Assembly: GCA_013178295.1 (NCBI GenBank)
Contig: JABLWW010000002.1
Coordinates: 248,001 to 312,000 of the forward strand
DNA length: 64,000 bases
Direction: 5' to 3'
Source of the DNA: Anaerolineae bacterium
Lineage (GTDB): Bacteria; Chloroflexota; Anaerolineae; Anaerolineales; Anaerolineaceae
Shown here: in pieces, positions 1-64,000 of the stretch
How the letters are laid out: the number at the start of each line of letters is the position of its first letter
Numbering within the stretch: the first letter of the stretch is position 1
Position numbers and translations under genes: made by a program
The notes under the pieces: generated by a model
What the model was told of the DNA's origin: nothing
The model's input: only the letters and a program-made list of their open reading frames with translations
Database searches by the model: none

Positions 1-1262
1 TGATCAACCGCTGCGTATTGACTTCACAGGGCGCCGCAGCGCGCCGAACGCTGATTGAAGGAATACTCAGACGAAGTCATGAGCCATTGCTGGGCATCAA
101 TGGATTCCCCCCGGAGCGAAGTATGTATGAGACAATCTTGCGCAAAGGGGGACTTCATCGTTACAAGGGCACGGGCTGGCAAATGACGCCTCCTGACGAG
201 AACGAGCTTCAACTTTCGCCTGCCTGGCAGGCAATTTACGACTTTATTTTTTCAACACCGCCCGAGCCGCGCCCTGTGCTACAACTATATCAGCGGCTCA
301 AGTCGCCCCCCTATGGCGTTACACAAGGTGTTGTACCTTTGCTTTTAGCCGCGTTTTATAAGTGCTACGAAAATGAGATCACGATGTACAAGGAAGGAAC
401 ATTGCTGGTTGACCCAGATATTCCAGACTGGGAAGTCCTCTTACGACGCCCCGAGTTATTCTCAATAACGGGTTGCCGCGTGGCGGATTTCTACGCGACA
501 ATCGTTGAGCGCTTGGCGCGCGGTCTTGAAACCTCCCCTTATGTCATACCAGTGGTGCGCTCTCTGATTTTGCGCCTAAAAGCCCTTCCAAAGTATTCCT
601 GGCAGACTCAGCTTCTGCCTGAACATGCCAAAGCCTTGCGCCGTGCCGTCGAACACACTCGCTCCCCGGAACAGCTCCTCTTTTATGAATTACCGCAGGC
701 GCTAGAGATGTCCCCGTTTTCGCAGGGGGAATTTGACCAGCAGCAGTTTGAGCTATTTTTTGCACGCCTCAACGCAGCATTGCAAGCGCTGGCAAACGCA
801 ACTCCCCGCCTGCTGAACTGGGCGCGCGATACGTGGCTGAAAGCCTGCCGCCTGCCCGAAGGTGAAGCAGGCTGGCAGATGTTTTGTCAGCAGGCGCAAG
901 TCCTCAGCCTCCGCGTAACACATGCCGCTTTGCTCCCGCTGCTCAAGCGCGCTGCCGAAACGCCAAATCCCAGCGCCGCGCTGGAGAGCGTGTTAGCCTT
1001 TATTGCCAACCGACCGCTGCATTCCTGGAGTGATGCTGACGCCGAGCGCTTCAGCGCTCAGGCGCAGTTTTTGGGCAGCCTGTTTCAACAAGAACAGGCA
1101 GGAGAAACTTTCCCCGCTCAGCTTGATCACGATCGGCACTTGCACGCCGAACGGATTGCCGCAGAATTACAAACCCGCCTCGATGCCCTGTCTCAAGACC
1201 CGCTTATCCGCCGAACCGCTTTGCACATTTTGCTGCAACGTCTGAAAAACGACTATAATTAG
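1..1262 (+). CDS. C-terminal part of a large unidentified protein at the head of the BREX-like operon
   Basis: The frame is open to the window edge (first whole codon at base 3), so the TTG at 18 is probably internal and the N-terminus lies outside. About 420 residues are visible, alpha-helical and Leu/Ala/Arg-rich, with no Walker motif, membrane segment or signal peptide. The early part contains a motif around GFPPERSMY and then a region around LLLAAFYKCYENE. These recall the C-terminal parts of big P-loop ATPases found in phage-defence loci, but this is a recollection, not a proven match. It ends 25 bp before the brxP-like gene, which has a good Shine-Dalgarno, so co-transcription is likely. 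Codons are more GC-rich than those of the genes from 3453 onward. Confidence 0.6.
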   Translation, partial: INRCVLTSQGAAARRTLIEGILRRSHEPLLGINGFPPERSMYETILRKGGLHRYKGTGWQMTPPDENELQLSPAWQAIYDFIFSTPPEPRPVLQLYQRLKSPPYGVTQGVVPLLLAAFYKCYENEITMYKEGTLLVDPDIPDWEVLLRRPELFSITGCRVADFYATIVERLARGLETSPYVIPVVRSLILRLKALPKYSWQTQLLPEHAKALRRAVEHTRSPEQLLFYELPQALEMSPFSQGEFDQQQFELFFARLNAALQALANATPRLLNWARDTWLKACRLPEGEAGWQMFCQQAQVLSLRVTHAALLPLLKRAAETPNPSAALESVLAFIANRPLHSWSDADAERFSAQAQFLGSLFQQEQAGETFPAQLDHDRHLHAERIAAELQTRLDALSQDPLIRRTALHILLQRLKNDYN

Positions 1263-1287
1263 ATCAACCAGACAAGGAGAAAATGCA

Positions 1288-2094
1288 ATGATGGCAGATG
1301 GCAGGACGCGGCACATCGTTTCGCTTTCAGGGGGCAAGGACAGCACCGCGCTGGCAATTTATCTGCGCGACCGTATCCCCGAATTGGAATACGTCTTTTG
1401 CGATACTGGCGAAGAACTGCCGGAAACGTATGAGTATCTGGAAAAGCTGGAAGTCTTTTTGGGGAAAGAGATTAAAAAGCTCAAAGCGCGCCAATCGTTT
1501 GAAGACATGCTAAAAGCAAGGAGGGGATTTTTGCCATCAACGCAGGTTCGATGGTGTACGGAATATCTAAAAATCAAACCTTTTGAGGAAGAAATCGGAG
1601 ACAGCATTTGTCATAATTACATAGGAATTAGAGCAGATGAAAATCACCGAAAAGGGTATATTTCGACAAAACCCAATATTCTTGCTCACTATCCTTTTAT
1701 TGAAAATGGCATAACTAAGGAAGACGTCTTCCGAATTTTGGAAGAAAGTGGACTAGGTCTCCCAAAGTATTATTTGTGGCGCTCTCGTTCTGGCTGTTAC
1801 TTCTGCTTCTTCCAACAAAGAATTGAATGGTTGGGTTTGTTAGAGCACCATCAAGACTTGTTTGAGCGTGCAGAAAAGTTTGAAAAGGAAGACCCAATAA
1901 CCAATAAACGCTATACATGGTCACAAAGGGAAAGTCTGAAAGAATTGCGCTCTTATGAACGACAAAGAGAGATAAAAGACGAACACCAGCGCAGGTTAGA
2001 AACTTCAAAATCCCCTAGGGTAAATTTGTCGCTGGCAGAAGTTTTCTCTGATAACGAAAATTGTCAAGAATGTTGTCTAATTTGTCATCTCTAG
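1288..2094 (+). CDS. brxP: PAPS-reductase-like PP-loop protein, BrxP/DndC-type
   Basis: This 268-residue member of the PAPS reductase/ATP pyrophosphatase family has the PP-loop SGGKDS at residues 14-19, which binds ATP. Cys90 (in RWC), Cys170 and Cys173 (GCYFC) resemble the iron-sulphur/sulphur-transfer cysteines of DndC-type enzymes. Cysteines 259, 262, 263 and 266 form an extra C-terminal cluster. DndC relatives activate the DNA backbone for sulphur insertion, and in BREX type 4 this gene (BrxP) occurs instead of the PglX methyltransferase. ATG 1288 follows AAGGAG (1274-1279) at normal spacing. Base composition changes from GC-rich to AT-rich near base 1500 inside the gene. The sulphur role is inferred from family and neighbours, chiefly the cysteine desulfurase at 11235. 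Confidence 0.85.
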   Translation: MMADGRTRHIVSLSGGKDSTALAIYLRDRIPELEYVFCDTGEELPETYEYLEKLEVFLGKEIKKLKARQSFEDMLKARRGFLPSTQVRWCTEYLKIKPFEEEIGDSICHNYIGIRADENHRKGYISTKPNILAHYPFIENGITKEDVFRILEESGLGLPKYYLWRSRSGCYFCFFQQRIEWLGLLEHHQDLFERAEKFEKEDPITNKRYTWSQRESLKELRSYERQREIKDEHQRRLETSKSPRVNLSLAEVFSDNENCQECCLICHL

Positions 2095-2110
2095 GGTTTT
2101 GGATAAAGAA

Positions 2111-2923
2111 ATGATCTCAACATATAGCCTCACCTTTCATCGTACGTTTTCGTTATCGCGCACATCAATCTCAAAAGTCTTGAGTTTAGCAAAAAATAAA
2201 CCTGGGTTTAAGACTTCCGAGCTTCAACTCTATACCGATCTTGGAACTATTTATCAGGAAGCGATGCCGCGCTATGCAAGCCGGGCAGGATTGCTCGAAG
2301 AAAAGAAAAATGTTCTGACACCATTTGGGAAAACAGTTGCCGAGCATGATCCCAGCTTGGAGAAACTCGATACCCAATGGCTGCTGCACTACCATCTTGC
2401 CGCGCCGCACGGCGTTACCGCTTTTTGGCATTTTTTGGTGCGCAAGCGCTTTCTTTCCGGGAACATTTTCACGGCTTCTGACCTGGTTGATGACCTAAAA
2501 CACTTCCTGCTCGAACACACGGGCAAAACACCGGCGCAGGATTCTATCCGCAGCACAGCAGCCATCTTCAGCGGCACGTACCTCAAGTCCGATGGGCTGG
2601 GGCGGCTGGAATTGCTGGAACAGATGCAAGAGAGAACCTACCGCGTGGGTTATCCCAATCCGCCTTCGGCACAGGTGATAGGATATGCCCTGACAGACTA
2701 CTGGAAGGCGCATTATGACGGACGGCTCACAATCAATCTCGATGACCTGACACATGGCGACTTTGCCGCCATTTTTTTGTTGGGAGAAGAGAGCCTGACA
2801 CAGATACTGCTACAACTAAAACAAGAGGGAATGCTTGATCTGTACCGCATCTCGCATCCGTATCAGGTTGTCCTGTTGCAGCCTGAACCGGAACTTGCTT
2901 TGCAAAGGTTGTATGCCCGATGA
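2111..2923 (+). CDS. DUF4007 family protein
   Basis: The protein has 270 residues from ATG 2111; an in-frame TTG at 2099 is an alternative but sits only 4 nt after the brxP stop. The N-terminal part (LTFHRTFSLSR, then a helix-turn-helix-like stretch and a conserved WLLHYHLA) matches my memory of DUF4007, a family found beside phosphorothioation (Dnd) and BREX-type genes. It has no enzyme motif, signal or membrane segment. The winged-helix look of the N-terminus would fit DNA binding or an adaptor role in the modification complex, but no function is established. It is followed after 21 bp by the small gene at 2945 in the same frame. Confidence 0.75.
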   Translation: MISTYSLTFHRTFSLSRTSISKVLSLAKNKPGFKTSELQLYTDLGTIYQEAMPRYASRAGLLEEKKNVLTPFGKTVAEHDPSLEKLDTQWLLHYHLAAPHGVTAFWHFLVRKRFLSGNIFTASDLVDDLKHFLLEHTGKTPAQDSIRSTAAIFSGTYLKSDGLGRLELLEQMQERTYRVGYPNPPSAQVIGYALTDYWKAHYDGRLTINLDDLTHGDFAAIFLLGEESLTQILLQLKQEGMLDLYRISHPYQVVLLQPEPELALQRLYAR

Positions 2924-2944
2924 CATGAAAGGAGGGATAAAAGG

Positions 2945-3409
2945 CTGAAAGTTAAGCAACTGTGTGACCAGCTTCGTCAGCCTGGTGCAAGGGCAGGCGT
3001 AGGTGTGTGGCTGATGCCAATACAATATTTTGGCAAAGAAGAACAAATTGCCATCCGGCTAAACATCCACGCCCTAGACGCTCGGCAGGAATACCTGCAA
3101 ACCCTACCTGAGGGGGCCAGATTTTCTGGTCTCACCTGCGCAGACGGGCACCACAATTTAATCCGCATGTTGATTGGGCTAACCGACAGAATCCATCCAA
3201 GCGATTGTTTGTTGGTCTATAACCTGGATCTGCTTGTGCTTGGGCTGGATGTAAATGAGCGCGAACGCTTCTGGCGCGAGGTTCTGGAAGGACTACCCTA
3301 CCCGCGCACCAAATTAATCCTGTCTGTTCCAGACACCGCCAGCCAGGTATTCCCGCTGGTTCTTCAGCAGGAATACCCAAGCCGCATTGCACGGGGAGAT
3401 TGGACGTAA
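2945..3409 (+). CDS. small BREX-operon protein of unknown function, probable CTG start
   Basis: A GTG at 3005 is the first standard start, but no ribosome-binding site precedes it. The same frame is open back to a CTG at 2945, preceded 8 nt upstream by a strong AAAGGAGGG (2928-2936). From that CTG the product has 154 residues beginning KVKQLCDQL, and the extra 20 residues look like normal coding sequence. The C-terminal half contains a strand-helix-strand unit (LLVYNLDLLVLGL, then TKLILSVPD) like the Walker B region of a small P-loop protein, yet no Walker A is present. I do not recognise the family. Its place between DUF4007 and the BrxC-like ATPase suggests a structural or adaptor subunit of the defence system. 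Confidence 0.65.
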   Translation: MKVKQLCDQLRQPGARAGVGVWLMPIQYFGKEEQIAIRLNIHALDARQEYLQTLPEGARFSGLTCADGHHNLIRMLIGLTDRIHPSDCLLVYNLDLLVLGLDVNERERFWREVLEGLPYPRTKLILSVPDTASQVFPLVLQQEYPSRIARGDWT

Positions 3410-3452
3410 CATTAAAACCGTTTTGTGAAGTGTTCATACACAGGAGGGAAGC

Positions 3453-6400
3453 ATGCTTGTTAAAGATTTGGTCAGCATGGATACAAAGGGGGCTTTTCGC
3501 TCAGATGTCCAGCTTAGCGATTATGAAGATAACTCACTCAACCGCGGCCTGCTGGAACATTACATTTTTACCACACATGCGCCTGTAGTGTATGGCGCGG
3601 CAACACGCAGGTTGTCAGCAAAAGATGTCCTTGTGATGCTAAGAGACGTTTTTACAAACGAACGCGTCGAGAATCGTTTTGTATTAACAGCAAATTACGG
3701 TCATGGAAAAAGCCACCTGGCGTTGGTGCTGGCAAACTTTTTTTCCAAACCTGCTGATTCAGGCGAAGTAGACACTATTTTTAAACGCTTGTCTCAAGCG
3801 CTCAACGACCCGCCTGCACTGCAGGGTTTTCGTCAAATCAAAAACAGCAAGGGGGAATTTCTGGTTATCCGTTTGCAGGGAGAACGCATCCAGGACTTTC
3901 AAGCGGGTTTTTTGGAAGCGTTGGAGAAAGCCCTGCGCGAACATTCCGTCACAAGAGATATTAAACTTCCCTTGTGGCATCATCCAGCCGAAAAATGGCT
4001 CAATAGCCTGGGGGACGAACAACGCCAAAAAGCGCAGACCTATTTGGCAGAACAAAACACCGATTTAGCGACTTTGATTGCAAATCTGCGGCAGGAAGGC
4101 GCTTATGAGCAGGTGTGCGAATTGTTTAAACATCTCAATGGTGCTTATCCAAATTTTGGACGGGAGCTTAGTCTAGAGGAGATTGTGGTTTGGGCAGTGG
4201 ACGAAGTTTGTTTGCCATGCGGGCTAGGCGGTTTGTTAGTTTTGTTTGACGAGTTCAGCCTGTTTTTGCGGCGTTATGTCGCAAGCCGCTCGGTAGGTAA
4301 GCTACAGGATTTGCTAAATGGCATTTCAAAGCGGCAGGGAAAAAGCGCTTTTCTGGCGTTTACCCAGCAGGATGTACAAACAGTCTGCGAGACGTATGCC
4401 ACAGGTCAACGATTAGACGATGTCAAAAAAGAACTAGAGCGCCTTCCCAGAGACAAGCGCGCCGAGCTGCATTCACTCATGGAAAGCGTGCTGGCTTCTT
4501 ACTTGAAGCAGGATGAATCTGCTTGGGAAAGCTGGGCTCAAGGTCAGCCTGTGAAAGGCTTCCTAGTGAGAGCGCGCGATAGCGTCTTAGACCACTTTGG
4601 CAAACGATACACAAATGACTTGCAATGGGACGCGGCGGCAGTTTACAAGAACATTGTCAAAGGGTGCTATCCGCTTCATCCTCTTACCACTGCCATCCTT
4701 GCGGCACATAGTTTTGATCCAGGGGCAGGCGATAATCCGCGCACAGTACTTCAATTTGCACGCCGTGCCTGGGAAGAAATTTGTCAGTGTCCTACAATGC
4801 TGGATGGCAAACCAAATTTTGTGTACCCCATTCATCTGGTAGATTTCTTTGGAGAACAAATTTCCAAAAAGCTTTTTGAAAGTTATCAGAACGCGCTCGG
4901 AAGTCCAGAGGTGCTTACAGAAGAACATCAAAAAGTCATCAAAGGGCTGTTTTTGCAGGAAGCAGCAAAGATAAGGGCATCGATATCAGGTGGTGCACAA
5001 TTTTGTCTCCTAGAACAATTATGCGGATTGGATTCCCAAAAAATCAAAGTTCTTCTTAGGGCACTTGTTTCCAAACAGGTGATTCAAGAAATGGGGGGAA
5101 CTTATGGATTGTGGCCTCCCAGCTTATACAACGCTGAAATGCAGGATATCCTCAATCAGGCTACCCAGAGGGTGGAAATTAACTCAGCACTGCTGGAAGA
5201 AATCGACAAAACTTTGCCGCCCTTTGACCTAAGCCAGGAATTTGGTCATAAAGATGATTGGTCGCCCAAACAAATCGTTTTGACGGAGTCTCTTTTCACT
5301 TCCCAAGAAATAAAAAAGCGCGCGAGGAAATATTCAAAAGGAATTGAGGGGATCGAAGAAGGCGTGCGCGGGTTGGTGATATGGCTGATTGCTCAGAGCG
5401 AGGAGGAAAAAGTGCGTCTGCGGCAAAAAGCTCAAAACGTCTTGGATGAGGCGCTAAAAGATCAAGAACACCCTCTGCCAATCGTAGTTGTTCTCCCCAA
5501 ACAGCCTTCAAGCGATTTAATAGAATATGCTCGAACAAAAAAAGCGATAGATAGCCTCTCGCAGAATGAGCGTGAAAAAATTGGAAGTCTGGCAATGGAT
5601 TCACAACGTGGGCTTATCAATAGCCGCTTTGCTCAGACACTGCATGAGCTGATTGGGGAATCCCATAATTATCTAGATGTTCCTCGCGTAATTCATGAAT
5701 TTGCTCTGCCCGCGCCCTATCGTGCCTCGGTTCAGGCGTTGCCGCGTCACAGCCTTAAGACCGTGGTTGGGGAATGCTACCGGCAGGCGTATGCATACCG
5801 CCCCGAGTTTTACACTCAGTTTACCGTAGGCGGAAAGGGTCCCCAAAAACTGCGTGATGCAGCCAAAAAAGTGGCGTTGTGGTTGGTGGAAGATCGGGCG
5901 AGCAATGGTGTCAGTGCACAATCTCAGACGGATATTTCAAAACAGCTCTGCATGACATACTTGACTCAAAAATGGGGGCTGCTATCCCCATCCTACACTA
6001 TCCAGCCCCCAACCCTAAATGCCTTATGGCAAGCATGGGAAGAGTTGGGTAAGACCTTTGCGCCCGGGTGCAAGGATGTTTCTGTGCAGGAAACGCTTAT
6101 CAAATTGCTTAATCCACCCTATGGGCATGACTATAACACACTCATCCTATTATTCACCGCCTGGATCGGCTACCACCAGCATGAACTGCGGCTAGCACTT
6201 GGCGGACGCACGGTATCAGTCGCCGAGTTCAAAAATCGTCTAGATGCAGAAAAGTATCCACAGAGCTTTATTAGTAATATCTGCGGTTCAACAACGCCAT
6301 TGACCATCAGCCGATCGCGCCCGGATGAAATGCCCAAAGAAATCGAACAGGTTCTAAACAGCATCCGTCAAGGAGAAACCTTCAGCCAATCCGAAGCGGC

Positions 6401-7646
6401 GGGGGCGCTTGCCATTCTGCAACAAGCATTGGCACACCCGCGTTTGACATCTACAAGTAAAGATGAAGTCGAGCGGCTTCTCCCACGCTTATCTGAGGCT
6501 TTTCAGATTGCCCAGGAGTATGATCAGCAGGCAAGTGACTTGCTGATGAGAATAAACTCGGGCGATCTGGAAAAAATCATCACAATCACATTCGAGCACT
6601 TGGCTTTGCCTACGTTTGTGATCCCTAATCAGCCCAGTGTGGAGGAAATAAGGCATAGATGGAGAACCCAAGTCCAAAATCAACTTGAAATGTTCTGTGA
6701 AAGATTTGAAAAACTGTCCGATCTCACAGATTATAAGGAGCACGAAAAACAGCTTCGAGACAAGCTTCAAAAATTGAAAAGCTACCCGGATTTAGCACAG
6801 CGATTAAAACAAGCGCTTGAACATTTAGAACAACAAAAGCTTGCATTGCAAAAGCGCGAAAATGAAAAGACAATCATAATGCAAATCGAGAACATGAAAC
6901 CTTCAGTCGCGTTGAGAGATCTGTATGAGTACCGCGAGGCACTGAGCGGTTTTTCGGATTTATCGCCAGAAACAGAGAAACTGCGTAAAACCCGACAGGA
7001 TGAGATCGAGATCAGAATTCACCAATATGAGCAAATCGTAGATGTGCTACCCACAGCCATCGAAGCAGCGCGCACTGTGGATGATCTGAACAAGCAGCGA
7101 GACGTTCTCTTACAAAACATCAGTCAAGTTGAAGGTACCCCTCTTTATCAAAAACTACAAAGTCTGCAGCAGAAGATAGAAAACTTACAAAGGTTTTTTA
7201 ATGAACTCAATCAAATCGATCTTGGAAAGCTCACAACCCCTGAAGACTTTGCGCAAGCACAAGCACAAATGGAAGAGACTGACAAACGCTTTTTGGGTTT
7301 ACTTAGCAATACCCAGAAGCAGTTGTTCCAAAGTAAAAAGCTGAAAATAGAACAAGAGTATGACCGTCAAATCCAAAGTGCGCAAGACTGGTTAGAGAGG
7401 CAAGAGCAGCTATTCCGCACAAGAGAACAGATCAAAGAGCTAAAGTCTAGCCTTGAGAATCCGCCCTCTTTTTTGTCCTTGCCAGAGTTTCGTGACCGGA
7501 TACAACAACTGAGACAAAGCGTCCAACAAAAATGGGATCAAGATGTTGCCCTTCAAATAGAAATTCTGTTTTTGGAAATCGCCGATTTCCAAACCCGGCA
7601 AAAGTGTTTGGAACGTTTGCAGCAGATCACGAAGACGCAACTATGA
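3453..7646 (+). CDS. brxC: large P-loop ATPase, BrxC/PglY-like
   Basis: This is a 1397-residue ATPase. Walker A is GHGKSH at residues 83-88 and Walker B is VLFDEF at about 263-268. The last roughly 350 residues are rich in Glu, Gln, Lys and Leu with heptad-like spacing and are probably coiled coil. Size and layout fit BrxC/PglY, the AAA+-like ATPase that acts with PglZ in every BREX type and is needed for phage exclusion. ATG 3453 has AGGAGGG at 3441-3447. The stop overlaps the pglZ start by ATGA at 7643-7646, so translation is probably coupled. No nuclease or helicase motif was noticed. The family call rests on motifs, size and neighbours rather than on an alignment. Confidence 0.8.
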   Translation: MLVKDLVSMDTKGAFRSDVQLSDYEDNSLNRGLLEHYIFTTHAPVVYGAATRRLSAKDVLVMLRDVFTNERVENRFVLTANYGHGKSHLALVLANFFSKPADSGEVDTIFKRLSQALNDPPALQGFRQIKNSKGEFLVIRLQGERIQDFQAGFLEALEKALREHSVTRDIKLPLWHHPAEKWLNSLGDEQRQKAQTYLAEQNTDLATLIANLRQEGAYEQVCELFKHLNGAYPNFGRELSLEEIVVWAVDEVCLPCGLGGLLVLFDEFSLFLRRYVASRSVGKLQDLLNGISKRQGKSAFLAFTQQDVQTVCETYATGQRLDDVKKELERLPRDKRAELHSLMESVLASYLKQDESAWESWAQGQPVKGFLVRARDSVLDHFGKRYTNDLQWDAAAVYKNIVKGCYPLHPLTTAILAAHSFDPGAGDNPRTVLQFARRAWEEICQCPTMLDGKPNFVYPIHLVDFFGEQISKKLFESYQNALGSPEVLTEEHQKVIKGLFLQEAAKIRASISGGAQFCLLEQLCGLDSQKIKVLLRALVSKQVIQEMGGTYGLWPPSLYNAEMQDILNQATQRVEINSALLEEIDKTLPPFDLSQEFGHKDDWSPKQIVLTESLFTSQEIKKRARKYSKGIEGIEEGVRGLVIWLIAQSEEEKVRLRQKAQNVLDEALKDQEHPLPIVVVLPKQPSSDLIEYARTKKAIDSLSQNEREKIGSLAMDSQRGLINSRFAQTLHELIGESHNYLDVPRVIHEFALPAPYRASVQALPRHSLKTVVGECYRQAYAYRPEFYTQFTVGGKGPQKLRDAAKKVALWLVEDRASNGVSAQSQTDISKQLCMTYLTQKWGLLSPSYTIQPPTLNALWQAWEELGKTFAPGCKDVSVQETLIKLLNPPYGHDYNTLILLFTAWIGYHQHELRLALGGRTVSVAEFKNRLDAEKYPQSFISNICGSTTPLTISRSRPDEMPKEIEQVLNSIRQGETFSQSEAAGALAILQQALAHPRLTSTSKDEVERLLPRLSEAFQIAQEYDQQASDLLMRINSGDLEKIITITFEHLALPTFVIPNQPSVEEIRHRWRTQVQNQLEMFCERFEKLSDLTDYKEHEKQLRDKLQKLKSYPDLAQRLKQALEHLEQQKLALQKRENEKTIIMQIENMKPSVALRDLYEYREALSGFSDLSPETEKLRKTRQDEIEIRIHQYEQIVDVLPTAIEAARTVDDLNKQRDVLLQNISQVEGTPLYQKLQSLQQKIENLQRFFNELNQIDLGKLTTPEDFAQAQAQMEETDKRFLGLLSNTQKQLFQSKKLKIEQEYDRQIQSAQDWLERQEQLFRTREQIKELKSSLENPPSFLSLPEFRDRIQQLRQSVQQKWDQDVALQIEILFLEIADFQTRQKCLERLQQITKTQL

Positions 7647-9808
7647 ACGCCGATATTTTGCTTGATATAAGTGGATCACTGCCCGCGCCTAAAGGTTTTC
7701 TTGTCATTGAGAACGAAGTTGATTTTCTTAAGCATGCCACTGATCAGATTCCACTTCTGATACAGGGACCGAGGCTGTGCGCTTGGGCAGAGGCGTTTTA
7801 TACGCTACGAAAGCGTTCCTATCGCTATGAGGAATCGCTCACCGCCACACTGATGCGGTTGTTTCCGCGCCTTTCGAGGGAGCAAGCAGAAAAACTTGTG
7901 GGAAAGATAGGAAGTAGCAGCGCAAGCATCAATGAGATCAGTGCTGCATTTCTTCTCAACAAACTGTATCCATCAGACTCTTCGCTTTGGAACGCTTGCA
8001 CCTCTTCTAGACATGCAGCCGAATGGCTGCTGTGGATTTACGATCATCATCCAAGCGACGACGAGAGGATTATCCTAGAAGAGCAAGCAAAAATGTGGGC
8101 AACTCAGTCAAATGCCGCCCCATATCAAGCAATATATCGGGTGAAAGAACCTTCTCACGCCAAAGAGGCTATATACGACTGGCTAGGGTTGGGGCAGAGA
8201 CAAATTTGGAAAGAGATGAAGGATTTTCCACTACCCTTATCTGCCCCAATCATGCAGGAAATAAAAGCTGAATGGAGAAAGTTGATCATCGAAAGCCAAG
8301 GTAAATACTTCGAGGATGCCCTGCACATACCTTTGTCCAACTTGCTTCGTCAGGAGCTTGCTGAATCAACCTGCCAGTACTACCACGAAAATAGCCAATT
8401 GTTAACCCCTCAATCCCTGGAGCAATTGCAACGTTATCTTCCTTCAAAATCTTGGCAAAGTTTACGCAAGCTGGTTCCCCCTGCTATACCATCAAATATG
8501 CCTGAAGATGAGCAAGAAATTCTATCCTGGTTTCAAAATGAATACCTGCCCTACCGACAATGGCAGCACTTGACAGGTGACCCCGAAGCTGCACAATATG
8601 TACATGACTTTGCAAAAAGATTTGCACGTTGGTACTTGCGTGAATATCCCCGCTGGCTGATAGAGCCAGGGGTTCTCTCCTTTCAATTTTCCGCCGAGCT
8701 CGCCCATATTTCTGATGCATTAACGCTTTGTATTGTGTTAGATGGCTTACCTGTCTGGGATGCAGAAGACTTTGCGCGCAGGGCCTCTGCGGACATTGAA
8801 CGTTTGCAAATACAACAAAGACACTATTGTTTTGCATCTTTGCCAACAATTACCGAATTTGCTAAAGAAGCTCTTCTAAAGGGAATGCCTCCCCGTCTTG
8901 CGTTAGAATATTCTCCTCTTGGCAAGATTCTTTCGGACGCTTCTGCTCCCAGCAGAGAGTTATATAACGCCCAGAAGGGAGATTTGTTCTTCTGGCGAAT
9001 TGAACAACCCGATAAAGCTTATCACTCTGTTCAAAAGGACAAATTAGGACGTCAAATTGAAGGGGAACTGTCTGCAATTGTACATGAACTTCAACAAATT
9101 GTTGAAGGTATACCCGATGATAAACCTTTACGGGTAATTATCACAACTGATCATGGGCGTTTGTTCAATGCAAGATCACCACGTTGTTTGCCTATTCCAG
9201 AGGGAATGCAAGCGCATGGACGCGTAGCTTGGGGAAAGATTAATAAGCCACTTGACGAAACCGGTTTCTTTGTGGACGAATCGGCTAGATGGATCATCGT
9301 TGACGGCGAACGTTTTCAGGTTCAATACGATCTGCTAATCGCATTGGAGGAGGAATCTTTTCGAACAAAAGATGGAAAATCAGGGGATGAGCCATATCCG
9401 CATGGAGGGCTTTATCCTGAAGAAGTGATCATCCCATGGTTTGTGTTCGAGCGCGACGCCGTTCCTCCTAAAATAAGCATTGAGATCACAGGTCATGGTG
9501 AGGCGAATAAGACTGGCACCTTGCTGGTGAAAATCACAAACCAAAGTATGGTAACGTTGGAATGCTTAGAAATATCCCTCTCGGCAGTAATCAATGAGCA
9601 TGTTAGATGTCAAATTTCACCATTGCAAGAGACCACCTTTAAATTTAACACTATCTCCTGGCCAACAAAATCTGCTTTGCCATCACTTAAAGCAAAACTG
9701 CTCTTTCGCATGCCAAATGGAAAAACCTTTGAACAGGAAATCATGCCGAAACTAGAGATAGCCGATGAGCTTTATTCGCAACCTACACTAAAGGACCTGG
9801 GGTTATGA
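7643..9808 (+). CDS. pglZ: PglZ-domain protein (alkaline-phosphatase superfamily)
   Basis: ATG 7643 overlaps the brxC stop (ATGA), giving 721 residues; the longer in-frame extension back to 7532 lies within brxC and is rejected. The core carries VLDGLPVWD at about residues 364-372 and ITTDHG at about residues 499-505. These are metal-binding motifs of PglZ, the hallmark BREX protein of the alkaline-phosphatase fold. A basic, mostly helical N-terminal region precedes the core and a beta-rich C-terminal tail follows. PglZ proteins of BREX act with the BrxC ATPase; the exact reaction is unknown. Its stop overlaps the brxL start by ATGA, so brxC, pglZ and brxL are likely made in a fixed ratio. 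Confidence 0.88.
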   Translation: MNADILLDISGSLPAPKGFLVIENEVDFLKHATDQIPLLIQGPRLCAWAEAFYTLRKRSYRYEESLTATLMRLFPRLSREQAEKLVGKIGSSSASINEISAAFLLNKLYPSDSSLWNACTSSRHAAEWLLWIYDHHPSDDERIILEEQAKMWATQSNAAPYQAIYRVKEPSHAKEAIYDWLGLGQRQIWKEMKDFPLPLSAPIMQEIKAEWRKLIIESQGKYFEDALHIPLSNLLRQELAESTCQYYHENSQLLTPQSLEQLQRYLPSKSWQSLRKLVPPAIPSNMPEDEQEILSWFQNEYLPYRQWQHLTGDPEAAQYVHDFAKRFARWYLREYPRWLIEPGVLSFQFSAELAHISDALTLCIVLDGLPVWDAEDFARRASADIERLQIQQRHYCFASLPTITEFAKEALLKGMPPRLALEYSPLGKILSDASAPSRELYNAQKGDLFFWRIEQPDKAYHSVQKDKLGRQIEGELSAIVHELQQIVEGIPDDKPLRVIITTDHGRLFNARSPRCLPIPEGMQAHGRVAWGKINKPLDETGFFVDESARWIIVDGERFQVQYDLLIALEEESFRTKDGKSGDEPYPHGGLYPEEVIIPWFVFERDAVPPKISIEITGHGEANKTGTLLVKITNQSMVTLECLEISLSAVINEHVRCQISPLQETTFKFNTISWPTKSALPSLKAKLLFRMPNGKTFEQEIMPKLEIADELYSQPTLKDLGL

Positions 9809-11238
9809 GTGAAATGGTTACACCCGAATCAATAAACAATAAGGTACTGCAGACTTTTGAGCATTTAGCAATTGACAAACGACGATTGCCCAGCAGTCAA
9901 TTAACCAAACGAAATATTCCAGCTTATGTTGCTGAATGGCTTTTAGATAATCTTGTTCCAGGTGATGGTCCCATCTCACCCGAGAAACTAGAGGCCATTC
10001 AGACGTGGGCGGATCAATTTATACCAATACCGGGGGAGACAAATATCATCAAAAACCGTCTGCTGAATGGTGAAGTTGTCAAAGTATTAACGCCTGTAGA
10101 AGTCGAAATTCGACTGACTCGCAATGTTCGTGAGCGAGTTGCTCAGCTTAAATTATTAGGTTTAGCAGATGTTCACATTCCTGATACTTTTGTTGAGGCA
10201 TACCCAGACCTACTCAAACAGGGAATGTGGGGAGTTGCTGAATTAATAGACACTCAGGAGGGTGTGGCAATTTCATCTTTCAAACCCATGCAGGCATCGG
10301 TTAATCTTGAGATTTTCAAAGAAAAACGCTCAAAGTTTACTTTAGAAGAATGGCGGGCTTTGCTCCTGACCTCAATGGGATACAATCCATGGAAATTTGA
10401 TGAGCCTGAAAAAACCTTTTTGCTTTGCCGGTTGCTCCCGTTAGTGGAAAAGAGCTTGCACCTGTTGGAATTAGCACCAAAAGGCACAGGCAAGAGTTAC
10501 TTCTATGAAAACATTAACCCGCGTGTTCGCCTGATTAGTGGTGGAAATGTTTCACCTGCAGTACTGTTTGTAAATAATGCTTCAGGGTATTGGGGACTAC
10601 TAGCGCGCTTTTCAGTCGTTGTTCTGGACGAGGTGCAAACTCTGAAATTTGAGAGACCTCAGGAAATTATTGGTGGTTTAAAGGGTTTTCTGGCAAACGG
10701 ACGTCTCACACGTGGGGGATTGTATGAAACATCCAGTGATTGTAGTCTAGTTATGCTTGCAAACATATTATTAGATAACGAGCAACAACCCATTATATCG
10801 CCACTGGTTAAAGAACTGCCCGAATTTATGCAGGAAACTGCTTTTCTTGATCGCCTGAGGGGCATATTGCCCGGCTGGAAGATTCGCAAACTAAGTGGTG
10901 ATTCGTTTGCGCAAGGTGTAGGACTAAAATCGGATTTCTTCGGCGATGCTTTGCTGGCACTTAGAGAGGATTTGACTGCTGATCAATATGTTGCGCATAG
11001 AATTCAATTGCAAGGCAAAAAGTTATATAAGCGAAATGAGGATGCCGTCCGTATGATAGCAAGCGGATTGATGAAACTTCAATTTCCACATGGAGAGTTA
11101 AGTGATGACGAATTTGAGAGATATTGTATCCGCCCTGCAATTCAGCTGAGACAGTTGGTTTGGGAACAGCTATATACTCTTGACGCTGAGTATCGGCAGT
11201 ATGATGAGGAAATCACCTATAAAATCATATCATCATGA
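9805..11238 (+). CDS. brxL: BrxL-type AAA+ protein, short form
   Basis: The 477-residue protein has Walker A PKGTGKSY near residue 226 and Walker B VVVLDEVQ near residue 270. Between and after them lie conserved BrxL-like stretches (SGGNVSPA, GLKGFLANG). BrxL proteins form DNA-binding AAA+ rings and are required for BREX defence. Type 1 BrxL is about 680 residues and ends in a Lon-protease-like domain. Here the chain stops roughly 200 residues earlier and no Ser-Lys protease dyad region is visible. It begins inside the pglZ stop and its own stop overlaps the next start (ATGA), so the shortening is not a frameshift at the 3' end. It may represent a type 4 form. Confidence 0.85.
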   Translation: MSEMVTPESINNKVLQTFEHLAIDKRRLPSSQLTKRNIPAYVAEWLLDNLVPGDGPISPEKLEAIQTWADQFIPIPGETNIIKNRLLNGEVVKVLTPVEVEIRLTRNVRERVAQLKLLGLADVHIPDTFVEAYPDLLKQGMWGVAELIDTQEGVAISSFKPMQASVNLEIFKEKRSKFTLEEWRALLLTSMGYNPWKFDEPEKTFLLCRLLPLVEKSLHLLELAPKGTGKSYFYENINPRVRLISGGNVSPAVLFVNNASGYWGLLARFSVVVLDEVQTLKFERPQEIIGGLKGFLANGRLTRGGLYETSSDCSLVMLANILLDNEQQPIISPLVKELPEFMQETAFLDRLRGILPGWKIRKLSGDSFAQGVGLKSDFFGDALLALREDLTADQYVAHRIQLQGKKLYKRNEDAVRMIASGLMKLQFPHGELSDDEFERYCIRPAIQLRQLVWEQLYTLDAEYRQYDEEITYKIISS

Positions 11239-12383
11239 CACCAGGCAAACCTATCTACCTTGATTATAATGCGACTACCCCCTGTGATCCACGCATCGTC
11301 CAGGCTATGATGCCTTATTTCACAGAAATCTATGGCAACCCTTCAAATGGGTTACATAGTTTGGGGCGGGCGGCTCACTATGCAGTAGATACAGCACGTC
11401 AGAAAGTTGCCGAATTAATCGGTGCAAATTCTGGTGAAATCATCTTTACGTCTGGGGCCACTGAAAGTAACCATCTTGCTATTTTAGGAACAACTTATTA
11501 CGCTTCAGAAAGCCGTAGAAAAATAATAGCTAGCTCCATCGAACATAAAGCAGTACTTGAACCATGTAAGAGACTAGTTGAACAGGGTTTTGACTTAGTG
11601 GTTGCACCTGTAACCCCGGATGGTGTGGTTGATTTGGATTTTTTATATCAAGCAATTGACGAAAACACCTTTTTAATCTCTGTGCAATTAGCAAACAATG
11701 AAATTGGCACCATTCAGCCGATTGAAGAAGTAGCACGGTTAGCACGTCATAAAGGCGCACTGCTTCATTGTGACGCTGCGCAAGCTGTTGGCAAAATTCC
11801 TGTGGACGTAAGCAAAATCAACCCAGACTTACTTTCATTTAGTTCGCATAAGATATATGGTCCGAAGGGTATAGGCGCTCTTTATATACGCGGGCGAAGT
11901 ATTCCTATCTATCCCCTGCTAGTAGGGGGAGGACAAGAGTTTGGTTTGCGCGCAGGATCGTTAAATGTTCCCGCCATTGTAGGATTTGGTATGGCATGTG
12001 AAATAGCAAAAGACGAAATGGTTGAGGAATCAACCCGCTTAGGCTCTTATCAAAGTTATCTTGAAGCTTCTCTAATTGACAGTGTTTCTGGGTTACGAAT
12101 CAACGGCTATCGCGCACCGCGCTTGCCCAATACAACTAACATGACATTGCCCAATGTTGAGGCAGATGTTTTCTTGCTCAATTTGCCAAACCTTATGATG
12201 AGCACTGGTGCCGCATGTAATACAGGTGCCGTAGAACCTTCACATGTGTTACAGGCAATTGGTTTAAGCCGCGACCAAGCCAGTCGCTCAGTTCGAGTTT
12301 GCACTGGACGTTTCACTAGCAAGGAAGAAATCATAGAGGCTCTTGACCAAATCTATGGTTTTTTTGAGGTGAAATTTTCTTGA
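11235..12383 (+). CDS. cysteine desulfurase (IscS/DndA/SspA-like, class V aminotransferase fold)
   Basis: The 382-residue PLP enzyme starts YLDYNATTP, has the cofactor Lys in SSHKIYGPKG (about residue 205) and the catalytic Cys in STGAACNTG (about residue 328). Such enzymes take sulphur from L-cysteine as a persulfide and hand it to a partner. Its start overlaps the brxL stop by ATGA, so it is the last gene of the defence operon and not a housekeeping isc/suf gene; no scaffold gene is nearby. The natural partner in the operon is the BrxP-like PP-loop protein at 1288, by analogy to DndA-DndC and SspA-SspD in phosphorothioation systems. The active-site cysteine is present, so activity is expected. 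Confidence 0.9.
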   Translation: MTPGKPIYLDYNATTPCDPRIVQAMMPYFTEIYGNPSNGLHSLGRAAHYAVDTARQKVAELIGANSGEIIFTSGATESNHLAILGTTYYASESRRKIIASSIEHKAVLEPCKRLVEQGFDLVVAPVTPDGVVDLDFLYQAIDENTFLISVQLANNEIGTIQPIEEVARLARHKGALLHCDAAQAVGKIPVDVSKINPDLLSFSSHKIYGPKGIGALYIRGRSIPIYPLLVGGGQEFGLRAGSLNVPAIVGFGMACEIAKDEMVEESTRLGSYQSYLEASLIDSVSGLRINGYRAPRLPNTTNMTLPNVEADVFLLNLPNLMMSTGAACNTGAVEPSHVLQAIGLSRDQASRSVRVCTGRFTSKEEIIEALDQIYGFFEVKFS

Positions 12384-12461
12384 ATATCTGTCAGGTATCC
12401 TGGAGTTGAAAATCTTCTATAAATAAAAGCGGCAATTTTTCAAAAGAGCCTGAGCAGTAGT

Positions 12462-13238
12462 TTAACGAGAAGCTCCATCTTTCAAGCCCTGCTGGTACGT
12501 CTTGGTTTGTTCTAAGTCCAGCCAAATCTCCTTGTTGGCATCTTTCTTGTGCCTTCGTGCCCTTTTCAAGCGAATTGCTGAATGTAAGCCGTGCAGTTCC
12601 AGGTAAAAGTGATTATCGCCGCTGTCATACCCTTTATCCGCTGCATAGGTCGCAACTGGCAGACCTTGCTCTAAGTCATGTTTGACCAATCCGCAAAAGT
12701 GATGTCCATCATAAGCCCCTCCCCCACGCATCTCCAAACTGGTAATCAGTTTGTTTTGCGCATTCATACCCATGTGGGCTTTGTAACCGTAAAAGTACTT
12801 GCTCTGTTTCAGGCTTTGCCCCTCTTCGCTCTTGACTGTGCGTTTGTGTTTGACGCCCCATTCGGCATCCGCATCCCGTTGCGGTTTGCCCTTTTTCTGC
12901 CGTCGTTCATCTTTCTCGATTTTGACATGGCCGGCGCTGTAGGCGCTGTCCACAATCTGTATCGAACCAAACTGTATCCCTTTGCGCACTGCCGTCTGCA
13001 CAACCTCTTCCAGCAGATCTTCAAACACCTTCAATTTTCCCCGCTGCACCAGCCGCTCACGAAATACCGTCAGCGTCGAATGATCCGGGGCTTTCTCATC
13101 CAGCGCTAACCCAACAAAATATTTGGCAGGTAGATTTTCAATTTCCGCAAGAAATGATCGCCTGGCACAACCTGGTCGTACGGATAGTCCCCCAAAAAAA
13201 GACCCTTTACCGCTTTCTACAAGTCGCTCTTTTTTCAT
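12462..13238 (-). pseudogene. decayed DDE transposase (DUF772/IS5-IS1182-like)
   Basis: The open frame gives 258 residues, but it is a patchwork. After SFFG the normal continuation DYPYDQVVPGDHFLRK sits in another frame. The shift lies at a T7G5 run (bases 13189-13200, plus-strand C5A7), so an indel or a sequencing error is possible. It then jumps to AEIENL...FVGLALDEKAPDHST, missing about 50 residues that relatives have between these parts. The first two catalytic acids can be seen (VDSAY; ADKGYDS), but the frame ends KDGASR before the third acidic residue, and only remnants such as AQALLKN follow in the downstream sequence. It lies directly after the defence operon, is opposite in orientation, and has a plausible ribosome-binding site upstream. 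Confidence 0.75.
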
Positions 13239-13438
13239 CCCACTACCTCTCCTTTGTGGTTTCCCTGTATTTTTTAAGCTTCTGTCTTCTTGGTCAATAT
13301 AATTTTGTTTTTCAACAATCTCAATTACACAAATTTTTCCTTCCTTGCGAGGTACGATGGAAGAACGAATTTATAATTATTAATATAAATATAATATTAA
13401 TAAACTATAATGAGAAAATAGCATTTAAAACACAGCCG
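13239..13438. other. AT-rich gap between transposase remnant and dehydrogenase operon
   Basis: About 200 bases, very AT-rich in 13370-13435 and without a convincing gene. On the minus strand it carries an AAAGGAGAGG ribosome-binding site for the transposase. TTTTCAAC at 13309-13316 could pair with GTTGAAAA at 12405-12412 as element ends, but eight bases is too little to define an insertion sequence. A 96-codon frame at 13154-13444 overlaps the transposase and has no coding character. Confidence 0.5.
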
Positions 13439-13466
13439 TTGTAAAAGGGCTGGCATGTTCTATAAT
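13439..13466 (+). promoter_or_regulatory. sigma-70-type promoter of the 2-oxoacid dehydrogenase operon
   Basis: TTGTAA (13439-13444), a 16-bp spacer and a perfect TATAAT (13461-13466) lie ahead of AAAGGAGGTG and ATG 13492. The expected leader is only about 20 nt. It is the best candidate for driving the three downstream genes. Confidence 0.65.
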
Positions 13467-13491
13467 ATTTTTATACAAAGGAGGTGCATGT

Positions 13492-14475
13492 ATGGCGTTA
13501 ACCGCAGAGATGAAGCGGGAGATGTACTGGTGGATGCTGCTGGCAAGGCGTTTGGATGAGCGCGCCTGGGTTTTGCATCGTCAGGGTAAGATCGCCTTTC
13601 ACATTTCCGGGATTGGGCACGAGGCGGCGCAGGTGGGAGCTGGGTTTGCCATTCGGCGCGGCTACGACTGGGTCGCTCCGTATTATCGCGACCTGGCTTT
13701 GATGCTTTTGCTGGGCTTTACCCCGCGCGATTTTGTTCTGGGGTTGATGGGCAAGCGCGAAGACCCCAATTCTGGCGGAAGGCAGATGCCCAATCATTGG
13801 AGTTTGCGTGCGGCAAATGTGGTCAGCCTTTCGGCGCCGGTCGCCACGCAGTGTGTGCATGCGGCAGGCATTGGGCTGGCAATCAAAATGAAAAAACGGG
13901 ATCAGGTGGTCTTGACGGCGCTTGGCGAGGGTTCTACCTCACAGGGGGAATGGTATGAGGCGGTCAACTGGGCGGCGATCCACAAACTGCCGGTGATTTT
14001 CCTGGTTCAGAACAACAAATACGCCATTTCGGAGCGGACGGAGAAGCAGATGGCGGTGAAGAGCGCGGCGGATAAAGCCTGCGGGCTGGGGCTGCCCGGG
14101 ATTTCGGTGGATGGGACGGATGTGTTTGCGGTGTATGAAGCGGTTGCCAATGCGGTGGCAGAGGCGCGGGCGGGAAATGGCGCCACGCTGATTGAAACGG
14201 TTGCATACCGCATCACGCCGCATTCCTCGGATGATGACGACCGCAGTTACCGCTCGCATGAGGAGGTTGAGGCGTATAAAAAATGTGACCCGCTGCAGGT
14301 TGTTCAGAGCCGCCTGGTTGCCGATGGGATACTGGAAGAGGCGGTGATTGCTGAATTTGAGCAGCGGGCAAAAGAGATGGTGGATGAGGCGGTGCGCTAT
14401 GCCGAGTCAGCGCCGTATCCCGACGCGCTTGAAGCGGCGTATCCGGTATATGCGGAGGAGGTGCGGCATGGCTGA
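13492..14475 (+). CDS. 2-oxoacid dehydrogenase E1 component, alpha subunit
   Basis: A 327-residue thiamine-diphosphate enzyme subunit. The TPP-binding motif begins GEGSTSQGEWYEA and ends with the usual NN (VQNN). The phosphorylation-loop region reads HSSDDDDRSYR, closer to the branched-chain 2-oxoacid type (HSTSDD) than to typical pyruvate E1. It decarboxylates a 2-oxoacid and passes the acyl group to lipoyl-E2. ATG 13492 has AAAGGAGG at 13477-13484. The gene overlaps E1beta by 8 bp. Substrate is undecided: branched-chain 2-oxoacid, pyruvate or acetoin. No E3 follows in this operon, so E3 must come from elsewhere in the genome. Confidence 0.9.
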   Translation: MALTAEMKREMYWWMLLARRLDERAWVLHRQGKIAFHISGIGHEAAQVGAGFAIRRGYDWVAPYYRDLALMLLLGFTPRDFVLGLMGKREDPNSGGRQMPNHWSLRAANVVSLSAPVATQCVHAAGIGLAIKMKKRDQVVLTALGEGSTSQGEWYEAVNWAAIHKLPVIFLVQNNKYAISERTEKQMAVKSAADKACGLGLPGISVDGTDVFAVYEAVANAVAEARAGNGATLIETVAYRITPHSSDDDDRSYRSHEEVEAYKKCDPLQVVQSRLVADGILEEAVIAEFEQRAKEMVDEAVRYAESAPYPDALEAAYPVYAEEVRHG

Positions 14476-15451
14476 GATGACCTTGATCGAGGCAATCCGT
14501 CAGGCGATGGACGAAGAGCTTGCCCGCGATGCGGATGTGTTTATTGTGGGCGAGGACGTGGGGGCGCGCGGGGGCGTCTTTCGCGCCACGCAGGGGCTTA
14601 TCGAAAAATATGGGGCGGAACGGGTTTTTGATTCGCCGCTGGCGGAGCTTTCCATCGTTGGGGTTGGAATAGGCGCGGCTTTGTATGGGATGCGCCCGGT
14701 GTGTGAGATACAGTTTGCCGATTTTATTTATCCGGCTTTTAATCAGATTGTCAGCGAAGCCGCCAAGATGTGCTACCGCTCGAACGGCGCATGGACGGTT
14801 CCGATGGTCATCCGTGCCCCTTACGGAGGAGGGATTGGCGGAGGGCTGTATCACTCGCAGAGCGTTGAAGCATTTTTCACCCACGTGCCCGGCTTGAAGG
14901 TGGTTATTCCTTCTAATCCTTATGACGCCAAAGGGCTGTTGAAATCTGCCATTCGTGATCCGAACCCCGTGTTATTTTTGGAGCCCAAAAAGGGGTATCG
15001 GTTGATACGCGGCGAGGTTCCGGAGGAAGAATATCTTGTGCCGCTTGGCCCGGCGAACGTATCCCGGCCGGGGAGCGATGTGAGCGTTTTTGCCTATGGA
15101 ATGATGCACTATTATGCGCTGCAGGCGGCAGAGATGGTGGCTTCTGAGAATATCGCGGTTGAAGTGGTGGATTTGCGCACGCTTTACCCGGTGGATAAGG
15201 AGACGATTTTGCAATCGGTGCGCAAGACGGGCAAGGCGCTTATTGTGCATGAGGATAATCTGACCGGCGGATATGGGGCTGAGGTGGCGGCAATCATTGC
15301 CAGCGAAGCTTTTACCGACCTGGATGCGCCGGTGCGGCGTTTATGCGGGCCGGATGTTCCCGGTGTTCCCTTTAGCCCTCCCATGCAGGAGTGGTTTTTG
15401 CCCAACGCGGAAAAGATTGCCGAGGCGATACGGCAGTTGGATCGTTTTTGA
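14468..15451 (+). CDS. 2-oxoacid dehydrogenase E1 component, beta subunit
   Basis: ATG 14468 lies 8 bp before the end of E1alpha and gives 327 residues, the usual family length; the longer frame from 14348 is only an overlap with E1alpha. Typical E1beta stretches are visible: the N-terminal EAIRQAMDEEL, VGEDVGARGGVF, the FADFIYPAFNQIV segment and VDLRTLYPVDKETI. With E1alpha it forms the alpha2beta2 heterotetramer that carries out oxidative decarboxylation. The overlapping start suggests coupled translation and equal amounts. The E2 gene follows after 36 bp. Confidence 0.9.
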   Translation: MAEMTLIEAIRQAMDEELARDADVFIVGEDVGARGGVFRATQGLIEKYGAERVFDSPLAELSIVGVGIGAALYGMRPVCEIQFADFIYPAFNQIVSEAAKMCYRSNGAWTVPMVIRAPYGGGIGGGLYHSQSVEAFFTHVPGLKVVIPSNPYDAKGLLKSAIRDPNPVLFLEPKKGYRLIRGEVPEEEYLVPLGPANVSRPGSDVSVFAYGMMHYYALQAAEMVASENIAVEVVDLRTLYPVDKETILQSVRKTGKALIVHEDNLTGGYGAEVAAIIASEAFTDLDAPVRRLCGPDVPGVPFSPPMQEWFLPNAEKIAEAIRQLDRF

Positions 15452-15487
15452 TTTTGTTTTGGAGATGGGACGTCTTAAGGAGAAGGT

Positions 15488-16801
15488 ATGGCTACCAAAG
15501 TGATCATGCCGCAATTAGGCGAGTCGGTGGTTGAGGGGACGGTGATGAAATGGCTGGTCAAGGAAGGGGATGACGTTGAAGAATTACAGCCTATTCTTGA
15601 GGTGAATACCGATAAGGTCAACACCGAAATACCCAGCCCGGCGGGTGGAAAAATACTTAAGATCGTGGTGGCGGAGAACGCGACGGTTAAAGCGGGAACG
15701 GTCTTAGCCTGGATTGGGGAGGCTGGCGAGCGGTTACCCGATAGCGAGATGCCGCCGCGGGGTTTGGCGGCTGAAAAGCCGCAAGAAGCTGTCAGCGGGC
15801 AACCACGCGCCTTGACGCAGGAGAGGGAAGGCGATGTGGGTTTTGTCTCGCCGGTGGTGGCGCGTATGGCGCAGGAATACGCGATTGATCTGCATCTGGT
15901 GAAGGGCACTGGGGAGAGGGGGCGGATCACCAAAAAAGATGTTTTGAAATATCTGGCAGCGCTGGAAAAGGAAAGAGGGGCAGCGGCTGAGCCAGCGGCT
16001 TGGGAAACGCCCGGTGAAGGCGATCTTTTCCGCCCGACCGAGATGGTTTTCAGGACACAGCCTGCCCCGCCGCCACAATCTGAGGCGCAGCAACAGCCCC
16101 TGGCGGCAGCAAGTGCAGGCGGGGATACGCTTGTGCCGCTCAGCATTGTGCGCAAAAGGATCGCCGAGCACATGGTGAACAGCGTGCGCACTTCGCCGCA
16201 TGTAACAACGGTGATGGAAGCTGATTTGAAGCGGGTTGTTGCGCACCGCGAAGCCAACAAACCTGATTTTTCTGCGGAGGGTGTGCATTTGACCTTTACC
16301 GCATATTTTGCTTGTGCGGTGTCGCAGGCGCTGAAAGATTTTCGCATGGTGAACTCCTCTTGGAGTGAACAGGGGATTGTGCTTCACCGCGCGGTTAACC
16401 TCGGCATTGCGGTTGCGCTGGGAGAAGAAGGGCTGATTGTGCCGGTGATTAAGAACAGCGATAGTTTGTCGCTGCTGGGAATGGCGCGCGCAATTAATGA
16501 TCTGGCACACCGCGCGCGGCAGCATCAGCTGCAGCCCGATGATGTCAAGGGCGGCACGTTTTCGATTACCAATCATGGGATGAGCGGATCGCTGTTTGCG
16601 ACCCCGATCATCAATCAACCGCAGTGTGCCATTTTGGGGGTGGGGGCGATCAAGAAGCGGGTGATCGTGACTGAGGATGATGCGCTTGCGATCCGTCCAA
16701 TGGTTTATCTCAGCCTGACGTTTGACCATCGTATTCTGGATGGCGAGGTTGCGGATGGGTTTCTGGCGCGGGTTGTCGAAATATTAGAACACTGGCATTG
16801 A
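15488..16801 (+). CDS. dihydrolipoamide acyltransferase, E2 of the 2-oxoacid dehydrogenase complex
   Basis: The protein has 437 residues in the standard order. A single N-terminal lipoyl domain has Lys43 in NTDKVNTE. A linker leads to a peripheral-subunit-binding domain (SPVVARMAQ ... GERGRITKKDVL, about residues 118-155). A Pro/Ala/Gln-rich linker follows, then the catalytic acyltransferase domain with DHRILDG near the C-terminus. It forms the core of the complex and transfers the acyl group to CoA. Start ATG 15488 has AAGGAGAAGG just upstream. Nothing is missing from the family pattern. Substrate follows that of the E1 pair; branched-chain type is favoured but not proven. Confidence 0.92.
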   Translation: MATKVIMPQLGESVVEGTVMKWLVKEGDDVEELQPILEVNTDKVNTEIPSPAGGKILKIVVAENATVKAGTVLAWIGEAGERLPDSEMPPRGLAAEKPQEAVSGQPRALTQEREGDVGFVSPVVARMAQEYAIDLHLVKGTGERGRITKKDVLKYLAALEKERGAAAEPAAWETPGEGDLFRPTEMVFRTQPAPPPQSEAQQQPLAAASAGGDTLVPLSIVRKRIAEHMVNSVRTSPHVTTVMEADLKRVVAHREANKPDFSAEGVHLTFTAYFACAVSQALKDFRMVNSSWSEQGIVLHRAVNLGIAVALGEEGLIVPVIKNSDSLSLLGMARAINDLAHRARQHQLQPDDVKGGTFSITNHGMSGSLFATPIINQPQCAILGVGAIKKRVIVTEDDALAIRPMVYLSLTFDHRILDGEVADGFLARVVEILEHWH

Positions 16802-16913
16802 TATGCCCGAGAATCTGCACCGCTGTTGGGATATCCTGGACAAATGTATAGATTAAGTCATATTTGGGGTTGACGTTATTGCATTTGCGGTTTTTCTCTG
16901 ATATGATAAAGAT

Positions 16914-16952
16914 AGTAAACGTTCGGGTGCCCCCCTCACTCGAGCGTTTACT
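16914..16952 (+). promoter_or_regulatory. 16-bp imperfect hairpin with C-rich loop
   Basis: Arm 16914-16929 pairs with arm 16937-16952 at 14 of 16 positions around the loop CCCCCCT. It is not followed by a T-run, so it is not a classical terminator. It lies between the E2 stop (16801) and the membrane-protein gene at 17048, a gap of about 245 bases otherwise without features apart from the -10 element at 17035. It could end E2 transcription, be a dyad operator, or be the end of a small RNA. Confidence 0.5.
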
Positions 16953-17034
16953 GTTTAAATGCCTGTGGAACATGCGGGGGAAGACAATTTCAAAAAATCA
17001 CCTGCGAGAAACCGAATTTCACGAATATTTTGCA

Positions 17035-17040
17035 TATAAT
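17035..17040 (+). promoter_or_regulatory. TATAAT -10 element, leaderless-type
   Basis: A perfect TATAAT stands 7 nt before ATG 17048. No Shine-Dalgarno is present. No clear -35 hexamer was found. Transcription would start at or next to the ATG. Confidence 0.45.
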
Positions 17041-17047
17041 AGCGGAT

Positions 17048-18961
17048 ATGCAGAGAGGGCATTTTTCCGGGTATCTATATGCAGCCGCCAGCGTTCTGGT
17101 TGCCCTGGCGTTGTATGTTTTTATCCTTCTCAACCGCGACGAAGCGCTTCGGCAGTTGAGCATTTCGGTCAGATACGGTTTTACCCTGGTGCTCACGGTG
17201 GTGTTTGTTGTGCTGCTGGCGGCTTTCTGGCTGCCGGGCAGGTGGGCTGCGTGTGCCAGTTTTGTTCTGACGGTGGGTTTGTTTGCTTTCCCTCTGGCAG
17301 CCATGTGGGCAACTGGCGCAATCCAGAGCGAATCTTACACGGTGGCAGGTCTGTTGCCCTGGTCTGACGCCAGCGGTTATTACACGGATGCTAAATGGTT
17401 GCTGGAGGGGCAGCGCTTCTCCAGCTTTTCCTCGCGCAGACCGCTTTTTGCCGGGCTGCTTGCTGTGTTGTTGGGAATAAGCCGTCAAAACTTGCAGGCG
17501 GCTCTGGCAATGATTGTATTTCTTGCCGCGGCGGCATGTTATCTGGCTGCCAGAGAAGTGCGGAAAACGCATGGAGCGCTGCTTGCGGCGTTTTTTCTAA
17601 CCTTGTTGTTTGTATATTATCGCCGTTATATCGGTACAACCATGACCGAAAACCTGGGCGTGATGTTGGGGGCGCTTGGGTTTGCGCTTCTATGGAATGG
17701 CGCCAGCCAGCGTAAGCAGCAGGTTGTGCTTATGGGGATTTTGGTTCTGACGGTGGCTTTAAACGCCCGCGCTGGGCCATTTTTTATCCTCCCAGCATTG
17801 TTGTTGTGGGGGGGGTTATCGCTGGGGGGCGCGCACAAAAGGGTGGATTGGAGATTCTTGTTTGCGGGTGCGGGAGCTGTGGTTTTGGGATTTGCGCTCA
17901 ACTATTTTGTTTTTCTAGGGGTAGCTTCACCCGGCGGAGCGCAGTTTTCCAACTTTTCATATTCTTTGTACGGGCTGGCGCACGGCGGCGTGCACTGGGA
18001 TCAATGGCAGTATGATCACCCTGAGCTTGTATTTGTTCCCGAGCCGCAGCATTCGCGCACAATCTATCAATATGCGTTGGCTGAGATACAACAAAACCCG
18101 TGGGGGTTGGTCAAGGGTATATTTAAACAGTGGGGGTTGTTCTTCTCGGAAAAATATGTGATTTATAGCGTCTATTCTTTTTTGTATCAGGACAGCACGC
18201 TGGTTGGGAAATTGGCTCGCTGGGGATTGTATGGGCTGTCCGTGTTGGGGCTCCTGCGCTGGTACTTCAAGCGAAAAGACCTGCATTCAGGGATGGTCGC
18301 CGCCGCCAGTATAGGCGTTTTACTCTCTGTTCCGCTGGTGCCGCCTGGGGATGCTTCGCGGGTGCGTGTGTATGCGGCTGTTTCACCCCTGTTTGTTTTG
18401 CTGCCGATGACGGGGTTGCAATTTGTTTTAGAGGGGATTAAGGGGCAACGCTTTTTACAGGCGCGGGCAGAGAATGATGATCGGGGGTTTTTGCTGATGG
18501 GTTTTACTGGCGCTCTGCTGCTGATGATTGTGGCAGCACCTGTGCTGACACGCCTTCTCAGCCAGCCGTCTCGATTTGAAGAGATCGCCTGCAATCCTGG
18601 TCAGGAGCTGGTGTATGTGCGCTATAGCGATGGTGCGTATATCAATGTGCTTGAGGACAGCGAGCCGCCGCCGGATTGGCTACCTGACGTGCGCGCCGGA
18701 CACTATCGCACGTTGGTCCACAGTCTGCCGGACAGTAAGGTGATAGAAATCTTTGAGAAGTTTGAGCCTGCCTTTGTGTTGATGAATGGGATGGATTTGC
18801 GTTCAGGGCATAGTGTCTGGTTGGTGATTAATCGTGACCTGATGCCGGGCGAGAAGGGAATTATCGGCGTATGTGGCAGATGGGGAGAGAAGGAGCAGGA
18901 AAAAATATATTGGTTGTTCTATGCTCAGGCGGTCAAACTGGTTTCAAAGGAGGGCGGCTAA
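17048..18961 (+). CDS. polytopic membrane protein, probable GT-C glycosyltransferase
   Basis: A TTG at 17030 opens the frame, but it overlaps a TATAAT box; ATG 17048 gives 637 residues and is preferred. About eleven hydrophobic segments are followed by a soluble C-terminal region of about 110 residues. After the third segment the outer loop has SDASGYYTDAKWLLEG, the acidic-loop pattern of GT-C enzymes that use lipid-linked sugars, with RRPLFAGLL following. This suggests transfer of sugars to envelope glycans on the outer face. No nucleotide-sugar-binding domain is present. The 3' end overlaps the convergent DUF92 gene by 18 bp. Substrate unknown. Confidence 0.65.
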   Translation: MQRGHFSGYLYAAASVLVALALYVFILLNRDEALRQLSISVRYGFTLVLTVVFVVLLAAFWLPGRWAACASFVLTVGLFAFPLAAMWATGAIQSESYTVAGLLPWSDASGYYTDAKWLLEGQRFSSFSSRRPLFAGLLAVLLGISRQNLQAALAMIVFLAAAACYLAAREVRKTHGALLAAFFLTLLFVYYRRYIGTTMTENLGVMLGALGFALLWNGASQRKQQVVLMGILVLTVALNARAGPFFILPALLLWGGLSLGGAHKRVDWRFLFAGAGAVVLGFALNYFVFLGVASPGGAQFSNFSYSLYGLAHGGVHWDQWQYDHPELVFVPEPQHSRTIYQYALAEIQQNPWGLVKGIFKQWGLFFSEKYVIYSVYSFLYQDSTLVGKLARWGLYGLSVLGLLRWYFKRKDLHSGMVAAASIGVLLSVPLVPPGDASRVRVYAAVSPLFVLLPMTGLQFVLEGIKGQRFLQARAENDDRGFLLMGFTGALLLMIVAAPVLTRLLSQPSRFEEIACNPGQELVYVRYSDGAYINVLEDSEPPPDWLPDVRAGHYRTLVHSLPDSKVIEIFEKFEPAFVLMNGMDLRSGHSVWLVINRDLMPGEKGIIGVCGRWGEKEQEKIYWLFYAQAVKLVSKEGG

Positions 18962-19771
18962 CAGCGCGCCAAGCGCGCCGCCGAGCGAACAAATCGCGTT
19001 GACCCAGTCATTATTCATCCAGTGTATCCCTCTTTTGAAGATGGTGGGAGTGCCGCAGAGATGAAGCGGGTGTCTTTCGGTTTCTTTGTTGCATGTTGGG
19101 CAGGTGTATATTGCCTGCAGTGTAGCACCCAAAAGCGAATCAATGAGACTGCCCAGCAGCCCTGCCAGGGAGATGCTGATCAGCGCACCAAGAATGTGCT
19201 GCAATGTCGCAAGGGGGCTGCCAACCCAGGTCAGGATGGCTAAAAAGGCAATGAAGAAGGCGCCCAAAAAAGCGGATAAAGTACCAAGCAGGGTAATCCC
19301 GCCAGAAGTGCCAGGCTCAACGGTTTTTCCAGTGGTGATGAGACGGGGCAGTTTGCGGCTCAAAGCTCCCAGTTCTGTTGCCCATGTATCTGCGTTGACG
19401 GCTGCCAGGGCGCCAGCGTATGCCATCCATGTCCATTCCGCGGAGGGAAAAAGGTAGTGGGCGATGACAAATATCCCGGCAATTCCGCCGTTTGCCAACA
19501 CCTGGCCGGCATCACGCGTGGAGCCTTTGGCGTACTTTTCGTCCAGATTGGATTTGTGTCGTTTGAAGAGCTTGGAGAGCGCGCTGGACGATATGAAAAA
19601 ACCCAGCAGCAATACTGCCCATGAAAACCCGCCCAGACCGAATATCACTGCGCCCAAAACAAACGCTGCCAGAGCGCCTTGGGGGCGTAAAGTTCGAGCG
19701 AGATATGCCAGAGTGGACACGAGGGCGGCGAGGACAATGCCGATGAAGATTTGGTTAGAGAAAAGGGACAT
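18944..19771 (-). CDS. DUF92 family integral membrane protein
   Basis: A 275-residue protein with about six hydrophobic segments. The conserved DUF92 pattern is visible: GALAAFVLGAVIFGLGG near the N-terminus, KGSTRDAGQVLANGG in the middle, NADTWATELG, and GGITLLGTLSA. A small CPTC/C-containing loop (YTCPTC ... HLCGTP) looks like a zinc-knuckle insertion. Plant VTE6, a phytyl-phosphate kinase, belongs to this family, but bacterial roles are largely unproven; a polyprenyl-phosphate-linked kinase function is possible. No clear Shine-Dalgarno precedes ATG 19771. The gene follows the PH-domain gene by 30 bp on the same strand. Confidence 0.8.
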   Translation of the reverse strand: MSLFSNQIFIGIVLAALVSTLAYLARTLRPQGALAAFVLGAVIFGLGGFSWAVLLLGFFISSSALSKLFKRHKSNLDEKYAKGSTRDAGQVLANGGIAGIFVIAHYLFPSAEWTWMAYAGALAAVNADTWATELGALSRKLPRLITTGKTVEPGTSGGITLLGTLSAFLGAFFIAFLAILTWVGSPLATLQHILGALISISLAGLLGSLIDSLLGATLQAIYTCPTCNKETERHPLHLCGTPTIFKRGIHWMNNDWVNAICSLGGALGALLAALL

Positions 19772-19801
19772 GGCATGAATTCCGAAGCGTTTAATATTTT
19801 C

Positions 19802-20701
19802 TTATAGCATGAGGAGTATGGCGATGATCAACAGGCTGGGGGTCAGGATGCTGCTGCTCCATAAGATGTAAGCCAACGGGGCTTGCGGGTTGCGCCAGTA
19901 AAAGAACATGCCTGCAAGCATGTCTCCAATGAATGTAAAGGTGCAAAGGACAGGTAGTAGCAGCAATCTTTCAGACGGCATAGGTGGTAAAGGTTCTCCC
20001 TGTGGAGAATACCCAATCGAAACGCTTTGAAATAATGAAATAACAATCCCGGCAACGATGAACAGAAGGATGGTGAGGGCCAAACCAATTAAGATTAGCT
20101 TGCGCGCGGTTTGGTCTGCCCACACCTTTTGTAAAAATGCAATTGGCAGCGAGGAGTGCGGCTGAAGAGGGGAAAGACTGCCCAACTCCATCACATTCTG
20201 AAAAACGCTGAAAAAGGCTTTGGTGTTAGCTGGGCTGATGGCGTATATCTTTTGGGGTGTAGCCACAAGCACCATGTTGACAAGGTCAGAAGCCATAAAC
20301 TCGACTTCTCCCAGCCCTTCGATTTCTCTTAAGCCAATAATAGAACCGGGCAGCGAAAATGGAGGCAAAGGCAAATCAAACCCCATATCGCTTGCCGGTC
20401 GAACCCATTCAATTTCTGTCAGGGGGATGTCTTCGCCTCGCAATCCCCAGCGTATGCGCAACCCTTCGCGTTCTAATATATATCCCCCACGCAGCAGGGC
20501 GTATCCCCGGTACAGCAGCAACAGCAGTGGCGCCATCAGTGCCAGCGACAGGATTAACAGCAATATCAGGACGATACCGGTGCTCATCTGTGAGGCGAAG
20601 TAGAGACATAGTATTACCAGGGCAAATACAAAAAGGATGGCTGATATGTGGAAGGTCAGCCCGGTGCGTTTTGGCGGGGGAAAACTGGCAGGCAGAGACA
20701 T
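19802..20701 (-). CDS. membrane protein with bacterial PH-like domain
   Basis: The 299-residue protein has two N-terminal membrane segments (about residues 15-65). A beta-rich domain follows (EREGLRIRWGLRGEDIPLTEIEWVRP ... VYAISPANTKAFF), typical of bacterial PH domains (bPH). Three C-terminal membrane segments complete it. Its start codon shares one base with the stop of the DegT aminotransferase gene (TAATG), so translation is likely coupled. Function unknown; PH-domain membrane proteins in bacteria are often envelope or stress related. Confidence 0.65.
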   Translation of the reverse strand: MSLPASFPPPKRTGLTFHISAILFVFALVILCLYFASQMSTGIVLILLLILSLALMAPLLLLLYRGYALLRGGYILEREGLRIRWGLRGEDIPLTEIEWVRPASDMGFDLPLPPFSLPGSIIGLREIEGLGEVEFMASDLVNMVLVATPQKIYAISPANTKAFFSVFQNVMELGSLSPLQPHSSLPIAFLQKVWADQTARKLILIGLALTILLFIVAGIVISLFQSVSIGYSPQGEPLPPMPSERLLLLPVLCTFTFIGDMLAGMFFYWRNPQAPLAYILWSSSILTPSLLIIAILLML

Positions 20702-21894
20702 TATTGTCTGTCAATGCAGTTTTGCAGTTCCTGACAAACGAATTCCACTTGCTGCTCGCTCATCTTACCTGAAAATGGCAGGGCAAGACAGCGTTTCCCC
20801 AAATCTTCGGTGATTGGAAAATCGCCTGGTTGATACCCAAACCGTTCGACCATGTAGGGCTGAAGATGGATGGGGAGAAAGTAAGGTCTTACAGGTATTC
20901 CTTTTTCCTTTAGCTGGCTGGCAAGCAGGTCGCGGTTTATCCCATCTGCGAGGCGGATGACGTAAACGAACCAGCTAATCGTTGTCGTGGTGGCTGCCAG
21001 CGTGGGGATTTGAACAGACGGTATCTTTTGCAGCCGCTGGTTGTACCAGTTTGCCACACTCTGCCGTTTGAGCAGGAGTTCATCGAGGCGGCTCATTTGC
21101 ACGGCGCCAAGCGCGGCGCTCATTTCGTCAAGGCGGTAGTTGTACCCCAGATAGGTGTGTTGCAGCCACGTGTCACCTGGGGCGCGTCCCTGATTGCGCA
21201 GAGCGCGCATATAGGTAGCCGCTTTGTCGTTGTTGGTGACGATGATACCGCCTTCTGCAGTGGTGATTTGTTTATTGGGGTAAAAAGCGAAGACGCCGTA
21301 CTCTCCAAGCGTGCCAGCCTTGCGCCCTTTGTAGGCGGCTCCCAGTGCTTCACAGGCATCGTTGATTACCACCAAATCTCTCTGACTGGCAGCTTGCTGG
21401 ATCGGGTCGTAGTCTGCTGGCTGCCCAAAAACATCCACTGTCAGAATTGCTTTTAGCTCTTGTTTGGAGTTAGCGCCCTTGCGCGGCAGCCATTGGGCAG
21501 CACGTTTTGTGTTGCTGGCGAGATCGTTGATGGCTTCAATGACCTTCTGCGGATCAATATTGGCGGTTTTGGGGTCAACATCCACATAGATGGGGATGCC
21601 ATGTTCATAAAGGATGGCGTTTGTGGATGCGACAAATGAAAAAGGTGTGGTGATGACCAAATCTCCTGCTTCAATTCCGGCCGCCCGGATGCAAAGGTGA
21701 AGCCCAGCTGTGCCTGAGCTGACAGCAATGGCATGCTGGCAGCCTGTGAAATCGCAAAAGGCTTTTTCAAAGGCTTCTATATATGCCCCCATGCTCAGTT
21801 GTGAGGAGCGAACCACTTTCAATACGGCTTCACTTTCCGCTTCTGTGAGGTCAGGGGATGACATAGGAATTTGTACGGGTGCGTGATAATCCAT
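20701..21894 (-). CDS. DegT/DnrJ/EryC1/StrS-family sugar aminotransferase
   Basis: This is a 397-residue PLP enzyme. The N-terminal part has the sugar-aminotransferase pattern (FTGCQHAIAVSSGTAGLH, TTPFSFVAS), and the cofactor Lys lies in FYPNKQITTAEGG. Such enzymes add an amino group to NDP-4-keto or 3-keto hexoses for glycan or antibiotic sugars. An insertion of about 20 residues (LASNTKRAAQWLPRKGANSKQ) splits the usual FQDVDPKT-to-VDVFG section. A weak AAAAGGA ribosome-binding site precedes ATG 21894. With the epimerase at 23180 and the nearby GT-C proteins it fits a surface-polysaccharide pathway, but the exact sugar cannot be read. Confidence 0.85.
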   Translation of the reverse strand: MDYHAPVQIPMSSPDLTEAESEAVLKVVRSSQLSMGAYIEAFEKAFCDFTGCQHAIAVSSGTAGLHLCIRAAGIEAGDLVITTPFSFVASTNAILYEHGIPIYVDVDPKTANIDPQKVIEAINDLASNTKRAAQWLPRKGANSKQELKAILTVDVFGQPADYDPIQQAASQRDLVVINDACEALGAAYKGRKAGTLGEYGVFAFYPNKQITTAEGGIIVTNNDKAATYMRALRNQGRAPGDTWLQHTYLGYNYRLDEMSAALGAVQMSRLDELLLKRQSVANWYNQRLQKIPSVQIPTLAATTTTISWFVYVIRLADGINRDLLASQLKEKGIPVRPYFLPIHLQPYMVERFGYQPGDFPITEDLGKRCLALPFSGKMSEQQVEFVCQELQNCIDRQ

Positions 21895-21945
21895 GCAGCA
21901 GTCCTTTTTAGAGGTTTGATTCAGATAATGAAATGGAAATACATT

Positions 21946-22686
21946 TTAGGCTAGAACCCAGAGCCATTCCGAAATAGTACGATACAGCCCGCTGGTAATG
22001 ACATGCCCGCTTTTGTTCATGACCCAACCCAACAGCAAACCCTGAGCAGCGAAGAACGCAAACTCGATGACAGGTATGTCGCCGGTAGCGGGAGTCATCA
22101 GGATACGCCAGAGAGCAAAAAGAATGGCAGAGGCGACCCACCCATAATTTTTCCCCAGCCAGCTGCTCAGACGCGGGTGGATATATCCTCGGAAGAAGGT
22201 TTCTTCACACAGGCAAATTATCAATAGCAGTACCAATGCCCAACCTTCTTCCGTTGAGATGCCGTTGAGAATGCTGGCGGCTTTGTTGCGCAAAAAGACG
22301 GTCAGAAACATCAAAGCCAGGCTTAGACGCAATGATGGGGCTAACATGATCTTGTTCCAGCCAGCGCTGCGAATGGGTTGGCGTCTGAGGTACAGCGCCA
22401 GGGCAACAAGCAGTAGGCTTACCAGTGCCAGCGCCAGGTTGATTTTCCACTCTGGTGAAACGGGAAGGGGGATGCGGGCAAAGTAATAGCCCGATATGTA
22501 GCCCCGGATAGTTAAAGCAAAAATAAGCAAGACGAAGAGGAGACTGACAGAGACCATTCCCTCGCGCCGCGGATATTTAAAGACCAGCAACGGGCGGTTG
22601 AAACGCTGGCTGATACGCAGGATGAACAAGACGGCAATGACTCCCATCCATTCGATCAGACTAAAGATAAGCGCAGTGGTGTCCAA
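21946..22686 (-). CDS. CPBP-family (CAAX-type) membrane protease homologue, atypical motif 2
   Basis: A 246-residue protein with about eight hydrophobic segments. Motif 1 is CEETFFRGY (EExxxR), and a later His lies in SGHVITSGLYR, as in the Rce1/CPBP metalloprotease family. The motif normally reading FxxxH appears here as LFALWRI, with Arg in place of the His, so a metal ligand may be missing. The apparent start is TTG 22686, with a second choice at ATG 22647. The gene lies 29 bp after the bactofilin gene on the same strand. It may be an inactive or shifted-motif member; substrate unknown. Confidence 0.7.
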   Translation of the reverse strand: MDTTALIFSLIEWMGVIAVLFILRISQRFNRPLLVFKYPRREGMVSVSLLFVLLIFALTIRGYISGYYFARIPLPVSPEWKINLALALVSLLLVALALYLRRQPIRSAGWNKIMLAPSLRLSLALMFLTVFLRNKAASILNGISTEEGWALVLLLIICLCEETFFRGYIHPRLSSWLGKNYGWVASAILFALWRILMTPATGDIPVIEFAFFAAQGLLLGWVMNKSGHVITSGLYRTISEWLWVLA

Positions 22687-22715
22687 TGATGAAATTGCCT
22701 TTTGTGGAGGAAGTT

Positions 22716-23144
22716 TCAGGTTGTTGTGTCCGGGGAGGAGGAAGATTGTTCGGGTGTCTCGCGATCCAGGTTCAGATCAACTTTTTCTTCCATGCGTACC
22801 TGTCCGCGCAAAAAAGCGCCCTCTTCGGTGGAAAAGGCTACGGTAACCACATCTCCCCACACTCTTCCAGTGCTGCGGATTTCTACTTTATCTGCCAAAA
22901 TGTTGCCGCGCAGTGCTCCGGCGATGATGACGGTATTGGCGCGCAAGTTTTCACAGGTGACTCTGCCAGTCTCGCCAATGACGATCAGTCCCCGCAGGAC
23001 AATGTCGCCTTCAAAGGCGCCTTCAATGCGGATACCGCCTGCGCCGCGTAAGTTCCCTTGCCAGATGATGCCGGGTCCCAGAACGGAGGTAATGCGTTCT
23101 GTGGTGGGAGAAGGGGGTAATTGTCCGGTTACTTTTCGAAACAT
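22716..23144 (-). CDS. bactofilin (polymer-forming cytoskeletal protein)
   Basis: A 142-residue protein whose core has the repeated short beta-strand pattern of bactofilins: GPGIIWQGNLRGAGGIRIEGAFEGDI, then VIGETGRVTCENLRANTVIIAGALRGNI and ADKVEIRSTGRVWGDVV. These form a right-handed beta-helix that polymerises without nucleotide. The N- and C-terminal tails are short and disordered, as usual. Bactofilins organise local envelope growth. It sits between the sugar-nucleotide epimerase and the CPBP protein on one strand. No strong ribosome-binding site is visible before ATG 23144. Confidence 0.88.
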   Translation of the reverse strand: MFRKVTGQLPPSPTTERITSVLGPGIIWQGNLRGAGGIRIEGAFEGDIVLRGLIVIGETGRVTCENLRANTVIIAGALRGNILADKVEIRSTGRVWGDVVTVAFSTEEGAFLRGQVRMEEKVDLNLDRETPEQSSSSPDTTT

Positions 23145-23179
23145 AAGATGTTGCGGAGGTGTGTTTTTAGGGTAGTAAC

Positions 23180-24115
23180 TTACAAAGGATTTTTTCTTAG
23201 CCGCGGGTCGAGCTCAAAAGTTAACCTTAGACCTGTCTCAAGAGAGATCGTGGGCTGGAAATTGAGCTTCTCTTTTGCCAGTGTTAAATCTGAACACATA
23301 CGCTGTACGCCGCCCTCGTGTTTGGGATTGTACACAATTTCGGGATTTCCGTTGGTGGTCTCGTTGACAAGACGCACCAGTTCCCGCAAGCTGGTTTCTC
23401 TCCCGCTGCCTACGTTAATAATCATGTTGTTGATTCCTGGCGCAGTCGCAGCCGCACACATTGCGTTAACAACATCGTCCAGATAGACATAATCTCGCGT
23501 CTGGTTGCCGTCGCCGTGAATGACGAGTGTGCCGTTGAGGGCAGATTGACGCAAGAAGTTGGGTATTACCGGTGCATGCACTGGCGGCAGGCTTTGCCCT
23601 GGCCCGTAAGCATTAAACACTCTTAGGCATACCGTTTCGATGCCCCACAGGGCGCCAATGGTACGGATGTAATATTCGGCGGATAGTTTTGAGACCGCAT
23701 AAGGCGATTGTGGATTGGGGGCAAAATCTTCTCTGAGGGGTTGGTTTTCTTGATGACCGTAAATTGCTCCCGAAGAGATGAAGACCACGCGCCGCACTCC
23801 AACGTCCCGCATGGCTTCCATCAATGTTACCGTGCCGCCCACATTGACGTGATTGTACTCGCGCGGGTACAGAACCGATTCACTTACCAGGACACGGGCA
23901 GCAAGGTGATAGACACAATCAATTCCCTGCAGCAACGTCCAAAGCTTCGGGCGGTCGTTGATATCACCACGAATAAATTCGACTTCGGGCGCAATGGCTT
24001 TGGGATTGCCTGCAGAGAGGTCATCAAGTCCTCGGACATTATGTCCTTCGTGGACAAGACGATTTGCTAGAGCGGATCCAAGAAAGCCACAAGCCCCTGT
24101 TATTAAAAAATGCAT
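23180..24115 (-). CDS. NAD-dependent sugar-nucleotide epimerase/dehydratase (extended SDR)
   Basis: A 311-residue extended short-chain dehydrogenase. The NAD-binding GACGFLGS lies at residues 7-14. The catalytic YAVSK (Tyr and Lys) and upstream FISSGAIYG (Ser) are present. The order of motifs matches UDP-glucose 4-epimerase and related enzymes. GPGQSLPPVHAPVIPNFL and GDGNQTRDYVYLDDVV are further substrate-site hallmarks. It makes or converts an NDP-sugar for envelope glycans, fitting the DegT and GT-C genes nearby. It has no Shine-Dalgarno; a TATAAA box ends 5 nt before ATG 24115, so its mRNA may be leaderless. Confidence 0.88.
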   Translation of the reverse strand: MHFLITGACGFLGSALANRLVHEGHNVRGLDDLSAGNPKAIAPEVEFIRGDINDRPKLWTLLQGIDCVYHLAARVLVSESVLYPREYNHVNVGGTVTLMEAMRDVGVRRVVFISSGAIYGHQENQPLREDFAPNPQSPYAVSKLSAEYYIRTIGALWGIETVCLRVFNAYGPGQSLPPVHAPVIPNFLRQSALNGTLVIHGDGNQTRDYVYLDDVVNAMCAAATAPGINNMIINVGSGRETSLRELVRLVNETTNGNPEIVYNPKHEGGVQRMCSDLTLAKEKLNFQPTISLETGLRLTFELDPRLRKNPL

Positions 24116-24120
24116 CTGCG

Positions 24121-24126
24121 TTTATA
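24121..24126 (-). promoter_or_regulatory. -10 element of the epimerase gene, leaderless-type
   Basis: On the minus strand TATAAA is followed by CGCAG and then ATG 24115. The 5-nt distance leaves no room for a ribosome-binding site if this is the -10 box. Confidence 0.4.
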
Positions 24127-24203
24127 ATTAGCTTTTGTGTATTCTCTTTTTCCGATTATAGCATATAACTCAGCCGCTTAAGCGGTCTGGGTGAGGGCAC
24201 AAA

Positions 24204-26180
24204 TTGCAGACACTACGCCAAAGGTTGATTGATAAAGGTTGGTGGAAACCAGGAATACCTGTGGTTCTGCTGGTTGTCATGTATGCGGTGGTGGTGTTGC
24301 GGCGGGCATGGGTATGCGATGATGCGTATATCACGTTCAGGACGATAGACAATCTGGTGAATGGGTATCGGTTGACGTGGAACGTGGGGGAACGTGTACA
24401 GGCATATACGCACCCGTTGTGGATGCTGGTGATGAGCGTTTTTTATTACATCACGCGGGAGATATACCTGACGAGCATTGCGGTATCGCTGGCGATGGCG
24501 GTGGCGGGGGTGGTGGTATATGTGGTGGGGGTGGCACGCAGGAGATATCAGGCGGCGCTGGGGGTATTGATCCTGAGCCTATCGAATGCGTATGTGGATT
24601 ATTCGACGTCGGGGCTGGAGAATGCGTTGAGCCATTTGCTGCTGGTGGTGTATGTGGCGCTGTATGTGAGGATGGGTGCGGGGGTGAAGAAGGTGTTGTG
24701 GATGTCGGTGGTGGCATCGCTGGGGATCGTCAATCGGATGGACATGGGGTTATTGTATGCTCCGCTGCTGGCGTTGGTGTGGTGGGAGAGCGGGGAGCGA
24801 TTGAAGGGGCTGGCGGCGGGTGTGCTAGGGCAGATGCCGTTTGTGCTGTGGGAAGTGTTTTCGCTGGTGTATTATGGTTTTCCCTTTCCCAATACGGCGT
24901 ATGCAAAGCTGAATACAGGAATCCCTGCAGGCGAGCTGTTTCAGCAAGGGGTCTATTATGTGATCAATTCGTTGCAAAGAGACCCTATCACGTTAGCTAT
25001 GGTGCTGCTGGCGGTGGTTTTGGCGATTGTCAAAGGAAACCGATTGCAGCGGGCGCTGGCATTGGGGGTGACGATGTACATTTTGTATGTGGTGAAGATA
25101 GGTGGGGACTTTATGAGCGGACGCTTTTTTGCTGCACCGCTTCTGGGCGCGTGTATGCTATTTTCCCGTTTGGACTTGCGCTTATCGAATAGAAAACTAG
25201 CGTTGGGTATGGCACTGCTGCCTTTGTTTGTTGGAACGCTGGCGCCCCTTCCCACCTGGAGGGTTGTTCAGCCAGAGGATATGCCCCTGGTCGATGCCTA
25301 TGGCATCGCTGATGAGAGACTATGGTATTTTTCGGGTCTTGGGTTGTTTGATAACGGGCGCATTCGCACATACCCCGCGCATTTTTGGGTGGAAGAGGGA
25401 AAACGGGCAGCCATAGAGCATGCTTACGGCGTGGTGACTCAGGAGGGGATTGGCCTGTTTGGTTATTATGCGGGGCAGAAAGTGCATATTGTTGATATTC
25501 ATGCATTGTCCGATCCGCTGCTGGCGCGTATCCCTGCCAAGCGATGGGTAAACTGGCAGATTGGGCATTTTGAGCGGGTTGTCCCCCAGGGGTATTTGTT
25601 AAGTCTGGAGGATAGCAGCTTTAGACTGGCAGATGAGAGATTGCAGGAGTATTATGAAAAGCTGAAGGTCATTACGCGTGCGCCTTTGCTGAATGGTGAT
25701 CGCCTGGTTGAAATATGGAGAATGAATACAGGGCAGTATGATCATTTGATTGATAGGGATAAGTATCAGTATCCTGCCATGATCTCTGTAAGTATCTTTG
25801 ACGTAAGCGGTGTAACACCCGAAGGGATGGCGCAAGGCGAGGCGAGAAAAGTTGTCTTTTTTGATAGTGGATTGGAGATTCTTCTTGGGATGCAGATACC
25901 GGGTAAGGAATTCATTGAAATTGCTCTGGATGGCAATGATCATTATCGCATTGTTTATTTAAGAGAGAATATGGAATTGGCATCTCAGGTTATTCATGCC
26001 ACTAGGAAAGAGTCTGGTTTGGTCGTTTACCGATTGCCCATTCCTGGCAAAGCGCAGGAGGCAAAATTTGACCGGATACGGATTTTTCCTCTTCGCTGGG
26101 CGGGGTTTACTCTTGCGCCTGCACGTGGGGATGATCAGTTTGGTTTGGGGTATATTAAGTTAGTTGACATGCCTGATTAG
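24204..26180 (+). CDS. polytopic GT-C glycosyltransferase-like protein (DDAY motif)
   Basis: The 658-residue protein has about ten membrane segments and a C-terminal soluble domain of about 280 residues. After the first segment it has CDDAYITFRTIDNLVNG and then WNVGERVQAYTHPLW. This pairing of DDAY/F with a YT-P-LW element is typical of GT-C arabinofuranosyl- or mannosyl-type transferases using polyprenyl-phosphate sugars. The start is TTG 24204 without a good ribosome-binding site. Bases 24290-24860 use an extreme share of G-ending codons and G-runs on the coding strand, unlike the rest of the gene. Its last codons overlap the dnaN promoter. Substrate unknown. Confidence 0.75.
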   Translation: MQTLRQRLIDKGWWKPGIPVVLLVVMYAVVVLRRAWVCDDAYITFRTIDNLVNGYRLTWNVGERVQAYTHPLWMLVMSVFYYITREIYLTSIAVSLAMAVAGVVVYVVGVARRRYQAALGVLILSLSNAYVDYSTSGLENALSHLLLVVYVALYVRMGAGVKKVLWMSVVASLGIVNRMDMGLLYAPLLALVWWESGERLKGLAAGVLGQMPFVLWEVFSLVYYGFPFPNTAYAKLNTGIPAGELFQQGVYYVINSLQRDPITLAMVLLAVVLAIVKGNRLQRALALGVTMYILYVVKIGGDFMSGRFFAAPLLGACMLFSRLDLRLSNRKLALGMALLPLFVGTLAPLPTWRVVQPEDMPLVDAYGIADERLWYFSGLGLFDNGRIRTYPAHFWVEEGKRAAIEHAYGVVTQEGIGLFGYYAGQKVHIVDIHALSDPLLARIPAKRWVNWQIGHFERVVPQGYLLSLEDSSFRLADERLQEYYEKLKVITRAPLLNGDRLVEIWRMNTGQYDHLIDRDKYQYPAMISVSIFDVSGVTPEGMAQGEARKVVFFDSGLEILLGMQIPGKEFIEIALDGNDHYRIVYLRENMELASQVIHATRKESGLVVYRLPIPGKAQEAKFDRIRIFPLRWAGFTLAPARGDDQFGLGYIKLVDMPD

Positions 26181-26192
26181 GGAATGTATACT
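26164..26192 (+). promoter_or_regulatory. near-consensus sigma-70 promoter of dnaN
   Basis: TTGACA (26164-26169), a 17-bp spacer and TATACT (26187-26192) form a textbook promoter. The -35 lies inside the last codons of the upstream GT-C gene. The predicted leader is about 90 nt. Confidence 0.8.
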
Positions 26193-26291
26193 TACTTATG
26201 CCATCGGGAAGTGAGCGTTGTGTAATCAAGGTATTGGCTCGTGAAGACGGTGTAAGGCAGTTATCATCAAATTTGCAGAGAGGGTCGTAAC

Positions 26292-27419
26292 ATGAGAGTT
26301 TCTGTTTCCCAACAGCATCTGGCACATGGCTTGGCAATGGTATCCCGAGCGGTTGCGGCTCGCAGTACGCTTCCTGTATTAGGGAACATTCTGGTTACAA
26401 CGGATGAGGGCAGGCTGAGGCTGGCAGCCACTAATCTGGAGATAGGGATTTCTTGTTGGTTGGGCGCTCAAATTGAAGAGGAGGGTTCGATTACGGTGCC
26501 AGCGCGCACGTTTAGCGATCTGGTAAGTACATTGCCCAATGATATGGTGAAACTGACTGTCAATGATAAGACGCAAACGCTGACGGTCGTTTGTGGGGCT
26601 TCTAATACAGATATTAAGGGGTTGGACGCCCAGGAGTTTCCCCCAATGCCATCGCCGGAGGTGGTTGACGGGGTTGAGCTAAACATCGCGGATTTCAAGG
26701 AAATGATTCAGCAGGTTGTGTTTGCGGCTTCTACAGACGAGGCGCGCCCAGTTTTGCAGGGGGTCTTGATGAAGCTCTCTGAGCAGGAACTCACGATGGC
26801 TGCGACCGACGGTTTTCGCATTTCTGTGCGCAAGGCTGTTCTCTCTTCGCCTGTTAAGTCACCCGTTTCTATTATCGTACCGGCGCGGGCGTTGAGTGAA
26901 CTTTCTCGCATTGCAGTGGATGGCGAACAGGTGGTTACGATGATCGTTCCGCAGGGGCGTGGTCAGGTAGTGTTTAATCTCAAGAATGCTGAATTGGTTT
27001 CTCAACTTATTGAGGGAAATTTTCCGGATTACAATGCGATTATCCCGCGCTCGTTTAAGACACATTCTGTGCTTTCCACGGCGGCGTTCCATAAAGCCTG
27101 TAAACAGGTTGAAATTATCGCCCGCGAAGGCAATAATGTGGTGCGGCTGAATATCCTGCCTGGAGGGGATATGCCGGGGAGGGTCGAGTTTACTGCCCAA
27201 TCAGAGGAAGCGGGTCAAAGCGAAAACATGGTGGATGCCAGCATTGATGGTCCGGGTCTGGTGATTGCTTTTAATGTGTCTTTTCTGCGTGAGGCTTTGG
27301 AAGCAATAAAGACCCCCAGTGTGGCGCTGGAAACAAATGCAAACAATACCCCAGCTTTGATCAAACCAGTGGGAGATGATAATTTCTTGCATGTTGTCAT
27401 GCCCATGCATTTGGGATAA
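26292..27419 (+). CDS. dnaN: DNA polymerase III beta subunit, sliding clamp
   Basis: A 375-residue protein with the three-domain clamp pattern: VSQQHLAHGLAMVSRAVAARSTLPVLGNILV at the start, VLQGVLM and TDGFRISV in the middle domain, and a C-terminal VMPMHLG. The last four residues match the usual MPMR-type end except that His replaces Arg (MPMHLG). The dimeric ring holds DNA polymerase on DNA. GAGAGGG precedes ATG 26292. No dnaA, gyrB or recF is next to it, so this is not evidence for oriC. The YdcF-like gene follows after 14 bp. Confidence 0.95.
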   Translation: MRVSVSQQHLAHGLAMVSRAVAARSTLPVLGNILVTTDEGRLRLAATNLEIGISCWLGAQIEEEGSITVPARTFSDLVSTLPNDMVKLTVNDKTQTLTVVCGASNTDIKGLDAQEFPPMPSPEVVDGVELNIADFKEMIQQVVFAASTDEARPVLQGVLMKLSEQELTMAATDGFRISVRKAVLSSPVKSPVSIIVPARALSELSRIAVDGEQVVTMIVPQGRGQVVFNLKNAELVSQLIEGNFPDYNAIIPRSFKTHSVLSTAAFHKACKQVEIIAREGNNVVRLNILPGGDMPGRVEFTAQSEEAGQSENMVDASIDGPGLVIAFNVSFLREALEAIKTPSVALETNANNTPALIKPVGDDNFLHVVMPMHLG

Positions 27420-27433
27420 GCGCAGCTGTTACA

Positions 27434-28228
27434 ATGTTTGTTTTTCTATCCAAACTCCTGCCGCTGCTGTTTTATCCTCTGGGAGCGGTGTGTCTTTTGT
27501 TGCTTGGCGCGCTGATTCTCAATTCTCGAAAGGGATGGCGTAACGCTTTTATTGTTTTATCCTTTCTGATTTTATGGCTGGGGGGAAACCGCTGGGTTGC
27601 TTTGCCACTGGCGCGTTCGCTGGAGTGGCGTTATTTTCCGCCTGATGAGGTGCCTGAAGCAGAGGTTATTGTGGTGCTTGGCGGCGCCACAGAGCCGATG
27701 CAATATCCTCGAACGAGCGTTGAGATCAATGGTTCGGGTGATCGTGTGTTATATGCTGCCCGTCTATATCACCAAAAGAAAGCAAAGTATGTCTTGTTGT
27801 CGGGGGGAAAGATTGACTGGTTAGAAAAAAGAAGCAGTTCCCCGGCAGAGGAGATGGCAGATATCATGCGTCTGTGTGGGGTGCCGGATGAGGCGTTGTG
27901 GCTGGAAAGCGAGTCGCGCAACACTTATGAGAACGCGGTTTTTTCTGCAAAGCTGCTTGAGTCAAAAGGTATCAAACGCATCTTGCTGGTGACCTCTGCG
28001 CTTCACATGCCCCGCTCTGTAGCTCTTTTTGAACATCAGGGACTTGAAGTTATCCCTGTGACGACTGATTTCACAGTAACAGAAGAGGTCTGGTATGGTT
28101 TGACCAAGGGGGATATTCAGAGTCAGTTGATTGGAATATTCCCAAGCACGTCGTATCTTTCGCTGACTACGAATGTCATTAAGGAGTATATGGGGATGTT
28201 GGTATATCGCTGGCGGGGATGGATGTAG
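27434..28228 (+). CDS. YdcF/SanA-like DUF218 membrane protein
   Basis: This 264-residue protein has two N-terminal membrane segments (about residues 1-55) followed by the DUF218 domain. Its motifs are VIVVLGGA, YVLLSGG, ESESRNTYENA and LLVTSALHMPRS. DUF218 proteins such as YdcF, SanA and ElyC act in envelope biogenesis, but their chemistry is mostly unknown. It starts 14 bp after the dnaN stop without a clear ribosome-binding site, so read-through from the dnaN promoter is likely. Its 3' end is 11 bp from the convergent GGDEF gene. Confidence 0.85.
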   Translation: MFVFLSKLLPLLFYPLGAVCLLLLGALILNSRKGWRNAFIVLSFLILWLGGNRWVALPLARSLEWRYFPPDEVPEAEVIVVLGGATEPMQYPRTSVEINGSGDRVLYAARLYHQKKAKYVLLSGGKIDWLEKRSSSPAEEMADIMRLCGVPDEALWLESESRNTYENAVFSAKLLESKGIKRILLVTSALHMPRSVALFEHQGLEVIPVTTDFTVTEEVWYGLTKGDIQSQLIGIFPSTSYLSLTTNVIKEYMGMLVYRWRGWM

Positions 28229-28239
28229 CGCGGCACGGG

Positions 28240-29619
28240 TTATGGCAGCCCTTTGCCTGTCTCGTGTGCCAGAAATACCAGGTTTCTACCCCTGTTCACA
28301 GCTTCTTGAAGGGCAGCCTTTGCTGCGGCAAGCAGTTTTTCGGTGGAATTTCCGTGTTTTGGAAAACAAGCGATCCCTATGGAGAGGGTCAGAGGTGTCA
28401 GGTCATGTCCGTGGTAAACAATTTCCAGAGATTTTGCATCTTCCTGCAGGGTTACTGCCCGGCTTAATGCATCCTTCAACGAGGTCTCTGGCAGGATGAT
28501 GATGAATTCGGTATCACTGTAGCGACACACAATGTCATCATCGCGAAATTGGTTATTCAGGTAATTACCCCAGGAGCTGAGAAGAAATTCCCGTATTGCA
28601 TTGTTGGAAGATAGTGTTAGATCAACCAGTTGATCAATTTCAAACAGCATGATGCTCAACGGGCGGTGATGTCTTTGGGTACGGTGTAGCTCGCGTTTGA
28701 GAAGTTCTTCGCTGAGATACCGGTTGAACAGACCAGTGGTAGCGTCAAGGGGAGAGTTTATGATCATAAGCTCTCTCAACCGAATATTCATGAGAATAAT
28801 GGATAGAATTTTGGAAAGGCGGGAGATGGTGTTGTGGATGTGTTGTTCAATGATGCCTGTGCTGCTTTGGAGATGAAGCAGACCGAGCAGTTCCTCGTGC
28901 TTGCCAATGGGAACGCATAAGGCGGCGCCGCAAAATTCTTGTGGAAGATGATTACATCGCGTTGCTGATGGGCTGTCGGGAGAATAAAAATGCAACTTTC
29001 CGCTTTGCAAAGCCCGGCAATCGGTTTGTCTAAGCTCTTTTGGCATGGCTGATACTGCATTATCCCCTGTTGTAGCCAATTGATAGGTGTTTGACATGGC
29101 AGAGGTGATAAATAATGCCCCAGTATATTGAGGGAGCAACTGGTCGAAGAATCCGCTGACCTGTCTGGCTATTTCCTCAGTTGTATGGCACTGGTATAGC
29201 TGGTCGCAGACTCTCTGCATCAGTTCTTCAAATACGTCTCCGACTTGTAAAGAATCGCTCTGGCCGGTTATTTCATGTAAGGTAACCAGATAGACGATTG
29301 GCTCGCAGGCGTCGATCTTCAAGAACTTTGCCAGGAGTATGCGGGTAGTCCCTGCCGTGTCAGAGAGTTCTATGTTGACAATATCCTGAGGTGGTTGCGG
29401 TAGATATTCAAATTTCTTGCCTGTCAGGTTAGGTTGCGGGGTTTTGAGAAGTTGCTCGGCGGAGTGGTTGGCATAGCGGATGATAAAGAGTTCATCCAAA
29501 AGAAGCAGAGCGTGCTCGGCGTTTAACACATGGGAGTATAATACCTGTTGAGCGTATGACGTATCAAAAGGAGTTTTTCTTACAGAAAAAACTGAAGAGT
29601 CATCTGCCATCATAGACAT
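28240..29619 (-). CDS. PAS-GAF-GGDEF protein with degenerate GGDEF motif
   Basis: ATG 29619 gives 459 residues. The longer frame to 29718 runs through a region of paired TATAC boxes that is probably the promoter. Order: a PAS-like domain (about residues 30-120; LLLLDELFIIRYANHSAEQLL), a GAF-like domain (about 145-290), and a C-terminal GGDEF fold (DATTGLFNRYL ... LSIGIACFPKHG ... AKAALQEAVNRGRN). The signature loop reads YSDTEF instead of GG(D/E)EF, so diguanylate cyclase activity is doubtful. Such degenerate domains often serve as c-di-GMP or GTP sensors or protein partners. No membrane segments or other output domain are present. Confidence 0.8.
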   Translation of the reverse strand: MSMMADDSSVFSVRKTPFDTSYAQQVLYSHVLNAEHALLLLDELFIIRYANHSAEQLLKTPQPNLTGKKFEYLPQPPQDIVNIELSDTAGTTRILLAKFLKIDACEPIVYLVTLHEITGQSDSLQVGDVFEELMQRVCDQLYQCHTTEEIARQVSGFFDQLLPQYTGALFITSAMSNTYQLATTGDNAVSAMPKELRQTDCRALQSGKLHFYSPDSPSATRCNHLPQEFCGAALCVPIGKHEELLGLLHLQSSTGIIEQHIHNTISRLSKILSIILMNIRLRELMIINSPLDATTGLFNRYLSEELLKRELHRTQRHHRPLSIMLFEIDQLVDLTLSSNNAIREFLLSSWGNYLNNQFRDDDIVCRYSDTEFIIILPETSLKDALSRAVTLQEDAKSLEIVYHGHDLTPLTLSIGIACFPKHGNSTEKLLAAAKAALQEAVNRGRNLVFLAHETGKGLP

Positions 29620-29748
29620 AGATGATCTTTGTGTGTAGAAAGGTATACTAAAAAGAGTATATACACGCCTTGCCTGAAATTCAAGCAGATTTGGCGTGTG
29701 GTTACAGATGCTACTCAAAAAGGGGAAGAATATCAGTAGCGCCGGAAG

Positions 29749-30459
29749 CTATGTATCTTCGATAGGACATTCCAGCGTAACCGGATTGGGAAGAGAACCA
29801 TCCCAACAGCGCGGCGGTAATATTTTATAGATTCTGACTTTGTCCGCCCGCAGTTCATTGCCATTGGCATCCTGGACTACAAATCGGATGGTGATTTCCC
29901 AGAAATCCGGGTTGTATGCCAGGGAATGTTTAGGTGTAGCAAAGCCAATATTGGGGTTGTCCTCGCCCCTGGAGAGTTCTATTGTGTAGAAGGGGGCTGG
30001 GGCGTCGCCGTATAACACAAGCTTGGTATTTTCCGGCATAGGCTGATTGAACGTGTATACATACGTGCAGTAGGCGTTTGGAGCGAGAACGTTGAGGATG
30101 CCATCTTTGAATTCCGCTTCACGGGCTTTTTCCAGTTTTTTGTAGCTGCCGCTTTCCTTTTCGGTGGAGAGTGCCTGATCCTGGGGCAAACACCAGGCGG
30201 AGAAACCGTCTGGAAGAATGCCAAGCGTGGGGATGGCTGTTGGCGTTGCAGTTGCTGTGGGTGTAGGGGAGGCAGTCAGTGTGGGCGTGGGCAGCGGGGT
30301 TTCGGTTGGCGGCTCGGGAGAGGGCGGCAAGGGCGATTGTGTTGCCGTGGGTTGTGGTGATACGCCGCTACATGCGGAAATTGAGAGAAGGGCTAGGGTA
30401 AGGGCTATCTTTGCCAGAATGGAAAACGTTGAACGGGAAAAGGCTCGGGAATGGTTCAT
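29749..30459 (-). CDS. lipoprotein with Pro/Thr-rich spacer
   Basis: A 236-residue protein with a lipoprotein signal peptide (SISAC, lipid-modified Cys30). A low-complexity Pro/Thr/Ser stretch follows (about residues 34-75). The roughly 160-residue C-terminal domain has three or four Cys and a beta-rich look. The Pro/Thr spacer should hold the domain away from the membrane. The domain is not recognised. Similar spacers occur in the lipoprotein at 43183. It is 70 bp downstream of the HAD phosphatase on the same strand but has no ribosome-binding site that stands out. Confidence 0.75.
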   Translation of the reverse strand: MNHSRAFSRSTFSILAKIALTLALLSISACSGVSPQPTATQSPLPPSPEPPTETPLPTPTLTASPTPTATATPTAIPTLGILPDGFSAWCLPQDQALSTEKESGSYKKLEKAREAEFKDGILNVLAPNAYCTYVYTFNQPMPENTKLVLYGDAPAPFYTIELSRGEDNPNIGFATPKHSLAYNPDFWEITIRFVVQDANGNELRADKVRIYKILPPRCWDGSLPNPVTLECPIEDT

Positions 30460-30528
30460 CTTTGTGAACTTTCAGTGGGGTGGGGAATTGAAACTTCGCT
30501 GGGGTAAAAACCTCAGCGGTAAATTGTA

Positions 30529-31308
30529 TCATGGTTTATCCAGGTCGACGATGATCTCCTTGATAGAGCTGATAATTCTGGACGGACGGTATGGAAACGA
30601 GCGGAGTGTATCCGGGCTGGTTACGCCCGTCAGCACTAAAATGGTCTCCATGCCGCTCATGATACCGGCGACAATATCCGTATCCATGCGGTCGCCGACC
30701 ATGACGGTATCTTCTGAATGCACGCCTAGATAATTCATGGCGCTGCGCATCATAAGAGGATTGGGCTTGCCGATGAAGAAGGGGGCGCGTCCGGTAGCCT
30801 TTTCGATCAGGGCAGCCAGTGAACCACAGGCAGGGACGAGTCCCTCTTCAAGTGGACCGGTGGTATCTGGGTTGGTGGCGATGAACAATGCCCCATCCAC
30901 GATCAAACGCACAGCGCGGGTGATTTGGTCAAAGTTATATGAGTTGGTTTCGCCAAGCACAACATAATCTGGGTTTGTGTCCGTGAGCACTAATCCGGCA
31001 TCGTGCAATGCCTGGGTTAATCCGCTTTCACCAATGGCAAACACTTTGCAGTTTGGTTTTTGGGATTGGAGAAAACGGGCGGTTGCCATGGCTGAGGTGA
31101 AGATCTTTTTTGGGGAGATGTTCAGACCGATTGTTTGCAGACGGTGTGCCAAATCTCTGGGCGTTTGCAGAGGGTTATTGGTTAAGATAAGGTACTTGAT
31201 GTGGTAGAAATTGAGCCGCTCTATGAATTCGTTTGCTCCAGGGATAAGAGTTTTTCCCCGTATCAGTACTCCGTCCATGTCAATCAAGTAGTTTTTATAC
31301 TTTCTCAT
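30529..31308 (-). CDS. HAD-superfamily phosphatase, NagD/4-nitrophenylphosphatase-like
   Basis: A 259-residue HAD hydrolase. Motif I is [11 protein letters not shown] (nucleophile Asp9 and Asp11), motif II YLILTNN, and motif [16 protein letters not shown]. The C2-type cap between them (ATARFLQ ... [10 protein letters not shown]) places it in the NagD/PGP-like group, which acts on sugar phosphates or small phosphate esters. It is divergent from the Cys-phosphatase gene at 31392. The start ATG 31308 is preceded by no clear ribosome-binding site. Substrate not determinable from sequence. Confidence 0.88.
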
Positions 31309-31391
31309 AGACTTCTATTCCCTGAGATGATTTAGATGTGGTCTTGTTTGGCTTCATTCTATCACAGGACGCTGGACAGAATGGTAGAATT

Positions 31392-31913
31392 ATGTCTGAC
31401 ATGGAAACTTTTTCTGAAATTCCCTATGGACTGCCCGGAAAGATCTATCGCAGCGTGATGCCATTTTCTAATTATGATCGCGGGCAGATTGTATATCAAC
31501 GATATATGCAGCATCGGGTGTCGTGCGTTGTTCTGCTGGCGGACGACCAGGAGTGTCTGGAGGAAAGCGGGCTTAATCTGCGGAGTTTTTATAATGAGCA
31601 GGGTCTGAAAGTAATCTATTTGCCTGCTATGGATAAAGGGGTGCCCGATCTGGCGGCGTTGGAAGAGGCTGTCAATACAGTGCAGACCGAGGCGCAAGCC
31701 GGTTTTCATGTGGCTGTTCATTGTCATGCCGGTATTGGACGCACCGGGTTGTTTGCCGCATGTCTTGCAGTGCAGGTTTTTGGTTATTCCCCTGTAGAAA
31801 CTCTGCAATGGGTGAGGAAGTTTATCCCCGGTGCTGTTGAAACTGATCAGCAGGTGAAAACGGTATATAATTTTGCGCGTCGTGTCTCAAAGCATAGGGC
31901 TCTTGAGGCATAA
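31392..31913 (+). CDS. dual-specificity/tyrosine-type Cys-phosphatase
   Basis: ATG 31392 gives 173 residues. The P-loop HCHAGIGRTG has nucleophile Cys111 and Arg117, the HCX5R signature. An upstream Asp in the MDKGVPD loop could act as general acid. The fold fits small dual-specificity or tyrosine phosphatases. It is the first gene of a pair with the GT-C protein starting about 25 bp later. A TAGAAT one base before the ATG is too close to be its -10 box. Physiological substrate unknown; phosphoproteins or phosphoinositol-like lipids are possible in this family. Confidence 0.85.
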   Translation: MSDMETFSEIPYGLPGKIYRSVMPFSNYDRGQIVYQRYMQHRVSCVVLLADDQECLEESGLNLRSFYNEQGLKVIYLPAMDKGVPDLAALEEAVNTVQTEAQAGFHVAVHCHAGIGRTGLFAACLAVQVFGYSPVETLQWVRKFIPGAVETDQQVKTVYNFARRVSKHRALEA

Positions 31914-31938
31914 TGTGGGTGATGACGGCTTTGTTGTG

Positions 31939-33414
31939 ATGACGCAAGAACATCTGGATCAGAGGACAACTGCGCGGCGTGGGGGACTGTACAGTGCTGC
32001 CTGGGCGCGCCGGGTTGCTCTACTTTTTGTCTGCTTGCTGATATTTTTGCTGGTGCGCCTGCCACTTTGGCAATATCCTGCGCAGACATACGCCGATACC
32101 TGGGGATATGTTGAACCTGCTATGGCGATGCTAAAGGGGGATTTCTCTTTTGAGAACTGGCACAGTGAGCGGGGGTTGACGTATCCGCTGTTCTTAATGC
32201 CGATCTATGCCCTGGCTGGCGAGGATAATCAGCAAGCTGTCGCTGTTGTGCAGGTGTTTCTGGGTCTTTTGATTATGGGAATGTTGTTTTTGCTGGGGTG
32301 GAAGGGGGTGGGCAGCTCCTGGATGGGGGCGTTGTTGGGAGTTTGTTACGCACTTAATGTTTCCAGCGCTTTGTTTGAGATGACGGTGCTTGCTGAAACG
32401 CTGACCCTGATGCTCGTGCTGGTAACTGTGCTGCTGGTCTTATGGTTGGGACGGCGTGTTTTCAAAAGCTGGGAGAATTCGGTTATGCTTTTCGGTTTGG
32501 CCATAGTGGGGGTGTTGTGTGCCCTTCTGGCGCTGAGCAAACATTTGTTTGTTGGTTACTGGTTGGTGGTGCTATTTTTCTTATCCCTGTGTGTGGTTGC
32601 CAGGAGCGTTGAAGAGCCTATGCTGGGTTTAAGACAGGGAGCGCTGCGGCAAATATATCTCTTTATTGTGCCTGTCATTGCGGTAGGGGCGATCCTTTTC
32701 TGGAGTCTGGGGAACTGGCGCACGTATGGGTGGTTTACGTTCAACCCTCTATCAGGCATCAATCTGTCAAATGTTGCTGGTGGATTTATTGAATATGCGG
32801 ATAGCGAAGAATGTCAAGATTATGTGCATTTGTACCTCAACTATCGTCAGCGGGAAGTTGAGCGTACGGGGACACATTCCATGACTATCTATCGCGCCTG
32901 GCAGGATCGAATTGATCCGAAGGACATACGGTCTCGGGTGGCTTTTGAGCGGTTGGCTTTTCGGTGCTCGCTGGAGGCGATAATGTCCCGTCCTGATCTG
33001 TATCTGGCAACAGTTCGGCAGAGCGCGCGTCTGTTTTGGGATCCTGCGCTCTATAGTAGAAATCCGCTGACTGGTTTGCCAAAGTGGCTGGCAGATCGTA
33101 TGGCGGCAGCTTTGCAGATGTTGCGTATCCTTTTTTATGTTGCTACACTGCTCTGGTTATGTATGCCAATCATGATGTTCTCTTCTCGGAGGAAGGGCAG
33201 AGGCAAAGACCTGTTTGCCCGTTGGTGGGAGAGCGGGTTTCTCTTATTATCGGTTTGGTATGTCTATGTTGTTGCTTCGGCGGGGGAGTTTGGCGAAAAC
33301 CGAAGATATAAAGCAGTTATCGAGCCATTGATCCCTGCGGCGATTTTAATGATAACCGCTCTGTTCACGCGCATCGTTGAGCAGAATCTGCGGCGTGGGG
33401 TTCAGAGAGATTAA
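31939..33414 (+). CDS. polytopic membrane protein, GT-C-like
   Basis: The frame opens upstream inside the phosphatase gene; ATG 31939 (491 residues) is preferred, with GTG 31915 as an alternative just after the phosphatase stop. About ten hydrophobic segments are seen. After the first, the loop reads YADTWGYVEPAMAMLKGDF and then LTYPLFL. This is the acidic loop plus YP element of the PMT/ArnT-like GT-C group. A long outer loop (about residues 265-355) carries charged residues and two Cys. It overlaps the convergent arsenate reductase gene by 4 bp. Likely an envelope glycosyltransferase; substrate unknown. Confidence 0.65.
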   Translation: MTQEHLDQRTTARRGGLYSAAWARRVALLFVCLLIFLLVRLPLWQYPAQTYADTWGYVEPAMAMLKGDFSFENWHSERGLTYPLFLMPIYALAGEDNQQAVAVVQVFLGLLIMGMLFLLGWKGVGSSWMGALLGVCYALNVSSALFEMTVLAETLTLMLVLVTVLLVLWLGRRVFKSWENSVMLFGLAIVGVLCALLALSKHLFVGYWLVVLFFLSLCVVARSVEEPMLGLRQGALRQIYLFIVPVIAVGAILFWSLGNWRTYGWFTFNPLSGINLSNVAGGFIEYADSEECQDYVHLYLNYRQREVERTGTHSMTIYRAWQDRIDPKDIRSRVAFERLAFRCSLEAIMSRPDLYLATVRQSARLFWDPALYSRNPLTGLPKWLADRMAAALQMLRILFYVATLLWLCMPIMMFSSRRKGRGKDLFARWWESGFLLLSVWYVYVVASAGEFGENRRYKAVIEPLIPAAILMITALFTRIVEQNLRRGVQRD

Positions 33415-33854
33415 CTCTGAACAGGAATTTTTAGCTCGGATAGCCAGGTTTTTATTTTGGCAGTAATTTCGTCGCGTATCTGGCGGAATTTTTCGAGTTT
33501 TTGCTCATCGCTGCCGTCAAATGCAGCAGGGTCTTCAAAACCCCAGTGCAGACGCTGCCCCATGCCGGGAAAGGTTGAAGGACATTTTTTATCTGCCTGG
33601 CTGCACACAGTGATGAGATAACCAAAGTGGACTTTGCCCATAAAGTCGGTTAGAGGTTTGGCGTAAAGCGGGGTGGTATCTATCCCGATCTCTTTGAGGA
33701 CTTTGATGGTATATGGGTTAACTCCACCTTTGATTTCTAAACCAGCACTGTAAGGCTCAAAATGATCTCCTGCGAGATGGCGCAAAATGGCTTCTGCCAT
33801 TTGACTGCGTGCGGAATTGGCGGTGCAAAGGAAGAGAACTCTTATTTTCTTCAT
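33411..33854 (-). CDS. arsC: arsenate reductase, low-molecular-weight phosphatase type
   Basis: A 147-residue protein with the LMW-phosphatase P-loop CTANSARS (Cys10, Arg16) and two further cysteines at 84 and 91 (VCSQADKKC). This triad matches thioredoxin-coupled ArsC, in which Cys10 attacks arsenate and the other two resolve it. HWGFEDPA is another family element. It stands alone: no arsR, arsB or acr3 gene is adjacent. A TATAAT box ends 6 nt before ATG 33854, without a ribosome-binding site, so the mRNA may be leaderless. Confidence 0.9.
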   Translation of the reverse strand: MKKIRVLFLCTANSARSQMAEAILRHLAGDHFEPYSAGLEIKGGVNPYTIKVLKEIGIDTTPLYAKPLTDFMGKVHFGYLITVCSQADKKCPSTFPGMGQRLHWGFEDPAAFDGSDEQKLEKFRQIRDEITAKIKTWLSELKIPVQS

Positions 33855-33860
33855 AGGAAC

Positions 33861-33866
33861 ATTATA
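33861..33866 (-). promoter_or_regulatory. TATAAT -10 element of the arsenate reductase gene
   Basis: On the minus strand TATAAT is followed by GTTCCT and then ATG 33854. The spacing of 6 nt suggests a leaderless mRNA. Confidence 0.5.
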
Positions 33867-33930
33867 TCCTTTAAAAGATTAACAAAAGAATAAAATTGGG
33901 TAATCAGTTCCTTAAGAATCAGGGGAGAAT

Positions 33931-35652
33931 TTATTGCAGGGAAATGAATTTCCCGTTGATCATGAGGATGATCTGACGTTTGCCTGAATGTGTGAGAAGA
34001 TAAGAATAATGAGATTCGTCCGGTGCTGCTGCAGCGATGATTTCGCTTTCAAGGTATGGGTCTGTCAAAGCCATTAGCGCCCCGTATTCACGCCATGGGC
34101 TGGTATTGCCTGGACAGTTATTTTGTCTTCCATTGACAATGACAAGAACAGGGGTATCGGGAGTCTTTCTCAGCGCTTTGATGGTGTCAATTTGCTGTGA
34201 GGTAATACAGCCGAAACCATGCAGTCCAGCAAAGCGATTTTGGGTATAGCCGAGCAAGGGGAGTGAGAATAAAAGTGCCAGAAGGACAAAAGCCATGCTG
34301 CGGACTTTAACGTTGCTTGAGGTGGTAATGAGCCTGCTGGCGGCAGCTCCGGTGAGGAGCGTAAAGCTGCCAGTAGCCTCAAAATAGTATCGCGCGCTGT
34401 AAACTTCTGCGCCTGTCCAGTAAGCCAGATGCAGGGTGATCAGGCAGACGCCCTGGGCTAAAAGCAAAGCTGTCCATTTTGCGCGCTCTTTTGGAGGGCA
34501 GGCTTTGTGAGGCGCGTTGCCTGGATTGGCGAGTTGGCTAGTAACTTGTGTGGTATCCGGGGGTCTTTTGTCTATATGATGGGATTTTTCATGAAAAAGC
34601 AATATGCTGAAAGGTAAGAGCAGCCAGCTTAACCCTGTATACCTTGGAAAGCAGCGCGCAGCCTCCGGCTTGCCGGATGGGTTGGCGTCTTGTGCTTGTG
34701 TGGGCAAAGCCCAGCCGAACAGATCTCTTGAATAGCAGCGCAGATCGCGTTTGGTATGTATCCACCCCTGCCGCAAAGAGTGTCCTTCTGGAAGAGGCCC
34801 ATGATTTGCACCAAAACCAATGCGGTCGTAATCCCAAATTAGCCGGTAAAGGTCGGTAGTTGTTTTGCCGGTCAGCAGATAGTTGTTGATAAAGAAGATT
34901 GAGCTGGTACATAACGCTGCAAGCGCAATAACCAAGAGGGGAAGAGCCTTTTTTATGAGGTTGGCGCTCCTTATGGAAGATAACATCTGCCAGAGGCTAT
35001 ACACGATGAAAGGCAGGGAGATGCCTGCCGCGGCATAAGGGCGGATATTGAACACCATACCTAATGCAACTCCGCTGAGGGCTGCCCATCCAAGAGGCTT
35101 TGTGGCGTATTGTGCTCGGATATATGCCCATGTAAACAGCAACGTAAAAGACAATGCACTGGTATGCCCCATGAGCGTGCTTCCTAAAAGAAGGGCAATA
35201 GGACTGATTGCCAGAAGTGCGGCGGAGAGAATAGCTGCATGTTCGTTGTAGATGAAACGCCCCACCAGGTAAATTAGAACAACGTTTAAACCTGTGAAGA
35301 AGACATTGATGATCCATGTGTTGTTAATCAGGACACCCAGTGCCAAAAGGAGAGGGAAGCCTGGTGGATATTTGCCAAAACGTTTTCCGGCGCATGCGAT
35401 GTTGTACAGGTTTTCCATCTCCTGGTCGCAGTCGATGATAAATGGCTGCCAGTAGGAATCAGGGGGATATGGCGAGGGGATAAAAACGTCTCCGCGTGCT
35501 AGCATGCGTGCCTGGAAGAGGTACGTCAACTCGTCTTCTAGGTGTGGGAGATGCTCAAATACCTGTCGGGAGAGAGAGGCTGTCGCCAGCATGGAGAGGG
35601 CGGCAATCAAAAAAACAAGCGGAAGATAAAGCTTGCGCATTCGAGTAATCAT
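33931..35652 (-). CDS. GT-C glycosyltransferase-like membrane protein
   Basis: A 573-residue protein with an N-terminal membrane segment, then EDELTYLFQARMLARGD (the acidic loop of PMT-type GT-C enzymes) and KRFGKYPPGFPLLLALG, followed by about nine more segments. A large outer loop with several Cys and a soluble tail of about 110 residues are present. It shares an ATGA overlap with the recJ stop, so it is translationally coupled to a DNA-repair operon although its role should be in the envelope. Substrate unknown. Confidence 0.7.
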   Translation of the reverse strand: MITRMRKLYLPLVFLIAALSMLATASLSRQVFEHLPHLEDELTYLFQARMLARGDVFIPSPYPPDSYWQPFIIDCDQEMENLYNIACAGKRFGKYPPGFPLLLALGVLINNTWIINVFFTGLNVVLIYLVGRFIYNEHAAILSAALLAISPIALLLGSTLMGHTSALSFTLLFTWAYIRAQYATKPLGWAALSGVALGMVFNIRPYAAAGISLPFIVYSLWQMLSSIRSANLIKKALPLLVIALAALCTSSIFFINNYLLTGKTTTDLYRLIWDYDRIGFGANHGPLPEGHSLRQGWIHTKRDLRCYSRDLFGWALPTQAQDANPSGKPEAARCFPRYTGLSWLLLPFSILLFHEKSHHIDKRPPDTTQVTSQLANPGNAPHKACPPKERAKWTALLLAQGVCLITLHLAYWTGAEVYSARYYFEATGSFTLLTGAAASRLITTSSNVKVRSMAFVLLALLFSLPLLGYTQNRFAGLHGFGCITSQQIDTIKALRKTPDTPVLVIVNGRQNNCPGNTSPWREYGALMALTDPYLESEIIAAAAPDESHYSYLLTHSGKRQIILMINGKFISLQ

Positions 35653-37976
35653 CAGTCGCTGTATGCAAGCAGGTAGTCTGGATTTGCGCGCAAATAATAG
35701 TTACGGAAGGCGGCTGTTTCGTTAAGGAGGGCGCGCAAATCGGATTCGGCTTTGGCAATTGCAGGCTTATTTGTCTGACCACACAGAGCAAATTGAAGAC
35801 GCTCGTTTTCTTCTTTGATAAGCTGGATGTCTCCGCGAGCAATAAACCAGGCAATTCCTTTGCGGATTGTTTCCTCGCGTTGTGCTGTTGCGATTGCCAT
35901 TTTCATGATGGATATCCAGCCGCCATGTTTGCTGATCGCGTAGCGGATCATTCCGCCTAGACGTGGCGTGAAAACCTCAAAGCGATCAAAGCCTGGATTG
36001 ATGCCCATAAGGATAATTTTTTGTGGGTTGACTTTGCGAATGGCATCCATGAGTTCTTTTCTACCGGGGGGAATGCTCCAGATAATCAGCGTTGTGGCTG
36101 GTAGCAAATGGTAGCGGCTGAGCCCGGCCTGTGAAGGGTATAATTCTCCCTCTGCCCACATCACTGTGGAGCTGCCTGTCAGCAATACTGGCAAGAGTGC
36201 CTGTGGGTTTTCATGTTGGCGATAGTCAACAATTTCACGAGGTTTTGCAGCGGTTATTAAAGTTTCTGTCGCTGTTTCGCTATCGCGAAATCCAATCCAC
36301 TCGATTTGTACCTGATGTTGTCCCTGATAATTGCTGGCGCGCACGGTGTACGCCAAGTCAAAATAACCTTCGGGCAAAGGAGAACCTGCCCCCTGCCACC
36401 AAACGACTCTTTGCTGGGCGCCTGTGCTATCTTCCACGATCAACAATAGATGGTCTTCGTTCTTTCCTATGGGGTTGTAACTTACCAGCTTTAGCCCCCT
36501 GGTGGCAAGTGTGAGTGGACGGTTGCCAGGGCCGAACGGTGCCAGACGATCAAGGTCTGCGACGAGGTCGAGTGTAATGTCTTGAAGAGGAATGAAAGCG
36601 TCAATTAACAATTTTTGCGTTTGTGGTTGTTCGGGGGATATCTGCGCAATGGTTTGTGCCAAAGAACGGCGAAATTCCGCCATATTCTCGGGTAATAGAG
36701 CGAAACCGGCTGCCATGGGGTGTCCGCCGTGAGTCAATAGCAGATGTTGTTGGGCTGCAATTGCACTGGCAATATTAATATTTGCGATGGAGCGAATAGA
36801 GCCGCGAGCGGGTTGACCGATCGGTGTTGTTATAAGAGCAGTTGGGCGCTGGAATATATCTACCAGACGGCTGGCAACGATTCCGATAACGCTGGCATCC
36901 CAATCCGGGTGGTTTAAAATCAAGACAGGGCTGTCCAATATAGAGCGATCTTGTTCTATCATTGAAAGCGCTGACTGAAAAATTTGCTCTGCCAGGAGTT
37001 TGCGCTGCCCATTGAGTCTTTCCAGCTCGATTGCCATCAGAGCGGCGTGGTCAGCGCTCTGGGTGAGGAGGAACTCGACGATGGGGTTGGCATCTCCAAG
37101 CCGTCCAAGAGCGTTCATTCGGGGGGCAAGGATAAAGCTGATATGCTCTTCGGTGAGGTGAGCGGGGTTAATATCCGAAAGAGCCAGAATAGCCTGAATT
37201 GCCGGGCGGGGGTTACTACGCAAAGCTTGCAGCCCGCGCTGGACGAGATAGCGGTTTTCGCCGCTCAAGACTGCTAGATCAGCGATTGTACCGAGAGCAA
37301 CCAGGTCAAGCAAAGATGATAACTGCTCGCTTTTTTGTTGTTGCCGATAAAGCGCTTCGACCAGTTTGTATGCGCATCCTACGCCGCAAAGATGGAACAG
37401 AGGATGGTCGGGGTTAACTCTTTGTGGGTTGATGACCGCCAGCGCGTTGGGGAGTTCGGTCGGGAGGGCGTGGTGGTCGGTGATAATCATATCAACATGG
37501 CAGGAAGCGGCGTATGCAACAGCATCTGCGGCACTGATGCCGGTATCACAGGTAACCACAAGCTGAAAGTGGTTCTTTAGGTATTGTTGTAACGATGGCA
37601 AGCTAATGCCATGTGATTCTTGAGCCCGAATGGGCAAGTGGTACTCGACATTAGCGCCCAAGTTGCGCAGAGCGCAGACCAAAACAGCGGTTGCAGTTTG
37701 CCCATCCACATCGAAATCCCCCCATATTAAGATTTTCTGATTGTTTTGCAGGGCGGTTTGAATGCGTTCCACGGCGGCTTGCATATCGGGCAGTTCGAAA
37801 GGGCTGGTGGGGGAAAATAAATGCGGATCGAGAAAAGCTCTGGCTTTTTCGGTGGTGTCAAGCCCGCGCCGCCAGAGTGCCTCTGCAACAAGGGGATGTC
37901 CTCCGATTGCCTGCTGATAATTGGCTGGGAGGTTGACAGGAGATGGTTCAACCCATTCTTGAGAAGCAAATCTCAA
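35652..37976 (-). CDS. recJ: single-stranded-DNA exonuclease RecJ, long form
   Basis: A 774-residue DHH-family nuclease. DFDVDGQTATAV (about residues 98-109) and TDHHALP (about 168-174) are the DHH metal-binding motifs, and THGGHPMAAGF is the DHHA1 motif. RecJ degrades single-stranded DNA 5'-3' in recombination and mismatch repair. The length matches long RecJ forms such as that of Bacillus rather than the shorter E. coli type. The C-terminal 200 residues form an extra domain with no active-site motif that I recognise. It overlaps the nuclease gene upstream by 4 bp and the GT-C gene downstream by 3 bp. Confidence 0.93.
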   Translation of the reverse strand: MRFASQEWVEPSPVNLPANYQQAIGGHPLVAEALWRRGLDTTEKARAFLDPHLFSPTSPFELPDMQAAVERIQTALQNNQKILIWGDFDVDGQTATAVLVCALRNLGANVEYHLPIRAQESHGISLPSLQQYLKNHFQLVVTCDTGISAADAVAYAASCHVDMIITDHHALPTELPNALAVINPQRVNPDHPLFHLCGVGCAYKLVEALYRQQQKSEQLSSLLDLVALGTIADLAVLSGENRYLVQRGLQALRSNPRPAIQAILALSDINPAHLTEEHISFILAPRMNALGRLGDANPIVEFLLTQSADHAALMAIELERLNGQRKLLAEQIFQSALSMIEQDRSILDSPVLILNHPDWDASVIGIVASRLVDIFQRPTALITTPIGQPARGSIRSIANINIASAIAAQQHLLLTHGGHPMAAGFALLPENMAEFRRSLAQTIAQISPEQPQTQKLLIDAFIPLQDITLDLVADLDRLAPFGPGNRPLTLATRGLKLVSYNPIGKNEDHLLLIVEDSTGAQQRVVWWQGAGSPLPEGYFDLAYTVRASNYQGQHQVQIEWIGFRDSETATETLITAAKPREIVDYRQHENPQALLPVLLTGSSTVMWAEGELYPSQAGLSRYHLLPATTLIIWSIPPGRKELMDAIRKVNPQKIILMGINPGFDRFEVFTPRLGGMIRYAISKHGGWISIMKMAIATAQREETIRKGIAWFIARGDIQLIKEENERLQFALCGQTNKPAIAKAESDLRALLNETAAFRNYYLRANPDYLLAYSD

Positions 37977-38812
37977 AACTCGATCTCCTGGAGTTGTTCA
38001 AAATCCAATTGAAATTCTGGGACAGAAAAGTCTTCTGCCTCGTATGAGCTTTGCATTTCTGTCCAGTCGCCTGCTGTGCTGCCGCGCTTACACAACGATC
38101 GGTACATGCAAAACTGACAGAGTTTTGTGTTAGAGGTTAAAGGGAAGCCATTTTCGGGTGTGTTGGCAATCTCGGCAATCAGGTTTTGGATATAACCACG
38201 GTCTTTTGTATACTGTTCGGGGCCGTAGCGAAAATGCTGTGGATGGTTAGGGAAGGCAGGATACCAGTATTGCAGTTCGATTTGTTCTGGGGCAAAGGGA
38301 TATCCTTCGTTCAGGGTTTTTCCGGCTTCAACCAGGATGAGGGGGTACAAACGCGTTTGGATGCGTGTTTTGAGAACATCCGCTTTTGGGCGCGTGATGC
38401 TTGTTTTCCAATCGACAATTATGGCTTTGTTGCGGGGTTCAACGGCGAGCAGGTCATAGCGCGCTGTAACCCGCCAGCCTGACAGGGTAGTGGAAAGCGA
38501 GAACTCGGCGCACCTTTTCAAGGGCATCTGGGTGGTCGGCGCAGCCTTAAGGTAGTTTTGCCACCATTCTGAAAGAATGGGGTCAAGTTCCATACTGCTT
38601 AAAGTATCAGGTGGCAAACCAATCAGGTGTTGATGCACCATTTGGTGGAATATGCGACCGCGTTCGATATGCTGTTCGTATTCCAGCACAGGCTCGCTTA
38701 CAGGGGCGGGATAGTTGATTTTGAGAATATAGAGCAATTCGAAGCGGCGAGGACAGGAAACGTAATTCTGGAGGCTACTTTGGCTAAATTGGAAATCAGA
38801 CGGTAGTGGCAA
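37973..38812 (-). CDS. PD-(D/E)XK nuclease, RecB/Cas4/AddB-C-terminal type with cysteine cluster
   Basis: A 279-residue protein. SQSSLQNYVSCPRRFELLY at the N-terminus carries Cys18. The nuclease core has IIVDWKTSI (Asp and Lys of the D-xK motif) and QTRLYPLIL with the conserved Gln. The C-terminus has CQFCMYRSLC, so four cysteines are placed as in the iron-sulphur cluster of AddB and Cas4-like nucleases. No helicase part is present. It overlaps the UvrD-like helicase (17 bp) and recJ (4 bp). It probably supplies the nuclease activity for the helicase pair upstream. No CRISPR array is near, so a Cas4 role is unlikely. Confidence 0.85.
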   Translation of the reverse strand: MPLPSDFQFSQSSLQNYVSCPRRFELLYILKINYPAPVSEPVLEYEQHIERGRIFHQMVHQHLIGLPPDTLSSMELDPILSEWWQNYLKAAPTTQMPLKRCAEFSLSTTLSGWRVTARYDLLAVEPRNKAIIVDWKTSITRPKADVLKTRIQTRLYPLILVEAGKTLNEGYPFAPEQIELQYWYPAFPNHPQHFRYGPEQYTKDRGYIQNLIAEIANTPENGFPLTSNTKLCQFCMYRSLCKRGSTAGDWTEMQSSYEAEDFSVPEFQLDFEQLQEIEF

Positions 38813-41042
38813 GGTATTCTTCCTCCCATGACTTTTTTAGGGCAACCAGCGGCAGTGCTGCAAGACTTTTGCCCTGCTTTCCGCTGTTCCATGTAATGAC
38901 CAGCTCTTTGCGAGCCCGGGTGATACCGACATAAAGCAAACGCAGCCGCTCCCGGGCGTAGTTCAGGCGGGCTTCGTGGGTTGCTACCCCCTCTTCGATC
39001 AGCACTCCGGCGGTATCGCCCTCGGCAAGGGCACTCAGTTGCGCCAGCGTTTCTTCGGAGAGATTTAGCTGGCTGCGGACAAACCATTTCTCGGCGATGA
39101 AGATGTCTTGAGGGTCTGTGGAAGGGAAGTCGTAGTTGTTCACCGAGAGCAGATAAACGCGATCCCATTCCAGCCCTTTTGATTTGTGAATGGTCGCCAC
39201 CACAACTTTGCCAGGGTGCTGGTCGGGGTCAAAGCCGGTGTCCTCTTCGCTGAACCCCAGAAATTTACGCTGGTTTTGGGAAACCAGCATCAACTCCTGG
39301 ATCAACTGCGGCAGACGCCAGTCTGGATGGGCAGAGGCAAATTGTTCAAGTAACAGAGCAATTTTGTGCGCCAACGCAAGGTCGGAGGGCTGGGTGAAAA
39401 TGTCCTGTGCGATGCTCAAAATCAACTGGTCAATGGGTAACAGAGTGGCAAGCTGCCAGCGGGTCACCAGCTGTTGAAATTCAGCTAACATCGTCAGAGT
39501 AACTTGGGGGTGTCCTTCCGCTTCAAGCTGGTTAAGCCATTCGTTTCCCGGCGTGCTCCACAGGTAATCTTCCAGACGCGGGCATTTGCGTATCAGTGTG
39601 TTTCCAACTTCATCCTGCCCTTCAGGGGTGGGGTTCTCTTTTGGGTATCGGCTGACTGCCAGAAACGCTTGTGCCAGTTTGGCGCTTGAAGAAGGATCAG
39701 CCAGGCTATTCAGTATGCTAACCAGGATGTGAGCGACGCGGCGGGTGGCATGACTGCTATTGAGCAGTTCGATATAAGGGACATCGTATTTTCGGAGCTC
39801 TTCCACAAGCTTGATACCACGCTCATTGCGCGGCACAAGAGCCGCTACTGTCTCTTCTGGGTGCAATTTTATCCATTTGCGAATGGACTGCGCCACCGTT
39901 TTTAATTCATCGTCGGGCTGGTACTTTTTCATTTCGAGGTAAATTTGATCGGGGCGGTCGGGGGGGTTGGGCTGAGGGTCGCCTTGAGGGGCGGGCTGAA
40001 TCAGTGGCGGCAAGAGTGCATTGCGTAACTCTGAATAGGGATGTTCATGGTTTGTCCATTCGATGAGGCGGTTCGCCAGAAAGATGATACTCGCGGTGGA
40101 GCGTCCGGAGTTAGGCAGATCGCATTTTTGAACACCTTGTTCCTCAACAAAGCGCCGCAGGTATTCGGGGCTGGCAGTGGTGAAGGTTTCATAGATAGCC
40201 TGATTGGTATCTCCGACGCGTACCCAGTTGCCGCCTGCATCTGTGAGCAGGCGCAGGATATCCTCCTGCAAACGGCTGCTATCCTGAGCTTCGTCTTCGA
40301 GAATATAGGGCCAGCGTTGACGCAAACGGTCAAGATAGCTTTCATCGTTTCTCAATGCCTGGAGAGCAAGGCGGATCAGGTCATCAAAATCCACTGCCCC
40401 GCGATAGTTCAAAGCGCGCTGGTAGTTGAGATAGATTTCATGTCCCATTTCGATAAGCGGCAGTGGCGTGTTGAAGCGGTCAATCTGCTGGTATATTTGA
40501 TGAGGCAGGATTTGCAGGTCTTTGGCTTTGCGAATAAAAGCACCAGCAATCTGTACTACCAGCTGCTGCCAGTCCATTTTTGACGCTCTGTTTTCGCGAG
40601 AATCGTTGTTGGATAGGGCATAACGATTGATAAATTCAGGATGGGTCTGTAGCCAGGTGGTGGCAGCAGTTTCAAGGATGTTTTGAGCTTCGTGTTCATC
40701 CAGAATCTGAAATCTATCAGATAACCCGGCCAGGTCTGGTCGCTCACGTACAATGTCGTGGGCAAGCCCGTGCAGTGTACGCACGCGATAACCGATTCCG
40801 GGCATCAGGTGCATATCTCTGAGATAACTTTCTATGCGCGAAGCAAAGTTGTTTACCGCTGAGTTAACCAGGGTAACGATTAGCACTTCCTGGTCGTCAC
40901 CTATGCAGCTTTCAATGATCAATCGCGCTGCCAGATACGAGAGAGTCTGGGTTTTTCCGCTACCCGGGACGGCGAGGACACCCATTCTTCCGCTTCTGAA
41001 TTGAATGACTCTTTCCTGCGCTGGTCGGGGTTTAAACACCAT
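38796..41042 (-). CDS. UvrD/PcrA/AddA-like superfamily 1A helicase
   Basis: ATG 41042 gives 748 residues; the longer frame to 41273 lies within the upstream gene. All SF1A motifs are visible: VPGSGKTQT (I), LEDEAQD (II), GDTNQAIY (III), NSGRSTASI (IV), TIHKSKGLEWDRVYLL (V) and LLYVGITRARKEL (VI). It should translocate 3'-5' on DNA with ATP. It has no nuclease domain; the next gene encodes one. It overlaps the upstream helicase-like gene by 11 bp and the nuclease gene by 17 bp. AddA-like function without its own nuclease is the best reading. Confidence 0.92.
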   Translation of the reverse strand: MVFKPRPAQERVIQFRSGRMGVLAVPGSGKTQTLSYLAARLIIESCIGDDQEVLIVTLVNSAVNNFASRIESYLRDMHLMPGIGYRVRTLHGLAHDIVRERPDLAGLSDRFQILDEHEAQNILETAATTWLQTHPEFINRYALSNNDSRENRASKMDWQQLVVQIAGAFIRKAKDLQILPHQIYQQIDRFNTPLPLIEMGHEIYLNYQRALNYRGAVDFDDLIRLALQALRNDESYLDRLRQRWPYILEDEAQDSSRLQEDILRLLTDAGGNWVRVGDTNQAIYETFTTASPEYLRRFVEEQGVQKCDLPNSGRSTASIIFLANRLIEWTNHEHPYSELRNALLPPLIQPAPQGDPQPNPPDRPDQIYLEMKKYQPDDELKTVAQSIRKWIKLHPEETVAALVPRNERGIKLVEELRKYDVPYIELLNSSHATRRVAHILVSILNSLADPSSSAKLAQAFLAVSRYPKENPTPEGQDEVGNTLIRKCPRLEDYLWSTPGNEWLNQLEAEGHPQVTLTMLAEFQQLVTRWQLATLLPIDQLILSIAQDIFTQPSDLALAHKIALLLEQFASAHPDWRLPQLIQELMLVSQNQRKFLGFSEEDTGFDPDQHPGKVVVATIHKSKGLEWDRVYLLSVNNYDFPSTDPQDIFIAEKWFVRSQLNLSEETLAQLSALAEGDTAGVLIEEGVATHEARLNYARERLRLLYVGITRARKELVITWNSGKQGKSLAALPLVALKKSWEEEYLATTV

Positions 41043-43137
41043 CTTCTGCCTCCCGAAGGGCGTAGGTATGCCGCAGCACTCTTTGAATTGCGTGTAGGAG
41101 CGGACTACGTTCTTCTGAACCCTGCTCGTTGATGGCAGCGGTACACAGAAACACATGCTTTTTGCAACGTTGAAGCAGCCCGCTAACCAGACGGGAAAGC
41201 GATTCCTGGTTCGCCTGAAATTCGTGTGCGTCTGTCCAAACAGTGTTTTCGTTCCAGCGTCTGCTGAGAACATAAGGCTGAGTCAGTGGTTGGTTGATCC
41301 TTTGCCACCAGCCGAGATTGCCAATATCCAGCCAGAACTGGTAACTGACCGGGCGGTTGCTCATAAGATAGGTGTATGCTGGAGCAATGAATACAGCTTG
41401 CCGCGGAGCGCTTTCCCAACTGATCAGGTATTGGGCTGCTAAGATACCCTCTTCAATCATTGGGATGTAGATATTACCGCAGGGAGGGCGGTTTTTTGGT
41501 ATGGAGCGGCGGAAATTTTTAGCAGACTCGATCAATTTGGCGGCTACCGTGGCAGCGTCCAGGTTGTTGTAGAAGCCAAAGCCTGGCTGTGAAAGTATCT
41601 CTCCAAATAGTTTGCTGAAAAAGATGTCAGGCTCAATTTCTGCATCGCGTTGATACGCTGCGAGCCAGCTTCTCAATTGTTCAAAGCGTTCTCCAGCCCA
41701 ATAGGTGATACGTTCCTGCATAGCAGGTTGAATGCGATCAAACGAACTTAGTCCCTCTTCGGGTTTGGTTTCTTTGTAAGTGATTTTTGCCAGCAGGTCG
41801 GCTCTGATCAGGTCAAGACCAGCAATGGATTGCATCAGCGCGCAGCGCAGGTCGAAACGTGAAAGCGGCATTTTCCATTGTGGGTGAGCCAGTTTTGCCA
41901 GTGTGATCATGCAGGAAGTGGCAGGCTCGTCGCGCAGGCTGCGTGATGGACGGTGAGACCAGCTGGGAATTTCATACTCGTTCAGGCGGTTCATCAGTGA
42001 GAAGCGCAGAGAATCGCTTAGAAAGGGGGAGAGGATTACGATTTCATCGGGAGAAACGTTCTGTGTCCGGACGAGATCGGCGACTATGCTGCAAACCCAA
42101 TGTTCCATCTCGGGATAAAAGCGGTGGTGTTCAATGGTGAAAGAGGATAAAGCTTCTGAGGATAAAGAGAGAGCTTTTTTTGATTGAATGGTGTTTGTCA
42201 GGGAAATCCTAAACTCGCTTAATGCCGGTGGCATGACATGAGAACCCGAAAACAGCACGCTTTCATCACAACTTTCTCTCAGTGAAGCCGCTGACAGGGG
42301 GTCAGCGCCAAGAAAGGAACGAAATCCCCCGCCGCTGTCGTAGATGAGCAAAGCGGTTTCAAACTCTGGCAGCCATTCTCGAACAGTGTCGTGAGCGATA
42401 GGAACATCTTCTTCGATGTTGTCGTAGATGAGATGCCTGTATCGCTGTGTGAGATATTTTCGCACCAGGAATGATTTCCAGAGATGTTTCGTGAAGACCT
42501 CTAGTTTTAGCGAAAAGTCTAACAGGTTGTTTTCCAAACAGTGGCGTCGAAATGCTATGGCGCATTCCTGTGCCTGGTCGTAAATTGTTTTTTGCGCTGG
42601 ATCGCCAATCCAGGCAGATTTGAGCCGTTGGCCAATTTGATCATAGGGGATGCCTACTGCCGAAGCTTTGTTGAGGTTATCAATAATCTGGCTAATAAGC
42701 CGGTTACGGTGTATCTTCACACTTTCAAAGTACCCCTGCTCTAACAGTGGTCTGATCAGGCTTGCCATATAGTATTGGGCAGTTTCCAGTGTCAAAAAGA
42801 TAGGAGGTTTTTGCGGATGCCGGAAACCGGCGGGCAAAGCGATAATCGGCCAAAAGAGAGTGATGATGCGCTGTGCCAGCCCACCAATAGTGATGATGTC
42901 CACTTCGCCGCCGGGAGGCAGGTCTGGCTGGCGTATGGCTTCAAGATAGGGGAAGGCCAGGGTTCTTTGAGGAACGAGAACAAGAATGGTGTTTGCTGGT
43001 ACGCCGCTTTCGAGCAAGTGCTGCAATCGTGCCACACCCGTTGTTGTTTTACCTGATCCAGCAGGACCTTCAAGGAAAATATGGCTGTTGAGCGGCGCTG
43101 TGCTGATGGCGGCTTGCTGTGCTGTCAGGTGTGCCAA
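41032..43137 (-). CDS. helicase-like protein with degenerate motor motifs (AddB-like partner)
   Basis: A 701-residue protein. Walker A GPAGSGKTTTG lies at about residues 24-34, and LVLVPQRTLAF is an Ia-type segment. The place of motif II reads HLIYDNIEED instead of VDEFQD, and the motif III region reads YDSGGGFRSFLGAD instead of GDPDQSIY. Later motifs V and VI are not evident. AddB subunits likewise have a Walker A but a dead motor and scan for Chi. No C-terminal nuclease or cysteine cluster is present; these are on the separate gene at 37973. It overlaps the active helicase gene by 11 bp. Family placement is an inference. Confidence 0.7.
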   Translation of the reverse strand: MAHLTAQQAAISTAPLNSHIFLEGPAGSGKTTTGVARLQHLLESGVPANTILVLVPQRTLAFPYLEAIRQPDLPPGGEVDIITIGGLAQRIITLFWPIIALPAGFRHPQKPPIFLTLETAQYYMASLIRPLLEQGYFESVKIHRNRLISQIIDNLNKASAVGIPYDQIGQRLKSAWIGDPAQKTIYDQAQECAIAFRRHCLENNLLDFSLKLEVFTKHLWKSFLVRKYLTQRYRHLIYDNIEEDVPIAHDTVREWLPEFETALLIYDSGGGFRSFLGADPLSAASLRESCDESVLFSGSHVMPPALSEFRISLTNTIQSKKALSLSSEALSSFTIEHHRFYPEMEHWVCSIVADLVRTQNVSPDEIVILSPFLSDSLRFSLMNRLNEYEIPSWSHRPSRSLRDEPATSCMITLAKLAHPQWKMPLSRFDLRCALMQSIAGLDLIRADLLAKITYKETKPEEGLSSFDRIQPAMQERITYWAGERFEQLRSWLAAYQRDAEIEPDIFFSKLFGEILSQPGFGFYNNLDAATVAAKLIESAKNFRRSIPKNRPPCGNIYIPMIEEGILAAQYLISWESAPRQAVFIAPAYTYLMSNRPVSYQFWLDIGNLGWWQRINQPLTQPYVLSRRWNENTVWTDAHEFQANQESLSRLVSGLLQRCKKHVFLCTAAINEQGSEERSPLLHAIQRVLRHTYALREAEDGV

Positions 43138-43182
43138 GTTTCTATTTCTTTCTGCGGTGTGGATTCAAAGAACGCTGGTTTT

Positions 43183-44070
43183 TCATGGCAGAGACCAGTA
43201 TGAAATTTCATCGAGATTGACAGTGTGGCTGCCCGATCTGCCAACGATATATGGGCCATAGTGTCCTCCAGCGGTGATGATGGAGTCGGAGGTTTCTTGT
43301 AAAAGCTTGTCGTTGGCGAACAATTTGAATAGATTTCCCTTGGCAAGGATGCCCATGCGGTTTACCTGATCCGCGCCAGATTTTATGTGGCTGCTGGGTA
43401 TAGCGGCAATAATGGTGAATACGCCATTTTCATCACGGCGGATGAAGGTGTAGCTGCCGTCACAAGTGAAACCGAAGTAGTAGCCGTAGCCACTGGTATA
43501 GTCGGGTGCGCGGGTAACAAGCCCATATTGGTCAGATGCTGCGCAGTTTTTTGTCTGAAACACAGCTTCAATATAATAATTATTGCTTGTTTTTGAAGTC
43601 AACCGCCACGTTAAAAAGCCATTGTAATTGGGGTTGTATAAGGTCATCACCCCATTGGCAACCGAAATTGAGTTGCCAGCATCATCTTGATATGTTCCCG
43701 AAATTCCAAACGCTGCCCCACTATCCATCGAAAGCAGTTTGGTGGGTGCTCCTAATGTCTTTTTGGGGTCGTCCGGGCTGGAAGTAGGGGAGGATGTGAG
43801 GGTAGGGGTGGTGGAGATGGTTGCTTCGGGTGTGGGTGTCTCTGAAGGGGCAACGGATGCGGTAAGAGTCGGCTGTGGGGTTTGAGTGTTCTGTATTTGT
43901 GGGGTAACTGTGGGGCTTTCGGGCTGAGGCGAGGCGGGAATCGCGAGAACTGTCAGTGTCTGTGCGACTGAGGTGGCAACTTGGTCTGCAGAGGGGGTAG
44001 AGGTTGCTCTGGGTAAATTACAACCTGCTATAAAAACGATGCAAATTACCAATAAATGTCGAAATTTCAT
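43183..44070 (-). CDS. lipoprotein with Pro/Thr spacer and LamG/laminin-G-like beta domain
   Basis: A 295-residue protein with lipobox FIAGC (Cys17), a Thr/Pro/Ser-rich spacer (about residues 20-110) and a C-terminal beta-sandwich-like domain (about 115-295). The domain contains DDAGNSISVANGVMTLYN, FLTWRLTSKTSNNYYIEAVF and VNLDEISYW. It resembles DUF1080/LamG-type carbohydrate-binding sandwiches, and no catalytic residues stand out. AAGGAG precedes ATG 44070 and a TATAAT lies at 44101-44106. It is 45 bp upstream of the helicase-like gene on the same strand, so its promoter may also drive the repair genes. Confidence 0.75.
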   Translation of the reverse strand: MKFRHLLVICIVFIAGCNLPRATSTPSADQVATSVAQTLTVLAIPASPQPESPTVTPQIQNTQTPQPTLTASVAPSETPTPEATISTTPTLTSSPTSSPDDPKKTLGAPTKLLSMDSGAAFGISGTYQDDAGNSISVANGVMTLYNPNYNGFLTWRLTSKTSNNYYIEAVFQTKNCAASDQYGLVTRAPDYTSGYGYYFGFTCDGSYTFIRRDENGVFTIIAAIPSSHIKSGADQVNRMGILAKGNLFKLFANDKLLQETSDSIITAGGHYGPYIVGRSGSHTVNLDEISYWSLP

Positions 44071-44100
44071 TGAGTTTCTCCTTCGTTATGCCATGCTTAT

Positions 44101-44126
44101 ATTATAGCCTGACATTATTGTATAAT
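44101..44126. promoter_or_regulatory. divergent promoter pair
   Basis: A minus-strand TATAAT (44101-44106) faces the lipoprotein gene, which has a ribosome-binding site. A plus-strand TATAAT (44121-44126) lies 8 nt before ATG 44135, which lacks one. The two -10 boxes are 14 bp apart, so both -35 regions overlap the other promoter and the two may compete. Confidence 0.5.
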
Positions 44127-44134
44127 GTGCTTCA

Positions 44135-45628
44135 ATGAAGGTGTATGTTATTCGTTTGCAGGAAGTTGATACGCTGGCTTCGACACAGGAGAAGATTGGC
44201 TGGGCACGTTCCCGGCGGATTTTGCTGGTGTATCCCGAGAGTAAACGGATACTTGCAAGCTGGCTCGACCTGAAACTGCTTAAGAGAAGTGCTGCGGCAC
44301 AGGGTGGGCAACTTGGCATTGTAACGCGAGATGGTATGGTTGCGCAACATGCCTGTGATCTGGGAATACCAGTGTTTTCTTCTGTACGGCAGGCTGAAAG
44401 ACAAGCCTGGGGTGGCAGGGATCGGCAGCTTGCCTTTCCTGAGCCGACGCGGCGGAGAATGCGCTTGCTCCGCTATTTAAAACGGCGCGCTGGTCATGCG
44501 CGGACAGGTAAATTGATGCCTTTGCCTCTGCGTTGGGGGTTCTTCGCTCTAGGCGTGTTTGCTGTGCTTGCAATCGCGTTCCTCTTGATCCCGCGCGCTA
44601 AGATTGGTGTTTCTACCTCTCCGCTTGATCAAAGCCTGGCAATACCGGTGTGGGCAGACCGCAAGGTGAGTCAGGCAAATGTTAACGGCAGGTTTCCGGC
44701 TTATGAACTTTCAGTCATTGTCGAGGAAGAAAGCCAGGTGGCTGCTGGGGGTAAAATGCTATTGCCTTTGGAGAAAGCAAAGGGACAGGTTGAATTCACC
44801 AGTCTTAGCGAAAAACCTGTTTCATTACCCGCTGGTAGTGTTGTGATGACGCTATCGTTGCCGCCTGTGCGGTTTATTACTCTTAGCAAGGCGGAGTTAA
44901 AAAACAGAAATGATAGCGTTTCTGTTGAGGTGGAGGCGTTATTGCCGGGGGTTTTTGGAAATGTAGAGGCTGGAAGCATCCAGGCATTGGAGGGAGACGC
45001 AGGTTTTATGGTTGCGGTGAACAATGAGTCTCCCACATCAGGGGGCAGCGAAAAAGAGGTGGCAACGCCTACTGATGCAAATTATCAGACGCTAAAACAA
45101 TATCTGCTGCAACGCTTGCGCGCGCAGGCGATTGCTGAAATGGAGTCCACGCTGCGCAATGGGGAAGTGCTGATTGAGCAGACTTTGAAGATGGGCAAGG
45201 TGCTTCATGAGGAACGCCACCCAGCCGAGGGGGAACCTGGGGACGTGCTGCGCCTGAAGATGAAGGCGGAGTTCACGGCTCTTTACTATAGGCGTAGTGA
45301 CATGGAAACAGTTGCCCGGATGGCACTGGATGCGAGTCTTCCCTCAGGATATTCGGTTATTTCTGACCCGGTGGTTATCATTGCGCCGGAGGGTGCTGAA
45401 CTAGAAGGCGAAGTTGTGCGCTGGCAGATTTACACTGTTCGTAAAATCCAGAAAATGGACGTGCTGAGGGAAGTTCCGCTGCTGGTGGCTGGTCGGACAT
45501 CAAAAGAAGCGCAACAAATTTTAAGCGAAGCGTTTGCCATTGACCAGGTGGCTTCTATAGAAATTTTTCCTGATTGGTTTGGGCGTTTGCCTTACTTTCC
45601 CTTTCAAATTATGGTGAGTTACCAATGA
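44135..45628 (+). CDS. membrane-anchored baseplate-J-like protein
   Basis: A 497-residue protein. The N-terminal 120 residues are basic and cytoplasmic-like. One membrane segment follows at about residues 133-151 (GFFALGVFAVLAIAFLL). A large outer part contains GKMLLPLEKAKGQVEF, LPAGSVVMTL and LLPGVFGNVEAGSI, a pattern like the baseplate-J domain of phage tails and contractile systems. In Chloroflexota such proteins are, from memory, often next to ruvX. No other tail gene is present here, so this is not a phage. The stop overlaps the ruvX start (ATGA). A TATAAT 8 nt ahead suggests a leaderless mRNA. Confidence 0.6.
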   Translation: MKVYVIRLQEVDTLASTQEKIGWARSRRILLVYPESKRILASWLDLKLLKRSAAAQGGQLGIVTRDGMVAQHACDLGIPVFSSVRQAERQAWGGRDRQLAFPEPTRRRMRLLRYLKRRAGHARTGKLMPLPLRWGFFALGVFAVLAIAFLLIPRAKIGVSTSPLDQSLAIPVWADRKVSQANVNGRFPAYELSVIVEEESQVAAGGKMLLPLEKAKGQVEFTSLSEKPVSLPAGSVVMTLSLPPVRFITLSKAELKNRNDSVSVEVEALLPGVFGNVEAGSIQALEGDAGFMVAVNNESPTSGGSEKEVATPTDANYQTLKQYLLQRLRAQAIAEMESTLRNGEVLIEQTLKMGKVLHEERHPAEGEPGDVLRLKMKAEFTALYYRRSDMETVARMALDASLPSGYSVISDPVVIIAPEGAELEGEVVRWQIYTVRKIQKMDVLREVPLLVAGRTSKEAQQILSEAFAIDQVASIEIFPDWFGRLPYFPFQIMVSYQ

Positions 45629-46044
45629 GCGGGCGAATTTTGGCAGTTGACCCTGGTGAAAAACGCATTGGCGTTGCCATTAGCGATTTAACTGGCACAA
45701 TTGCTAATCCGCTGTGTGTCATCGTGCATGTCGCGCGTCAGGTTGATGCAGCGAGGGTGGTGGAACTGGCAGAGGAGCATGGAGCGGAGAAAATTGTTGT
45801 TGGTCAACCGCTTGGCGAGGATGGTGTCATTGGGCCGCAGGGCAGACGATCGGAGCGGTTTGCTGAGGCGATTCGTTCGCAAACCAGTATACCTGTTCTC
45901 TTGTGGGATGAAAGCTTGAGCACATTGCAGGCGCAGGAGGCGCGGCGGATGATGGGCGTTTCCTTGCGCCGACGCTCCGGGCATCTGGATGATCTGGCAG
46001 CTGCTGTCATCTTGCAGTCGTATTTGGATGCCTGCGAGAGGTAA
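45625..46044 (+). CDS. ruvX: Holliday-junction resolvase-like RuvX/YqgF
   Basis: ATG 45625 overlaps the previous stop (ATGA) and gives 139 residues, the normal size. AVDPGEKRIGVA has the catalytic Asp and the RNase H-fold first strand. EKIVVGQPLGEDG and the terminal HLDDLAAAVILQSYL complete the YqgF pattern. The family acts in 16S rRNA 5' maturation and has been proposed as a Holliday-junction nuclease. The longer frame to 45574 is rejected because of the overlap and typical start. mltG follows after 1 bp. Confidence 0.92.
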   Translation: MSGRILAVDPGEKRIGVAISDLTGTIANPLCVIVHVARQVDAARVVELAEEHGAEKIVVGQPLGEDGVIGPQGRRSERFAEAIRSQTSIPVLLWDESLSTLQAQEARRMMGVSLRRRSGHLDDLAAAVILQSYLDACER

Positions 46045-46045
46045 A

Positions 46046-47185
46046 ATGCAATATCATTCTTATGGGTTGAGACGGTTACTGGTTTTGCTTGTGCTGTTGA
46101 TCTGTTGTGGTACGCTGGGGGGCGTTGCATGGAATATTTACAATTTGCCCCGCAGGGCAACCGAGGTGTTTGGCAGCGCCTCACCAGCGTTGGGGCAACT
46201 GGATGTCTATCGGTACGCTGCAAAATTATTTCTCAACAAAGATCGGCTGCTTATGGCTGCCAATCCCCAGGGAGATAAGATATCCTTTGAAGTTCAACTG
46301 GGCGAATCGATTGCCTCACTGTCTTACCGGTTGGAGCAAGCAGGGGTAATCAACGATGGGGATGCCTTTCGTGACTATTTAATTTATTCCGGGTTAGATT
46401 ACAGGGTTCAGGCAGGTCGGTATGAGCTTGATCCCTCGATGAATTCGCTTGAAATTGCACAGCGTTTGCTTGACTCCACTCCCAGTGAGGTGGAATTCAA
46501 TATTTTACCAGGTTGGCGGGCGGAGGAAATTGCGGCCAGTCTGCCCACTTCGGGGCTGGGCTTTTCGCCGCAGAGCTTTGTGGCAATGGTTTATTCTCCA
46601 CAAGGGTTGCCGCTTCCAGAGGAACTATTGGATGCACCATCTTTGGAAGGTTTTCTGTTTCCCGCAGTTTATCGTCTGCCAAGGGACATTTCTCTTGAGC
46701 AGTTCCTGGCTGTGTTGACTGGCGAATTTGTTAAAGAGGTTACACCTGATATGCGCGAGCGATATGCGCGGCATGGGTTGAGTCTGCAAGAAGCGGTTAC
46801 GCTGGCTTCGATTGTGCAACGCGAAGCAGTGATTGCAGAGGAGCAGCCGCTCATTGCATCGGTTTTTCTGAATCGGCTGGCGGTTGGGATGAGACTGGAA
46901 AGCGACCCAACAGTACAATATGCCTTGGGGTATAACCTGACGCAGAAAACCTGGTGGACAAACCCATTAGCATTATCGGATTTACAGGTGGATTCGCCTT
47001 ATAACACATATCGTTATCCCGGTTTGCCCCCAGGCGCGATTTGTAACCCTGGCTATAGCGCGTTGTACGCAGTTGCGTACCCGGCAAGTACGACGTATTA
47101 TTATTTCAGATCGCGGTGCGATCATTCGGGTTATCATGAATTTGCGGAAACCTATGAAGAACATTTGTCGAATGCATGTCCGTGA
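46046..47185 (+). CDS. mltG: endolytic murein transglycosylase MltG
   Basis: ATG 46046 gives 379 residues, right after the ruvX stop. There is one N-terminal membrane segment (about residues 10-30). A LysM-like/YceG core follows (GESIASLSYRLEQAGVI), then the catalytic region SIVQREAV with the conserved Glu, NRLAVGMRLESDPTVQYALG, and NTYRYPGLPPGAICNPG at the end. MltG cleaves nascent glycan strands and ends their growth. The ruvX-mltG pairing is common. The glucokinase-like gene follows 45 bp later with its own promoter. Confidence 0.93.
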   Translation: MQYHSYGLRRLLVLLVLLICCGTLGGVAWNIYNLPRRATEVFGSASPALGQLDVYRYAAKLFLNKDRLLMAANPQGDKISFEVQLGESIASLSYRLEQAGVINDGDAFRDYLIYSGLDYRVQAGRYELDPSMNSLEIAQRLLDSTPSEVEFNILPGWRAEEIAASLPTSGLGFSPQSFVAMVYSPQGLPLPEELLDAPSLEGFLFPAVYRLPRDISLEQFLAVLTGEFVKEVTPDMRERYARHGLSLQEAVTLASIVQREAVIAEEQPLIASVFLNRLAVGMRLESDPTVQYALGYNLTQKTWWTNPLALSDLQVDSPYNTYRYPGLPPGAICNPGYSALYAVAYPASTTYYYFRSRCDHSGYHEFAETYEEHLSNACP

Positions 47186-47192
47186 TAGCTGG

Positions 47193-47198
47193 TATAAT
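47193..47198 (+). promoter_or_regulatory. TATAAT -10 element before the glucokinase gene
   Basis: TATAAT at 47193-47198 lies 32 nt before ATG 47231, which has a TGGAGG ribosome-binding site. No strong -35 hexamer is visible; the region overlaps the mltG 3' end. Confidence 0.45.
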
Positions 47199-47230
47199 AG
47201 CGGCTAATTTTGATTTTCTGGAGGCGCAAA

Positions 47231-47971
47231 ATGCACGTTCTTGGTATTGATGTAGGCGGCTCAGGTATTAAGGGGGCGGTGGTTGATATCGCTACCGGCA
47301 CATTGGTTACGGAGAAATTACGTTTGCCGACACCTGATGGGGCAAGACCAGATGATATAGCAATGGTGGTCAAGGAGATCGTTGGACAATTAAATTGGAG
47401 CGGAAAGATTGGAATTGGCTTTCCTTCGCTAATCATTAATGGTGTGGCATTGATAGCAGCCAATATTGACTCTTCATGGGTAGGCTTGAATGTGGTGGAG
47501 CTTTTTTCGAATGCTACGGGCTGCCCGGTGGTTGTCGTTAACGACGCTGACGCAGCTGGTATTGCTGAGATGACGTATGGCACAGGAAAAGCATATCAGA
47601 AGGGGGTTGTTCTCTTCCTGACGCTGGGGACGGGAATAGGCTCGGCGTTTTTTGTGAATGGGCATTTGTTCCCTAATACGGAGCTGGGGCATCTGGAGGT
47701 GAGGGGCAAAGATGCCGAAAAGCGTGCCTCGGCGGCGGTGCGCACCGAGAAAAATCTTGGCTGGAAGGAATGGGCAGAACGTCTGCAAGAGGTGCTGGCG
47801 AAGATGGAGATGCTGTTCTCCCCGGACGTGATTATCCTTGGGGGCGGTGTCAGCAAAAACAGCGATAAATTTTTGCCCTATCTGAATCTGAGGGCGAAGG
47901 TTATCCCGGCGCAGCTTCGTAATGATGCTGGTATTATTGGCGCAGCGCTGTTTGCCAGCCGTCAGGGGTGA
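47231..47971 (+). CDS. ppgK: ROK-type polyphosphate glucokinase
   Basis: ATG 47231 with TGGAGG upstream gives 246 residues; the frame from 47210 includes that ribosome-binding site. The N-terminal [15 protein letters not shown] binds phosphate. [13 protein letters not shown] has the catalytic Asp. [20 protein letters not shown] and KRASAAVR are polyphosphate-glucokinase features, and [11 protein letters not shown] closes the domain. It phosphorylates glucose with polyphosphate or ATP. The full zinc-binding ROK cluster is absent, as is usual for PPGK. The end lies 12 bp from the convergent lyase gene. Confidence 0.85.
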
Positions 47972-47983
47972 ATCCGTTCGGTA

Positions 47984-49426
47984 TCAGGTGATCATGCCGC
48001 CTTCTGTTAGTCTGCTAAGGTTTGCAAACGCCTTTTCGATCTCCTCAGGTTGAATAATAGCCCCCGTTTCGCGGTGCTGTAGCTGCCCCAGGCGAGCGTG
48101 TTCTAGAGCCACCTCACGAACAGGGCGGTTGGATTGCATGGCTTCTTGAACAAGAGCAGCACCTGCGCTATAGCCAATAAGGGGGTTAAGGGCGGTGATG
48201 ATAATAGGGTTCTGTTGCAACCACATGCTTGCTTTTTGTGGGTTGGCTTCGATGCCGCGCACACAGTTTTCGGTGAATGCCTGGATGGCGTTTGTCATGA
48301 TGTGCATCATTTCAAACAGCGATTGGGCAATGATAGGCATCATGACGTTTAGTTCCAGCTGCCCCGCCTGCGTGGCAAGTGAGACGGTTGTATCGCATCC
48401 AATGATATGATACATTGCCATATTGAGCATTTCAGCCATCACCGGGTTGACCTTGCCCGGCATGATGCTGGAACCTGGTTGTACCGGGGGCAGTCTGATT
48501 TCATCGATGCCCGTGGCTGGTCCACTGGAAAGCAAGCGCAGGTCATTGGCAACACGCCCTAATGTTACCGCCAGGGTGCGCAGCGCAGCAGAAAAGTCGA
48601 GCATGTCCGCCATGGACTGCATACTTTCAAAGAGATTATCCGATGTGTGCAGCTCAAGATGGGTAATTTCGTTTAGCTTTTTTACCATGTGAGCATGATA
48701 TGAAGGCGGGGCATTAAGACCGCTGCCAGCTGCTGTCCCTCCAATCCCTAGCCGACGAAGGGTATCTGCTGAACGAGAGATTCGTAAACGATCACGTCTG
48801 ATTGCGACAGCATACGCGCCAAATTCCTGACCAAGACGTATGGGAACGGCGTCTTGTAAATGGGTACGCCCGGATTTGATGATATCGTCAAAAGCATCTG
48901 CTTTTTGTTCCAGTGCTTCAGCCAGGTTATCGATGGTGTTTAATAGTGGCTTGAGTTGCCGCAGACAGCCCAGCCGAATGGCAGTGGGGATAACATCGTT
49001 GGTGGACTGACTCATATTTACATGGTCGTTTGGGTGAACGAGATATTCCCCAAGCTGCCCGCCAAGCAGGATGGTGGCGCGGTTGGCGATGACCTCGTTG
49101 GCGTTCATGTTGTGGCTTGTACCAGCACCTGCCTGAAAGGGGTCAACCACAAACTGGTCATCCCACATTCCGGACATAACTTCTTCTGCTGCTGTGCAGA
49201 TGGCGTGAGAGAGGCGCTCATTCAGTAGCCCTGCCTGACAGTTAACCTCTGCGGCAGCGCGCTTGATGGCAGCAATAGACCAGATAAAAGCTTTGTAAGG
49301 CTTACGCCCCGAAATGGGAAAGTTGAGAACAGCTCTCTGTGTTTGGCAGCCGTACAGGGCATTGGCAGGCACCTGCACGGTACCCAGAGAGTCCTTTTCG
49401 GTGCGGTAGGGTGTTTCGTTGCTCAA
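47984..49426 (-). CDS. aspartase/fumarase-superfamily lyase, probably aspartate ammonia-lyase
   Basis: A 480-residue enzyme. The signature GSSIMPGKVNPV is present, as are GAGTSHNMNANEVIANRA and HPNDHVNMSQSTNDVIPTA. Fumarase-like features (QTQRAVLNFP, GKVNP) mix with aspartase-like ones (GAGTS-NMN-NEV and KVNPV rather than KVNPTQ). The reaction is either aspartate to fumarate plus ammonia, or fumarate-malate hydration. Aspartase is favoured. It is co-directional with the ferredoxin gene (6 bp gap), an unusual pairing that may hint at a redox-linked role, or simply co-transcription. Confidence 0.8.
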   Translation of the reverse strand: MSNETPYRTEKDSLGTVQVPANALYGCQTQRAVLNFPISGRKPYKAFIWSIAAIKRAAAEVNCQAGLLNERLSHAICTAAEEVMSGMWDDQFVVDPFQAGAGTSHNMNANEVIANRATILLGGQLGEYLVHPNDHVNMSQSTNDVIPTAIRLGCLRQLKPLLNTIDNLAEALEQKADAFDDIIKSGRTHLQDAVPIRLGQEFGAYAVAIRRDRLRISRSADTLRRLGIGGTAAGSGLNAPPSYHAHMVKKLNEITHLELHTSDNLFESMQSMADMLDFSAALRTLAVTLGRVANDLRLLSSGPATGIDEIRLPPVQPGSSIMPGKVNPVMAEMLNMAMYHIIGCDTTVSLATQAGQLELNVMMPIIAQSLFEMMHIMTNAIQAFTENCVRGIEANPQKASMWLQQNPIIITALNPLIGYSAGAALVQEAMQSNRPVREVALEHARLGQLQHRETGAIIQPEEIEKAFANLSRLTEGGMIT

Positions 49427-49432
49427 AGAAAT

Positions 49433-49837
49433 TTATTTTCCGTAACCTGGACCGCTGGCAAAGTAGGCTGCGTTGGCTTCTATAGCGGGTGTGAGGTCAA
49501 GAATTTCACCGGCCGCGAGGGTGCGCGTTGATTTCAGCTGAATGGGATTGCCAGCATGATCAACGACTTCAAAGGTTTCGTTGCAGTCTTTGGTGCCCAG
49601 CGGCATGGAGATGCGCTCGCCGCCTTTGGCTGTGTAGCTGGATGGCACGTCCTCTTTGGGGAATATGGCGGAATAAGGGCATTCAAATACACAGGCTCCG
49701 CAGTCAATACATGTTTCGGGGTCAATGTAATACGTGGGGTATTGATCTTGGGGATTACCGGGTACGATGCAGTCTACCGGGCAGACAGTAGCGCAACTGC
49801 CTTCGCGCATACACAGACTGGTGATGACATGTGGCAT
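49433..49837 (-). CDS. seven/eight-iron-type ferredoxin
   Basis: A 134-residue ferredoxin. The first cluster region is CMREGSCATVCPVDC (Cys9, 15, 19, 23). The second is CIDCGACVFECP (about residues 42-53). The C-terminal 80 residues lack further Cys except one and form an extension (KGGERISMPLGTKDCNETFEVVDHAG). It carries low-potential electrons for an anaerobic enzyme. AAGGAG precedes ATG 49837. The lyase gene follows in the same unit. Confidence 0.9.
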   Translation of the reverse strand: MPHVITSLCMREGSCATVCPVDCIVPGNPQDQYPTYYIDPETCIDCGACVFECPYSAIFPKEDVPSSYTAKGGERISMPLGTKDCNETFEVVDHAGNPIQLKSTRTLAAGEILDLTPAIEANAAYFASGPGYGK

Positions 49838-50082
49838 GGGAAAACTCCTTAATCATGCAAATGGGGTTTGGGCGAATATAAGGCTAGTTTACAGCATGTG
49901 TGGTGCGTGTCAAGGGTTTTGTTGGTTATAACTTTTATGGGTAGTAAGAAATTTTACAAAAGACTTGACGAAATCAATTTCCACAATCTATACTAATTCC
50001 AGTTTGTAGTGTTGCAGTGAGACTGGGGATTTTTTGTTAGTCATCAAAGCAGATGGAAATTGACGCCGATAAAGAGGCAAAG
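49838..50082. other. divergent gap between ferredoxin and M23 peptidase genes
   Basis: The ferredoxin ribosome-binding site sits at the left end. On the plus strand the promoter at 49965-49994 is the only other clear signal. A short in-frame ATG at 50053 precedes the preferred peptidase start. Confidence 0.5.
49965..49994 (+). promoter_or_regulatory. sigma-70-type promoter of the M23 peptidase gene
   Basis: TTGACG (49965-49970), an 18-bp spacer and TATACT (49989-49994). The leader to ATG 50083 would be about 80 nt. Confidence 0.7.
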
Positions 50083-52431
50083 ATGAGACATGATCGATGG
50101 CGCGTTGTTGTGATGATTTTTGCAATGGTTGCCTATGCTCTTCAGATGGGCAGCCAGCCTGTGTTTGCCGCGATCAGCGATAATGTAGTATCAGACTATG
50201 AGTTTTTGACAGCTGAAGCAAATTTTTACGGGGTGCAGTTGCAGCAAGTGCTGATCCTGGCTGGCAGCCCGCTGGCTGGATATCAGGAAACAATAGGCGG
50301 ACAGGAGTTTACCGCAGGCGACCTGATTTGGCTGGCAAGCCAGCAGCGTGATTTTGGGTTGAACCCCAAGGTCTTGGTTGCTACCCTGGATATTCAACAG
50401 GGGTTGCAGCCTGTCCCTCAGGGGGAGCTTTCCAGCTTGATGAATGAGATGGCTGAGAAGTTATGGACGTATTCGGTGGAATACCAGGCAGGAGCGAGAA
50501 CAGTGGAGCTCCCGAATCAACAGACGATTGCAATGGATACGGGGGTGAACGCTGCGACTTTTGCCCTGGCAAAATACTTTTCTTCCAAAAGCGATACAGA
50601 GGAGACGCTGAGGACATATTTACAGCAATGGACGCAGACATATATCAGGCTTTTTCAGCGTGATCCGCGATCAGGAGTTGGTATGGAAAAGGGGATTACG
50701 CCAGTTGCCCCGTTTTTGCGCCTGCCTTTTAATCAGCCTGCAGGCGGTTTGATCAAAGTCAATGCTTTTTTTGACCACCATTTGCCGCGCACTCTGGATG
50801 ATTACCTGATGCGTTTTGATGGGAAGGGATATACCTCCTCAAGTTTTAGCAATTGCAGTTTATGGGTTAACTGTTATGGGGGGCATAACGCCATTGACTA
50901 TGGGCTGTCATCGGGCACGCCTGTTTATGCGGCTGCTGCCGGGACGGTCGTTTATCGCTATCTGAATAAGGACGCAAGTCAGGGAGCGGTGGACAGCGGG
51001 TTGATCATTGATCATGGTAATGGATATCGCACGTTGTACTGGCATCAGGATGTGATTTACGTCAAACAGGGTGATGTGGTTAGCAAGGGGCAGTTGATTG
51101 GATTGAGCGGCAATGTGGGCAAGTCCAGCGGCCCGCATTTACATTTTGGCTTGCGCTTGACCAATGGCTCAAAGGACATTGACCCCTATGGCTGGTGGGC
51201 GAGTACAGCAGACCCATGGGATGGCAGTTTTTGGGCGTGGGAAGGTGATCTGGTGGCAGATGTGGGGGAGGCGCAAACACAGTTGTTTTATGGCACTTAC
51301 TGGACGCGTGAGATAAAAGGATACCAAGGGGATGCATGGTGGACATACGGGATGACGGATGCTGCAAAGATCGCTAACTGGGGGATATGGGGGACATACA
51401 TTCCTGTTGCCGGGCAATACCATGTATATGCCTATTGGCCAACGGATGCCAATGCCACGACAGGGGCTACCTACCGCATTTTTCATGCTGGCGGTGTCTC
51501 ATCGGTAACGGTGAATCAGAGTGTCAACGGCGATCGCTTTAACTTGCTGGGGACGTATTACTTTAACCAGGGTCGGGCAGCTGTTGTCATGGATGATTTG
51601 ACGCTGGATGCAAAAAAACGCCAGTATTTTGACGCGGTCAAGTGGGAACCTGCTGCAACATCGTCTCCTGTGGAAGCAGGGCTTAGGGAAACGCTGGATG
51701 ATAATCATTCGTTGATTGCGTATAGTGGGTATTGGAGCTATGAAAATTATGGCAGTGCCAATCCGTATGGTTTGTATTCAGGGACGGCGCATGTTTCAAC
51801 GGCGGTGGGGAGTGCTGCAACGTTCAAGTTTCGCGGGAACAGCTTTTCCTTGATCTATTACGCGCATCCCACGTGCGGGCAGCTGAAGGTAGAGATTGAC
51901 GGTGTGCAGCGGGGCGTTATCAGCCAGTATGCCCCCGCCCGCCAGGTGCAGCAACGCTGGGATAGCGGGCTTTTGACCAATGGCGATCATGTGGTCAAGA
52001 TGACTCACTTGAGCGGTCAATATGTTACGATAGACGCTGTGGAGATTACGCGCGAAATTATCCCTTCTGTCGCGGGACCTGGGGTATATGATAATACAGA
52101 CTCTCGTCTTGTGTTTACCGGGAAATGGGTTGCGGGCACATCGCCGGATACCTATAATCGCACGTATCACTATTCTAGTTCGCCTGGCAGCACAGTGAGT
52201 TTGACTTTTACCGGAACGCGAGTAGCTATCATTTTCTCCAAAAAACCAGATTATGGGAATGTGATGGTGGATATTGATTATGTGTATGTCCCAAGCCCCA
52301 AAATGAGCGCGCCACAGCCAGTCTACCAGCAGAGATGGGACAGCCCGCCGCTGCCAACCGGTAACCACACAGTTACGATGGCGCACATTTCAGGAGGCGC
52401 GGTTGAAATTGACGCCATTGTAGTTCAGTGA
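50083..52431 (+). CDS. secreted M23 metallopeptidase with C-terminal beta-domain repeats
   Basis: ATG 50083 (782 residues) directly begins a basic, hydrophobic signal peptide ending near PVFAA; ATG 50053 would add ten residues before it. A helical N-terminal region (to about residue 250) is followed by an M23 domain. It has GGHNAIDYG (His and Asp metal ligands), YWHQ and HLHFG, so the site is intact. A golvesin-like beta domain comes next (YGTYWTREIKGYQGDAWWTYGM ...). Two tandem repeats follow, at about residues 543-655 and 675-782, each with QQRWDS and a MTH/MAH-SG-IDA end. It likely cuts cell-wall peptides outside the cell and binds glycans. Confidence 0.85.
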   Translation: MRHDRWRVVVMIFAMVAYALQMGSQPVFAAISDNVVSDYEFLTAEANFYGVQLQQVLILAGSPLAGYQETIGGQEFTAGDLIWLASQQRDFGLNPKVLVATLDIQQGLQPVPQGELSSLMNEMAEKLWTYSVEYQAGARTVELPNQQTIAMDTGVNAATFALAKYFSSKSDTEETLRTYLQQWTQTYIRLFQRDPRSGVGMEKGITPVAPFLRLPFNQPAGGLIKVNAFFDHHLPRTLDDYLMRFDGKGYTSSSFSNCSLWVNCYGGHNAIDYGLSSGTPVYAAAAGTVVYRYLNKDASQGAVDSGLIIDHGNGYRTLYWHQDVIYVKQGDVVSKGQLIGLSGNVGKSSGPHLHFGLRLTNGSKDIDPYGWWASTADPWDGSFWAWEGDLVADVGEAQTQLFYGTYWTREIKGYQGDAWWTYGMTDAAKIANWGIWGTYIPVAGQYHVYAYWPTDANATTGATYRIFHAGGVSSVTVNQSVNGDRFNLLGTYYFNQGRAAVVMDDLTLDAKKRQYFDAVKWEPAATSSPVEAGLRETLDDNHSLIAYSGYWSYENYGSANPYGLYSGTAHVSTAVGSAATFKFRGNSFSLIYYAHPTCGQLKVEIDGVQRGVISQYAPARQVQQRWDSGLLTNGDHVVKMTHLSGQYVTIDAVEITREIIPSVAGPGVYDNTDSRLVFTGKWVAGTSPDTYNRTYHYSSSPGSTVSLTFTGTRVAIIFSKKPDYGNVMVDIDYVYVPSPKMSAPQPVYQQRWDSPPLPTGNHTVTMAHISGGAVEIDAIVVQ

Positions 52432-52441
52432 AAAATGCGGC

Positions 52442-52470
52442 TTGACTTGCAGACCTGCTTCTTCTATAAT
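52442..52470 (+). promoter_or_regulatory. near-consensus promoter of the nucleoside operon
   Basis: TTGACT (52442-52447), a 17-bp spacer and a perfect TATAAT (52465-52470) precede ATG 52542 with a leader of about 65 nt. No obvious operator repeat was found beside it. Confidence 0.8.
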
Positions 52471-52541
52471 CCTTCCATAAGCACACAGCATGACAACATC
52501 GAACCAGACCTTTTTCCTGTTTTTCAAAACAATTGATCCAG

Positions 52542-53495
52542 ATGAGCAAACAGCGATTAATCATTGATACCGATACAGGTGTGGACGACGCAATCGCCCT
52601 GATGATGGCTTTGTGTTCACCGAATGTAGAAGTTGCGGCAATCACTACGGTGGCAGGCAACATTGACAATGGGCATGTGAAGCGGAATGTGTGCTATGTC
52701 CTGGATGTTTTGCAAAAGGACGTTGCTGTTTTTGGAGGGGCTGAGGGCCCTTTGTTTGGCGCTCATACACCTTTGCCGGGGCTGATGGGTGAAGATGGGC
52801 TGGGGAATGTTACATTAAGCTTGCCTTCTCCTGCCCACACGGTTCAGGATGAGCATGCGGTGCTGGCGTTGCTGCGGATGGTAAAGGAGGAGGCAAGAAG
52901 GGGGGACTTCACGCTGGTGGCACTTGGACCACTGACCAATCTGGCAATGGCAGTACGTCTGGACGCCTCTTTTGTGAACAATGTCTCGCGCTTGGTGATC
53001 ATGGGTGGGGCGGTTGAGGCGAAAGGGAATACAACACCTGCGGTTGAGTTTAATTTTTTTGCCGATCCGGAAGCAGCCAGCATTGTGCTTTCGGCAGGTT
53101 TTGCGAATGTGTGGATATTGCCCTGGGAGGTGTCTGTCAGGCATGCGCTGGCATGGGGGGCTTTTGATGATCTGGCGGCGTTGCAAACCGATAAATCAGC
53201 ATTCTTCACTAAAATAACGTCTATCACCAGAACCCGGCTTCAGAAGGACTTTGGCTTTTGGGGTATGCCATTGCCTGACCCATCTGCTATGCTGGTGGCT
53301 ATTGAAGCGGGAGCGGTGCGTCAGGAGTGCTATGTGCCGGTTTTTGTCGAAACCTGTGGTCGCTTTGGAAGGGGGATGATGGTGGTGGACTGGCAACAGC
53401 AGGTGGGCATGAAGCCCAATGCGCATGTTGTTACAGAGATTGATAGTGAGCAGTTGTTGCGCTCTATTCGCAACAGTCTGTTAGAGGGGAGTTGA
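52542..53495 (+). CDS. inosine-uridine-preferring nucleoside hydrolase, paralogue 1
   Basis: ATG 52542 gives 317 residues; TTG 52533 is a weak alternative. The calcium-binding DTDTGVDD is intact near the N-terminus, TTVAGNIDN and LGPLTNLAMA are family motifs, and EFNFFADPEAA is the substrate loop. It splits ribonucleosides into base and ribose. It is the first gene of the operon, ahead of the importer. It may act on nucleosides that the system brings in, since no export signal is seen. Base preference cannot be read. Confidence 0.9.
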   Translation: MSKQRLIIDTDTGVDDAIALMMALCSPNVEVAAITTVAGNIDNGHVKRNVCYVLDVLQKDVAVFGGAEGPLFGAHTPLPGLMGEDGLGNVTLSLPSPAHTVQDEHAVLALLRMVKEEARRGDFTLVALGPLTNLAMAVRLDASFVNNVSRLVIMGGAVEAKGNTTPAVEFNFFADPEAASIVLSAGFANVWILPWEVSVRHALAWGAFDDLAALQTDKSAFFTKITSITRTRLQKDFGFWGMPLPDPSAMLVAIEAGAVRQECYVPVFVETCGRFGRGMMVVDWQQQVGMKPNAHVVTEIDSEQLLRSIRNSLLEGS

Positions 53496-53577
53496 TAGAA
53501 AGGAGGTGATTGCAGAGGTAATAGATTCTCGATTCTAGTTTTTACAAAAAAATTTCACAAACTCTTGGAGGAGGCTT

Positions 53578-54645
53578 ATGAAAAACAAATTGTTTCTGGT
53601 GATAGGGTTTATTTTGACCCTGAGTATGATTCTGGTTTCATGCCAACCTGCAGCTCCCGCGGCTACTACTGCTCCTGCTGCACCTGCGGAAGAGAAGCCT
53701 GCAGCGGTGAAAGTTGTCAACCTGATCAACGGCGTTCTGGGAGATAAGTCGTTCTTTGATTCGGCGGACCGCGGTGTTACCAAAGCTAAGAACGAATTTG
53801 GTCTGGAGGTCAAGACCATCGAGGCAGGCATTGACCCGGCAAAATGGCAGCCTGCCCTTGAAGATGCTGCAGCGAACGAGGAATATGACATTTTGATTTG
53901 CGGCACATATCAGATGTCTGAGTTCCTGGAAATGGTAGCCCCGAAATACCCGAACAAAAAGTTCATCATTTATGACGTCTCTGTCAATTACGATAAGTGT
54001 GATTGCAAGAATGTGTATTCGGTACTATACAAGCAGAATGAGGGCTCTTATCTGGCGGGTTACTATGCTGGTTTGATGACCAAGACGGGTATCATCGGTG
54101 CCGTTGGTGGTCAGGATATTCCCGTGATCAATGATTTTATTGTGGGGTACAAGCAGGGCGCCAAAGATGCGCGTGCCGATACACAGGTTATCGTGCAATA
54201 TGCTGGCGGTTGGAACGATCCGGCAAAGGGCAAAGAACTGGCTCTGGCGATGTATCAGCAGGGAGCGGATATTGTCTTCCAGGTGGCTGGCGGCACTGGG
54301 GTTGGTGTATTCCAGGCTGCACAGGAAGTGGGCAAATATGCCATTGGTGTGGATTCGGACCAGGCTACAATTATTGCTGAGACCAATCCTGAACAGGCAA
54401 AAGTTATTTTGACATCTATGATGAAGAATGTGGATAACAGCCTGTATCGTGCTTTGAAGCTGGATAGGGAAGGCAAATTGCCTTATGGCAAGGCTGAGGC
54501 GCTGGGCGTCGCAGAGGGCGGGGTTGGCCTGGCACGCAACAAGTACTATGATGAGGCGACACCAGCGGATGTAAAGGCAAAGATTGACCAAGTCGAGAAA
54601 GACCTGCTGGAAGGCAAAATTACGGTTGAGACAGTGTTCAAGTAA
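53578..54645 (+). CDS. BMP-family nucleoside-binding lipoprotein
   Basis: A 355-residue substrate-binding protein with lipobox LVSC (Cys22) and an Ala/Pro-rich linker. The BMP-domain pattern follows: LINGVLGDKSFFDSADRGV, LEDAAANEEYDILICGTYQM, GSYLAGYYAGLMTKTGIIGAVGGQ and FQVAGGTGVGVFQAAQEVGKYAIGVDSDQ. BMP proteins such as PnrA and BmpD bind purine nucleosides for ABC uptake. TTGGAGGAGG precedes ATG 53578. A strong hairpin follows the gene (54667-54695). With the ATPase and two permeases it forms a full importer. Confidence 0.93.
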   Translation: MKNKLFLVIGFILTLSMILVSCQPAAPAATTAPAAPAEEKPAAVKVVNLINGVLGDKSFFDSADRGVTKAKNEFGLEVKTIEAGIDPAKWQPALEDAAANEEYDILICGTYQMSEFLEMVAPKYPNKKFIIYDVSVNYDKCDCKNVYSVLYKQNEGSYLAGYYAGLMTKTGIIGAVGGQDIPVINDFIVGYKQGAKDARADTQVIVQYAGGWNDPAKGKELALAMYQQGADIVFQVAGGTGVGVFQAAQEVGKYAIGVDSDQATIIAETNPEQAKVILTSMMKNVDNSLYRALKLDREGKLPYGKAEALGVAEGGVGLARNKYYDEATPADVKAKIDQVEKDLLEGKITVETVFK

Positions 54646-54666
54646 ACCGCGTGCACATCTTTGAAC

Positions 54667-54695
54667 TAGACAGGGGCTATCAAGGCCCCTGTCTA
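54667..54695 (+). promoter_or_regulatory. 11-bp perfect hairpin between binding-protein and ABC ATPase genes
   Basis: Arm 54667-54677 pairs perfectly with 54685-54695 around a 7-nt loop. No T-run follows, so it is more likely an mRNA-stabilising or partial-stop element than a full terminator. It would let the binding protein be made in excess over the transporter, as is common in such operons. Confidence 0.65.
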
Positions 54696-54716
54696 TGATA
54701 TATACCAGGAGGCGGT

Positions 54717-56261
54717 ATGACGGCATTAATAGAGATGCGCGATATCGTTAAGGTGTACCCGAATGGCGTGGTAGCAAATGACAGGGTGAATTTTTCCATT
54801 GAGCGCGGCGAAATACATGCGCTGGTGGGAGAAAATGGCGCTGGCAAGACAACTTTGATGAAAATCTTGTATGGTATGGAGCAACCCACATCAGGGCAGA
54901 TTTTTTTAGATGGCAAGGCGCAACATTTTCGCTCGTCTCATGATGCCATTGCCGCTGGCATTGGGATGGTGCATCAGAATTTTATGCTGGTGCCTTCATT
55001 CACTGTGGCGGAAAATGTGGTGCTGGGACAGGAACCAACGCGTAGAGGCTTTATCGAGGCAAAGCGAGCGACCGAGATTACTGAGCAATTGGCACAGCAG
55101 TATGGGTTGCGTGTGGAAGCGGATGCAATTGTAGATTCCATCAACGTGGGGATGCGCCAACGGGTTGAAATTCTCAAGACGTTGTATCGCGGCGCGCAGA
55201 TCCTTATTTTGGATGAACCGACAGCTGTTTTAACGCCCCAGGAAACGCAAGAGCTTTTCAATGCGGTTCATGCGCTTGTTCAGCAGGGGAAGACGGTTAT
55301 CTTTATCACGCATAAGTTGCGCGAGGTGAAGGAAATCTCCGATCGGGTATCTGTCATGCGCGGAGGCAAGATGATGGGCACTTTGCCCACAGTGGAGGCA
55401 ACCAGGGAAGGGCTGGCGCGGATGATGGTGGGCAGGGATGTTTTTCTGACCGTTAATAAGCCGCCATGCAAGCGGGGTAAAAGGGTCATGGAGGTCAGAG
55501 ATCTGTCTTATATCACTGAGACCGGTCGTACAATGCTGCATAAGGTGTCATTCAATATTTATGCAGGCGAGATCCTAGGAATTGCTGGCGTAGAGGGAAA
55601 CGGTCAGACAGAACTTGTTGAGGTATTGACTGGCTTACGATCCGCTGCCAGCGGGGAGGCGCGGATAGGCGGTAAGGTGGTTACTAATCGAACGCCACGA
55701 GAGGTGCGCATGGCAAGTGTGGCGCATATCCCTGAAGACCGGCTGACCAATGGGCTGGCTTTGACTGCTTCGATTGACGAGAACTTGATTGTGGATCGGT
55801 ACTTTTTGCCGCCCTATCGAAAAGGTTTGGTGATTGATTATAAACAGGTGGAAAGCATGGGGAGGGAGCTAATCAAGAAGTTTGACATTCGCACGCCCAC
55901 TGGTAAGCTTCCAGTTAATTCCCTTTCAGGTGGTAATATGCAGAAGGTTATCGTCGCGCGAGAGTTCTCATCTTCCCCTGAACTGCTCATTGCTGCGCAG
56001 CCAACGCGTGGTATTGATGTTGGGGCGACCGAGTTTATTCGCGACCAGCTGGTGCAAAAACGGACAGAGGGTACTGCAATTCTGCTTGTCTCGGCTGATC
56101 TTGCAGAAGTGATGAGCCTGTCGGACCGTATTATTGTCCTTTATGAAGGGGAAATTACGGGAGTTTTCCCAGATGCTTCCAAAGTATCTGAGGAAGAAAT
56201 TGGATTATACATGCTTGGATTGAGACGGCAAACACGCGAAGAAATGGAGGCGTATCTGTAA
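54717..56261 (+). CDS. ABC transporter ATPase, tandem-domain sugar/nucleoside type
   Basis: A 514-residue double ABC protein. Domain 1 has Walker A GENGAGKTTL, a signature-place VGMRQRVEI and Walker B LILDEPTAVL, and should hydrolyse ATP. Domain 2 has GVEGNGQTEL (Lys replaced by Gln), LSGGNMQKV and a Walker B place reading LLIAAQPTRG without the DE pair. Such asymmetry is usual in the RbsA/BMP-transporter class. It pairs with the permeases at 56263 and 57401. CAGGAGGCGG lies ahead of ATG 54717. It sits after the hairpin, so its level may be lower than that of the binding protein. Confidence 0.92.
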   Translation: MTALIEMRDIVKVYPNGVVANDRVNFSIERGEIHALVGENGAGKTTLMKILYGMEQPTSGQIFLDGKAQHFRSSHDAIAAGIGMVHQNFMLVPSFTVAENVVLGQEPTRRGFIEAKRATEITEQLAQQYGLRVEADAIVDSINVGMRQRVEILKTLYRGAQILILDEPTAVLTPQETQELFNAVHALVQQGKTVIFITHKLREVKEISDRVSVMRGGKMMGTLPTVEATREGLARMMVGRDVFLTVNKPPCKRGKRVMEVRDLSYITETGRTMLHKVSFNIYAGEILGIAGVEGNGQTELVEVLTGLRSAASGEARIGGKVVTNRTPREVRMASVAHIPEDRLTNGLALTASIDENLIVDRYFLPPYRKGLVIDYKQVESMGRELIKKFDIRTPTGKLPVNSLSGGNMQKVIVAREFSSSPELLIAAQPTRGIDVGATEFIRDQLVQKRTEGTAILLVSADLAEVMSLSDRIIVLYEGEITGVFPDASKVSEEEIGLYMLGLRRQTREEMEAYL

Positions 56262-56262
56262 C

Positions 56263-57411
56263 ATGTCAACTATACGGAAAATCCTTGCCATTCGTGCTGT
56301 TCGTGAGTTTCTTCGCATCTTTCTAGCGGTTTTTGCTGCTCTTGTGTTGGGTTTTCTGATTACGTTGGCGGTCTCGAAACAACCAATAGAAGCATATAAA
56401 GCTTTCTTGCTTGGTCCTGTTTCGCGATTTAACCGTTTTGGTGATTGGATCGAGGAGTCCATTACGCTGATATTGCTGGGGCTGGCGGTTTCACTGGCGT
56501 TCCGTGCCAAACAGTTCAGTCTGGGTCAGGATGGGCAGATGTTGATGGGGGCTTTGGTTTCGGGGTCTATTGCGCTGTTTGTTCCTTTGCCGTTTCTGCT
56601 GCGTGTCCCGCTGGCGCTCCTGGCGGCCATGCTGGTTGGGTTTATCTGGGGATATATCCCGGGCTATCTCAAAGCGCATCTCGATGCAAATGAGATTGTG
56701 TCAACGTTGATGCTGAATACTATTGCGCTGAAGATTTATGATTATTTCTTGATCTTCTGGATAAAGCCCCCGGGCGCAGGCTACAATGCTTCGGACTTTT
56801 TCCCGGTAGAGGGCAAATTGCCAACGTTTCTGCCTGCCTTGCCTTTTATTGCTGATCTTCAGAAAAGGTTTGCCGACCATACCAATATCACCATCATGTT
56901 GTATTTGATGATTATTGCGATTGTGGTTGCATTTTTCCTGATGTTCCGCACGCCATTTGGCTATGAGCTGCGTACGGTGGGCGCAAATATCAAATTTGCC
57001 CGCTATGGCGGTATTGACACGAAAAAAACCATAATTCTCGTTTTTGCCGTGAGTGGCATCTTCGCTGGGCTGGCGGGTGCGCACCTGGCAATGGGGATAC
57101 ATACGAAACTGATTGCCAATATCACAGTTGGACTGGGGTTTGAGGGCATTGTGGTGGCAATTATGGCACGCAATAACCCGCTTTTTGTGCCAATTGCGGG
57201 ATTGGCGTATGGTTATCTGCGCGCTGGGGCGGATGTGATGGAGCGCGCTTCGGATGTGTCGCGCGAGATGGTTTTGGTGATTCAGGCGATTATCATCCTT
57301 CTTGTAACTGCGGAACGCATTCTGCCGATGGTGCAGCAAGTCATTACAGCCCGCCGCCAGGCTGCTGCTGGTGCGGCGGAGATGACGGAGGGAGAGAACA
57401 ATGTCGTTTGA
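56263..57411 (+). CDS. nucleoside ABC transporter permease 1
   Basis: A 382-residue protein with about nine membrane segments of the BPD-2/RbsC-like permease family. SITLILLGLAVSLAFRAKQFSLGQDGQMLMGAL is the typical loop, and ANEIVSTLMLNTIAL is the coupling segment. The FTVGANI-like element reads LRTVGANIKFARYGGI. It is the larger of the two permeases (YufP-like) and forms the channel with the gene at 57401, with which it overlaps by 11 bp. It starts one base after the ATPase stop. Confidence 0.92.
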   Translation: MSTIRKILAIRAVREFLRIFLAVFAALVLGFLITLAVSKQPIEAYKAFLLGPVSRFNRFGDWIEESITLILLGLAVSLAFRAKQFSLGQDGQMLMGALVSGSIALFVPLPFLLRVPLALLAAMLVGFIWGYIPGYLKAHLDANEIVSTLMLNTIALKIYDYFLIFWIKPPGAGYNASDFFPVEGKLPTFLPALPFIADLQKRFADHTNITIMLYLMIIAIVVAFFLMFRTPFGYELRTVGANIKFARYGGIDTKKTIILVFAVSGIFAGLAGAHLAMGIHTKLIANITVGLGFEGIVVAIMARNNPLFVPIAGLAYGYLRAGADVMERASDVSREMVLVIQAIIILLVTAERILPMVQQVITARRQAAAGAAEMTEGENNVV

Positions 57412-58381
57412 TCATATCCTCAAAGCTATTTTTAGTGCGCTGTTTCTGGCAAATATTCTTAGAATCAGCACTCCGCTCATTTTGCCTGCCTTGGGTGGTT
57501 TGGTCACCGATCTTGCTGGCGCTACCAATATTGCGTTGGAAGGTATTATGTTGGTGGCGGCTTTCACAGGTGTGGTGGTTTCAGCTTATACCAAAAGTGT
57601 GACAGCAGGCATCTTGTGCGGCATATTATCGGGGGTGCTTATTTCCGCTCTACTGGCGTATTTTTATCTGTATCTCAAAACAGATGTTTTCCTGGCGGGA
57701 ATTGCCATCAATATTATGGCGACGGGCGGCACGATTTTCCTGCTGTACATTCTTACTGGCGATAAGGGGAACTCCTCTAAACTTGCCAGCGGTATGGCGC
57801 CCATTGTGCATATTCCCCTGATCAAAGATATTCCGTTTTTGGGTACAGTGCTGAGTGGGCATAACATTTTTACATACGCGGCTTTTTTGCTCACCTGGCT
57901 GGTGGCAATCTTTCTATACCGCACGCCTCTTGGAACGCATTTGCGCGCTGCTGGTGAGAATCCCGAGGCGGCTGCAACGCTTGGTATTGATGTTAAACAA
58001 ACCCAACTAATCGCTTTTTTGATGAGCGGTTTCTTGGCATCTTTGGGTGGTTTGAATCTGTCTATGGCGTATTTAACCCTCTTCCAGCGTGAGATGACGG
58101 CTGGAAGAGGGTTTATTGCGCTGGCTGCTGTTTATCTTGGCGGGAGAAAACCGTGGGGTACGTTGATTGCAGCGATGATTTTTGGCTTTGCTGACGCGCT
58201 TTCCAATCAGCTGGCTTCGCTAGAGATTCCCTCCCAACTGGTGCAAAGTATCCCGTATGTGGTAACGATCATTGCGCTGGTGGTATATGCGCTGCAGAAG
58301 CGTGCGCAGCTGATCGAACGGACACGCCGTTTTCAGGAGCGCGAGCTTGCCAAGAGCGGAGGCGGCGCTACAGGGAGCTAG
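57401..58381 (+). CDS. nucleoside ABC transporter permease 2
   Basis: A 326-residue YufQ-like permease with about nine membrane segments. TPLILPALGGLVTDLAGATNIALEGIML is the family N-terminal segment, and LGTHLRAAGENPEAAATLGIDV is the coupling element. AYLTLFQREMTAGRGFIALAAVYLG is the highly conserved C-terminal region. It pairs with permease 1. GGAGGGAG lies just before ATG 57401. The amidohydrolase gene follows after 13 bp. Confidence 0.92.
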   Translation: MSFDHILKAIFSALFLANILRISTPLILPALGGLVTDLAGATNIALEGIMLVAAFTGVVVSAYTKSVTAGILCGILSGVLISALLAYFYLYLKTDVFLAGIAINIMATGGTIFLLYILTGDKGNSSKLASGMAPIVHIPLIKDIPFLGTVLSGHNIFTYAAFLLTWLVAIFLYRTPLGTHLRAAGENPEAAATLGIDVKQTQLIAFLMSGFLASLGGLNLSMAYLTLFQREMTAGRGFIALAAVYLGGRKPWGTLIAAMIFGFADALSNQLASLEIPSQLVQSIPYVVTIIALVVYALQKRAQLIERTRRFQERELAKSGGGATGS

Positions 58382-58394
58382 GTGAGGGAGCGAT

Positions 58395-59723
58395 ATGATG
58401 GCACTGTTGGTTCGTGATTGTGATGTTTTGCGTATAGAAGATGGGAAGACGCAGGTAGATTTTCATCGAAACATTCTTATTAAAGATAACCGCATTGAGA
58501 GTGTTTTGCCAGCAGATGAGACGAACTTTGATTTTCAGGGCGAGGTGATTGAAGCCTCGGGATTGCTGGCTATCCCAGGTTTGATTAACACCCATGCACA
58601 TGTACCGATGGTGTTGTTTCGTGGTCTGGCGGAGGATGTCCCGATTGAAGCCTGGTTCAATGATTATATCTGGCCCTTGGAGTCGAACCTGGTTGCTGAG
58701 GATGTGTACTGGGGGGCGATGCTGGGGATTGCGGAGATGATCGAGGGCGGGATTACATGTTTTGCTGACCACTATTTTTACATGGATGAGGTGGCTAAAG
58801 CGGTTGATGAGTCGGGGATTCGCGCCAATCTGGCGTGGGGGTTTTTTGAGCATGAGGGCGTGCAAAAGCTGGACACTGTCTGTGATTTTGTCCGCCGCTG
58901 GCAAGGTGGTGCCAATGGTCGCATCACTACCTGGCTGGGGCCACATGCGCCCTACACCTGTGGTCCAGAGTTCTTAAAGCTGTGTGCTGCCAGGGCAAAA
59001 GAGCTCAATGTGGGCATTCATATTCACGTCTCAGAAACGGCACAGCAGGTGGAATTAAGCCTGAAACAGTATCAGAAGACCCCTGTGGCACTGCTGGCGG
59101 ACAGTGGAGTGCTGGAAGTGCCCTGCATTTTTGGGCATTGTCTATACCCGCAGCCGGAGGATGTGGAGTTATTGCGTTCATCTCAGGTAGGAGTTGCCCA
59201 TGCGCCAAAGACTTATCTGAAGCTGGCAATGGGGAATGTCAATCTGGAAATGTTCTTGCAGGCAGGGATTCCTGTGGGGCTGGCAACAGATGGAGTGGTT
59301 AGCAGCAATACGCTGGATATCCTTGAACAGATGCGTCTGATGGCGTTGGCGCAAAAGGATTTGAGCCGCGATTCGACCCAGTTCCCCTTGGGTAAGGTGC
59401 TGGGAATTGCGTTTGCGGGTAGCGCCAGGGTGCTGCGGATGGACAAAGAGCTTGGTGAAATTTTGCCGGGCAGGTTGGCTGATATTGTGCTTGTGAGGCA
59501 AGATGGGGCACACTGCTTTCCGCGTTATGATCCGGCAGCCACGCTGGTATATTCCAACCGTGCTTCGGATGTGGTCACGGTGATTTGTGATGGCAGGGTT
59601 CTGATGCGCGATCACAGGCTTTTGACCATTGACAAGGCATTGGTGAAAAAACAAGTTGCACAACGGCTGGAACGGTTAAGCCGCAGGTCGCCGGGCGTGC
59701 GCATTGCGACATATCCAACATAG
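58395..59723 (+). CDS. amidohydrolase, adenosine/MTA/SAH deaminase-like
   Basis: A 442-residue metal-dependent hydrolase. The metal ligands HAHVP, HIHVSE and FGHCLYP, and the ATDGVVSSNTLD Asp motif, are in place. LFRGLAEDVPIEAWFNDYIWPLE matches the MTA/SAH-deaminase and TRZ/ATZ group. The usual HCPTSNMKLASG segment reads HAPKTYLKLAMG, so the substrate may differ from the standard one. In this operon, deamination of an imported purine nucleoside (for example adenosine to inosine) is the natural role. GAGGGAG precedes ATG 58395. Confidence 0.85.
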   Translation: MMALLVRDCDVLRIEDGKTQVDFHRNILIKDNRIESVLPADETNFDFQGEVIEASGLLAIPGLINTHAHVPMVLFRGLAEDVPIEAWFNDYIWPLESNLVAEDVYWGAMLGIAEMIEGGITCFADHYFYMDEVAKAVDESGIRANLAWGFFEHEGVQKLDTVCDFVRRWQGGANGRITTWLGPHAPYTCGPEFLKLCAARAKELNVGIHIHVSETAQQVELSLKQYQKTPVALLADSGVLEVPCIFGHCLYPQPEDVELLRSSQVGVAHAPKTYLKLAMGNVNLEMFLQAGIPVGLATDGVVSSNTLDILEQMRLMALAQKDLSRDSTQFPLGKVLGIAFAGSARVLRMDKELGEILPGRLADIVLVRQDGAHCFPRYDPAATLVYSNRASDVVTVICDGRVLMRDHRLLTIDKALVKKQVAQRLERLSRRSPGVRIATYPT

Positions 59724-59725
59724 GG

Positions 59726-60700
59726 TTGCCGGTGTCCGCTTTTCGAGTTGTTTCGGTAGGCGATCTTGTTGCGGATATTGTCATTCGCATTCCGCGTTTG
59801 CCGGTAGAGGCTGATTGCCATCAGTTGGTAGAAGGTAGCTCACAGATTGAGCCTGGGGGAGCCGGTAATTTTTTGATCGCTGGCGCGCGTTTGGGAATGG
59901 ATATAAGCGCTCTGGGAGTAATGGGCGATGACGCCTTTGGCAAGCGTATTCTGGAAATCCTGGCGGCAGAAAAGGTCAGGGTTGACCTGGTTGAACTTCA
60001 GTCCGAGGGCACAACGACGTTGGTCTATGTCCTGATTGATCGAGCGGGTGGACATGTCTTTCTGGGCGAGCACGGCGTTGGTCCGACGGTAGCCTTTTCG
60101 GATGCCTGGAAGCGGCGGATTGACAGGGCAGATGCAGTACAGACCTGGGGGTATGCGTTTCAGGAGGAACGGCTTTTCCCCATCATGATGGATGTCATGA
60201 AATACGCGCGTGCAAAAGGGCGTAAGTTGTTCTTTGACCCAGGACCGCATTTGTACAGTATGCCTTTTGATCAGCGTATTGAGATTTTGAGGCAATGTCA
60301 GATTCTATTGCTGACCGAAGAAGAAATAGAGCAATTCAAAGTTGGTGCAAGGGGTGCAAGCGCAGGGCGGGAATTGCTTGAATATGGCCCGCAGCTGGTT
60401 TGTGTGAAACAAGGGGCGCGGGGTTGTGTGGTTTACACTCAAGATGAGACAGTGAGTCACCCTGGTTACCCTGTGAATATGGTGGATACGACTGCGGCGG
60501 GCGATTCGTTTGCTGCGGCGTTTATCTTTGCCTATTTGAATAAGTGGGGGCTGGCGTCTGTGGCTGCTTATGCCAATGCAATGGGAGCGGCAAAAGTGCG
60601 TAAGCTTGGTTCTGGTCGCCAGGTGCCGACTTTGGGGGAGGTTGAGCAGGTGTTAAAGGAGTTTGGTGTGGTGTGTGGTGTTTCAAGAAGAGAGGGATGA
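59726..60700 (+). CDS. PfkB-family carbohydrate or nucleoside kinase 1
   Basis: The 324-residue frame begins at TTG 59726; GTG 59732 is equally possible. GGAGNFLIAGARLG is the first PfkB signature, and the second reads DTTAAGDSFAAAF, with the catalytic Asp retained. It should phosphorylate ribose (ribokinase-like) or a nucleoside with ATP. Its place after the deaminase and before two nucleoside hydrolases suggests ribose made by them. It ends 1 bp before the next start. Confidence 0.88.
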   Translation: MPVSAFRVVSVGDLVADIVIRIPRLPVEADCHQLVEGSSQIEPGGAGNFLIAGARLGMDISALGVMGDDAFGKRILEILAAEKVRVDLVELQSEGTTTLVYVLIDRAGGHVFLGEHGVGPTVAFSDAWKRRIDRADAVQTWGYAFQEERLFPIMMDVMKYARAKGRKLFFDPGPHLYSMPFDQRIEILRQCQILLLTEEEIEQFKVGARGASAGRELLEYGPQLVCVKQGARGCVVYTQDETVSHPGYPVNMVDTTAAGDSFAAAFIFAYLNKWGLASVAAYANAMGAAKVRKLGSGRQVPTLGEVEQVLKEFGVVCGVSRREG

Positions 60701-60701
60701 T

Positions 60702-61634
60702 ATGGCGAGAAAACTGATTATTGACACAGATCCGGGTATTGATGATTGCATGGCAATTTTGCTGGCTCTGCGTTCGCCCGAGTTGGAAGTGGTAGGATTG
60801 ACAACGGTTTTTGGAAATACCACGGGTGAGAAGACGGCTCTCAACGCCTTGCGCATTTTAGAGACGGTTGGCGCTGGTCATATACCGGTGGCGCGCGGCT
60901 GTGATGTGCCGTTGGTTGTTCCAATATCCAGGCTGGGAACGCATGTTCATGGGGAGGATGGATTGGGAAATACCAACCCTCCGCTCCCCAAAGGGAAATG
61001 GTTGGACATCCCTGCCGCCCAGTTTATCGTTGACACAGTTTTGGCAAACCCGGGCGAAATTACCCTGGCGCCGATTGGCCCTTTGACAAATATTGCACTG
61101 GCTTTGCGGCTTGAACCGCGCATTGCAGAGCTTGTCAGCGAGGTGGTTATCATGGGTGGGGCTGCGACGGTGCCGGGAAACGCTTCGCCAGTGGCAGAGG
61201 CGAATATCTGGCATGATCCTCACGCGGCTTCGATTGTCTTTGGCGCGGGCTGGAAATTGACCATGGTTGGTCTGGATGTTACCACACGCGTGATTCAAAA
61301 GAGAACTTATCTTGAGGAGTTGTGTAGCGCTGGTAATCAGGCGACCAATTTACTAAAAGAGATTTTGCCCTGTTATCAGCGGTACTTTGATGAAAATTAT
61401 GGATACGGAGGTAATATTCATACGCATGATCCATCGGTGATAGCGTATCTGATAGATCCCCGTTTGTTTCGGACAGAATCCTGGCCGATATTTGTCGAAA
61501 CAGAAGGGCATTGTGCTGGACAGACAGTGCCCGATTACCGCCACGTGTGGGGGCAATTACCGTGTGTCAATGTCTGTTTAGGTGTAGATGCACCTGGTGT
61601 ACTGGAACTGATCAAAACGCGTTTGATGCGCTAG
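60702..61634 (+). CDS. inosine-uridine-preferring nucleoside hydrolase, paralogue 2
   Basis: ATG 60702 with AGAGAGGG upstream gives 310 residues; the frame to 60663 overlaps the kinase and is rejected. The N-terminal DTDPGIDD is the classical calcium site. TTVFGNTTGEKTA, APIGPLTNIALAL and EANIWHDPHAA are family motifs. It hydrolyses the N-glycosidic bond of ribonucleosides. It is the most canonical of the three paralogues in this operon. Confidence 0.93.
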   Translation: MARKLIIDTDPGIDDCMAILLALRSPELEVVGLTTVFGNTTGEKTALNALRILETVGAGHIPVARGCDVPLVVPISRLGTHVHGEDGLGNTNPPLPKGKWLDIPAAQFIVDTVLANPGEITLAPIGPLTNIALALRLEPRIAELVSEVVIMGGAATVPGNASPVAEANIWHDPHAASIVFGAGWKLTMVGLDVTTRVIQKRTYLEELCSAGNQATNLLKEILPCYQRYFDENYGYGGNIHTHDPSVIAYLIDPRLFRTESWPIFVETEGHCAGQTVPDYRHVWGQLPCVNVCLGVDAPGVLELIKTRLMR

Positions 61635-61651
61635 GATGAAAAGAGGAACGT

Positions 61652-62578
61652 ATGCGTCGGTTTTGGATTGACAGCGATACTGCTTCGGATGATGCTGTTG
61701 CTATCATGATGGCATTGCGCTGGGAAGATGTGCATGTGGAAGGCATTTCGGTTGTTGCCGGGAACGTACCTCTGGAAATGTGCAGCCGCAATGCGCGCTA
61801 CACGGTTGAGTTATGCGGCAAAGATACGCCTGTTTATCATGGAATGGCGCGCCCATTGTTGCGAGAGCCGTATTGGGCATACTTTTTCCATGGGTCTGAT
61901 GGAATGGGGGGGATGAATTATCCAGAGCCAAAACGCCCGCAGGCGAAACAGCACGCAGTAGATGCGCTGATTGAGACAGTCTATGCTTATCCCAATGAGA
62001 TTGTTTTGGTCACTCTTGGGCCCTTGACGAACATTGCTGTTGCTCTGACAAAGGCTCCGCAATTAGCTGGCATGTTAAAGATGTGCTATGTGATGGGAGG
62101 AGCCGCAGCGACACTTGGCAACATCACCCCTGCCGCTGAATATAACATCTGGGTTGACCCGGAGGCAGCGCGCATTGTTTTTCATTCTGGATTGCCCATT
62201 CTAATGGTGGGGTGGGAACTATGTCGTGGAGAGGCTAATCTCAGTGAAGAGGAAATGACTTTTGTGCGCTCCATTGGGACACCGTTCGCTGATTTCTGCC
62301 TGGATTGCAATCGCCAGGCAATTCAGACCAACCGTGAGTGGCTGCATGAGCCAGCATTATCTTTACCTGATCCGGTTACAATGGCAATTGCTCTTGACCC
62401 CAGTGTATGTACGCGCCGTTCCAGACATTTTGTGGAAGTGGAGACCTCCAGCGAGTTGACGCGCGGGATGACGGTTGTGGATGAACGTGGTGTTCTCAAA
62501 CGTGAGGCAAACATCGAGGTGTGCTGGCAGATTGATGTTGGAAAGTGGAAGGAAACGCTCTACAAGACGCTGCGTTAG
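61652..62578 (+). CDS. nucleoside hydrolase, paralogue 3 (variant metal motif)
   Basis: A 308-residue hydrolase. The metal motif reads DSDTASDD rather than DTDPGxDD but keeps all four Asp. [26 protein letters not shown] and [11 protein letters not shown] are the other family elements. GELCRG-like [11 protein letters not shown] and a Cys-containing CLDCNRQ loop are its own. The changes around the pocket suggest a substrate different from paralogues 1 and 2. AAAGAGGAACG precedes ATG 61652. Confidence 0.9.
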
Positions 62579-62589
62579 GTTACAGGTTG

Positions 62590-63513
62590 ATGAAACCGGA
62601 TTTCATTGCTTTCGGCATTATTCTGGACGATATTGTTTTAGCAGATGGTAGAACTTCTATGGGGGTCCTGGGCGGGGGAGGACCTCAGTCTGCTTTTGGA
62701 ATGCGGCTTTGGTCGCCTTATGTTGGTCTTGTTTCAGGAGTGGGGGAGGATTTTCCAGAGGAGGCTGAGCGGTGGATAAAGGACTTTGGCATTGATCAGG
62801 CAGGTATTCGTCGAAATCCGGTGCCCACAGCGCGAGCCTGGCAGGTTGTGGAAGAAAATGGCAAGAGAACACAGGTCTGGCGCGTATCTCCAGAAGTGAT
62901 TCGCATGCAACTGATGAGGAAGATGGATCGGATACCGGAAAGCTACCGCGATGTGCGGGGAGCGCATATAGGTATACATCCTTTGGATGCTGATTTGGAT
63001 TTTGTGCAAGAAATGCGCGCTTTGGGTTGTCTGATGAGTATTGAAACGTTCAAACCTTCGGAAAGATTGTTGACCCGAGCCGAGGCCCTGCGATTGTTTG
63101 AACAGGCGGATATTTTTTCACCGAATCTTGAAGAGGGTTATTCGATGTTTGGCGGTGATACGCCGCAGGGCTTGCTGAGAAGAATGCTTGACTTGGGCGC
63201 CCGGAGCATTGCGCTGCGTATGGGGCAGGAGGGCTCGCTGCTGGTGCATGGCGGTAGCCGACTGGCGGTGCAAGTGCCTTCTGTTTCGGTTGAGGTGGTT
63301 GACCCGGTCGGCGCTGGGAATGCGTATTGCGGAGGCTTTTTGGTTGGCTGGGTTGAAACGGGAGATTTGATCACGGCAGGGCTTTATGCCGCTGTTTCGG
63401 CTTCCTTCCTGGTGCAGCAAGTTGGTTTACCACCCTTTTATCCTGGTATGGCAGAGGAGGCTAAACTTCGCCTTGAACGCCTGCGCCCTGGAGTCAGAGA
63501 GATAAAACTGTGA
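62590..63513 (+). CDS. PfkB-family protein 2 with altered catalytic motif (GAGN)
   Basis: ATG 62590 gives 307 residues; the frame from 62545 overlaps the hydrolase. The glycine-rich LGGGGPQSAFGMRLW is the first signature. The second reads DPVGAGNAYCGGF: the Asp that serves as catalytic base in GAGD is Asn here. The rest of the kinase fold appears complete. It could be a weak kinase, a sugar-binding regulator, or a kinase using another base. It follows hydrolase 3 by 11 bp and precedes a SIS-domain gene. Confidence 0.85.
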   Translation: MKPDFIAFGIILDDIVLADGRTSMGVLGGGGPQSAFGMRLWSPYVGLVSGVGEDFPEEAERWIKDFGIDQAGIRRNPVPTARAWQVVEENGKRTQVWRVSPEVIRMQLMRKMDRIPESYRDVRGAHIGIHPLDADLDFVQEMRALGCLMSIETFKPSERLLTRAEALRLFEQADIFSPNLEEGYSMFGGDTPQGLLRRMLDLGARSIALRMGQEGSLLVHGGSRLAVQVPSVSVEVVDPVGAGNAYCGGFLVGWVETGDLITAGLYAAVSASFLVQQVGLPPFYPGMAEEAKLRLERLRPGVREIKL

Positions 63514-63526
63514 GGAGGTTTTTGCC

Positions 63527-64000
63527 ATGAACAGTATGATAGCTCAGGTTCAGAGTCTGCCGGGCTTAATGACCAAATTGATGCCATTGTATCAAGATGC
63601 TGTGAGAGTGGCATTAGACGAATCGTTTTGCAAGTCTATTGAGCGCGTTTTTGTTGTGGGATGCGGTGATTCTCATCATGCGGCGTTGGGATGTGAGCTT
63701 GCATTTGAACATCTTGCCGGATTGCCCTGTGAGCCGATGACCGCTTTGCAGTTTGGGCGGTATGCCGCAGGTTACTTACCTAAGCCATCTCACGGCTCTA
63801 ACCTTGTGATAGGGATTTCCGTCTCCGGGGCGGTAGCGCGCACCATAGAGGCGCTGCGTATGGCAAATCATGCAGGAGCGATGACTATGGCGCTGACGGC
63901 GACGGCGGATAGCCCGATCACCCGCCAGGCGCAAAAGATTCTGTTAAGCGCCACTCCCATATTTCCTGAACCCGAAGGTGTGCATACGCCGGGTGTTCGC
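63527..64000 (+). CDS. SIS-domain protein, C-terminus beyond the window
   Basis: ATG 63527 follows GAGGAGG (63512-63518) and the frame is open to base 64000 (158 residues). VFVVGCGDSHHAALG and VIGISVSGAVARTIEAL are the phospho-sugar-binding SIS motifs. The end lies outside, so it could be a single SIS or a double-SIS isomerase. SIS proteins isomerise or sense sugar phosphates, here perhaps ribose or aminosugar phosphates from the nucleoside route. Confidence 0.85.
   Translation, partial: MNSMIAQVQSLPGLMTKLMPLYQDAVRVALDESFCKSIERVFVVGCGDSHHAALGCELAFEHLAGLPCEPMTALQFGRYAAGYLPKPSHGSNLVIGISVSGAVARTIEALRMANHAGAMTMALTATADSPITRQAQKILLSATPIFPEPEGVHTPGVR

Follow-up and report, generated by a model that had tools for sequence, protein, structure and literature searches.

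We identified a nine-gene operon, sspB1-sspC-sspD-sspB2-orf154-C2-pglZ-brxL-sspA, which probably encodes a two-module phosphorothioate (PT) defence, with an SspABCD writer and a BREX-like effector that attacks DNA of the wrong sulphur state. The operon is cut by the edge of the window (the whole 64,000-nucleotide stretch analysed), with sspB1 and the start of sspC upstream of position 1. This nine-gene system was found at 36 loci in seven phyla, and the recurrence of the gene set is far beyond chance. We established its content, order, motifs, and predicted folds, the co-evolution of two units, tree conflicts, and the presence of a sulphur-binding domain in relatives. Homology gives good support to the core idea of the original prediction, a PT-writing BREX-like operon with its own desulfurase, and the best reading is a PT-based defence with a new kind of SspBCD partner.

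In the proposed mechanism, SspA would take sulphur from cysteine and pass it to SspD, and SspB1 (DUF4007) and the ATPase SspC would choose sites and insert sulphur in host DNA. The effector, consisting of SspB2 (BrxA-like), the orf154 product (BrxB/BrxF-like), C2, PglZ (nuclease), and BrxL (AAA+), would then check DNA, and a wrong sulphur state would lead to a block of phage replication. Some relatives have a sulphur-binding domain next to SspB2 or fused to it, and this domain may read the mark. The placing of sulphur on DNA, the block to phage, and the choice of unmodified DNA as the target are inferred.

The four writer proteins all matched Ssp models in PADLOC. SspB1 (306 aa; L001:8999-9919, just before sspC and outside the window) is a DUF4007 protein that scored 287 bits with PADLOC SspB (PDLC02768) and 272 bits with Pfam DUF4007 (cut-off 27). 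Its profile matched solved SspB (6juf/6lb9) at E 6e-61, and homology identifies it as a putative SspB-type nickase/site subunit. The writer ATPase gene sspC (L001:9912-13262, 1116 aa, + strand) starts 2088 bases before the window, which holds only its C-terminal part (1..1262; ORF 3-1262); SspC scored 1000 bits with PADLOC SspC (PDLC02779), spanning 2-1049 of 1054. The next gene, sspD (1288..2094, +), encodes a PAPS-reductase-like PP-loop sulphurtransferase of 268 aa. The SGGKDS motif and Cys90/170/173 noted in the original prediction are present and, together with C263 and C266, invariant in 28/28 aligned rows. However, the protein had been called BrxP-like, and it scored 359 bits with PADLOC SspD (spanning 1-276 of 277) versus only 49 bits with the BrxP model. 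Among the nine genes, the Dnd models DndB, DndD, and DndE had no match and DndC reached only 24 bits, on SspD; FtsK-type SspH and its partners (the SspFGH effector) also had no model match.

The cysteine desulfurase gene sspA (11235..12383, +; 382 aa) closes the operon. SspA scored 479 bits with PADLOC DndA and 474 bits with SspA. Its catalytic-type Lys and Cys are intact as predicted, with K206 invariant and C328 in at least 90% of a 24-row alignment, and SspA is probably the sulphur donor of the writer. Since the genome contains four other desulfurase-like matches, one of which is almost full-length with 43% identity, the local sspA may not be essential. The predicted self-sufficiency in sulphur writing is plausible in that SspA-D are all present, but the local desulfurase may be dispensable.

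The effector-side genes are also on the + strand. sspB2 (2099..2923; 274 aa; TTG start, or ATG at 2111) encodes a second DUF4007/SspB-like protein, which scored 71 bits with Pfam DUF4007, matched solved SspB at E 3e-6, and aligned with SspB1 in hhalign at 99.5%. SspB2 co-evolves with C2, not with SspD, and is likely to be the effector-side DNA-binding subunit. The small gene orf154 (2945..3409; CTG start presumed, after AGGAGG) is conserved in a 25-row alignment. Its AlphaFold2 model (pLDDT 92.9) matched Rad24-RFC (VIA Z 8.8, rmsd 3.6, 137 aligned); Foldseek returned nothing at E <=0.001 (best E 5.6e-3), and BrxB was absent among the listed structural matches. The model suggests an AAA+-like fold that lacks a Walker A motif and may be BrxB/BrxF-like. 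These two genes and the sspC part (3-1262) had been missed in the original prediction.

C2 (3453..7646) encodes a 1397-aa P-loop ATPase. No PADLOC, Pfam, or NCBIfam model reached E 0.001 on C2, the closest being PADLOC BrxC at E 0.005. In hhalign, C2 and SspC aligned at 99.7% over 816 columns with 15% identity, and profile comparison places C2 as a distant ATPase of the SspC/BrxC type. The ATPase originally proposed as BrxC-like exists, but its relationship is distant and was not recovered by library models at that threshold. C2 carries a Walker-A region (ANYGHGKSH) and a Walker-B-like motif (LFDEF), and G83, G85, K86, H88, L264, F265, D266, and E267 are invariant in 27 rows. We consider it to be the probable effector ATPase.

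The genes for PglZ and BrxL were identified as predicted. PglZ (7643..9808; 721 aa), a member of the alkaline-phosphatase superfamily and a nuclease/phosphatase by homology, scored 340 bits with PADLOC PglZ (PDLC02549), spanning 4-711 of 726, and 20 bits with Pfam PglZ, below the cut-off of 25. The best Foldseek matches of its AlphaFold2 model (pLDDT 90.9) were PorX (E 1e-11); these fold matches and the PADLOC result assign it an alkaline-phosphatase fold. DHGR and HGG are invariant in 30 rows, as are P and the second T of PTxT, with the first T in at least 90%; all three stretches align with PorX. BrxL (9805..11238; 477 aa), an AAA+ Lon-like BREX protein, scored 701 bits with PADLOC BrxL (PDLC02507). 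The predicted coupling of the last four genes was confirmed by ATGA overlaps at 7643-7646 (C2/pglZ), 9805-9808 (pglZ/brxL), and 11235-11238 (brxL/sspA).

The gene order of BREX type 1 is brxA-brxB-brxC-pglX-pglZ-brxL. The effector module follows a similar order (A-like, B-like, C-like, Z, L). However, the window operon has no methyltransferase, and SspB2, orf154, and C2 resemble BrxA, BrxB, and BrxC only distantly.

The original prediction assigned the operon to BREX type 4 (brxPCZL; PMC12839542, PMC11931770), with which, as far as the available parts of these sources describe it, it shares a PT-type writer instead of PglX, as well as PglZ, BrxL (TIGR02688 504 bits, cut-off 329), and a desulfurase. 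We considered canonical BREX type 4 as outlined in that part of PMC12839542 and rejected it; neither the BrxP model nor the BREX-4 PglZ model recognised its protein here, whereas both did so at a genuine BREX-4 locus from the same phylum (L090 in genome G354). PglZ scored 27.8 bits with the BREX-4 model NF033445 (cut-off 140) versus 618 bits in L090, and BrxP gave 49 bits on 268 aa versus 850 bits on 816 aa. BrxC PDLC02485 covers its whole length in L090, and none of these three models was the best model in the window operon. The operon thus lacks a BrxP-type long PAPS reductase, its PglZ falls outside the BREX-4 model, and it has a small separate AAA+-fold protein. It also has two SspC/BrxC-type ATPases and two DUF4007 proteins, versus one each on the type-4 component list of PMC12839542, from which only that list is compared. 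An ordinary BREX type 4 (BrxP, one BrxC, PglZ, BrxL) with an incidental desulfurase is therefore unlikely, even though that list names SspD, SspC, DUF4007, PglZ, and BrxL. SspC itself matched PADLOC BrxC (PDLC02478) at 775 bits, so that earlier BREX sets may include such proteins.

Known SspABCD modules act with SspE or SspFGH (PMC8092258). SspA, SspB1, SspC, and SspD are shared with these systems, in which sspA may adjoin sspBCD. In contrast, sspA is at the far end here, a second DUF4007 protein and a second SspC-like ATPase are present, and the effector is a five-gene BREX-like set, neither SspE nor the FtsK-type SspFGH. PbeABCD-type PT systems (PADLOC PbeA in L076; the cyanobacterial plasmid loci L129 and L131) share the SspBCD writer cassette, but have helicase/PLD-type genes (helicase and phospholipase-D annotations in L129 and L131) where this operon has PglZ-BrxL.

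The nine genes evolve as two units. The best partition was {A,B1,C,D} versus {B2,orf154,C2,PglZ,BrxL}, which ranked first of 246 splits in all three locus sets, in 21/21 one-out runs, and in 193/200 subsets; this analysis compared identities across 22 loci, or 21 when L098 was left out, and many of these loci belong to one phylum. Because this split ranks first, sspA belongs to the writer despite adjoining brxL. SspD was tied only weakly to its unit, at residual correlations of 0.02 to 0.19. When L098 was kept in the set, BrxL had residual correlations of +0.22 with SspA and -0.26 with orf154. Cassettes seem to have been exchanged between loci, as the tree conflicts indicate. The SspC and SspD trees require at least two joinings of writer and effector, and L098 SspC groups with that of L129/L131 (support 100/100). 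Of two AU tests, run on clades picked after the trees were seen, one fell just below 0.05 (p 0.037).

Partly separate evolution might mean that the Ssp writer and BREX effector are independent neighbours with no joint function. The two modules are on opposite strands in the Acidobacteriota locus (L058), and effector-like modules stand without adjacent SspBCD in L036-L038 and L040. However, the gene order is the same as far as contigs reach in 35/36 loci (the exception is L058), and the interleaved sspA follows brxL in 27 of the 31 loci with at least 1,200 bases beyond brxL, being absent there in four. The ATGA coupling in the window, the repeated joinings, and the fusions described below also argue against independence. 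Genome G175 carries SspBCD and an effector module that lacks SspBCD on separate contigs, and the ten ORFs next to its SspBCD matched no effector model. We regard mere neighbourhood as very improbable and retain the two-module defence. In L036, a distant relative from the same family, the C2-like gene and pglZ are separated by an N6 methyltransferase gene.

A sulphur-binding domain was found at the module boundary in 14/36 loci and in 0/11 other loci searched. In four of the 14, SspB2 carries it as an in-frame fusion, and all intact fusions (4/4) join it to the effector-side DUF4007. Its profile matched solved SBDHga1 (8h0l) at E 8.7e-35, and NF045808 was matched by 4/4 such proteins (E 1e-5 to 4e-4, 20-25 bits; whole-protein cut-off 180). 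His-Lys was present in 13/13 sequences covering it and Pro in 14/14. The domain family is that of PT-dependent type IV restriction enzymes (ScoMcrA; SBDHga1); unlike in ScoMcrA-type enzymes, in relatives the domain stands alone or fused to SspB2, and no nuclease domain was seen in the short proteins. The window's own operon lacks the domain, and a search of its genome, run without a positive control, gave no match. Some relatives in other phyla, with the domain beside or fused to the effector, suggest how such a system could tell own and viral DNA apart.

The same modules may instead include an effector activated by PT on host DNA, as SspE is switched on by PT sensing (PMC8092258). The domain binds PT in known proteins according to the available part of PMC6224610, and its fusion to SspB2 is consistent with such activation. 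However, since it was not found in 22/36 loci, it cannot be the sole activator. SspFGH damages non-PT DNA (PMC8092258), and, according to published abstracts, BREX type 1 leaves methylated self-DNA unharmed. Activation by PT is conceivable but doubtful, and we favour an effector directed against unmodified DNA.

We lean slightly towards a distinct PT-based BREX type, 'Ssp-BREX', with a DUF4007 protein and an SspC/BrxC-type ATPase in the writer and again in the effector. As each module has its own pair, either SspABCD or the effector could be swapped and the other retained. The effector-side DUF4007 protein would read self and non-self, in some lineages with an attached sulphur-binding domain. 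Such effectors, whether encoded within the operon or at another genomic site, would then be the restriction partners so far lacking for some orphan SspBCD modules. Among sspBCD modules, 2,211/2,678 (printed as 83.9%) lack SspE or SspFGH, and undiscovered restriction partners were one possibility raised (PMC8092258). The present operon type supplies one such candidate partner, seen in seven phyla and with cultured carriers among them. Because mark, writer subunit, and putative reader subunit are separate proteins, self-DNA sensing by BREX-type effectors becomes directly testable, and the domain fusion to the effector-side DUF4007 opens the way.

A full SspABCD writer with a separate BREX-like effector at 36 loci looks new, as do the two co-evolving units and the boundary domain in 14 loci. 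The desulfurase, highlighted in the original prediction, does not: it is already in print for 255/457 type-4 BREX taxa (56%) in the available part of PMC12839542. It was also near sspBCD in four of the five other plasmid sspBCD loci examined from 67 records with SspC; neighbours in these five were FtsK-type (SspFGH-like) or helicase/PLD-type. Chloroflexota, Thermomicrobiota, Bacteroidota, Armatimonadota, Thermodesulfobacteriota, and one cyanobacterial plasmid carry the nine-gene system in a single order. Cultured carriers are Thermomicrobium roseum DSM 5159, Levilinea saccharolytica KIBI-1, and Hymenobacter piscis NST-14.

The operon has nine genes in the order sspB1-sspC-sspD-sspB2-orf154-C2-pglZ-brxL-sspA. 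The window spans positions 248001-312000 of contig C12 in a genome of 3.95 Mb, from the same family as genomes G020 and G021. The interval of the original prediction opens in the middle of a gene, and the operon was read with 12 kb more upstream sequence. The gene for SspB1 (306 aa) lies upstream of the window and that for SspC (1116 aa) starts there; these are followed by sspD (1288-2094, 268 aa), sspB2 (2099-2923, 274 aa), orf154 (2945-3409, 154 aa, with a probable CTG start after AGGAGG), C2 (3453-7646, 1397 aa), pglZ (7643-9808, 721 aa), brxL (9805-11238, 477 aa), and sspA (11235-12383, 382 aa). The three ATGA overlaps previously reported among the last four genes were confirmed in the sequence. 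A promoter scan 5' of sspB1 yielded a single site, on the opposite strand, and this count was close to chance expectation. Directly after sspA, and convergent with the operon, is a 258-aa transposase gene (12462-13238, minus strand; Pfam DDE_Tnp_1 and DUF772).

We refer to SspA, SspB1, SspC, and SspD as the writer, and to SspB2, orf154, C2, PglZ, and BrxL as the effector. The writer proteins were readily assigned with PADLOC (SspC, 1000 bits; SspD, 359 bits; SspB1, 287 bits; desulfurase, 479 bits as DndA and 474 bits as SspA), and SspD is the protein previously taken to be BrxP-like. On the effector side, the scores were 62 bits for SspB2, 340 for PglZ, and 701 for BrxL. SspB1 and SspB2 are both DUF4007 proteins: they match each other (hhalign, 99.5%), and their profiles match the solved SspB (6juf/6lb9) with E-values of 6e-61 and 3e-6, respectively. 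C2, previously described as a BrxC-like ATPase, aligns to SspC (hhalign, 99.7%; 816 columns, 15% identity). It matched no family in three libraries at an E-value of 0.001, and a search for a solved relative returned only weak matches to unrelated proteins.

The predicted structure of orf154 is confident (pLDDT 92.9) and has an AAA+-like fold: its VIA alignment with Rad24-RFC covers 137 residues (Z 8.8, rmsd 3.6). Foldseek gave no match at an E-value of 0.001 or better. The protein has no Walker A motif and in this respect resembles BrxB as described in PMC12839542; BrxB was absent among the VIA matches listed. The twelve best PDB matches of the PglZ model (pLDDT 90.9) were all PorX (best E-value, 1e-11), with which its PTxT and HGG stretches align. 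According to PMC12205998, the nuclease activity of a type I PglZ required, or was increased by, T538 and H741 (T272 and H500 of PorX); judging from the alignment, their counterparts may act likewise in the present PglZ. The Pfam PglZ model found no match in the whole genome because the operon's PglZ scores below the Pfam cut-off.

The original prediction assigned the operon to BREX type 4. We rejected canonical BREX type 4 on the basis of model scores compared with a true BREX-4 locus of the same phylum. When the BREX-4 PglZ cut-off was applied to 400 genomes of the phylum, it was passed only by that locus (genome G354, 618 bits), whereas the present operon scored 23-28 bits. The true locus also has BrxP (850 bits), one BrxC (PDLC02485), PglZ PDLC02554, and BrxL PDLC02505, none of which was a best match in the present operon. 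The systems are alike in the predicted use of phosphorothioate (PT) instead of methylation; however, features that define type 4 in print are missing here. The BrxC of the true BREX-4 locus (L090, 9835-14011) consists of two adjacent open reading frames (ORFs) matching two halves of one model. SspFGH, another partner of sspBCD, was considered and rejected because it is FtsK-type. We also dismissed the dedicated desulfurase as the novelty, although it had been singled out before, since PT-based type-4 BREX with its desulfurase has already been published (PMC12839542; PMC11931770, which cites a 2024 preprint). Strong PADLOC matches were obtained to BrxC PDLC02478 (on SspC), PglZ PDLC02549, and BrxL PDLC02507; therefore, such genes may already have entered earlier BREX surveys, with their arrangement left undescribed. 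In the text of the literature searched, we found no description of this arrangement or of its double DUF4007/ATPase set.

In BREX, methylation is the self mark, and DNA without it is blocked. By analogy with BREX and SspFGH, SspABCD would most likely mark the host DNA with sulphur, and SspB2, orf154, C2, PglZ, and BrxL would most likely block DNA without the mark. SspFGH acts against DNA without the PT mark (PMC8092258). The main rival holds that the effector is activated by PT, as is SspE; we regard this as less likely, at about one chance in four.

Searches with C2 gave matches in 9 of 101 relatives (5 full-length) and in 15 of 400 genomes of the phylum (4 full-length, one in two fragments), these two sets overlapping, and in 37 loci of the genome collection and three plasmid records; none of 39 pattern matches in viral contigs was confirmed as a relative. 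C2 and PglZ were found in an operon-type setting in 36 loci that belong, by record name, to Chloroflexota, Thermomicrobiota (a Thermomicrobiaceae genome falls inside the window's own phylum by the genome classification used), Bacteroidota, Armatimonadota, Acidobacteriota, Thermodesulfobacteriota, and Cyanobacteriota, and to a deltaproteobacterial metagenome-assembled genome (MAG). Many of these loci are from MAGs, in which binning errors are possible, but those of Thermomicrobium roseum DSM 5159, Levilinea saccharolytica, and Hymenobacter piscis come from strains. The 36 nine-gene loci comprise 32 of the 37 collection loci together with the window, L034, L097, and L098; L064 and L070 (fragments), L067 (only sspB2 and C2), and L076 and L077 (no C2) were left out. 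"Nine-gene" denotes the kind of operon, and some loci are truncated at contig ends or have no sspA. Duplicates are L029=L046, L030=L056, L031=L073, L032=L063, and L033=L075. Six-frame profile searches, not ORF calling, gave orf154 in L041, L047, L049, L050, L052, L053, and L074, sspB2 in L049, and sspD in L034, where the reading is open to approximately five residues short of the profile's end. The iterated HMMs took in distant loci such as L036-L040, on which high scores are partly circular; single-sequence scores, free of this circularity, were 19-345 bits.

In 31 loci the sequence continues for 1,200 bases or more beyond brxL, and 27 of these have sspA there; among the other five loci of the 36, sspA starts at the contig edge in L043 and L060, L049 ends before brxL, and L056 and L072 show no sspA in 606 and 917 bases, respectively. 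L058 is the sole locus with SspBCD on the opposite strand, and C2 is split into two ORFs in L048 and L061. In Anaerolinea thermolimosa IMO-1 (L044), sspC reads as two pieces (285 and 830 aa) separated by an ORF of 451 aa on the opposite strand, a layout suggestive of an insertion. L098, on a Pseudanabaena galeata plasmid, has a weak orf154 match (17.6 bits) and extra inserted genes; at 8259-10711, annotated PemK/MazF toxin and Uma2 family endonuclease genes lie inside the nine-gene order. An Annamia dubia plasmid (L099, 2507-17106), outside the 36, carries sspB2, orf154 (19 bits), C2 in pieces, pglZ, brxL, and a desulfurase (579-aa ORF) near the start of its record. On a Thermomicrobium roseum plasmid (L097, 19382-24182), type III-B CRISPR (Cmr) genes stand right after sspA on the opposite strand.

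Writer and effector behave as two co-evolving units. Pairwise identities were compared for the nine genes of 22 complete loci after removal of the mean over genes, and the writer/effector split ranked first of 246 two-way splits in all three locus sets. The same split came out on top in all 21 one-out runs, after removal of L041 and L045, and in 193 of 200 random subsets of 14 loci. It cannot be ascribed to gene position, since sspA adjoins brxL and sspB2 adjoins sspD. SspD was the weakest member of the writer unit, and BrxL fitted more poorly once L098 was added. L041 and L045 grouped with the window's clade in the C2 and BrxL trees (support of 100 in each), but not in those of SspC, SspD, and SspA. 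In AU tests of groups picked after the trees were seen, SspC rejected the C2 grouping (p 0.037) and C2 rejected the SspC grouping (p 0.009). A branch with 100/100 support in the SspC tree has 27 of the 29 nine-gene rows on one side. The two exceptions, from a cyanobacterium (L098) and from Acidobacteriota (L058), cluster with SspBCD of other PT systems; L098 joins helicase/PLD-linked rows at 100/100, and support for L058 is only 86/81. In agreement, the SspD tree was concordant for 26 of 28 nine-gene rows. On these trees, which contain only five outside rows (three FtsK-linked, two helicase/PLD-linked), the placement of L098 and L058 therefore means that writer and effector were joined at least twice.

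At the boundary between the units, some loci encode an extra protein of approximately 165 aa between sspD and sspB2. A profile of eight such proteins matches the solved sulphur-binding domain SBDHga1 (8h0l; E 8.7e-35), and all four tested match about the first third of NF045808, "phosphorothioated DNA-binding restriction endonuclease" (E 1e-5 to 4e-4; 20-25 bits, cut-off 180). Pfam gave no relevant match on these proteins; the domain was named by NCBIfam, below its cut-off, and PDB. It occurs in 14 of 36 nine-gene loci, eight of which built the search profile, and in none of the 11 loci of other kinds or the 3 fragments. Nine copies are separate genes, four are in-frame fusions at the SspB2 N-terminus (L053, L061, L065, and L071), and in one more (L074) a stop stands in the way of such a fusion; the effector-side DUF4007 protein is the partner in all four intact fusions. 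The ScoMcrA cavity includes H116, R117 ("lysine in most homologs"), and P165, according to PMC6224610; the His-Lys pair is present in all 13 copies that cover this part, and the Pro in all 14. The window's operon has no such domain, and a search without a positive control found no match in its genome; thus, the domain is not essential to the design. In the literature searched, we found no description of this domain in a BREX-like operon, and a text search of PMC12839542 returned no instance of SBD, sulfur-binding, or ScoMcrA.

In four effector modules that are more distantly related, SspBCD is absent from the neighbourhood. Two of these, from the window's family (L036, 8011-19999; L037, 7583-19998), encode a DUF4007 protein, proteins of 163 and 1371 aa, a large protein, PglZ, and BrxL. 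In L036, the large gene between the C2-like gene and pglZ codes for an N6 methyltransferase (Pfam Eco57I, 122 bits); that of L037 was likened to it by position and similar first residues. This operon is apparently the methylation counterpart of the effector module. SspD was found elsewhere in one of the four genomes, G175, in which sspB1-sspC-sspD (L134) is on a different contig from the effector (L040); this is one case only. None of ten ORFs neighbouring L134 matched an SspE, SspFGH, Pbe, or BREX model in PADLOC, and one neighbour of 91 aa matched HTH-type models only. In L038 (630-12841), the genes that come after an effector-like module without SspBCD encode an MIT_C/phospholipase-D-like protein and a TIR/Mrr protein.
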